Source: a virus
IMG/VR virus record: IMGVR_UViG_3300042567_001028
Coordinates: 1 to 35,129 of that record
Strand: one strand, 5' to 3'
DNA length: 35,129 bases
Shown here: piece by piece, positions 1-35,129 of the stretch
Position numbering within the stretch: the stretch's first letter is position 1
How the letters are laid out: every line of letters starts with the position of its first letter
Notes under the pieces: model-generated
Database searches by the model: none
Seen by the model: the letters and a program-made list of their open reading frames with translations, nothing else
Told to the model about the DNA's origin: nothing
Program-made: the position numbers and the translations under genes

Positions 1-3000
1 ATCATGGTTGATGATTTTTCTGGTTACTCAGCAGCTGATTCTGGAGTTGCAGACTTTAATGCATCTATCAATCGTAGAACAAAGCGTATGACAGCAAAAC
101 AAACTGTCAAAAACTTCCCGTTAAAGAGTTTGGCGTTAGCTTATAACATGGAAAAAGCAACAAGTAGTGCAATTTCTTTATTGAATTTTGCACGAACATC
201 ATCCGGTTATAACAACTACTTCTCTTTACCATACACATCAACAAATATTATTGCACAAAGATTGGCAAGTAGAACAGTCAATATTAATCCTTTCTCTGTC
301 ACAGAATCAAAAGGATTGGTTGCATTGTCACCTAACGTTGACAATTGGGTTGATACAACTTATTCTCCTTCACTATTAATTGTTGATCCGAATCTACACA
401 TTTGGCAAAGTTCAGACACAGTTAATACATTAGTGTCAGGTGATTGGCAAACAGTTGGTGGTACAACCACATTAGATAAACAAAATTCTTCAGAAACAAC
501 TTGGTCTAACGTAACTGGTGGCCGATTTACAGGTATAACAACAGAAAATGTTAAGCAAACAACTACATCATCAACATATAAAACTGTAACAAATCAAAGT
601 GGTACAGATATACTTGGTGCATATAGTAAACTAGACAATACTTATTCATTGAATAATGGTTACATTAATGACATTAGTATTCTACCGTGGATAAGACCGC
701 AAGAAATTACTATCAGTGCTGAAGGGATGTTATACAAGACAAAGGTTTATAGTTTCTTTGATACAATCAGTACAGACAAATACATCAAGAAAACAAATGA
801 AATTGAATTGACCAATGTTGTTGGCACATTCGAACCAAATGATATTGTTGGTTACTACTCAGCTGGCACTTTTGTACCAACAGGTATTGTTATTGGTGTA
901 TATGATTATCCAAACTCAAATAGTATGAGATTGTATGTTGCGGGTGACGGTAAAACTACAACATACCATAACGGAAATGCTTTAGTAAATTCCACATTTA
1001 ATGCTGAAGGTGTTTATCAAACCAGCACAGCACAAGGTACTTTCAGTAGTCAGAAACATAATGGTGGTCTGATTAGGGCTTTTGGTAGCACAACACAGTT
1101 AACATTATCAACACTTGCATCTTCAACAAACACAGACTATGTTGGCCAAACTTTATATATCAATAGTGGTACTGGCCAAGGACAATCAGCAGTAATCACC
1201 GGTTATAACGGAACATCTAAAGTGATTACATTGGCAACACCAATATCTTGTGCCGTTAATGACCTATACTCAATAGGAACATTTGTAACCAATGAAGAAG
1301 GTAGTTTTTTTGGTATATTTACAATACCTGCAAATACTTTCCACACAGGCACTAGAGTGTTCCGTATGGACAATCGTTTCAATGGAAACGAATCTACTAT
1401 AACGACATATGCAGAAGGTACATTCTATGCTTCCGGTTTACAAACAAATGCACAAAATATAGATTTCGGCGCATCACCTTCCGGAGCAAAAGACACATTC
1501 ACACAAAGTAAAAAAAGAGATGTAATAACTTACAAAACAACTGTTGATGTAACCACCACATCTTCATTTACATTTATCCCACCTGAGCCAAGAGATCCAG
1601 TAGCACAGACTTTCATCATAGATAAAGACAATTTTTCAAATGGTGCATTTATTACCTCTGTTAGAGTATTCTTTAAACAAAAACCAGCCAGTGATGCTGC
1701 GCCGGTAACATTATCAATTGTTGGAACACTCAATGGTTATCCAAATGGATCAACATTAGACAATTCGATTGTTATTCTACCAGCATACAAAATTAAAACC
1801 TCTGAATCTCCACAATATTTGGATGAAACTACATACACAGAATTTACTTTCAAATCACCTGTGTACATCCAATCCGAAGTGATGTATTCAATTGTTTTGA
1901 AATCATCCTCAAACGAATACTTATTATACACAGCCTCCAACGGAGACATAGCATTACCTTCTTCAGTTAAGAATCTTGCAACTGATCCATATCCAAGTTC
2001 AATTACAAAAATTGGTGCAGCACCTTATGTTGGATCATTATTCTTGTCACAAAATTCCCAAACATGGACAGCGGATCAAAACCAAAGTTTGATGTTTACT
2101 ATTGAACGTGCAAAATTTGACATAACAAAAACACCTTCAATTAGAATGATTGTTCCTAAAAAAATGCCACAAAGAACATTAGTGGAAAATCAAATTGATT
2201 ATTTCACAAATGCTAATACCATGGTCAACAATGTTGGTACAACTTCTGATGTTGACTTATTAGTTGATGCTTTCAACTTGACAACCACAGATTTTGTTCC
2301 TTCATCAACAGGTATTAATTACACATATTCCGCAACGCTTCAAAATGGCACCGATACCTCAGAGGTAAATATTAATCCAGGTAAATATGGTACAACAATG
2401 CACGAACACATTTATTTGAATGACAATAAAGGTCAAAGAATTATCAAGGCCAATTCAACAACATCTTTCTCGATGTATGCATACTTGATTTCAATTGACG
2501 ATGCGGTATCACCAATTATTTCTGATGCAGGCACTTCAGTATTCACAATCGAATATGATATCAACAACTGTGAATTGTCAAATGGTTTAATTTCTATCAC
2601 TAGTGGTGGTAGTGGTTACAATGTTCAAAACACAACAGTTACAATTTCACCACCAACTGGTAAAAATGGCGAACAAGCTTACGCATCAGCTAATGTGGTT
2701 GGTGGTGTTATTGATGCAATTTATATTACCACACCAGGTGCAGGTTACATCGAAACACCAACCATTACAATCGTTGATGCAAATAACACACCAGGAACTG
2801 GCGCAACAGCTGTTGTTGCCGGTGAAACTTCTGTTAGAGGTGGTCCAGCCGCAACAAGATACATCACTAAGAAGGTTGTATTGGAAGGTGGATTTGATTC
2901 AGGTGACCTAAATGTTTATTTGTCTGCATATCGTCCTTTGGGAACAGATGTTAACGTGTATTATAAAGTCTTGAGTAGAAATGATACACAAGGTTTTGAT

Positions 3001-3273
3001 GATGGTTATTGGCAGTTAATGACAAAAACAAACAGTAGTGATGGATTATATTCACAATCAAGAAATAACCTACATGAATACACATTTGCACCAGGAACTT
3101 TAGGTAAAGAACAAGGTTTTGTTTCTTATTTAAGTAACAATAGCCAAACATACTACACATTCAGTCAGTTTGCTATTAAAGTTGTATTAACAACGACAGA
3201 TAGTACCCTTGTTCCACATTTGTCTGACATGAGATGTATTGCTTTACCACCAAATACTAACACTGTATTCTAA
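1..3273 (+). CDS. Large baseplate/tail-fibre-base structural protein, C-terminal part (DUF4815-associated family), 5' partial
   Basis: The reading frame is open to the first base and the first ATG (position 4) looks internal: the residues after it (VDDFSGY, then an ASIN motif) resemble a region found well inside large T4-like cyanophage structural proteins of the DUF4815 type. The true start therefore probably lies upstream. Counting from that ATG, an early segment contains SRTVNINPF followed by LSP and a W-D motif, typical of this family. Residues about 531-660 begin DPVAQTF and include ITSVRVFF and SPVYIQSEVMYSIVLKSSSN, a conserved beta-rich block. Residues about 865-941 hold two GSGY/GAGY-type Gly-rich beta repeats. 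The protein probably acts in the virion baseplate or as a fibre base. It sits 2 nt upstream of the small coiled-coil gene and precedes the first long fibre. The structural role is likely; the exact baseplate position is inference. Confidence 0.72.
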   Translation: MMVDDFSGYSAADSGVADFNASINRRTKRMTAKQTVKNFPLKSLALAYNMEKATSSAISLLNFARTSSGYNNYFSLPYTSTNIIAQRLASRTVNINPFSVTESKGLVALSPNVDNWVDTTYSPSLLIVDPNLHIWQSSDTVNTLVSGDWQTVGGTTTLDKQNSSETTWSNVTGGRFTGITTENVKQTTTSSTYKTVTNQSGTDILGAYSKLDNTYSLNNGYINDISILPWIRPQEITISAEGMLYKTKVYSFFDTISTDKYIKKTNEIELTNVVGTFEPNDIVGYYSAGTFVPTGIVIGVYDYPNSNSMRLYVAGDGKTTTYHNGNALVNSTFNAEGVYQTSTAQGTFSSQKHNGGLIRAFGSTTQLTLSTLASSTNTDYVGQTLYINSGTGQGQSAVITGYNGTSKVITLATPISCAVNDLYSIGTFVTNEEGSFFGIFTIPANTFHTGTRVFRMDNRFNGNESTITTYAEGTFYASGLQTNAQNIDFGASPSGAKDTFTQSKKRDVITYKTTVDVTTTSSFTFIPPEPRDPVAQTFIIDKDNFSNGAFITSVRVFFKQKPASDAAPVTLSIVGTLNGYPNGSTLDNSIVILPAYKIKTSESPQYLDETTYTEFTFKSPVYIQSEVMYSIVLKSSSNEYLLYTASNGDIALPSSVKNLATDPYPSSITKIGAAPYVGSLFLSQNSQTWTADQNQSLMFTIERAKFDITKTPSIRMIVPKKMPQRTLVENQIDYFTNANTMVNNVGTTSDVDLLVDAFNLTTTDFVPSSTGINYTYSATLQNGTDTSEVNINPGKYGTTMHEHIYLNDNKGQRIIKANSTTSFSMYAYLISIDDAVSPIISDAGTSVFTIEYDINNCELSNGLISITSGGSGYNVQNTTVTISPPTGKNGEQAYASANVVGGVIDAIYITTPGAGYIETPTITIVDANNTPGTGATAVVAGETSVRGGPAATRYITKKVVLEGGFDSGDLNVYLSAYRPLGTDVNVYYKVLSRNDTQGFDDGYWQLMTKTNSSDGLYSQSRNNLHEYTFAPGTLGKEQGFVSYLSNNSQTYYTFSQFAIKVVLTTTDSTLVPHLSDMRCIALPPNTNTVF

Positions 3274-3275
3274 TT

Positions 3276-3497
3276 ATGCAACTACTGAAGGTACAAGGCA
3301 CTAAACTAGTGAGGGATCCTAGAAGTGGTGCCATTATCAACCAAGATAAAACAGGACTAGACGACTATCTGGCTAGGCGCCGTGGTATGGAGTCTCAAAA
3401 GGAAGAAATAAATAAAGTAAAGTCTGATATTACAGAAATGAAACAAGACATGACAGAAATAAAAAGTTTGTTACTAAAACTATTAGAAAAAGGTTAA
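3276..3497 (+). CDS. Small coiled-coil phage protein
   Basis: This is a 73-residue protein. The N-terminal part (LLKVQGTKLVRDPRSGAII) resembles short proteins encoded among structural genes of T4-like cyanophages, with a conserved pattern of a basic VRD motif, an aliphatic stretch and then an NYLA/DYLA-like segment. From about residue 40 to the end the sequence is charged with regular hydrophobic spacing (I, V, I, M, M, I, L, L, L), which suggests an amphipathic helix or coiled coil. The gene lies 2 nt after the large structural gene and 1 nt before the long fibre gene, so translational coupling with both is likely. Its function is not known. A small structural or assembly role is inferred from context only. 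Confidence 0.7.
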   Translation: MQLLKVQGTKLVRDPRSGAIINQDKTGLDDYLARRRGMESQKEEINKVKSDITEMKQDMTEIKSLLLKLLEKG

Positions 3498-3498
3498 A

Positions 3499-6400
3499 AT
3501 GGCTAATACAGTTACCTCATTAAGTTATGCCAATACATTCGGCCATTGGTTAACGTCAACCAATGCATTGATTGCTGAAAATAATGTATTGGCTAAAGAC
3601 AATTATGTGAAAGATTCAGGAACAATTTATCTTTCCGAAGGCACGTTGAATGCTTTACAATCTAACGGAAATGTTATTGTACAAAAAGTATTGAGTGTTC
3701 AAGGTGTTGGTTCATATGCTGTTGTACAGAATGATTTAACTGTTGAACGCCAAGGTTTATTTACAAACACAGAACTAAGTTTGATTACATCAGGTAGTGC
3801 AAACATTGCCAATGTGTTAAATGTTTTAGGTTCTGGATATGGATTAAGAGTAGCAAACAATGCTCGAGTTGCTGGAGATTTGTATGTTGGTGGTGACCTA
3901 GATTTAAATATTCTAGAAGCTCGTCAGAAAGTTAACACATCAACATTATCTGTTACTGGTTCAACGTTTACCAATAGACTGCAAGCAAATAATCAAGTTG
4001 TTACGGATGTACTTACTGCAAACAGTAGTATCTTCACAAGTCGTTTACAATCAAACACTTCTATAACAACCACAGAAATTCAGGCTAACACAGTTATTAA
4101 CGCTGCAACCATTTCTATAACAACTGGTATCTTTGGTAACTCGTTACAAGCAAACTCATCCGTAAACACATCAAATGCTTCTATTGTTAATACGTTGTAT
4201 GTAAGTAGAGTACAAGCAAACTCATCCGTAAACACATCAAATGTTTCTGTTGTAAATACAGTATTAGCTAATAACATAGTTGCAAATTCATCTATTCGTG
4301 TACCTGAAGCCTTCATATCAGGTAATGCATATGTGAGTAATAATTTCTTTGTAAACTCATCCACATATGTAGATGATAATGTTTATGCAGCAAACACAGT
4401 GTTCAGTGATATAGTATTTGCAAATACCGTTTACATACAAAATAATAGTCTCACTGTTGGTAACACCAACTCAACATCATTCTTTGCTGCAGCAAATATA
4501 ACCACACCAACATTACATTCAATAAATTCTTTTGGTGATTATCTTACTGCAAACTTACATATCTATACACCTTCAATAGACGTTGAGGGTACCACATTAA
4601 CTCAGACTGTTCAAGCAAATTCTTCAATGAATACATCCAACTCAAGTGTTGTTAACACCAGTTGGACAAAAAATTTAATTGCAAACACATTAATTACCAC
4701 TGCAGCTATAGCTGTAACAGGTAAAACTCATACCAATACTTTACAAGCCAATACATCAGCCAATACAGAAACTATATCTGTGACTCAGCGTGCATTGATT
4801 GACCAAGTACAGGCAAATACATCCGTTAATACACAAATTTTAAGTGTATCAACAACAGCATTTGCAAATAGACTAGAAGCAAACAGCATAGTCTTTACAC
4901 CATTATTAAATGTAACAGGTAATGTATTTGCAAATACATTACAATCAAATGTTTCTGTAAACACTGCAACGATGAGAGTGACACAAAAAATTGATGCTAA
5001 TGACGCATCAGTTTTTGTAAACAATTTACAAACTATCGGTCAGTTGTCTGTTGGTGGAGATTTTGTTATCAATGGTACAACAATCTATAACTCAAATGTG
5101 TTTACATTAAATGCATCATCAAATGAAGGACAATTTGCTTCCATCTCCATAAACAGAGGTGTTACTGGTGCAAACGCAGAAATTTTTTGGAACGAATCAC
5201 AAGAATGGTGGGAACTATATGGCGTAAACACTGGTGACTACTATAGAATCTTAACAAACGAACACCTTAGTGACGCATTGGATTCTACCAATCCATTGGT
5301 TATTGCATCATCATTGGCTGCAAACACATTAGATGCAAAAATACAAACAGCAAATAATTATTTTACATCAGTCACAAATTCAACCAACACTTTTGCCAAC
5401 GGTGCCTTTGTAAGAGCCAACTCATCTTATGCGGCTCAAAATACAACCGCATCATTTGCGAACGCATCATTTAGACATGCAAACGCAGCATATGAATCTG
5501 CAAACAATGTGGCACCTCAAGTTGCACCAGCATTTGCACAGGCCAATGCAGCATTTGAAAAGGCAAACAGTGTTATTTCTTCAATTCGTGGAACAACAGG
5601 CTCAATTTCTGCAAATGCAGCAGGTATTACTTTAAAGAGTAACAATGGTATTATTATATTTGCCACAAATGATAATGATACTGGTAACACATTGTCCATT
5701 AGCACATCACAAGACCTAACCACAACAGGTTCACCAACCTTTGCTGCACTGTCACTGACAACACCACTACAGGTTGGCCAAGGCGGTACAGGAACATCAT
5801 CCTACGCATCATTATTTGGTTTGACTGTCACTGCTGCAGCAGGTTCAGGTGCCGCAGGAAAAGTTTTGGGTACAGATGGTGCAGGTGGTTATTCTTGGGT
5901 AACCGGTGGCACAGGTGAAGGTGGAGGTGGCACACAACCGGGTTCTAGAATTTCATCATCACGTTTATCATATACTGGTGACAGCCTCACAACCAAATTT
6001 ACTACACCAACCTTTAGTGTTGGTACACAACTAAGAACATATATTAACGGTGTGCGTCAATTAGAATCCGAATATTTCGCATTCACTTCAAACTCAATTG
6101 TTCAGTTCACAAGCGCACCAGTAACAGGTGATAAGATATTGGTCGAGGTTGATGGTTATGCAGTGTATGAATACTTTGCAAACAACATTGTTTATGGTCC
6201 TGCGTCAGGTGATATGGTTGGTTCAACAATTCAAGATGCAATTGACAACCTAGAAACTAGAAAGATGCCAATAGTTGGTGGCACATTCACTGGTCGTGTT
6301 GCTGGTTTGACAATGCCGATAAACTTAGCATCGAATACTGTGTTTGCGACAACCGCATATGTGACTAATCATGCAAATTCAGGTTACACACTTACACATA

Positions 6401-7731
6401 GTATCACTGGTAATGCAGGCACAGTAACAAATGGATTGTATTCAAGTAGTTCATATGCCGATCCAATTTGGTTAACAAGTCTCGCAACATCAAAACTTTC
6501 TGGTATAATTTCTGATACCAACTTAAATAATTCTGGTGTAGGTGCAACAGGTTATGGCACAGCAAGTTCAATACCAAAATTTGTTGTTGATGCAAAAGGT
6601 AGAATTACTAGTGCATCTAACGTTGCAATTCAAATTGCGACTTCACAAATTACTGGTTATCCAACTTTTGCAGCATCTGCTACAACAGATACAACCAATG
6701 CAGGTAACATCAGTTCAGGAACATTGGCTGATGCAAGACTAGCATCAACCGCAGTAAGTGTTGGATCATATGGTGGTAATAATAGGGTTGGACGTTTTAC
6801 TGTTGATGCAAAAGGCAGACTTACTGCTGCTAGTGAACAACAAATTTCAATTACCAAGTCACAAATTTCCGACTTCCCGACCATTCCAGATACAACTAAT
6901 GCAAGTAACATTACATCCGGAACATTGGCTGATGCAAGACTACCATCAGGCATAGCAAAATTATCAGGTGCGGCATTTACTGGAGCAGTAACAGTAACTG
7001 GAAGTGGTTATGCAGCATTAACCACATCCGGTGATATCTATGCTTATAGAAGTGGTGGAACAACAGGCGTTGTTTTCTTGAATAGTGCGGGTAGTAGATA
7101 TCTATATTGGGACGGTAGCAAATATTATATGCCTGGTGGAGGACTTCAAGTAAATGGTTCTGATGTTTTAAACACAAGTGATACTTTCAGTATCACAGGT
7201 ACAAGAAACCATTTATCATCCACCTCGGTGAATTATGGTGGCCAAGCGGGAACATTGGTGGCTTATGGTAATAGTGGTGCTGTTGGTACAAACCATGCAA
7301 CTATGTCTTTCCACAGACCAGGTGCATATGCTATCAATATGGGTCTCGACAACGACAACGTGTTTAGAATTGGTGGATGGTCTGCATCTGCAAATAGATT
7401 CCAAATGGACATGTCAGGTAACTTGACGATGGCAGGCAACGTAACTGCTTTCTCTGATATTAGATTAAAAACAAACATTCAAACAATCGAAAACGCTTTA
7501 GATAAAGTGATGAATATGCGTGGTGTTTCTTTTGAAAGAATTGATAATGGTGAAAAGAACATTGGTGTTATTGCACAAGAAATAAAAGAAGTTCTTCCAG
7601 AAGTTGTTATGCAACATGAAGGTGAAGACCAGTTTATGTCAGTATCTTATGGCAACATTGTTGGTGTTTTGATTGAAGCAATTAAAGAACTTAAAGCAGA
7701 GATTGAAGTATTAAAAGGACAGAATAAATGA
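3499..7731 (+). CDS. Long tail fibre/tailspike-like protein with C-terminal S74 autoproteolytic chaperone domain
   Basis: This is a 1410-residue protein. The N-terminus contains YANTFGHW and NALIAENN, probably the virion attachment segment. Residues about 140-530 are built of a repeat of about 22 residues (VNTS..S..NT.....QANSS), which suggests a beta-solenoid or triple-stranded shaft. An Ala-Asn heptad block follows (about 632-692), then a GQGGTGTSS motif, a T-GD-F-type beta domain (about 825-890), two copies of a DAKGRITSAS repeat, and an SFHRPGAYAINMGLDNDN tip. The last 92 residues are an intramolecular chaperone of the S74 family: the motif S-D-I-R-L-K places Ser1319 and Lys1324 with the +5 spacing of the known Ser-Lys dyad, followed by IGVIAQEIKEVLPE and a terminal coiled coil. 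By family knowledge this domain drives trimer folding and then cleaves itself off before the Ser. The gene overlaps the next one by ATGA. Confidence 0.87.
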   Translation: MANTVTSLSYANTFGHWLTSTNALIAENNVLAKDNYVKDSGTIYLSEGTLNALQSNGNVIVQKVLSVQGVGSYAVVQNDLTVERQGLFTNTELSLITSGSANIANVLNVLGSGYGLRVANNARVAGDLYVGGDLDLNILEARQKVNTSTLSVTGSTFTNRLQANNQVVTDVLTANSSIFTSRLQSNTSITTTEIQANTVINAATISITTGIFGNSLQANSSVNTSNASIVNTLYVSRVQANSSVNTSNVSVVNTVLANNIVANSSIRVPEAFISGNAYVSNNFFVNSSTYVDDNVYAANTVFSDIVFANTVYIQNNSLTVGNTNSTSFFAAANITTPTLHSINSFGDYLTANLHIYTPSIDVEGTTLTQTVQANSSMNTSNSSVVNTSWTKNLIANTLITTAAIAVTGKTHTNTLQANTSANTETISVTQRALIDQVQANTSVNTQILSVSTTAFANRLEANSIVFTPLLNVTGNVFANTLQSNVSVNTATMRVTQKIDANDASVFVNNLQTIGQLSVGGDFVINGTTIYNSNVFTLNASSNEGQFASISINRGVTGANAEIFWNESQEWWELYGVNTGDYYRILTNEHLSDALDSTNPLVIASSLAANTLDAKIQTANNYFTSVTNSTNTFANGAFVRANSSYAAQNTTASFANASFRHANAAYESANNVAPQVAPAFAQANAAFEKANSVISSIRGTTGSISANAAGITLKSNNGIIIFATNDNDTGNTLSISTSQDLTTTGSPTFAALSLTTPLQVGQGGTGTSSYASLFGLTVTAAAGSGAAGKVLGTDGAGGYSWVTGGTGEGGGGTQPGSRISSSRLSYTGDSLTTKFTTPTFSVGTQLRTYINGVRQLESEYFAFTSNSIVQFTSAPVTGDKILVEVDGYAVYEYFANNIVYGPASGDMVGSTIQDAIDNLETRKMPIVGGTFTGRVAGLTMPINLASNTVFATTAYVTNHANSGYTLTHSITGNAGTVTNGLYSSSSYADPIWLTSLATSKLSGIISDTNLNNSGVGATGYGTASSIPKFVVDAKGRITSASNVAIQIATSQITGYPTFAASATTDTTNAGNISSGTLADARLASTAVSVGSYGGNNRVGRFTVDAKGRLTAASEQQISITKSQISDFPTIPDTTNASNITSGTLADARLPSGIAKLSGAAFTGAVTVTGSGYAALTTSGDIYAYRSGGTTGVVFLNSAGSRYLYWDGSKYYMPGGGLQVNGSDVLNTSDTFSITGTRNHLSSTSVNYGGQAGTLVAYGNSGAVGTNHATMSFHRPGAYAINMGLDNDNVFRIGGWSASANRFQMDMSGNLTMAGNVTAFSDIRLKTNIQTIENALDKVMNMRGVSFERIDNGEKNIGVIAQEIKEVLPEVVMQHEGEDQFMSVSYGNIVGVLIEAIKELKAEIEVLKGQNK
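4145..4243 (+). repeat. Exact 33-nt direct repeat within the 22-residue fibre repeat
   Basis: Positions 4145-4177 and 4211-4243 are identical over 33 nt, 66 nt (22 codons) apart. They belong to a longer run of diverged 22-residue repeats in the shaft of the S74 fibre. Confidence 0.8.
5392..5574 (+). repeat. Ala-Asn heptad repeat block in the S74 fibre
   Basis: A short tract (FANGAFVRANSSYAAQNT and following heptads) links the 22-residue repeat shaft to the distal domains. It is the same repeat family as in the large fibres. Confidence 0.78.
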
Positions 7732-8717
7732 CAACAAAGATAACGCCATCAGTACTGGCAAACACAGCAGTGACTGCTGGTACCTATGGTGATGCCACAC
7801 AAATACCAACAATTGTAACTGATGCTCAAGGTAGAATTACATCAGCGTCACAACAGGCTGTTGCAATAACTACAAGTCAAGTAACGTCCGGTACATTTGC
7901 TGATGCAAGGTTGCCAGACAAAGTAACTGCAACATCGGTTGGTTCTCCAAGTCAAGTTTCTCGTTTTACTGTTGATGCTAAAGGTAGGATCACTTCAGCA
8001 AACAGTACACCAATTCAAATTGCAACTTCACAGATTACTAGTTATCCAAATTTTGTAGCGTCAGCAACCACGGATACTACAGTTGCTGATAACATTACAT
8101 CAGGTACCTTACCTGCGGCTAGATTACCAACAACAGCAGTAACTGTTGGAACATATGGTTTTGCAGCTGGTTCCGCATATTCAAGATTTGTGGTCGATTC
8201 TTATGGTAGAATTACATCAGCAGCCAACGTTGCAATATCAATATCATCTTCACAAGTTACTGGTTTGGCCACGTCAGCAACGACAGACACAACAGATGCA
8301 GCTAATATAAACACAGGATTTTTACCATCTGCTAGACTAACTATAACAGGTGTAACGGCTGGCTCACTTGGGTCACAAGCCTTTGTGCCAAGATTCACCG
8401 TTGATAACAGAGGTAGACTTACTTCAGCAAACAATATTGCAATTTTAATTAACGCATCAGCTGTTGCAGGTTTAGCTTCAGTGGCTACCTCAGGTTCTTA
8501 CTTTGATTTATCAGATAAACCTTCTATTCCTACCACAATAAATACATTAACCACTGGTTATCCGATAGGTTCAATTTATATGAACGGATTGAACAGTGCT
8601 AATCCAAATACATTGTTTGGTTTTGGTACCTGGGTAGCAGTTACCAACACAGCCTTTGCCACAGCAAATACAACACCGGACATTGATCCATTATATGTTT
8701 GGATGCGAACCGAATAA
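7728..8717 (+). CDS. Tail-fibre paralogue with gp10/collar-type C-terminal domain
   Basis: This is a 329-residue protein whose ATG overlaps the stop of the preceding fibre gene (ATGA), so the two are probably translationally coupled. It has no obvious N-terminal anchor. Most of it consists of repeats of the form TVGTYG...P.I.TDAQGRITSAS...I..SQ(I/V)T....ATTDTT.A.NI.SGTLP.ARL. These match the repeats near the C-terminus of the upstream fibre, so it looks like a duplicated fibre end. The final 60 residues (YPIGSIYMNG, NP..LFGFGTWV, and YVWMRTE at the end) match the C-terminal fold of T4 gp10 and phage collar proteins. It may be a second fibre subunit, a tip or a short fibre. The family relationship is visible in the sequence; the location in the virion is inferred. 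Confidence 0.78.
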   Translation: MTTKITPSVLANTAVTAGTYGDATQIPTIVTDAQGRITSASQQAVAITTSQVTSGTFADARLPDKVTATSVGSPSQVSRFTVDAKGRITSANSTPIQIATSQITSYPNFVASATTDTTVADNITSGTLPAARLPTTAVTVGTYGFAAGSAYSRFVVDSYGRITSAANVAISISSSQVTGLATSATTDTTDAANINTGFLPSARLTITGVTAGSLGSQAFVPRFTVDNRGRLTSANNIAILINASAVAGLASVATSGSYFDLSDKPSIPTTINTLTTGYPIGSIYMNGLNSANPNTLFGFGTWVAVTNTAFATANTTPDIDPLYVWMRTE

Positions 8718-8719
8718 CT

Positions 8720-8727
8720 GATAAATA
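8720..8727 (+). promoter_or_regulatory. Putative T4-type late promoter GATAAATA
   Basis: The octamer matches 7 of 8 bases of the T4 late-promoter core TATAAATA and starts 27 nt before the ATG at 8747, in a 29-nt intergenic gap. T4-like phages recognise this core with their late sigma factor. An AAAGGGG purine tract downstream probably serves as the ribosome binding site. Confidence 0.55.
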
Positions 8728-8746
8728 CCTCTAAAGGGGTTAAAAA

Positions 8747-9088
8747 ATGCCAGCAGGTTATCAAGAATTATTTTTAGAACAAGGTTCAAGCTTCAATACA
8801 TCCGTAGCATTGGATGAGGCTGACGGTACACCTTTTCAATTAGTTAATTGCCAAATTAAAGCTGTGATGAAAAAATCATACTATTCAAGTAACACAACAG
8901 CGCAATTCGTTATAACTATTAATGATCCAACTGAAGGCATCATGGTTATGTCTTTACCATATGCAAACACAGCAAATATTTCTGCTGGTAGATATGTATA
9001 TGATGTTGTTATAAAAGATTCTTCTAACAATGTTACAAGGGTTTTAGAAGGAATTGTGAACGTATTGCCTCAAGTTACTGTATTTTAA
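8747..9088 (+). CDS. Small beta-sandwich structural protein (BppU-N-like)
   Basis: This is a 113-residue protein. It begins with a short acidic/aromatic segment (YQELFLEQGSSF) and continues as alternating strands with the motifs VNCQIKAVMKKSYYSS, FVITINDPTEGIMVMSL and ISAGRYVYDVVI, ending VLEGIVNVLPQVTVF. This pattern (an ordered list of strands, then an AGRYVYDV motif, then a R-V-x-E-G strand) is common to small proteins of T4-like aquatic phages and resembles the N-terminal Ig-like domain of lactococcal phage BppU baseplate proteins. It is likely an accessory baseplate or fibre-connecting protein. A late-promoter-like octamer and purine-rich ribosome binding site precede it, and the next gene begins 9 nt downstream. 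The fold assignment is moderately supported; the role is inferred. Confidence 0.72.
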   Translation: MPAGYQELFLEQGSSFNTSVALDEADGTPFQLVNCQIKAVMKKSYYSSNTTAQFVITINDPTEGIMVMSLPYANTANISAGRYVYDVVIKDSSNNVTRVLEGIVNVLPQVTVF

Positions 9089-9097
9089 AGGAACATC

Positions 9098-9631
9098 ATG
9101 ACAACAGTAACAGTCAGACAACCAGCAACCGTTAGGGTAAGAATAGAAGGACAAAAATCAAGGGTCAAAACTCTATCTTACGGTACACAAACACTTAGAA
9201 GTTTAACAGACTTATCTTTAACTGGTGCAAACACCGGTGATGTGATAGTTTATAATTCAACCACCAAAACATTTTCTGCCAAAGGCCTTGGTACCGATAC
9301 ACCAATTCATGGTAATTTAATACCAACAGAATCAAGAACATTTGACCTTGGTAGTAGAACAAGAAAGTTCCGAAGTCTATATCTAAGTGGTAACACTATT
9401 GACTTGGATGGTACAGTCATTAAATCTGAAGCAACAACTGGTGCAATTTCATTTGCAGCTGCACCGACAGCAGCAAATCCTAATCCGATTGCGCTTGTCG
9501 TATCACCGGTTGGTGGTCTTACACCAGTACAGACCATTGCTGGTGTGATTCCAGAAGAAGCAATTCAACGTGCAGTGGCAAACTCAGTAACTTATTTGGC
9601 ATTCCAGGGTGTTGATATGGGTTTCTTTTGA
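9098..9631 (+). CDS. Phage structural protein with fibre-type beta repeats
   Basis: This is a 177-residue protein preceded by AAAGGA (9087-9092), with the start codon 5 nt further on. Its start is strand-rich and basic (TVTVRQPATVRVRIEG). It then carries LTGANTGDVIVYNSTTKTF, a motif shared by many fibre proteins, and FDLGSRTRKFRSLYLSGNTI, which is the DLGS...F..LYLSGNTI motif of phage tail fibres and baseplate-attached proteins. The C-terminal third is Ala/Pro-rich and ends in a hydrophobic segment (VTYLAFQGVDMGFF). It is probably a virion protein of the baseplate or fibre network. It could be an adaptor between the small protein upstream and the fibres downstream, but nothing in the sequence proves a specific partner. 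Confidence 0.66.
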   Translation: MTTVTVRQPATVRVRIEGQKSRVKTLSYGTQTLRSLTDLSLTGANTGDVIVYNSTTKTFSAKGLGTDTPIHGNLIPTESRTFDLGSRTRKFRSLYLSGNTIDLDGTVIKSEATTGAISFAAAPTAANPNPIALVVSPVGGLTPVQTIAGVIPEEAIQRAVANSVTYLAFQGVDMGFF

Positions 9632-9639
9632 GATAAGTT

Positions 9640-9867
9640 ATGGCATCAAATACAACAATCCAGATACTGCGTTCCTATGCGAACACTGCACCAAGTAACT
9701 TGGCTGACGGAGAATTGGCATTTTCTTTTCTTTCCAACACACTTTTCATTGGTAGTACCACATTAAATGTGGAAACCCAATTATGGACCAATAATATCGT
9801 CAGTATTGCTGGTCCAGAGTATATTGCTAATGCACTTAGTATAATTGATGCAGGCAATTTTTCATAA
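9640..9867 (+). CDS. Stand-alone fibre anchor-like protein
   Basis: This is a 75-residue protein. Its first 45 residues (NTTIQILRS, then LADGELAFSFLSNTLFIGS) align closely with the start of the next gene, a 638-residue fibre (NTSILIKRS, then LQAGELGYSYLSNTIFIGS). This module resembles N-terminal virion-binding or hyaluronidase-like segments seen at the start of many phage fibre proteins. Here the anchor occurs almost alone, followed by about 25 residues rich in I, A and N. It may be a capping or socket subunit, or the remnant of a fibre that lost its shaft. Codon use and the reading frame look intact. The late-promoter-like octamer for the next gene overlaps its stop codon. Confidence 0.66.
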   Translation: MASNTTIQILRSYANTAPSNLADGELAFSFLSNTLFIGSTTLNVETQLWTNNIVSIAGPEYIANALSIIDAGNFS

Positions 9868-9870
9868 ATA
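9863..9870 (+). promoter_or_regulatory. Putative T4-type late promoter CATAAATA
   Basis: The octamer matches 7 of 8 bases of TATAAATA. It overlaps the stop codon of the upstream gene and starts 50 nt before the ATG at 9913, which has an AAAAGGA ribosome binding site. This leaves a longer leader than at the other sites. Confidence 0.5.
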
Positions 9871-9912
9871 GATATAGGATTTAAATCCAACTAATCAAAA
9901 AGGATAATAATA

Positions 9913-11829
9913 ATGGCCATCGGAAACACCTCAATTCTAATCAAGCGTTCCACCACGTTAGGCACACCAGTAAGCCTACAAGCTGGTGAACTTGGTTATT
10001 CATACCTTTCAAATACTATTTTCATTGGTTCACCATCTGGTACAGGTGTTGTTAATGTTGGTGGTCAATACTATACCTCACAGATTGATGCAGCTACCAG
10101 TTCAAATACCGCAAGCACCATAATTAAACGTGACGCAGCTGGTAACGTTTTCTTAGGCCACGCAAACGTCAGAAGTATTAGTTTCTCTGATGGTGGTGTA
10201 CTGAGTACTGGTGCTTTCTCAGGTAACGCAAACTCCGCAACGCAATTCCAAACAGATAGATTTATTGATGTTACTGGTGGTGACATTACTGCTTCTGCAC
10301 AGTTGTTTAATGGTACTGCAAATGCAACATTAAGTGCATCACTTAATACGATTGCTGGTCTAACTGCTGGTACTTATGGTGGTTCAACAGTAATACCTAT
10401 CATTCAAGTGTCTGCAAACGGTCGTGTTATGACCATTGCCAATTCGGCAACAATCTCAACAACACTGGCTATTAAAGGCGACACCGGTACAGATTCAGTT
10501 AATTTAGTTGATGACACAATCACTTTCATTGGTGGTGAAGGTATCACATCAGCAGTAACAGACAATGCGGTTTCTTTTGGTGTAGACACTACAGTTGTTC
10601 GTGCAAATACTGCATCTTTGAATCAAACAATTGATGGTAATATTACCATCAGTGGTAACCTTGCTGTTCTAGGTGCAGTTACAAAATATGATGTAACAAC
10701 ATTGACAGTTGAAGATTCATTGATTGGTCTTGCAGCAAACAACACAGGTGATGCAGTCGATATTGGTTTTGTTGGTTCATATAATGATGGATCGGCCCGT
10801 TCTGCTGGTTTGATTCGTCATGCTGGTGATGGTGCATATTATCTATTCGATAATTACACAGGCGATCCAACAAGTAACGTAATTAACGTTGCAGATGGAA
10901 CCTTCCGCCAAGCAACTTTAAAATCCAATTTAATTGCAGCATACGCTAATACAACTCAAGCAAACGTTGGAACATTATTTGTTGCTGGCACCGCTGAGAT
11001 TAATAATCTCATCTTAGGTACAGATTTAGTAGTATCAAGTGGTGGTACTGGTGCAAGTTCGTTCACAGCTGGTTCTATCCTTGTTGGTGATGGTTCAAAC
11101 TCATTAAAACTACTTGCTAATACAACTTATGTTGAAACTGGTGCTGGCGCACAAAATAACACCATTACTTCTGTAACTGTTGATGCATATGGTAGAACAA
11201 CCGCTGCAACATTCAGTCAAATTTCTGGTCTAACAGTTGGCCAAGGTGGTACAGGACAAAGTACATTCAACGCAGGTCAGGTTGTTCTTGGTAACGGCAC
11301 AGGTGGTCTAGTATCACAAGCAAACGTTTCTGTTGTAAACGTAAACGTTGCAACATCAAACACAGTTAACAATATTACAACAGACGTATATGGTCGTGTA
11401 ACAGGATTCACACAACAAGAAATTTCTGGTCTATCAGTTGCTCAAGGCGGTACTGGTGCATCGACATTCACCGCTGGTAGAATGTTGGTTGGTAATGGCA
11501 ATGGTGCAATTCAAGCAATCGCTAACGTAACGTATACATTGACTGGTACATTAGGTGCCGCTAAGACAATCACATCGTTGACTGTTGATGCCTATGGCCG
11601 TGTAAGTGCTGCAACTGCTGGTGATATATCTGGTCTGACTGTAACACAAGGCGGTACTGGTGCTTCTACATTTACAACAAAGGGTATCGTATACGGCGAT
11701 GGTTCAAATGCACTAGCTGTTACTGCTGCTGCAGGTTCATCCGACCAAACATGGTCTAATCAAATTCTTACAGTAACCAATGCAGGTGTTCCTATTTGGT
11801 CATCCGCTTTGGATGGAGGTCAATTCTAA
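9913..11829 (+). CDS. Tail fibre protein with anchor module and GGTGAS repeats
   Basis: This is a 638-residue protein. Residues 1-50 are the anchor module shared with the 75-residue protein upstream. Residues about 70-115 carry AAGNVFLGHANV and FSGNANSATQF, typical of fibre shafts. Residues about 225-320 contain IDGNITISGNLAVLGA, EDSLIGLAANNT and DIGFVGSYNDGS...GLIRHAGDGAYYLFD, a module seen in many aquatic phage fibres. From about residue 376 there are four copies of a repeat of roughly 66 residues, each with (G/Q)GGTG(A/Q)S.F.AG, a VLGNG/LVGDG strand and a TVDAYGR(T/V/S) strand. The last copy runs into a short C-terminus without an S74 or collar domain. It is likely a trimeric fibre. A following chaperone would be needed if it does not fold by itself; the coiled-coil protein next to it is one candidate, by position only. 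Confidence 0.78.
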   Translation: MAIGNTSILIKRSTTLGTPVSLQAGELGYSYLSNTIFIGSPSGTGVVNVGGQYYTSQIDAATSSNTASTIIKRDAAGNVFLGHANVRSISFSDGGVLSTGAFSGNANSATQFQTDRFIDVTGGDITASAQLFNGTANATLSASLNTIAGLTAGTYGGSTVIPIIQVSANGRVMTIANSATISTTLAIKGDTGTDSVNLVDDTITFIGGEGITSAVTDNAVSFGVDTTVVRANTASLNQTIDGNITISGNLAVLGAVTKYDVTTLTVEDSLIGLAANNTGDAVDIGFVGSYNDGSARSAGLIRHAGDGAYYLFDNYTGDPTSNVINVADGTFRQATLKSNLIAAYANTTQANVGTLFVAGTAEINNLILGTDLVVSSGGTGASSFTAGSILVGDGSNSLKLLANTTYVETGAGAQNNTITSVTVDAYGRTTAATFSQISGLTVGQGGTGQSTFNAGQVVLGNGTGGLVSQANVSVVNVNVATSNTVNNITTDVYGRVTGFTQQEISGLSVAQGGTGASTFTAGRMLVGNGNGAIQAIANVTYTLTGTLGAAKTITSLTVDAYGRVSAATAGDISGLTVTQGGTGASTFTTKGIVYGDGSNALAVTAAAGSSDQTWSNQILTVTNAGVPIWSSALDGGQF

Positions 11830-11835
11830 GCTGAC

Positions 11836-11868
11836 TATATAATGTAATAGATTTTTTTATGATAGGAG
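11836..11868 (+). promoter_or_regulatory. Leader with TATATAAT box and strong Shine-Dalgarno AGGAG
   Basis: This 45-nt gap lacks NATAAATA but has TATATAAT at 11836-11843, which could be a variant late or sigma70-like -10 box. AGGAG at 11864-11868 lies 6 nt before the ATG at 11875 and is the best ribosome binding site in the window. The T-run at 11851-11858 has no preceding hairpin, so I do not call a terminator. Confidence 0.35.
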
Positions 11869-11874
11869 TTTGAG

Positions 11875-12600
11875 ATGGCAAATGAAAAGTATTTAAATTA
11901 TTATATTGAAACATTGACGGCAACAATGACAGACTGTGTTGTCCGAAATGTTTCAATGCAAGCGAACCAAAAAATTACTGATGATGTAGTAAAAGAACAG
12001 AGTGAAAAACTTGAAGCATTGGCAAGATCCAATAATGAATTACAATCATTAATTGAAGAATTGGAACAGGCCAATGCATCAAATGAAAATAATGTTATAC
12101 AAGAATTAAGAAACAAGTTAGACGAAAAGGAAAAACTTGTTTCTAAACAAAGTACCGACATTAATGAATTGGCCAATAAACATCGTGTTGAACTTGAAGA
12201 ATTAAACACAAAGTTTAGAGACTATGAAAGTGTTAAGAATCAAGCAACACACGTTGAAACGTTTAAAGGTGAATTGATTCGAGCCAGAGAAGAAACTAAT
12301 AGAGTTCGTACAGAACTTGAGAATAGAATCAACTCTATTAATGCCGAAAATAATGGAAAGATTGATGGCATTAATCAAGAAAATGACAAGAATGTTAAAC
12401 TGTTGACTCAGAAACATGAAACTGAAAAAAGTAATTTAAATGATACGATTAAATCATTAACTGAAAAGATTGAATACTTACAACTACCTCCTGCCAAGCG
12501 AAAAAAAATTGAAGAACAGCTGAATAAAGAAGTGGCACCAACTGCTATAACAAGTTTAGTTAGTGCTGATGGCGAACTCAAGGATGGCGGATCGTTTTAA
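11875..12600 (+). CDS. Coiled-coil protein of unknown function
   Basis: This 241-residue protein differs in composition from its neighbours: it is rich in E, K, N, Q and L and poor in G and T. Residues 1-35 (YLNYYIETLTATMTDCVV, then NVSMQANQ) form a probable folded head. Residues about 40-205 show continuous heptad-like spacing of L, I and V with E/K flanks, i.e. a long coiled coil. A basic PPAKRKKIEEQL segment follows, and the C-terminus is short and acidic/Gly-rich. Similar proteins occur among structural genes of T4-like aquatic phages without an assigned function. It could be a fibritin/whisker-like rod, a fibre-assembly chaperone or a linker. It has the strongest ribosome binding site seen here, suggesting abundant synthesis. 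None of these roles is shown by the sequence. Confidence 0.74.
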   Translation: MANEKYLNYYIETLTATMTDCVVRNVSMQANQKITDDVVKEQSEKLEALARSNNELQSLIEELEQANASNENNVIQELRNKLDEKEKLVSKQSTDINELANKHRVELEELNTKFRDYESVKNQATHVETFKGELIRAREETNRVRTELENRINSINAENNGKIDGINQENDKNVKLLTQKHETEKSNLNDTIKSLTEKIEYLQLPPAKRKKIEEQLNKEVAPTAITSLVSADGELKDGGSF

Positions 12601-12604
12601 GTAA

Positions 12605-13084
12605 ATGTCAAACACAGCAATACAGTTAAAAAAATCAGGCGTAACAGGAAACACACCATCAGGTCTTGCATTTGGTGAGGTCGCTCTTAACTACGCCGAT
12701 GGAAAACTGTTTTATAAAAACAGTCTTGGTGGAACTTCATACATCTCCAACCAATTTTCGTTTGACACAATCAACTCAAACAGCTCCCTAATATTTGCGG
12801 GAAGTGGTTCAGACACCTTGTCTTTCGTTGCTGGTAATAATATTACCATCAGCACCAACACAACCACAAAAACAATCACAATCAATGCATCGGTATCAGG
12901 AGGAAGTGATCCTGGTCCTGCGTTTGACCGTGCCAACGCTGCATATGCAGCACAAAATACCACGGCTATATTTGCTAATGCAGCCTTTATTCATGCCAAC
13001 GCAGCCTATGATAAGGCAAACACAGGAACAACCGCCCTAGATGTAAACTCCGACATTGTTGCGTTCACAATCGCCTTTAGTTGA
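12605..13084 (+). CDS. Short anchor plus Ala-Asn repeat protein
   Basis: This is a 159-residue protein starting 4 nt after the coiled-coil gene. Residues 1-45 (TAIQLKKSG, then LAFGEVALNYADGKLFYKN) are a divergent copy of the fibre anchor module. Residues about 60-100 form a strand-rich segment (LSFVAGNNITISTNTTTKTITI) common in fibre proteins. Residues about 108-140 hold Ala-Asn heptads (RANAAYAAQ, FANAAFIHANAAYDKAN), after which the protein ends in a short strand (DIVAFTIAFS). It looks like the N-terminal part of a long heptad-repeat fibre that stops early. It may be a genuine short fibre or a socket for the large fibre encoded two genes downstream. A comparable arrangement occurs at 22183. 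Confidence 0.68.
   Translation: MSNTAIQLKKSGVTGNTPSGLAFGEVALNYADGKLFYKNSLGGTSYISNQFSFDTINSNSSLIFAGSGSDTLSFVAGNNITISTNTTTKTITINASVSGGSDPGPAFDRANAAYAAQNTTAIFANAAFIHANAAYDKANTGTTALDVNSDIVAFTIAFS
12925..13023 (+). repeat. Ala-Asn heptad repeat block
   Basis: In-frame repeats with the dipeptide Ala-Asn every 7 residues (21 nt) and F or Y three residues after the Asn. This is the same family as the long tracts at 13498-16230 and 24537-25869. Confidence 0.8.
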
Positions 13085-13087
13085 TAG

Positions 13088-13095
13088 AATAAATA
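13088..13095 (+). promoter_or_regulatory. Putative T4-type late promoter AATAAATA
   Basis: The octamer matches 7 of 8 bases of TATAAATA and starts 28 nt before the ATG at 13116, inside a 31-nt intergenic gap. ATAGGGAA between them can serve as the ribosome binding site. Confidence 0.55.
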
Positions 13096-13115
13096 GATAA
13101 TAATAGGGAATTTAA

Positions 13116-13442
13116 ATGGCAAATACTTTTAAAAATCAACTACAAGCAGCAGTCGGAACATCACCTACCACAATCTATACAGCTGGTGCCAATGTATCGA
13201 CCACGGTCATTGGCATGACGATTGCAAACATATTAAACACATCAATAACTGCAAACGTTATCTTAACTTCCGGTGGGTCGGATTATTATATGGTTAAGAT
13301 GGCTGTAATTGATCCAGGTAATTCTTTGATTACAATTGGTGGTGAACAGAAATTAGTAATGAGAGCCAATGATGCTCTCAAAGTTTCAACAAGTAATGCT
13401 TCAGCAGCAGATGTTATTTTGAGTTTATTGGAAATAACATAA
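13116..13442 (+). CDS. Small beta-sandwich phage structural protein
   Basis: This is a 108-residue protein. It begins MANTFKNQLQAAVGTSPTTI and continues with TVIGMTIANI, TANVILTSGGSDYYMVK, VIDPGNSLITIGGEQKLVM, NDALKVSTSN and DVILSLLEIT. This order of strands is a very common small protein of T4-like aquatic phages, normally about this length and normally located among fibre genes. It is a distant relative of the protein encoded at 22456: both start with a conserved T(T/A)(I/T)-LYT/IYTA segment, then a strand with IANx(S/L), then a D...V-x-(T/V)-x-x-N/S pattern. The function is unknown. It may form a trimeric or hexameric connector between baseplate and fibre. A putative late promoter precedes it, and the long fibre gene follows 1 nt later. 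Confidence 0.75.
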   Translation: MANTFKNQLQAAVGTSPTTIYTAGANVSTTVIGMTIANILNTSITANVILTSGGSDYYMVKMAVIDPGNSLITIGGEQKLVMRANDALKVSTSNASAADVILSLLEIT

Positions 13443-13443
13443 C

Positions 13444-16400
13444 ATGGAATTTAGTTACATTGGCAACCAAGATAAAAAGGATGTAAGGTTAGCCGGTTCA
13501 TTTGCCAATGGTGCATTTGTAACTGCTAACTCAGCAGCCTCTTTTGCCAATGCGGCCTTTGCTCGTGCCAATGCGGCTTATGCTCAAGCAAATACGGGTG
13601 GAAACTTTACTGCAGCACCAGTATCAGTTTATTCTGATGAGTTCACTGCTAATGGTGCAACAACAACATTTAATTTAAGTACAACACCGACTAGTGAAAA
13701 TTATATAATTGCAGTTGTTGATGGTATTACTCAATTAAGAAGTACATATACTGTTACTGGTAATGTAGTTACATTTGACAGCACATTTGAAAATGGTGCC
13801 AATGTTGAGATAACAACTATCACTGGCGGTGGTGCCGTAGACCCATATGCATCAAACACTGCCAATGCAGCGTATGCAACTGCCAATGCGGCCTTCTTAC
13901 AAGCCAACAATAGTTCTACCGATACATGGGTAAGAACACAAGCTAACACGGCATATGATAAGGCCAACTCGGCAGCTTCGTTTGCCAATGGTTCTTTTGT
14001 GGTTGCTAACTCGGCATCTATATTTGCAAATGCATCCTTCGATAGAGCCAATGCTGCTTATGCACAGGCAAATAATTCTACTGATACGTGGGTAAGAGGT
14101 CAGGCTAATAATGCATTTGATACGGCTAATTCATCAGCATCGTTTGCTAATGCGTCCTTTGTAACCGCAAATGCATCATATCTTTCACAAAACACTACTG
14201 CAATCTTTTCTAATGCAGCCTTTGACCGTGCTAATGCGGCCTACGCACAGGCTAACAATTCAACAGATACTTGGGTAAGAGGTCAGGCTAATAATGCATA
14301 CGATACAGCCAATAGCGCTAGTAGTTTTGCTAATGGTGCCTTTGTAACTGCCAACTCAGCAGCAAGTTTTGCTAACGGAGCATTCACAACATCCAATACA
14401 GCTGATAGTAAAGCAACAAGTGCCGGTTCATTTGCAAACGGTGCATTTGATAGAGCAAACTCCAGTTATGTTACGGCAAATTCAGGTTCTAGTTTTGCTA
14501 ATGGTGCTTTTGTAACAGCCAATGCGGCAGCATCATTTGCTAATGGTGCCTTCACGCAGGCAAACAATGCAAGTTCATTCGCTAATGGTGCATTTGTTGC
14601 AGCCAATTCAGCCGCAATCTTTTCTAATGCAGCCTTTGAACGTGCAAATTCTGGTTACGGAGTTGCAAATACTAGTGCATCATTCGCTAACGGAGCTTTT
14701 GTATCAGCCAATTCTGGTGCAACATTTGCTAATGCATCTTTTGTAACAGCCAATGCGGCAGCATCATTTGCTAATGGTGCTTTTTTAAGAGCCAACTCCG
14801 GTTACGAAGTTGCAAACTCTGGTGCTTCATTTGCTAATGGTGCATTTACACAAGCCAATACCGGTGTAACAATATCTAGTTTGGCTTTTAGCCATGCTAA
14901 TGCAGCCTATGCACAAGCAAATACGGGTGGTGGTGCAGACACTTTTGCAAGAGCACAAGCAAATGCGGCTTTTATTACAGCCAATTTAGCATACAACACA
15001 ATTATTACAGCTAGTAATACTGCTGCTTTATATTATATAACCAGAAATTTTACTGGTGATGGTAACACAAATACATTTTCAATTTCATCTAATACAACAG
15101 CAAATAGTATTCTTATTTTTGATAATGGTATTACACAAAATCCATTAACAGATTATAGTGTAACAGGAAATACTATTACCTTTGTGGAATCTCCCGCAAA
15201 CGGATCAATAATTCAAGTACGTGAATTGTTAAGTAATGTTCCAGTAGTTACAGACAATTCCAATTCTGCATTTAACAGAGCCAATTCGGCATATGCAACC
15301 GCTAATGCGGCCTTCTTACAAGCGAACAATTCTACTGATAGTTGGGTAAGAACTCAAGCTAATAATGCATATGATACAGCCAATAATGCTGGTAGTTTTG
15401 CTAACGGTGCCTTTGTTACAGCCAACTCTGGTGCTTCGTTTGCTAATGCATCCTTTATCGTTGCCAACTCAGCCGCATCGTTCGCTAATAGTGCCTTCAT
15501 AACTGCTAATGCTGCCTTTAATGCGGCCAATAACTCAACAGATACTTGGGTAAGAACACAAGCAAACGCAGCATACAATGCAGCCAATTCTGGTGCATCA
15601 TTTGCTAATGGTGCCTTCATAACAGCCAATGCAGCATATGCTTGGGGCAATCATGCTTCTGCTGGATATGCAACAACAACTTATGTTGGTAATGCAATTG
15701 CAAATCTTGTAAACTCTGCGCCAACAACGTTAGATACATTAAATGAATTGGCAACTGCATTAGGTAATGATGCAAACTTTAGTACAACAATTGCAACATC
15801 AATAGGTGTAACTAACTCATTCGCAAACGGTGCATTTCTAAGAGCCAATGCATCCTATGACGCACAAAATACAACGGCTGGTTTCGCTAATGCATCTTAC
15901 ACAACGGCAAACTCTGGTGCCTCATTTGCTAATGCAGCTTTTATAACTGCTAATGCATCCTATACAGCACAAAATACAACTGCATCATTTGCTAATGGTG
16001 CTTTCGATAAAGCAAACTCAGCTGCATCATTCGCTAACGGTGCCTTTGTAACTGCTAACGCAGCCTTTAATGCTGCTAACAATGCAACGGATCCGTGGGT
16101 TAGAAATCAAGCCAACAACGCATACAACACAGCCAATGCGGCTTTCACGGCAGCCAATACTGCTGGCGGTGCAGACACTTGGGCTAGAGCACAAGCAAAC
16201 GCAGCCTTCAATAAGGCAAACACCGGTTCTGGTGGAACATTAACTGGTTATGTTGATGCATTTACTGGTGATGGTTCAAATTCAGCATTCACTTTGTCTA
16301 CAACACCAGACAGTGAAAATATAATCTTTGTTTCTGTACAAGGTGTAATGCAACCTAAAACTTCTTATAGTTTATCAGGAAACATTTTAACATTTGATTC

Positions 16401-16986
16401 TGTTCCACCAAATACTGCTTACATTGAAGTTACAACTTTAGCAGCAACAAGTATAGTAAGTAGTTCAGGCACTCTGGTGTATAGAACATATACTGGTAAC
16501 AACACAGCAACAAACTTTACAGTAACATCAGGTGTCAGTGCAAATAATTTACTTGTTGCAGAAAATGGTATCTTACAAAGACCAATTACAGATTACACAG
16601 TATCTGGAGCTAACGTAGTATTTTCTACTGCGCCAGCTAATGGTGTTGATATTCAAGTGCGTGAATTGGTTGCAGCTAGTTCGAGTGGTTCATCAATGAC
16701 ATGGTATATTGCAAATGCAAACACGACCATGGTTACAAGCAGTGGATATTTTGTTGACACAACAGTTGGTCCAATAACAATGACGTTACCAGCAAGTGCA
16801 ACACTAGGTGATACGATTCGTTTCAATGATTTGGCTGGAACATTCAGTGCAAACAATTTAACTGTTGCAAGAAACAGTCATAAGATTCAAGGTATTGCTA
16901 GTGATTTGTTAGTAGACATAGACCAAAGTAGTTTTGGTTTAGTTTATAGTAACACTACATATGGTTGGAAGGTATTGGAACTATAA
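13444..16986 (+). CDS. Large tail fibre with long Ala-Asn heptad stalk
   Basis: This is a 1180-residue protein. Most of it consists of Ala-Asn heptads in tracts at about residues 19-50, 137-519, 605-733 and 792-929. The common unit is 14 residues (FANGAFVTANSAAS), and tracts are punctuated by ANNSTDTWVRTQANNAY. Four beta domains of the F.GDG...F.(L/I)S.......(V/I)...G..Q....Y.V.GN...F...P.NG..I.V type lie near 63-125, 533-600, 936-1000 and 1012-1076. A segment near 734-790 contains WGNHASAGY and APTTLDTLNELATALGNDANF, as in other tail fibres. The last ~95 residues (YFVDTTVGPITMTLPASATLGDTIRF, then NNLTVARNSHKI and YGWKVLEL) form a C-terminal domain found on many phage fibres. It is likely a long trimeric fibre. 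It ends with a TAATG overlap into the next adhesin gene. Confidence 0.82.
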   Translation: MEFSYIGNQDKKDVRLAGSFANGAFVTANSAASFANAAFARANAAYAQANTGGNFTAAPVSVYSDEFTANGATTTFNLSTTPTSENYIIAVVDGITQLRSTYTVTGNVVTFDSTFENGANVEITTITGGGAVDPYASNTANAAYATANAAFLQANNSSTDTWVRTQANTAYDKANSAASFANGSFVVANSASIFANASFDRANAAYAQANNSTDTWVRGQANNAFDTANSSASFANASFVTANASYLSQNTTAIFSNAAFDRANAAYAQANNSTDTWVRGQANNAYDTANSASSFANGAFVTANSAASFANGAFTTSNTADSKATSAGSFANGAFDRANSSYVTANSGSSFANGAFVTANAAASFANGAFTQANNASSFANGAFVAANSAAIFSNAAFERANSGYGVANTSASFANGAFVSANSGATFANASFVTANAAASFANGAFLRANSGYEVANSGASFANGAFTQANTGVTISSLAFSHANAAYAQANTGGGADTFARAQANAAFITANLAYNTIITASNTAALYYITRNFTGDGNTNTFSISSNTTANSILIFDNGITQNPLTDYSVTGNTITFVESPANGSIIQVRELLSNVPVVTDNSNSAFNRANSAYATANAAFLQANNSTDSWVRTQANNAYDTANNAGSFANGAFVTANSGASFANASFIVANSAASFANSAFITANAAFNAANNSTDTWVRTQANAAYNAANSGASFANGAFITANAAYAWGNHASAGYATTTYVGNAIANLVNSAPTTLDTLNELATALGNDANFSTTIATSIGVTNSFANGAFLRANASYDAQNTTAGFANASYTTANSGASFANAAFITANASYTAQNTTASFANGAFDKANSAASFANGAFVTANAAFNAANNATDPWVRNQANNAYNTANAAFTAANTAGGADTWARAQANAAFNKANTGSGGTLTGYVDAFTGDGSNSAFTLSTTPDSENIIFVSVQGVMQPKTSYSLSGNILTFDSVPPNTAYIEVTTLAATSIVSSSGTLVYRTYTGNNTATNFTVTSGVSANNLLVAENGILQRPITDYTVSGANVVFSTAPANGVDIQVRELVAASSSGSSMTWYIANANTTMVTSSGYFVDTTVGPITMTLPASATLGDTIRFNDLAGTFSANNLTVARNSHKIQGIASDLLVDIDQSSFGLVYSNTTYGWKVLEL
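13498..16230 (+). repeat. Major Ala-Asn heptad repeat region (interrupted)
   Basis: Tandem coding repeats with a 21-nt period and a 42-nt superperiod (14 residues). They occur in four tracts separated by beta domains. Some copies are identical over long runs: for example 14507-14549 equals 14738-14780 (43 nt), 231 nt or 11 heptads apart. Confidence 0.85.
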
Positions 16987-18395
16987 TGGCAACAAGTTTA
17001 AAATCATTAAAAGCAAACTCATTTACTCCTGTTATCGTTAGTGCAGGTGTATCGTCTAGTGTTAAGGTAACATCAGTAACTCCTTCTGTTGACGTTCCTG
17101 CTGGCGGACAAACATTGACTGTGACTGGTTCCGGTTTCAATTCTGGTGCAGTAGTTTATGTGGATTCAAATACTTGCAGTACAACTTATGTAAGTAGTAC
17201 TAGTTTAACTTTTACTAGTCCAGCAAAAAGTTTAGGTGCATATCACCTGTATGTTTATAACACTGATGGTAGTGTAGGTATAAAACCGAACGGCATAACA
17301 TATAGTACTGCACCTTCATGGGTAACATCAAGTGGATCTTTATTTAATGCTGGTGTTGGAACATCCTACACACAATCAGTTAGTGCAACAAGCGATTCAA
17401 CTATTACATATAGTTTAACTAGTGGAAGTTTACCTTCTGGATTAAATTTAATTAGTGCTAATGGTGCAATAACTGGTACACCAAGTACATCAGGCACAAG
17501 TACATTTACTATCACAGCCACAGATGCAGAAGGACAAACTGCAAGCAGGTCATTCTCAATTGCTGCTGCGGATTCACCAACAAGCATTAACTATCTGTTG
17601 GTTGCCGGCGGCGGTGCTGGTGGAGCATATGGTGCTGGCGGTGGTGCTGGCGGACTCTTAACTAATGACCTTTCTATTTCCTCGGACGTAATTTACACCG
17701 TAACTATTGGTTCAGGTGGAACATCCACAACAAGTTCAACTACTAGTGGTGCAAATTCTTCTATCTCTGGTTCTGGAATAACAACATTAACAGGTATTGG
17801 TGGTGGCGCAGGTGGTAGATCCCCGTTCCAAAATGCACAAGGTGCTAACGGAGGAAGTGGCGGCGGTAGTGGAACTGCTGACAACAACGTTGTGACTGGC
17901 GGATTAGGTACCGCAGGACCACCACGGCAAGGTTATAATGGCGGATCTTTCAATGGCGGCGCCAATTACTATGCAGGCGGTGGCGGCGGAGCCGGTGCTG
18001 TAGGTTATGACAATGATGCTCCGAGTAACAATCAAGGCAAAGGTGGTATTGGTGTTACTTCATCAATTACTGGCACATCAACATACTATGCAGGCGGTGG
18101 CGGCGGTGGAGGTTTTAATGGTCTAAGTTATGGCGGACTTGGCGGCGGCGGCCGTGGCGGCGGCAGTACTGAAACCTTTACTGGTACAGCGGGAAGTATT
18201 AACACCGGTGGTGGTGGCGGTGGCGGCGGTTATTCTGGCGGCGTTATAGCTGGTGGTTCTGGCGGCTCAGGTATTGTGGTTATACGATATGCAGATACAT
18301 ATCCAGATGCAGTAGTTACGGGTTCGCCAACATTCACAACAACTGGTGGTTACAAAATTTACAAATTCACATCCTCTGGTAGTATAACATTTTAA
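16986..18395 (+). CDS. Adhesin with Ig-like stalk and glycine-rich domain
   Basis: I chose the ATG at 16986, whose first base is the last base of the previous stop (TAATG); an upstream in-frame TTG at 16965 is less likely. The protein is 469 residues. Residues about 20-105 form an IPT/TIG-like domain (VTSVTPS, GGQTLTVTGSGFNSGAVVYVD, SLTFTSPA). Residues about 110-195 form a putative-Ig (He_PIG-like) domain (YSLTSGSLPSGLNL, GAITGTPSTSG, TFTITATDAEGQ). Residues about 200-435 are a glycine-rich domain opening INYLLVAGGGAGG and closing GGSGGSGIVVIRYAD, with runs of 6-9 glycines. The last strand is GGYKIYKFTSSGSITF. Glycine-rich domains of this kind occur in phage adhesins; T-even gp38 adhesins use packed polyglycine-II helices with variable loops for receptor binding. 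A receptor-binding role is a reasonable inference. Confidence 0.8.
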   Translation: MATSLKSLKANSFTPVIVSAGVSSSVKVTSVTPSVDVPAGGQTLTVTGSGFNSGAVVYVDSNTCSTTYVSSTSLTFTSPAKSLGAYHLYVYNTDGSVGIKPNGITYSTAPSWVTSSGSLFNAGVGTSYTQSVSATSDSTITYSLTSGSLPSGLNLISANGAITGTPSTSGTSTFTITATDAEGQTASRSFSIAAADSPTSINYLLVAGGGAGGAYGAGGGAGGLLTNDLSISSDVIYTVTIGSGGTSTTSSTTSGANSSISGSGITTLTGIGGGAGGRSPFQNAQGANGGSGGGSGTADNNVVTGGLGTAGPPRQGYNGGSFNGGANYYAGGGGGAGAVGYDNDAPSNNQGKGGIGVTSSITGTSTYYAGGGGGGGFNGLSYGGLGGGGRGGGSTETFTGTAGSINTGGGGGGGGYSGGVIAGGSGGSGIVVIRYADTYPDAVVTGSPTFTTTGGYKIYKFTSSGSITF

Positions 18396-18401
18396 TTAAA
18401 A

Positions 18402-21400
18402 ATGACACTCAAGATTTCAACAGACAATATACAAACATCAACGTTAGCATCTCTAGCTTCCGTTAGTATTCCAAAAATTACCAGCATAACTTATCCTGGA
18501 GATGACACTGCGGCAACAACAGCAGGCGGTCAAACAATCACTTTGACTGGTAGTGGTTTTATTGCCGGTGCATCTGTTATAGTTGATGGATCATATGCAG
18601 GTGTTGTTACTGTAGTAAGCAATACATCTATAACATTTACAGCACCATCAAATAGTGGCGGTACATATCCATTGTATGTTGTCAATACGGATGGTGGCAC
18701 TGCCATATCTATTCCTGGTATTAGTTATAGTGGTACACCAGCATGGAGTAACACTGCTGGAAGTTTAGCGACAGTATATGAAACTGATGCGTTAAGTACA
18801 CAATTAACAGCCACAGGAGATGCAGCAATAACATACAGTGTTTATTCTGGTACGTTGCCACCTGGAAGTTCTTTGAATACTTCAACAGGTTTGTTATCAG
18901 GTACAACACAAGCAACTGAAAGTTCAACAACATACACATTCACAATTCGTGCAACTGACGCACAGAATCAGGATACAGACCGTACATTTAGTATAACAAT
19001 CAATCCAGATGTTGTTACATGGAGTTCACCTGCTGATGGAACAGTTACTGCATTGTTTCAGGACACAACAATGTCGAATGTTGCGCTAAGTGCAACTAGT
19101 GTGGCCGGACAATCTATTGCGTATACCGCAAATGCATTGCCAACTGGAGTAACTATAAGTGGTTCTAATGTAACAGGAACTCCAACAGTAGTTGGTAATA
19201 CAATAAGTGTCATAACAGCCACAGCTGCAAATACAAATAGAACAGCAACAAGAACATTTACATGGGTGGTTAGTGTTTCTAGTGACGCATTTTTTAAGAA
19301 TACAACATTGTTATTGAATGGTGAAGGCACTTCGGCAAACAATGGTTCAAACAATAATATATTCATAGACTCAAGTAACAATAATTTCACTATCACAAGA
19401 GTAGGTAATACAAGTCAAGGTTCATTTAGTCCTTATAGTGTGACGGGTTGGAGTAATTTCTTTGATGGTACTACTGATTTTATAACTGCGGTAGGATCTG
19501 GTGCAGTAGTAAGAAGTTCCGGCAGTTTTACTATAGAAGGTTGGTACTATCCAACTTCATCGGCTGCATCGTTTAGAGCAGTTTATTCTAGTGGTACAGG
19601 ATACGCTACGGCGGGCAGACTTTATCAAAATAATACAACTCTAACTTTTTATTGGGCTGGTTCGGGCGGTATCACAGGCTCAATTGGTTGGACATTAAAT
19701 ACCTGGAATCATTTTGCAGTAACTTGGGACGGAACCACAACTAAAGTCTATGTCAATGGACAACAGAGTATTAGTAGCACTTCGCCTACATATTCCGGTA
19801 CAGTTGATTTATCTATTGGTGAATCAACGTATTCACCTTTTGGTTATATTAGTAATTTTAGAATTGTAAATAGTGTTGTTTATTCCGCAACATTTACACC
19901 AAGCACAACTCCACTAACAGCAATAGCAAATACAAGTTTATTAACCTGTCAAAGTAATAGAATTATTGACAACTCACCTAATAGTTTTACATTAACTAGA
20001 AACGGTGATGTTTCAGTTCAAGCATTTGGTCCATTCGGTAGTATACCTGAAGCAGTACCAATAAGTTATAGTACATATCTAAATGGTTCTAGTTATGTAA
20101 CTGTGCCAAGTACTTCAGCTGATAGTCTGTTTGGATCAGGAAACTATACAGTTGAATTTTGGACAAAAACAGATGATACAAGTTGGGAAATGATTGCACC
20201 TGAAACTGGTGTTGGTTTAGCACTTATTATCGCTAGTGGTAATTTAATTCTTCAAAACCAATATGGTCAAGCAGGTATACTTACTGTCAGTGCTTCTTCT
20301 ATATTGAATAACGCTTGGCACCATGTTGCTGTGGTACGCAATTCAGGAACAATCACAATATATTTTGATGGTACGAGTGTAGGCACAGCAGCAAATAGTA
20401 CAGACTATTCTAACCAAAATCTAACATATGATATTGGTTATGGTAATCAAAGTGCGGGTAGATATCTTAGTGGTAAACTATCAAACTTTAGAATTGTTAA
20501 TGGTACAGCAGTATATACAAGCAATTTTACTCCACCAAGCACACCATTAACTAATATAACAAATACAAAAGTATTAACGTTTCAAAATCCTACACTAATA
20601 GACAACTCATCTTCTGCAAGAAGTTTAGGTGTGTCAGGAACACAGAATATTTTTATAGATAATCCATTCGGATACACCGCACAGAGTTCAGCAAGTTATA
20701 CTCCAAGTTTACATGGTGGTAGTGCATACTTTGATGGTACTGGGGATTATCTAAGTACACCAAGTAATTCTGCTTTTGCATTTTTGAAAGGTGCGTTGAC
20801 TGTAGAAATGTGGATATATCCTACTGCTACTATAACGACACCGGCTAACATTGGTTTGTTTTATGTTGAAGAAACCAGTGGGTTAGTAGTTGGGTTGTCT
20901 AGTGGATATTTAGCAATGGGAAGAAGAACCATTGGGTATGATTTAACATCATCATATATTCCACCTCTTAATACTTGGACTCATGTTGCAGTCACTAGAT
21001 CCGGAGCAACTGCATGGATATTTGCAAATGGTGTACAAGTTGGGACGGTCACTGCATCGGGGGGAGATGCAAATAATAATGCAAATTATGTATGTACTAC
21101 CGGGTTACCTACGTTAGCAGGAAATTATGCAGGTGGCGCTGGTTTTGGATATTTTCCTGGGTATATATCTGACCTTCGTGTAGTCAAAGGTACTGCATTA
21201 TATACAACAGGATTCATCCCACCAGCTGCACCTGTAATACCAATAGCAAATACAAGTTTATTGTTGAACTTCACCAATGCAGGTATCATTGACCAACACG
21301 GTAGTAATGTGATAGAGACTTTAGGTGGTGTACAAATAAGCACTGCGGTTAAAAAGTATAACAACGCTAGCATCTATTTTGATGGTACTGGAGATTATCT

Positions 21401-21899
21401 ATACGGTGCATGGAATCCAAATCTTGAATTAGGTGCTGGCAATTTTACAATCGAATTTTGGATATATGCAGTAGGCGGAAATAGTTTGTACTGTTGGTCA
21501 ACAGATTGGCATTATGCCATGTCTTGGAATTATGGCGGTGCAAGTTCAAATCGTGTTGGCATTTGGGCCTCATCTAATGGATCTACTTGGAATATTTTTA
21601 ATGCTGACGGTGGTGGCAATGGCATCTCTACTGGAACTATAACAGCCAATACATGGACTCATGTTGCGTTAGTACGTAATGGAAGTGCATGGGCATTATA
21701 TTTGAACGGAACTTCTGCTTGGACTGGAACATCAAGTGCAACTATTATTACTAGAACTGATACTTTTAGAATTGGTGGCCCTTGGCCAAATTCAGGTCCT
21801 TCGGACTTCAATGGCTACATAGATGACCTAAGAATAACAAAAGGTATCGCACGTTATACAGCAAACTTTACACCACCATCAGCATTACCAACCAAGTAA
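18402..21899 (+). CDS. Adhesin with Ig-like stalk and four LamG-like lectin domains
   Basis: This is a 1165-residue protein. Residues about 20-205 repeat the IPT/TIG plus He_PIG-like stalk of the preceding gene (GGQTITLTGSGFIAGASVIVD; YSVYSGTLPPGSSLN). A further Ig-like domain at about 207-295 contains ALPTGVTISGSNVTGTPTVVG. Then come four concanavalin-A/LamG-like jelly-rolls, at about 352-546, 555-756, 772-947 and 986-1160. Each has a FDG(T/S).D(F/Y) start, an (F/V)T(I/V)E(G/F/M)W(Y/T/I) strand, a W.H(F/V)A(V/L)(T/V)..(G/S) strand and a G.(I/L)S(N/D)(F/L)R(I/V)V(N/K)G...Y...F.P...P end. Such domains bind carbohydrates in many systems, so recognition of host surface glycans is likely. There is no S74 or collar tip. 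Confidence 0.83.
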   Translation: MTLKISTDNIQTSTLASLASVSIPKITSITYPGDDTAATTAGGQTITLTGSGFIAGASVIVDGSYAGVVTVVSNTSITFTAPSNSGGTYPLYVVNTDGGTAISIPGISYSGTPAWSNTAGSLATVYETDALSTQLTATGDAAITYSVYSGTLPPGSSLNTSTGLLSGTTQATESSTTYTFTIRATDAQNQDTDRTFSITINPDVVTWSSPADGTVTALFQDTTMSNVALSATSVAGQSIAYTANALPTGVTISGSNVTGTPTVVGNTISVITATAANTNRTATRTFTWVVSVSSDAFFKNTTLLLNGEGTSANNGSNNNIFIDSSNNNFTITRVGNTSQGSFSPYSVTGWSNFFDGTTDFITAVGSGAVVRSSGSFTIEGWYYPTSSAASFRAVYSSGTGYATAGRLYQNNTTLTFYWAGSGGITGSIGWTLNTWNHFAVTWDGTTTKVYVNGQQSISSTSPTYSGTVDLSIGESTYSPFGYISNFRIVNSVVYSATFTPSTTPLTAIANTSLLTCQSNRIIDNSPNSFTLTRNGDVSVQAFGPFGSIPEAVPISYSTYLNGSSYVTVPSTSADSLFGSGNYTVEFWTKTDDTSWEMIAPETGVGLALIIASGNLILQNQYGQAGILTVSASSILNNAWHHVAVVRNSGTITIYFDGTSVGTAANSTDYSNQNLTYDIGYGNQSAGRYLSGKLSNFRIVNGTAVYTSNFTPPSTPLTNITNTKVLTFQNPTLIDNSSSARSLGVSGTQNIFIDNPFGYTAQSSASYTPSLHGGSAYFDGTGDYLSTPSNSAFAFLKGALTVEMWIYPTATITTPANIGLFYVEETSGLVVGLSSGYLAMGRRTIGYDLTSSYIPPLNTWTHVAVTRSGATAWIFANGVQVGTVTASGGDANNNANYVCTTGLPTLAGNYAGGAGFGYFPGYISDLRVVKGTALYTTGFIPPAAPVIPIANTSLLLNFTNAGIIDQHGSNVIETLGGVQISTAVKKYNNASIYFDGTGDYLYGAWNPNLELGAGNFTIEFWIYAVGGNSLYCWSTDWHYAMSWNYGGASSNRVGIWASSNGSTWNIFNADGGGNGISTGTITANTWTHVALVRNGSAWALYLNGTSAWTGTSSATIITRTDTFRIGGPWPNSGPSDFNGYIDDLRITKGIARYTANFTPPSALPTK

Positions 21900-21905
21900 T
21901 AAATA
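21898..21905 (+). promoter_or_regulatory. Putative T4-type late promoter AATAAATA
   Basis: The octamer matches 7 of 8 bases of TATAAATA. It overlaps the upstream stop codon and starts 23 nt before the ATG at 21921. AAAAGG at 21907-21912 is the likely ribosome binding site. Confidence 0.5.
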
Positions 21906-21920
21906 TAAAAGGTTTAAAAA

Positions 21921-22160
21921 ATGGCAACTAAAATTAGAACATATAACATAGAAGACCAGACATTAGTTGATTTGGGTTATGCGAGTTCTGATACATTTAC
22001 TCAGGTTAAATTTCCTTTAGGTGATATGGGTTCAGTAGCAGAAGAAATTTTTGGTGGACTAGGTTTAGAACAGTATGGTAGAATTTGGGATAATAAAACA
22101 ACAATATCAGTTTTTTATCCAGATAGTTTAATCCCACTTGATGCTGGTTATCTAACATAA
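21921..22160 (+). CDS. Small protein of unknown function
   Basis: This is a 79-residue protein (MATKIRTYNIEDQTLVDLGY...). It contains a strand-like start, an acidic stretch, a Gly-rich middle (FGGLGLEQYGRIWDNKT) and a hydrophobic end with FYPDSLIPLDAGYL. The opening KIRTYNI..Q.L resembles short starts of other fibre-locus proteins, but I do not recognise a family. Its own putative late promoter and an AAAAGG ribosome binding site argue that it is expressed. Its place between a large adhesin and the second anchor cassette suggests a virion or fibre accessory role, which is inference from location only. Confidence 0.62.
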   Translation: MATKIRTYNIEDQTLVDLGYASSDTFTQVKFPLGDMGSVAEEIFGGLGLEQYGRIWDNKTTISVFYPDSLIPLDAGYLT

Positions 22161-22163
22161 ATA
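22156..22163 (+). promoter_or_regulatory. Putative T4-type late promoter CATAAATA
   Basis: The octamer matches 7 of 8 bases of TATAAATA. It overlaps the upstream stop codon and starts 27 nt before the ATG at 22183, with TAAGGAA as a ribosome binding site between them. Confidence 0.55.
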
Positions 22164-22182
22164 CATATATTAAGGAATATAA

Positions 22183-22452
22183 ATGGCTACACAACTACAA
22201 TTCAGGCGAGGAACTACTGCACAAACCATAATCTTTACCGGAGCAACCGGAGAAGTTACTGTTGATACAACTAAAGGTGTGGTAGTCGTGCATGATGGTA
22301 CAACTGTAGGTGGTGTACCATCAGTCACCGAAGCATTTGCAAGTTCATCCGCAAATACAGCCAACAATTCATATGCAACAGCTAATGCAGCATTCACATC
22401 TGCAAACGTTGCATTGACATATACAAACACGTTTTTATTAATGGGAGCTTAA
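22183..22452 (+). CDS. Short protein with Mtd-N/anchor-like domain and Ala-Asn heptads
   Basis: This is an 89-residue protein. Residues 1-45 (ATQLQFRRGTTAQ, GATGEVTVDTTKGVVVVHDG) match the N-terminal domain of the phage major tropism determinant and other fibres: a QxRRGT start, an A.GE(V/I).(V/Y)(D/E)T strand and a (V/I).(D/H)(D/G) end. By family knowledge this segment joins a receptor-binding protein to the virion. Residues about 50-80 are Ala-Asn heptads (SSANTANNSYATANAAFTSAN), and the protein then ends with a short hydrophobic tail. It is much shorter than a full tropism determinant and has no C-type lectin domain. It may be a socket for another fibre. The arrangement matches the anchor/heptad mini-protein at 12605. 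Confidence 0.7.
   Translation: MATQLQFRRGTTAQTIIFTGATGEVTVDTTKGVVVVHDGTTVGGVPSVTEAFASSSANTANNSYATANAAFTSANVALTYTNTFLLMGA
22342..22425 (+). repeat. Ala-Asn heptad repeat block
   Basis: A short in-frame tract with Ala-Asn at 21-nt spacing in the small anchor protein, of the same repeat family as the large fibres. Confidence 0.72.
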
Positions 22453-22455
22453 CAA

Positions 22456-22785
22456 ATGCCATCGGTCTTAAAAATTTTAGGTCAATCTAATCCATCACCA
22501 AATACTGCAACAACTCTTTACACAGTACCTGCATCAAACAGTACAGTAATTTCTACGATTTCAATTGCAAACTTGTCAGCAAACACAACAAGTTTTAGAA
22601 TTGCTTGCAGACCAGCTGGTGCATCATTGGCCAATTCACAATACATTTCATACGACACAGTTTTAGGTGCAAGTGATACTGTTGCTTTGACATTAGGTTT
22701 AACACTAGCAGCAACTGATGTTCTTACTGTTTATGCTAACACAGGCAACGTTACCTTCAGTGCGTTTGGTTCGGAGAATTATTAA
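22456..22785 (+). CDS. Small beta-sandwich phage structural protein (paralogue of 13116 gene)
   Basis: This is a 109-residue protein starting MPSVLKILGQSNPSPNTATTLYTVPASNSTVIS in two consecutive motif blocks (VLKILGQSNPS and ATTLYTVP). It continues with ISIANLSANTTSFRIACRPAG, a YISYDTVLGASDTVALTLGLTLAATD block, and ends VYANTGNVTFSAFGSENY. This is one of the best conserved small proteins of T4-like aquatic phage fibre regions and has the usual length. Its exact role is unknown. It probably forms a beta-sandwich in the virion. It resembles the 108-residue protein at 13116 in fold pattern and in position after an anchor/heptad mini-protein. It ends with TAATG, overlapping the next gene. Confidence 0.77.
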   Translation: MPSVLKILGQSNPSPNTATTLYTVPASNSTVISTISIANLSANTTSFRIACRPAGASLANSQYISYDTVLGASDTVALTLGLTLAATDVLTVYANTGNVTFSAFGSENY

Positions 22786-23678
22786 TGGCAATTAAAAAAT
22801 CTTCCTTAAGTGGATTAAGTTTTAATAGGTCTATATCTTATGTGCAACCAGTTGCTTCAGCTGGAGGTGGTGGCGGTGCTGTCACAGTTGGACCTACGGC
22901 CACGGGTGGTACAGTTACCACATTTACCGATGCAAACAATGCAACATACAAAGTACATACATTCACATCAAGTGGTTCATTTGTAGTAAGTTCTTTAGGT
23001 GCATCCAATAATAGTATTGAATTATTAGTTGTGGGTGCTGGTAGTGGTGGCTATTTGAATACAACCGGTGGTGCTGGTGGCCAAGTAAAATATTATGGCG
23101 CAGAAAATGCAAATCTTTTTACTAGAGATGTAGCTATTGCGGGTTCAGCACTAGCAACTTTAGAAGCAGCAACATACACAGTAACAATTGGTGCTGGTCA
23201 AGCAGCTGGTACCATTGGCACTGCGGCATCATCTTCTTTTATCGGAACAGGTATAAGTGTAACATCGACTGGTGGATCAAATCCACAAAGCGGACAAACC
23301 TATAGGATTTATTCAATAAGCGGTAATGGTTTTCAAACCGGTACATCAGGCAGCAATGGATATTCACACGGTGGTTCTGGTGCAGCGGGCAGAGGAAGTA
23401 CATACAACTCCGATATAGGTGGCCAAGGTGGAAATGCACAATATTTTATGATAAAAGGAAACACAGTTACATTTGTTGGTGGTGGCGGTGGTTTTGGAAT
23501 TAATGAAGGATATGGAGCAAATATGGAAAGATATAGAGCAACTGGTGGCCAAGGCGCCGGTAGAGCAGATGAAACTGGTGTAGCTAACATGGGTGGCGGC
23601 GGCGGTGCTGGTTGGAACGGTAGCGGCGCAAAAGCTGGCGGTTCAGGTATTGTAATTGTTAAATATAGAATTTCTTAA
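22785..23678 (+). CDS. Glycine-rich adhesin
   Basis: This is a 297-residue protein whose ATG shares its first base with the preceding stop. Residues 1-40 form a short basic start and a Gly run. Residues about 45-75 carry ATYKVHTFTSSGSFVVSSL, and residues about 80-297 are a glycine-rich domain opening IELLVVGAGSGG and closing GAKAGGSGIVIVKYRIS at the very C-terminus. Motifs YTVTIGAGQAAG, GGQGGNAQYF, FVGGGGGFG and MGGGGGAGW lie between. This matches the glycine-rich module of the adhesin at 16986 and of the 1590-residue adhesin at 29716, but without an Ig-like stalk. A receptor-binding role by analogy with T-even glycine-rich gp38 is inference. The loops between Gly runs would be the variable recognition surfaces. 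Confidence 0.77.
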   Translation: MAIKKSSLSGLSFNRSISYVQPVASAGGGGGAVTVGPTATGGTVTTFTDANNATYKVHTFTSSGSFVVSSLGASNNSIELLVVGAGSGGYLNTTGGAGGQVKYYGAENANLFTRDVAIAGSALATLEAATYTVTIGAGQAAGTIGTAASSSFIGTGISVTSTGGSNPQSGQTYRIYSISGNGFQTGTSGSNGYSHGGSGAAGRGSTYNSDIGGQGGNAQYFMIKGNTVTFVGGGGGFGINEGYGANMERYRATGGQGAGRADETGVANMGGGGGAGWNGSGAKAGGSGIVIVKYRIS

Positions 23679-23687
23679 GAGGTAAAA

Positions 23688-24068
23688 ATGGCACACTTTG
23701 CACAAATTGATAGTAACAACATCGTAACACAAGTTCTAGTAATAGAACAAGATGTGATTAATACAGGTTTGTTTGGAGAACCAAGTTCTTTCGTACAAAC
23801 AAGTTACAACACACATGGCGGTGTACACACATTAGGTGGAACACCATTGAGAAAGAATTATGCTGGTACAGGATATACTTATGATTCAGTCCGTGATGCA
23901 TTTATACCACCTAAACCATACAATAGTTGGACACTAGTAGAAGACACTTGTTTGTGGACTGCACCAGTCGATATGCCTACAGATGGTAAAGTGTATAAGT
24001 GGGATGAAGAAACACTTTCATGGAAAGATATATCTGACGGAGAATCAACACCTGTAGTAACTGTTTAA
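23688..24068 (+). CDS. Conserved aquatic-phage protein of unknown function
   Basis: This is a 126-residue protein. It begins MAHFAQIDSNNIVTQVLVIEQ in the pattern MAHFAQ(I/L)D.NN.VTQV.V, continues LRKNYAGTGYTYDSVRDAF and IPPKPYNSWTLVEDTCLW, and ends with a PTDGKVYKWDEETLSWKD-type motif. All four blocks are strongly conserved in a family widespread in cyanophages and pelagiphages. No enzymatic motif is visible and the function is unknown to me. It could be a virion or fibre accessory protein. The SD sequence AGAGG lies 5-6 nt before the ATG. The cupin gene follows 15 nt downstream, so the two may be cotranscribed. Confidence 0.8.
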   Translation: MAHFAQIDSNNIVTQVLVIEQDVINTGLFGEPSSFVQTSYNTHGGVHTLGGTPLRKNYAGTGYTYDSVRDAFIPPKPYNSWTLVEDTCLWTAPVDMPTDGKVYKWDEETLSWKDISDGESTPVVTV

Positions 24069-24083
24069 AAGGTTTATATTATT

Positions 24084-24461
24084 ATGTCATCACATGAACT
24101 TGGTTATTTTGGAAACATTTGGGTTAGACAACATGTTCTGGAAAGAAAAGGAGATAAAGCTCCTGGACACAAACATTTTTTTGACCATGTAACGTTACTA
24201 ACAAAAGGTAAAGTAGAAGTTATTGTTGAGGGTAAAGAACCAAAACAATTTACGGCACCAACATTTATTGTTATTAAAAAAGAACAAGAACATAAAATTG
24301 TTTCTTTAGAAGATGACACAATTTATTATTGTGTATTTGCTTTAAGAAACATTGACGGAGAAGTTATTGGTGACATTTACGGAGAACAACATGATCCGAA
24401 TTCAGCACAAACATGTCCAGAAGATTATTGGGAAAAAGTAAAAAAGATTGAAAACATTTAA
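24084..24461 (+). CDS. Cupin-domain protein
   Basis: This is a 125-residue, single-domain cupin-like protein. The first cupin motif is PGHKHFFDHVTLLTKGKVEV: His29, His31 and His35 are candidate metal ligands, with D34-H35 where the canonical motif has Glu a few residues on. The second motif is reduced (APTFIVIKKEQEHKIVSL), with His70 as the likely last ligand. The C-terminal tail is acidic (EDYWEKVKKIENI). Cupins bind metals and include isomerases, dioxygenases and non-catalytic binding proteins; this sequence alone does not choose between them. Its position in a structural locus is unusual for an enzyme. It might modify a glycan or fibre, or might be a virion protein with a cupin fold. It contains no repeats and looks compositionally like an ordinary cytosolic protein. 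Confidence 0.75.
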   Translation: MSSHELGYFGNIWVRQHVLERKGDKAPGHKHFFDHVTLLTKGKVEVIVEGKEPKQFTAPTFIVIKKEQEHKIVSLEDDTIYYCVFALRNIDGEVIGDIYGEQHDPNSAQTCPEDYWEKVKKIENI

Positions 24462-24482
24462 GAGATATCAATTAAATAAAAA

Positions 24483-26207
24483 ATGTCACTACTAAAAATT
24501 AAACCGTTCATTATAGATGATACAACTGCAAGTGATGCATTTGTACAGGCTAATGCGGCTTTTTCACAGGCAAATTCTTCTGGTTCATTTGCTAATGGTG
24601 CCTTTGCACATGCTAATGCATCTTTTGCTTTCGCAAATACCATATCTGGTGGAGCCGCAATTGATAATGTTGCTAGAAGTTTAGCCAATTCAAGTGCTTC
24701 ATTTGCCAATGGTTCTTTCGATAGAGCTAATTCTGGTTACGACCAAGCAAACACTGGTGCATCATTTGCTAATGGTTCATTTGTTGTTGCTAATTCAGCA
24801 GCCTCATTTGCTAACGGTGCCTTTGTAACAGCCAATGCAGCTGCTGTGTTTGCCAACGGTGCTTTCGATAGAGCTAATTCTGGTTATGGTGTTGCAAATA
24901 CTGGTGCTTCATTTGCTAATGGTGCCTTTGTAGTTGCAAACTCGGCGGCCTCATTTGCTAACGGTGCCTTTGTAACTGCTAACGCAGCCTTCATTCAAGC
25001 CAATTCAAATTATACAAGTGCTGTAACTAAGTTGATGGTTACAACTCCTGGTATGTACTATAGTATTGACCAGTATTCAGGTAATAATCCAACAATTTAT
25101 ATTCGTGCTGGTGAAACAATTGCATTTAATCTAAATGTTTCTGGCCATCCATTTATGGTTCGATTGTCATCAGGAGGATCCAATTACGACACGGGTCTAA
25201 CTCATATAGCTACAGACGGAACATTAAGTACAGGATCTTCAGCTCAAGGAAAAATTACTGGAATTTTATATTGGAAAGTTCCTTACGATATAGTTGGTTC
25301 AACTTACGTGTACCAATGTTCTGTTCATTCTGGAATGGTTGGAAATATTGTAATTGACCAACCTACAGTAATTGCATTTAATCAAGCTAATGCTGCGTTC
25401 ACACAAGCTAATGCTGCGTTCACAGCTGCCAATAATTCTACAGATGCATGGGTAAGAACTCAAGCCAATAATGCTTTTGATACAGCTAATGCATCCTTCA
25501 TACAAGCAAACACACCGAGTTCTTTTGCTAATAGTTCTTTTGCTCATGCTAATGCGGCCTTTAATCAGGCGAATACTGGTGGTACAGATTCATGGGTAAG
25601 AACTCAAGCCAATAATGCTTTTGATACAGCTAATGCAGCCTTTAACCAAGCAAATACTGGTGGTACGGATGCATGGGTAAGAACTCAAGCCAATAATGCA
25701 TACAATACCGCAAACTCAGCAGGTTCATTTGCTAATGGTTCATTTGTTGTTGCCAATTCAGCCGCAAGTTTTGCTAACGGTTCTTTTGTAACCGCAAATT
25801 CTGGTGCAACATTTGCCAATGCAGCCTTTGCTCGTGCTAATGCGGCCTATGCACAGGCAAATACTGGTGGCGGTGCTTCATCCGTAGATACATATATCAG
25901 TCTAACAATGACCGGTGTAATAACTGTACCTTATACAGGCACCAGCAAGTTTTATCCACCTCGAGCTATGACATTAAGTGCAGTCTATGCAAATTTATCA
26001 ACAGCAGCCAGTGGTGGTAACTTTACATTTATCATTAAGAAAAACGAAACTAGTATAGGTAATACATTTACTATTACTCAGAATCAAACTGTTATGACAC
26101 CAGCGAATATAAGTGTAAGTTTGGCGACTACCGACTATCTAACTTTAGACGTAAATGGTTCACCTGCAACAGACTTATTCGTAAGAATTAAATATACAAA
26201 CACCTAA
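24483..26207 (+). CDS. Ala-Asn heptad fibre with embedded cupredoxin domain and beta-sandwich tip
   Basis: This is a 574-residue protein. Residues about 19-178 and 298-462 are Ala-Asn heptad stalks. Between them, residues about 185-295 form a cupredoxin-like domain: IYIRAGETIAFNLNVSGHPFMVRL supplies His222, and VYQCSVHSGMVGNIVI supplies Cys279, His282 and Met285. The Cys-x2-His-x2-Met spacing is that of amicyanin and related type-1 copper proteins. Residues about 465-574 form a beta domain (LTMTGVITVPYTGTSKFYPPRAMTLSAVYANL, in separate strands, ending RIKYTNT) that is also starting at the truncated 34538 gene. The protein is likely a tail fibre. Copper binding is predicted from ligands only. 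Similar cupredoxin segments occur in some marine phage structural proteins as far as I recall. Confidence 0.8.
   Translation: MSLLKIKPFIIDDTTASDAFVQANAAFSQANSSGSFANGAFAHANASFAFANTISGGAAIDNVARSLANSSASFANGSFDRANSGYDQANTGASFANGSFVVANSAASFANGAFVTANAAAVFANGAFDRANSGYGVANTGASFANGAFVVANSAASFANGAFVTANAAFIQANSNYTSAVTKLMVTTPGMYYSIDQYSGNNPTIYIRAGETIAFNLNVSGHPFMVRLSSGGSNYDTGLTHIATDGTLSTGSSAQGKITGILYWKVPYDIVGSTYVYQCSVHSGMVGNIVIDQPTVIAFNQANAAFTQANAAFTAANNSTDAWVRTQANNAFDTANASFIQANTPSSFANSSFAHANAAFNQANTGGTDSWVRTQANNAFDTANAAFNQANTGGTDAWVRTQANNAYNTANSAGSFANGSFVVANSAASFANGSFVTANSGATFANAAFARANAAYAQANTGGGASSVDTYISLTMTGVITVPYTGTSKFYPPRAMTLSAVYANLSTAASGGNFTFIIKKNETSIGNTFTITQNQTVMTPANISVSLATTDYLTLDVNGSPATDLFVRIKYTNT
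24537..25015 (+). repeat. Ala-Asn heptad repeat block, N-terminal stalk
   Basis: In-frame 21/42-nt repeats. The 35 nt at 24957-24991 are identical to 16033-16067 in the 1180-residue fibre, so the two genes share DNA-level homology. Confidence 0.84.
25374..25869 (+). repeat. Ala-Asn heptad repeat block, C-terminal stalk
   Basis: In-frame repeats with AFNQANTGGTD(S/A)WVRTQANNAFDTAN-type punctuation, resuming directly after the cupredoxin domain and running up to the C-terminal beta domain. Confidence 0.84.
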
Positions 26208-26217
26208 ATATAAGAAC

Positions 26218-26529
26218 ATGACAAACTACTATAAACAAATTTTTTCAATTTATTCAGGCTATGTCTATGAATTTACAGGTAATGTTCCTAACGGTGAATC
26301 GCCTTTAGAATATATTACTGGACAATTTGTAACTGAGCATGGCAACGGACAAATTCAATCATCTGTGACACGATTACCAAGCGGTAAATATATCATACAC
26401 AGTTTTGAAAATTTGGAAAGTGAACAATTCACACGGGTTGCAGACTTGAATTATCAAGAACCATTGCTTCCTAATCCAGAGCCAGAAGCCAATACAGAAA
26501 TTGAGTCAGTAACACAAGGAGACCAATAA
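26218..26529 (+). CDS. Small protein of unknown function
   Basis: This is a 103-residue protein. The first 80 residues look like a compact beta fold: [18 protein letters not shown], then [34 protein letters not shown]. The last 20 residues are a Pro/Glu-rich acidic tail ([17 protein letters not shown]), probably disordered. I do not recognise the family. The stop overlaps the next gene by one base (TAATG), so the two are very likely translationally coupled. The conserved location in a fibre locus suggests a virion protein or fibre partner for the 617-residue protein that follows. There is no signal peptide or membrane segment. Confidence 0.64.
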
Positions 26530-28382
26530 TGTTAGTTAGATACAGAATGAATAGTTTGTGTACACTAGAAAATATGCAAGCCGATATTGATGCAATAATT
26601 CAAGGTACAGCTACATTTAATGGTAGCGGTGTCCCAACTAATTTAAGTGCAGGATGTGATACAGCTAATAGTATCAAGTACGGTACTTATCCTACAGCTA
26701 AGTATGCTAAAGTAGGAACAGGAGCTACCGCTAACGGTGCAACTTCGAGTATTGCCGGAACTGTACTAACAGTGGGTGGATCAGTTACTGGCACTTTTGC
26801 TGTAGGTATGAAAGTAACAGGCACTGGTGTAGCTGTCGGTACAAGCATTGTAGCACTAGGTACAGGTACAGGCGGCGCAGGTACATATGTAGTAAGTATA
26901 AGTCAATCAGTATCTTCTACTAATATTACTGGTAATCCAATGACCGATACTTTCAGTAAGATTCATAATGACTACGGTGATGTAACACATTATTTCAGAT
27001 TAGCTTATGGACACGTACAGACTGCTACTTGCTCGGCAGCTACTATTAGTGGCACTACACTTACTATTCCTGCCGCAATTAATACAGGCAAATTTATTGT
27101 AGGCATGGTAATAACCGGTACTGGAATCAGTGCCAATACTACTATTACTGCATACGGCACAGGCACAGGTGGTTATGGCACATACACAGTGAGTGTGAGT
27201 CAAACAGTATCAACCGCAACCGCCATCACTGGTTCATTCACTGACAACACCGGAGGTAGCACAGCTTCTAGTATATCAGGAACTACTCTAACTGTAGGAG
27301 GTGTAGTTACCGGTGAGTTTATTCCAGGCATGATATTAACTGGTACTGGTGTTACTGCTAATACTACTGTTGTATCACAGTTGACCGGTACTGTTGGCCA
27401 AGCAGGAACTTATCAGGTCAGTGCTAGTCAAACAGTATCTTCTACTGCTATCACAGCAGTGACAACAGTTACTCTAGCACAAACCGGTGCATTAACTAGT
27501 ATGACACTAGCAAAGAGTTATACCTCAGGCACAGACACACTAGTCAATGCAAGAGAAATTAACCGATATAAAGATGTTGGCCAAGTGCAGGGTACATTTA
27601 ACGGTACTATCTTTACCGCAAATTATGCAACTCCTCTACTTAATGATGTATTTGGAAAATTATTACTTGGAAACGGTATACAAGCAGGAGACGTATTTAC
27701 GTCAAGTTACCATCCATTGTATAACACTGGATATGAGTTGAGTAATACTGAACTAACTGGTCGTGCAAGAATTCTGAGTTCAACTGCAATTTTATCACAA
27801 TTAACAGGCACTTCGGGATTGGAAGGAACATACAGCATTAACACGGTGAACTTTACTGGTGCAACGCATTGGCAGGTGTTCAGACCAGAAAGTCATAGAG
27901 TCAGTATGAACGTCTATAATGCACAAAACTCACCTTATGGAATTGATATTATAGTTAGTACAAAATTAATTTATATAAGCAGTCCTTACAGCGGTTCACA
28001 TGTTGGTATATTTGATATCGGCAAAAACGGTGTCGGCAGAATTTATACTGATAACATGTTGATGGCAGGTATAGATATGCGACAAGAAGTATTTGGTGCT
28101 ACAATACCATATACTTACAAATTTAATACTAATACCTATGGTGCTCAAACTGGGTTAGGTTTAAGTTCAATATCACCTACAAAAGAATTCAACAGTTCTT
28201 TTGAATTGGTAGTAATAGAAAACCCTGTTTTTATGTATCAAGAAGATAATGGTAATGTAGCATCTGTAGTTTATGGTATAATGAAGTTGCCAGAAAATAC
28301 TTATGGTTCTAGTGCAACATATACAGATGGAAGTGCAGTAAGGCGTCTTACCATCAATGACTATGCAATTTTAACGGAGTAA
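26529..28382 (+). CDS. Structural protein carrying inserted SGTTLTV-type repeats
   Basis: This is a 617-residue protein. The N-terminus ([27 protein letters not shown]) is helical and unlike the repeats. Three copies of a repeat of about 50 residues lie near 73-135, 172-235 and 245-302. Each has T(V/I)(L/P).G, a F..GM..TGTG(V/I)..(G/N)T.(I/V) strand and a G(T/Q)(G/A)...GTY.VS.SQ(S/T)VS..(A/N)I strand. A degenerate copy lies near 375-440 ([28 protein letters not shown]). Between the copies lie non-repeat pieces ([23 protein letters not shown]) that look like one underlying fold interrupted by insertions. The C-terminal 180 residues form a separate domain ending [12 protein letters not shown]. 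Repeats of this type are common in phage and bacterial surface proteins. It is probably a virion protein. Confidence 0.68.
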
Positions 28383-28387
28383 ATAAT

Positions 28388-29683
28388 ATGTTATGCAAAA
28401 TCAACGCTACGGTAGGTGGCGCAACAGACGAAAAAGCTAGAGCAATAAACTTTCTACGGGCTATTCAAGCTATCTGTACTGCACCAGCAGGATCAACACC
28501 GAGTGTAGCATCAGTAACTACACCTACAGCTAGTCCAGTGATTGGTACTTCTGGTAGCGTTAACGTTATTACAGAGGTTATCAGTAACACAGAAGCCGGT
28601 GGATGGTCATCTAGTTCTACTACCAATATAACACCTAATTACAATGCTTCTTTAGGTGAAGTCTATGTAGTAGATTTATATAAAGACAGTGGCAAAGCCA
28701 CTTATCCATATAGTAAACTAAGTTTTAGAACTAATCCTAATCATTTATTCAACGGTGCATACTCAACATATCCGTTAATCGGAGTGAGTATGGGTTATAA
28801 TCAGCAACAATCTGCTACAGGTAACTATACATTAGGTCAAACTTTTGACAGTATAGTCAGCCAAGGAGTTAGTAACAGATATAGAATTGATGTAAATAAT
28901 TGGAATGATAATGGTAGTTCTCACGGATTTAGGCCTACTGCGGGTGAATGGTTAATAGCTAGTACTGAAAGATATTTTATTGCTATGAGTGGTACATTAG
29001 GATCAACGGGCTCACCTGGTATGATGATGTATGTGGGATTAAGAACTACTAATAATTGGGAAGACTTATATGATGATAATCCTCCATTAGCAAGTTTAGT
29101 ATATGATGGTACGCAAAATTATGGTGGTTGTAGTGGTCAAAATGCATATGCGTGGATGAGAACCATGCAGACCACTGGTGTGGTCAATAGCCAACCTATG
29201 TGGTACCGATTACAAAACATTACTTCCTCTATGACTGGACGTCCGGCAACAACTGGAGAGAACGTAGATCCTCTCAGCGGATTCAGCAATTACACATCAG
29301 GTGAAGCTTATAACAACTTCGGAACAGTATCTGAATATTACTGGGGAAATGAACTATCGACACCCATGCTGCCGGGTGGTTGGGGTCTGATGCGCTCAAA
29401 GTTTAGACAAAACACGGTAATGACAGGACCAGTTTCAGATCCTGCAACAGGTGCATTAGTACCGCCGGCGTTTCCTATAACTTTTGCTAGATATAAACAA
29501 GCCAGTCATAATTCAGGTGGAACCGCAATAGGATTATATAAGAGTTTGGGAGGTTCAGACTCATTTATGCAACAGTATTATGCACCTGGTCAAACTTTTA
29601 TAGTTAATAATGAAGCATATTATCCATATGTTATAGGTAACGACACACTCTACAGAGATTTGTTCTTGGTAAGAAAAGCATAA
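28388..29683 (+). CDS. Putative structural/adhesin protein, unrecognised family
   Basis: This is a 431-residue protein. The N-terminal 30 residues (ATVGGATDEKARAINFLRAIQAICTAP) are helical and recall the start of the 617-residue protein upstream. A Ser/Thr/Pro-rich linker follows to about residue 65. The rest is rich in aromatic residues and glycine: YPYSKLSFRTNPNHLF, FRPTAGEWLIASTERYF, MMMYVGLRTTNNWEDLYDD, and a late segment with YYWGNELSTPMLPGGWGLM. It ends with YRDLFLVRKA. Trp/Tyr-rich globular domains without repeats are typical of receptor-binding or baseplate proteins, but I cannot assign a family. A cysteine near the NYGGCSGQN motif is one of few in the window. It is separated from its neighbours by 5 and 32 nt. 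Confidence 0.64.
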   Translation: MLCKINATVGGATDEKARAINFLRAIQAICTAPAGSTPSVASVTTPTASPVIGTSGSVNVITEVISNTEAGGWSSSSTTNITPNYNASLGEVYVVDLYKDSGKATYPYSKLSFRTNPNHLFNGAYSTYPLIGVSMGYNQQQSATGNYTLGQTFDSIVSQGVSNRYRIDVNNWNDNGSSHGFRPTAGEWLIASTERYFIAMSGTLGSTGSPGMMMYVGLRTTNNWEDLYDDNPPLASLVYDGTQNYGGCSGQNAYAWMRTMQTTGVVNSQPMWYRLQNITSSMTGRPATTGENVDPLSGFSNYTSGEAYNNFGTVSEYYWGNELSTPMLPGGWGLMRSKFRQNTVMTGPVSDPATGALVPPAFPITFARYKQASHNSGGTAIGLYKSLGGSDSFMQQYYAPGQTFIVNNEAYYPYVIGNDTLYRDLFLVRKA

Positions 29684-29715
29684 AATAAATCACTTTGATA
29701 ATATAGAATAATTAA

Positions 29716-32700
29716 ATGTCAACTATTAGTATTTCCCCATCAGTTAGTGGGAAATCAACTTGGGATTTCGCTGTTGATGGTCCTTTAACCTTATCAACTG
29801 CTGGAACGTGGACGATTGTACCGTCAACCAACCTGTCTGTTCCCACAAAGATATGGGGTGGCGGTGGTGGTTCAGGTGAAGGTGGTGCAGGTGCAGGTGC
29901 AGGTTATGCAAATGGTTCTGTAACACTCGCATCAGGTACATCATATCAATTAATAGTAGGTGGCGGTGGTACAGGCGCAGGTTCAGCTACTCGTACTGCT
30001 GGTGGCGGTGGTGCCGGCTCAGGCATACAATTCACATCAAATTCAACTGCAATTCTAGTTGCTGGCGGTGGCGGTGGTGCTGCTGGTGGTGCAACACGAC
30101 AAGGCGGTGGCGGTGGCGGAACTTCAGGTTCTAATGGTGATAGTGCTGGTTCTGGTGGTGGTAATGGTGGCACTCAATCAGCTGCAGGTGCCGGTGCCGT
30201 TGGCAGTCGAAGAACTGGCAACTCAGGTTCTGGCCGCAACGGCGGCGGCGGTGGTACAGGTACATCTACATCAGCAGGTGGCACAGGTTTTGGTAATGGC
30301 GGCGTAGGAACATACAACGGTGCCGATTCAGGTTCAGGCGGCGGTGGCGGTGGTTACTATGGTGGCGGTGAAGGTGGCGGTGACGCTGGTGGTTTTGGTG
30401 GCGGTGGCGGTTCAGGTTATCTGCATCCAACACTTGTCTTAAACGGATCAATGACCAATGGTTCTAACAACCTATATGCCGGAAATTATACAGACTCAAT
30501 TGCAGGAACCTCAGGACAAGGCGGTAATGGTTCAAGTAGTTTAAATGGAAATGCAGGTAAGATTTACTTAGATTTGACTGTGCCAGGATTTGTTGTAGCT
30601 GCAACAGTAATCGCCGGCAGAAATATTTCCATTACTTATAATCATAGTTCAAGTTCTAGTCCAGTAGCATACACTATCACTGGTGTTACCAGCGCAGACA
30701 TAGGTGGAAATTCTTTAACTGGTGATATAACATTGTCTGGCCAGGCTGGAACTTTGTCAATACCCACATCAGTATTTTCCACCGGCGGTAACAAAACACT
30801 GACGATTTCCGCAGGAGGATATTCTGCTTCAGTTTCTATCACACCTACACCGTATGTTAGAGCAGCTTCTGGTGGAACACAAAGTACTTTTGCTTCCGGC
30901 GGTAAAGTATATCGAGCACACACATTCAATGATAGTAGTAGTTTCACAATCTCTAACTTGGATGCCGGAGCTACTGCTAATGTATTGATAGTTGCTGCTG
31001 GCGGTGGCGGTGGCGGATGGGGTGGCGGCGGTGGTGCTGGCGGAGTCTTAACTTCAGGTACTGTTGCATTAAGTCAACAAACATACACTATAACAATTGG
31101 TGCCGGTGGTGCTAGAGGAACTTCAGCATACACAGGCGGGGGAAATGGTGCAAACACCACTGCTTTAGGGTTGACTGCTATCGGTGGTGGTGGTGGCGGT
31201 TGGTATAACGGTAACAATGGGTTATCAGGTGGATCCGGTGGCGGTGGCGGTATGGGTGAAGGCACCGGTGGTATCGGTGGCGCAGGAACTACTGGCCAAG
31301 GATTCGCTGGAGGAACGGGTTCAACCAATATCAGTAGTTGGGGTTCTAGTCGTGGCGGTGGTGGCGGTGGTGCCGGAGCAAATGGCACCACTGGAGTTGT
31401 TGCCACGGCCGGTTCTACTAATGCTGGTAAAGGCGGCGATGGATTAATCTGGCCTACTGGCGGATCAACATATTACGGCGGTGGCGGTGGCGGCCATGGT
31501 GGCACAACCGCCGGCAGAAGCATAGGTGGTTTAGGTGGCGGCGGTGCTGGCGGCAGATATCAAGCTATTGGTGGTGATAGTGGTACGATTAACACAGGCG
31601 GTGGCGGTGGCGGTTCTTGGGGTGGTTCAGGTGAATTATGTGGTTTAGGTGGTTCTGGAATCGTTATTGTATCTTATGAGTTGGAACCAGGTATTATTAC
31701 GGCAAACTCGGTGACGGCAGGTGGTAACGTTGATGTTACTTATATTCATAGTTCTAATACAGGTAACGTAGCCTATACTATCACTGGTGTTATCAGTGCA
31801 GATATAAATGGCACTGCACTGACTGGCAATGTGGTCGTAACAAATTCACAAGCCACATTATCAATACCTACCGCATCTAAAATTGCTACCACAAATATAT
31901 TAACACTTACGCTCGGTGCGTTTACTGCGAATGTGACCATCACGCCTGGTATTTCTGCAAGATATCTTATAGTTGCAGGCGCTGGCGGTGGCGGTTCTGA
32001 CATGGGTGGTGGCGGTGGCGCAGGTGGATATCTTGCTGGTACTGGTTTATCACTAACAGGACTTAACACCATTACGATTGGTGCCGGTGGCATAGGCGCA
32101 CTTCCCGGTACTTCAGGTCCAGCCGGATCAAACGGAGCGAATACAACAGCATTTGGATTAACTGCTATAGGTGGCGGTGGCGGTGCCAGTGTCCACAACA
32201 CAGCTGGTTACAATGCAGGCAATGGTGGTTCAGGTGGCGGTGGATCTGGTGCTCGTCAAAGCAGTGCCAGTTACGGTGGTTTACCGGGAACCGGAACAGC
32301 AGGTCAAGGTAGTAATGGTGCTGCTAGTGGTGTGACATGGTATCCTGGTGGTGGCGGTGGCGCCGGTGCGGCCGCAAGTCAGACTGGTAGTCAGCAGGCA
32401 GACGGCGGTATTGGTTTAGTCAATGATATTTTAGGTACTAGTTATTATTGGGCAGGCGGTGGCGCAGGCGCTGGTTATAGTACATTTGGTGGTAATGGTG
32501 GTTTAGGTGGCGGCGGTGGCGGTGCACCAAGGCAAGGTGCCGGCACTACTAATGGTACAGGCGGTGGTTCTGCACTAAATTCAGGTTCAGTAGCTGAAAT
32601 TGGAACCACAGTTGCTCAGACCAACAAAAAAGGCGGCGCAGGCGGCGTTAACACCGGCGGTGGCGGTGGCGGCGGATCACATTACAATGTAACAAATGAT

Positions 32701-34488
32701 GGTGGTGCAGGTGGTTCTGGTATTGTAGTGGTTAGATACGCAGGTAGCCAACGGGCACTAGGCGGTAATGTTACTACAGTTGGTTCAGATACAGTTCATA
32801 CATTTTATAGTAGTGGAACACTTCAAGTTTTCTCTGCTGGTTTAGTAGCAAGCGCAAACGCTTTATATTGGGGTGATAGTGTAACACTTACATATGCTGA
32901 TGACTTGGCTGATGGAAGTAATGTTGCATACACAATTACTGGTGTTGATAGCGCACAAATTAATGGTGCGTCACTTACTGGCAATTTTACTATTGCTAAT
33001 AATATATCACAATTAACTTTACAAACGACACAAACAACTGTTTCAGCCAACACTATAACTATTACTGCTGGTGGTTATACAGTAAATATAGCTGTATCTT
33101 ATTTAACATCTTTCACAGGATCAATTGGTTCAAGTTGGGGTGCAAATTTAACATACACAGCTACAACAAATGGATTAAGCAATAACGCATTGATTCCTTA
33201 TGCCATCACAGGTAGTAATGTTACTAGTTCGCAGTTAGCTAATTTTCCTTTAACTGGAACATTTACGAATATAATCGCACCGCTGCCATTAGGTAGTAAT
33301 TATTTTGATGGCACCGGTGATTACTTAACTGTTCCTAATGGATCAGCATTTCAATTTGGTACAGGTGACTTTACTATCGAATGTTGGATTAAAACCACAG
33401 ACGCAGGATTTGATATCATCAATCAATATACATCAGGTGGAACAAATTGGGCTCTTTTAATTCTTTCAGGTAATATCTACTGGCAAAACTCAAATGCGGC
33501 GTCCAGTTTGTATTATCTTGCACTCAGTTCATTACCTGCCAATCCAACAAGTGGTTCTTGGACACACGTTGCAATTACTAGAACATCGGGTACATTGAAA
33601 TACTGGATCAATGGAGTAGGCACTTCATCGACACAGGGTGATTCCACTAATTATGCAGGCGGTGCATCACTCGTAAGAATAGGTTCAGGTAATTATGGAG
33701 ATTTGCAAGGCAACATTTCTAATTTAAGAGTTGTTAAAGGTGTTGCAGTTTATACATCAAACTTTACTCCTTCTGTAACACCATTATTTGCAACACAAAG
33801 TTCTGGAACAGGTATTGCTGCAATTACAGGTACACAAACAAGTTTATTAACATGTAAAAGTCAAAGCACTCTTACTGATTATAGTACGAATGCATTTGTT
33901 GTTACAGGTAACGGAAACGTTGCGGCCAATACAGAATATCCAGGAACATTTACTTCCGCTGGTCCAACTACAAACGTAGGAACAGGCACATTAATAATAA
34001 CTACAAACACAAGTGAGCCTATATTATCTTCAGCAAATGGTTTTGTTACTGTTGGTGGCACAACAAGGTCATTTACAATTAGAAATCCAAATCCTGCGAT
34101 TCTTGGTGCTCGTAGTGCAGCTGCAGTCAATTCTATATCATTTATTAACACTCCAACTTCTGATATATATTCTGCAAATACTGAATCACTAACAAGTAAT
34201 ATTGCAATTATCTATTCACAATTAGAAACATCAAGATACACAACAAATACAGGTAATTCGGTGTTTATTAATACCATTGAATCTGATATTCACACACAAA
34301 ACATAGAAGCAAAAACAGCTGTTGTATCGAATACACTAAATGCAGTATTAGAAATTACCAGAACAAGTACAACAATCACAACAATTATTCCAACTTCTAC
34401 TTTTGCATACAGTTCAGGCACAGAAATATCAGCCAATGGAAATGCAATATCTGCGCCGGCTACGGTTACTCAAACCTGGTACATCTAA
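29716..34488 (+). CDS. Giant adhesin with three glycine-rich domains, Ig-like repeats and a LamG-like domain
   Basis: This is a 1590-residue protein, the longest here. Glycine-rich domains lie at about residues 47-235, 429-652 and 752-1009. The second and third begin with VLIVAAGGGGGG or YLIVAGAGGGG and end GGSGIV(I/V)V(S/R)Y. They are separated by Ig-like segments with the repeated pattern NV.(I/V)TY.HSS...VAYTITGV.SADI.G..LTGN, seen at about 295-380, 660-745 and (without a following Gly domain) 1050-1120. A LamG-like lectin domain with NYFDGTGDYLTVP and FTIECWIKTTD occupies about 1195-1355. The last 200 residues are Thr/Ser/Asn-rich strands ending QTWYI. Poly-Gly runs of 6-8 recur throughout. 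By analogy with glycine-rich phage adhesins it is a likely receptor-binding protein with several recognition surfaces; its size is far above that of T-even gp38 (~260 residues). Confidence 0.8.
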   Translation: MSTISISPSVSGKSTWDFAVDGPLTLSTAGTWTIVPSTNLSVPTKIWGGGGGSGEGGAGAGAGYANGSVTLASGTSYQLIVGGGGTGAGSATRTAGGGGAGSGIQFTSNSTAILVAGGGGGAAGGATRQGGGGGGTSGSNGDSAGSGGGNGGTQSAAGAGAVGSRRTGNSGSGRNGGGGGTGTSTSAGGTGFGNGGVGTYNGADSGSGGGGGGYYGGGEGGGDAGGFGGGGGSGYLHPTLVLNGSMTNGSNNLYAGNYTDSIAGTSGQGGNGSSSLNGNAGKIYLDLTVPGFVVAATVIAGRNISITYNHSSSSSPVAYTITGVTSADIGGNSLTGDITLSGQAGTLSIPTSVFSTGGNKTLTISAGGYSASVSITPTPYVRAASGGTQSTFASGGKVYRAHTFNDSSSFTISNLDAGATANVLIVAAGGGGGGWGGGGGAGGVLTSGTVALSQQTYTITIGAGGARGTSAYTGGGNGANTTALGLTAIGGGGGGWYNGNNGLSGGSGGGGGMGEGTGGIGGAGTTGQGFAGGTGSTNISSWGSSRGGGGGGAGANGTTGVVATAGSTNAGKGGDGLIWPTGGSTYYGGGGGGHGGTTAGRSIGGLGGGGAGGRYQAIGGDSGTINTGGGGGGSWGGSGELCGLGGSGIVIVSYELEPGIITANSVTAGGNVDVTYIHSSNTGNVAYTITGVISADINGTALTGNVVVTNSQATLSIPTASKIATTNILTLTLGAFTANVTITPGISARYLIVAGAGGGGSDMGGGGGAGGYLAGTGLSLTGLNTITIGAGGIGALPGTSGPAGSNGANTTAFGLTAIGGGGGASVHNTAGYNAGNGGSGGGGSGARQSSASYGGLPGTGTAGQGSNGAASGVTWYPGGGGGAGAAASQTGSQQADGGIGLVNDILGTSYYWAGGGAGAGYSTFGGNGGLGGGGGGAPRQGAGTTNGTGGGSALNSGSVAEIGTTVAQTNKKGGAGGVNTGGGGGGGSHYNVTNDGGAGGSGIVVVRYAGSQRALGGNVTTVGSDTVHTFYSSGTLQVFSAGLVASANALYWGDSVTLTYADDLADGSNVAYTITGVDSAQINGASLTGNFTIANNISQLTLQTTQTTVSANTITITAGGYTVNIAVSYLTSFTGSIGSSWGANLTYTATTNGLSNNALIPYAITGSNVTSSQLANFPLTGTFTNIIAPLPLGSNYFDGTGDYLTVPNGSAFQFGTGDFTIECWIKTTDAGFDIINQYTSGGTNWALLILSGNIYWQNSNAASSLYYLALSSLPANPTSGSWTHVAITRTSGTLKYWINGVGTSSTQGDSTNYAGGASLVRIGSGNYGDLQGNISNLRVVKGVAVYTSNFTPSVTPLFATQSSGTGIAAITGTQTSLLTCKSQSTLTDYSTNAFVVTGNGNVAANTEYPGTFTSAGPTTNVGTGTLIITTNTSEPILSSANGFVTVGGTTRSFTIRNPNPAILGARSAAAVNSISFINTPTSDIYSANTESLTSNIAIIYSQLETSRYTTNTGNSVFINTIESDIHTQNIEAKTAVVSNTLNAVLEITRTSTTITTIIPTSTFAYSSGTEISANGNAISAPATVTQTWYI

Positions 34489-34509
34489 AATTTTCAATAA
34501 AAAATGTGA

Positions 34510-34517
34510 AATAAATA
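34510..34517 (+). promoter_or_regulatory. Putative T4-type late promoter AATAAATA
   Basis: The octamer matches 7 of 8 bases of TATAAATA and starts 28 nt before the ATG at 34538. The gap of 49 nt is the longest in the window. GAAAAGG between the octamer and the ATG is the likely ribosome binding site. Confidence 0.55.
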
Positions 34518-34537
34518 GAATGAAAAGGTTATAAAGA

Positions 34538-35129
34538 ATGTCAACTCAAGTCCCTCCATCAAGATTAGATTCGACCAAAGACTTTTCTTCTTTGGTACCA
34601 TCTGCATTTGCAAGAGCTAATGCTGCTTTCTTGCAAGCAAATAATTCTACTGACACATGGGTAAGAGTACAAGCCAATAATGCATATGATTCAGCTAATG
34701 CGGCCTTTCTACAAGCGAACAATTCTACCGATACATGGGTAAGAGTACAAGCCAATAATTCTTTTAATAAAGCAAATTCAGCCGCAGACTTTGCTAACGG
34801 TGCATTTACAACAGCCAATTCAGGTGCATCATTTGCTAATGCGGCCTTTGACCGTGCTAATGCTGCTTATACTCAGGCAAATACAGGTGGTGCAGACGCA
34901 TTTGCAAGAACACAAGCAAACAGTTCGTTTAATACCGCTAACGCAGCCTTTGCCACAGCGAACGCAGCCTTCGCAGCTGCAAATACAGGTGGTGGCGGTG
35001 GTACTACCGCAGCTTACGTAAAGACCTATTACTGGAAAGGTGCATTGACAGAAAACGTTGGCACACTAAGACACTATATACCTCTTGTAACAGCAAACGT
35101 AACATCAATTACTTCCTATTTGGCCTCTC
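34538..35129 (+). CDS. Ala-Asn heptad fibre, 3' partial (cut by the window end)
   Basis: The ATG at 34538 opens a frame that stays open to the last base (197 codons visible). A short head (MSTQVPPSRLDSTKDFSSL) leads into Ala-Asn heptads from about residue 22 to 150, with two STDTWVRVQANN punctuation units and GGADAFARTQANSSF. A Gly run then joins a beta domain (YVKTYYWKGALTENVGTLRHYIP, then TSITSYLAS) that matches the start of the C-terminal domain of the 574-residue fibre at 24483. The two are therefore paralogues, and this one lacks the cupredoxin insert in the visible part. The end of the protein lies outside the window. It is preceded by a putative late promoter. Confidence 0.75.
   Translation, partial: MSTQVPPSRLDSTKDFSSLVPSAFARANAAFLQANNSTDTWVRVQANNAYDSANAAFLQANNSTDTWVRVQANNSFNKANSAADFANGAFTTANSGASFANAAFDRANAAYTQANTGGADAFARTQANSSFNTANAAFATANAAFAAANTGGGGGTTAAYVKTYYWKGALTENVGTLRHYIPLVTANVTSITSYLAS
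34602..34990 (+). repeat. Ala-Asn heptad repeat block
   Basis: In-frame 21-nt Ala-Asn repeats with two nearly identical copies of the STDTWVR punctuation unit, as in the fibres at 13444 and 24483. Confidence 0.83.

Follow-up and report, generated by a model that had tools for sequence, protein, structure and literature searches.

In cells, blue-copper domains are known to carry electrons or to form part of copper enzymes. Amicyanin, which carries electrons in the periplasm as a free protein of about 105 amino acids, has the same Cys-x2-His-x2-Met loop as the domain described here (Foldseek E 1.7e-4), but the stretch that matches is mainly this C-terminal loop. Rusticyanin, the soluble electron carrier of an iron-oxidising bacterium, shares a G-H-x-F-x-I strand with the domain and is both its best fold match in the PDB and the best wide-family profile match. 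On the other hand, the ligand loop of rusticyanin is longer (Cys-x4-His-x4-Met) and the score of the domain lies far under the NCBIfam cut-off. The AcoP cupredoxin (7z3b) has the top TM-score among the PDB matches listed, 0.62 of the query, although it is a bacterial protein with 15% identity. Among phage proteins, the gp9-like connector of T4-like cyanophages (PHROG 677) has a homologous C-terminal domain, for which the records examined show the same four ligands; there the domain ends the protein, whereas here it lies in the middle of the stalk of another fibre. None of the PHROG 677 annotations examined gives a copper-site reading. Another phage-encoded copper protein is the plastocyanin PetE, a photosynthesis gene carried by cyanophages (PMC3037559), but it is not a virion domain. 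Metal-binding residues on tail fibres are known from the HxH sites of T4 gp37 and R22Y gp12, which hold octahedral iron by His-x-His motifs and have no cupredoxin fold, and for which a "Trojan horse" route was published (PMC11705849). We found no description of a cupredoxin in a phage fibre in the open-access literature. From its sequence and its model, the domain would bring a known fold and its ligands to a new place, the phage fibre.

The window, that is, the whole stretch of DNA analysed, corresponds to a virus record 35,129 bases long and is a fragment of the tail-fibre region of a T4-like phage. The families recognised around the fibre ORF are the gp10-like C-terminal domain, long tail fibre, baseplate wedge and glycine-rich families. 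Table 1 gives the positions of the features. A domain of about 110 residues between two Ala-Asn stalks had been proposed in the initial annotation, and the heptad Asn is indeed found on both sides of the domain. The Asn autocorrelation at lag 7 is 0.89 in the N-side stalk, where 17 of the 23 Asn share one heptad phase, and 0.53 in the C-side stalk. Such spacing of Asn by seven residues in both stalks is as in a coiled coil with core Asn, and the fibre stalk is presumably trimeric. A Pfam family search with the tip domain returned no family.

Table 1. Features of the tail-fibre ORF and their positions in the window
Feature	Positions	Strand	Basis or remark
Tail-fibre ORF, 574 aa	24483..26207	+	tail-fibre PHROGs on stalk, PHROG 677 on domain
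N-terminal Asn-heptad stalk, aa 16-178	24528..25016	+	Asn periodicity; probable trimeric coiled coil
Cupredoxin-fold domain, aa 179-298	25017..25376	+	AlphaFold2, Foldseek PDB matches, PHROG 677
His222 (GHPF), predicted first equatorial ligand	25146..25148	+	domain H44; aligns with rusticyanin GHxFxI His
Cys279, predicted thiolate ligand	25317..25319	+	domain C101, invariant
His282, predicted second equatorial ligand	25326..25328	+	domain H104, invariant
Met285, predicted axial ligand	25335..25337	+	domain M107, invariant
C-terminal Asn-heptad stalk, aa 299-465	25377..25877	+	Asn periodicity
C-terminal tip domain, aa 466-574	25878..26204	+	no Pfam match

Two other proteins of the window were noted in passing. 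Just upstream of the fibre, positions 24084-24458 encode a 125-aa protein with a weak Cupin_2 match (E 0.0045), an H-x-H motif and a later His, which is 96% conserved in sister phages; it is possibly a second metal-binding beta protein adjoining the fibre. At 29716-31500 a Shr-like HID match (aa 299-374, E 1.3e-6) exceeds the Pfam cut-off. HID stands for the haemoglobin-interacting domain of the haem protein Shr. The protein with this match is of virion type and 1590 aa long, and Laminin_G_3 and glycine-rich domains are present in it as well.

The initial annotation read the domain as an amicyanin-like type-1 copper domain with H222, C279, H282 and M285 as intact ligands. In the 574-aa translation these residues are found at these positions and all four are present. 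The amicyanin-type spacing is also there (C279-H282-M285), and amicyanin came first in the PDB profile search with the close family (E 0.012). The stretch GETIAFNLNVSGHPF had been compared to the amicyanin strand that carries the first His; the strand is real, but its nearest profile counterpart is the strand of rusticyanin, not that of amicyanin. When the wide family was used for the PDB profile search, rusticyanin came first (E 0.0073), with the first His and the Cys-His-Met residues in register. Within the window, the C..H..M pattern was found once in an open stretch over all six frames. When the residues of the domain were shuffled, the pattern together with a His 40-75 residues upstream appeared in 55 of 200,000 trials, and with the conservation of the ligands described below this rules out a chance motif. 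Cys279 is the sole Cys of the protein, so that no intrachain disulphide can form, and a disulphide or zinc-finger role for this residue is unlikely for the same reason. Another residue, His241 (THIATDG, 25203-25205), is invariant in the 15-sequence close family and not in the gp9-type domains.

The fold was evaluated with an AlphaFold2 model of the domain built from 84 aligned sequences, which reached a pLDDT of 94.9 and a pTM of 0.88 and consists of beta strands and one short helix. Against the PDB, Foldseek placed rusticyanin 1gy2 at the top (E 3.4e-5), followed by matches that include copper nitrite reductase, AcoP, amicyanin, plastocyanin and laccases. At E <= 1e-3, 36 of the 38 matches are named cupredoxins or multicopper proteins, while the titles of 1m9w and 3cvd are uninformative. 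The TM-scores to solved cupredoxins are modest, at 0.42-0.62 of the query. Nevertheless, the wrong fold that would have spoken against the initial annotation was not found, as the model is all-beta and its best PDB fold matches are cupredoxins; the domain almost certainly has the cupredoxin fold as modelled. In the model, the first His opens a strand and Cys closes the last strand but one; the final loop holds the second His and Met. These predicted places fit a type-1 site. The model also matched giant-virus proteins in BFVD with E-values of 5e-6 to 3e-4, namely a "Blue type 1 copper protein" of Fadolivirus and beta-sandwich proteins of Pithovirus and Marseillevirus.

The relation in sequence is weaker. 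Pfam PF00127 (Copper-bind) gave 16.9 bits (E 0.0085) for the window domain, under the gathering cut-off of 21.2 bits, and it was matched by 41 of the 84 family members at E <= 0.1, with a best E of 1.9e-5. NCBIfam amicyanin TIGR02657 gave 14.1 bits compared with an equivalog cut-off of 110.2 bits, and no plastocyanin model scored above its own cut-off, which lends no support to a descent from cyanophage petE. Since the scores of the Pfam and NCBIfam copper models are under their cut-offs, the relation to the known blue-copper families is distant, and "amicyanin-like" should be understood as describing the ligand loop only, not orthology. Pfam PF25489, the At5g54830-like domain family that takes its name from a plant protein, is matched by ten members of the alignment, with a best E of 2.8e-5. 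A recent capture from a cellular gene is not supported, as two scans of the genomes of 84,980 species, with a reach of fairly close relatives only, returned no relative.

All four ligands are present in 123 of the 127 unique homologous domains; contig ends truncate two others, and the remaining two lack the ligands. We regard the retention in 123 of the 125 uncut domains as decisive for the reality of the motif, and the loss of ligands in most homologues, named beforehand as the result that would disprove it, is thus not what was observed. The first large homologue search used the patterns AGETIAFxL and GLTHIATDG, and because the ligands are not among them, the homologues from this search were not selected for ligands; a later search with a gp9-type sequence used peptides that included ligand-containing ones. 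The invariant columns over 84 sequences are G32, H44, P45, F46, G60, G82, Y99, C101, H104, M107 and G109, and the chance that four preset columns fall among 11 invariant columns out of 120 is about 4e-5. Across unrelated host proteins and identities of 36-100%, few residues are as constant as the four ligands, which are retained whether the domain sits in a gp9, protease, Ig-like or stalk setting. The dN/dS values of homologous domains against the window domain are 0.06-0.29. We consider it probable that the domain binds a metal at the four-ligand site.

It could be argued that the domain is a purely structural beta-sandwich, an Ig-like bulge in which the ligand residues are kept by packing or shared descent, with no metal in the virion. 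Phage fibres often have Ig-like and lectin-like beta domains, and other proteins of the window carry such domains too. In addition, both ligand-less domains (L059:1288-1584 and L090:6416-6727) are second copies in proteins that also have an intact copy, and they persist beside it. However, packing does not predict the joint constancy of Cys, His, His and Met across unrelated hosts, and we judge this explanation unlikely. As for the metal itself, the sequence does not reveal its identity, and iron is bound by the HxH sites of T4 fibres (PMC11705849). Zinc, nickel or iron, or a redox-sensitive thiol in place of a copper centre, should thus be considered, but a cupredoxin fold that bears Cys-x2-His-x2-Met and a His upstream of it shows the pattern of type-1 copper sites, which makes these options quite improbable. 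We think it likely that the bound metal is copper. Counting against copper, virion assembly takes place in the cytosol, which contains little free copper.

The stated insertion of the domain into the stalk can be seen directly, since there are syntenic sister fibres without the insert. These fibres (L213, L214, L215, L217 and L219) have the same start and end as the window fibre and are 388 codons long with no Cys. Their tip is 91% identical to that of the window fibre, and their neighbours are the same as in the window, with the cupin-like protein at 96% and a 126-aa protein at 100%. Of the 13 loci with the tip in which the ORF start is present, 10 have no cupredoxin domain. The domain itself is 66-92% identical between proteins whose N- and C-terminal parts are unrelated, and its carriers are of Asn-heptad stalk, collagen-like GPQ stalk, coiled-coil, gp9-like and subtilisin-like types. 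As far as can be read from these sequences, the domain is a shuffled cassette that is optional for the fibre, and the existence of sister fibres without it means that it is needed neither for assembly nor for the tip. Coding repeats interspersed through the stalk may supply homology for the exchange of the cassette. A role of the domain as the specificity tip was set aside, because the tips differ among the carriers and the tip of the window fibre occurs without the domain. The same sister fibres weigh on a proposal of copper-dependent stability, by which the metal would lock the domain, and with it the shaft, and so protect both from proteases and unfolding in open water. The position of the domain, mid-stalk here and C-terminal in the gp9-like connectors, would agree with this, but a fibre with the same ends and neighbours exists without the domain, so the shaft does not need it; such a role is rather improbable.

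Relatives of the domain were detected by tblastn in at least 327 phage records, nearly all of them Synechococcus or Prochlorococcus phages. Their main place is the C-terminus of gp9-like baseplate wedge/tail fibre connectors, and the window domain matches PHROG 677 with an E of 2.4e-25 at profile positions 317-409 of 412. The window protein lacks the gp9-like N-terminal part, as PHROG 677 is matched only at its C-terminal positions 282-409, and outside the domain it consists of the Asn-heptad stalk and the tip. In 16 phage records checked in detail, the H, C, H and M were kept in 15; the match of S-CAM1 is split and was not judged. In S-SKS1 (L202), one of these 15, the spacing is Cys-x4-His-x2-Met, with two residues more between Cys and His. 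This Cys-His spacing is rusticyanin-like, and the departure weighs against the copper-site reading. The domain also occurs in a subtilisin-like protein encoded by S-H9-1 and in a P-HM1 protein with Ig repeats, and predicted viral structures add S8 peptidases and proximal tail fibres to its carriers. In one cyanophage, a protein with the annotation "baseplate wedge tail fibre connector" was detected by virion proteomics (PMC9146016). On the basis of these matches, we place the domain in a large family found in the virion proteins of aquatic T4-like phages.

This distribution also bears on host recognition, in which the copper centre would dock to a redox or copper-uptake protein of the host, like the iron "Trojan horse". 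The full type-1 ligand set and, among named phages, the occurrence of the domain mainly in phages of picocyanobacteria are consistent with this, and for iron the idea itself and the HxH sites in fibres were published (PMC11705849). However, many members come from uncultured phages and no partner is known. The tip, not the shaft, usually sets the specificity of a fibre, which also counts against such docking, and we hold host recognition through the metal to be distinctly unlikely.

Taken as a whole, the sequence and model evidence supports the reading of a type-1 copper-like domain. The explanation we favour on balance is a cupredoxin-fold domain with the full type-1 (blue) copper ligand set, carried as an optional cassette in the fibre shaft, where it may act as a metal-loaded accessory module for adhesion or decoration. 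The fibre trimer would fold around the Asn-heptad coiled coils, and the three copies of the domain per trimer would bulge outward from the shaft. Each copy would bind one copper ion, probably acquired after release from the cell. The copper-loaded domain may then give the shaft an accessory surface for adhesion or decoration, with specificity set by the variable tip. A metal site that is strictly kept where the domain is present, in a fibre for which the domain is optional, argues for a metal-dependent benefit. On the other side, apo-cupredoxins also fold. The assignment of accessory adhesion as the function, rather than redox activity or stability, is tentative and falls somewhat short of an even chance.

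If working blue-copper centres on the virions of aquatic T4-like phages, three to each fibre trimer, dock to copper or redox proteins of the host, which we consider a long shot, copper supply would tune infection and virion-bound copper would make up a pool in natural waters. Under the favoured explanation, very common virions would carry a probable metal centre on their outer side, within a mobile module of the fibres and baseplate connectors of hundreds of aquatic phages. This explanation would give the C-terminal part of cyanophage gp9 a function that is testable in culturable phages such as P-SSM4 or Syn9, whose gp9 carries the domain, and it may link copper chemistry with phage adhesion in the way proposed for iron.
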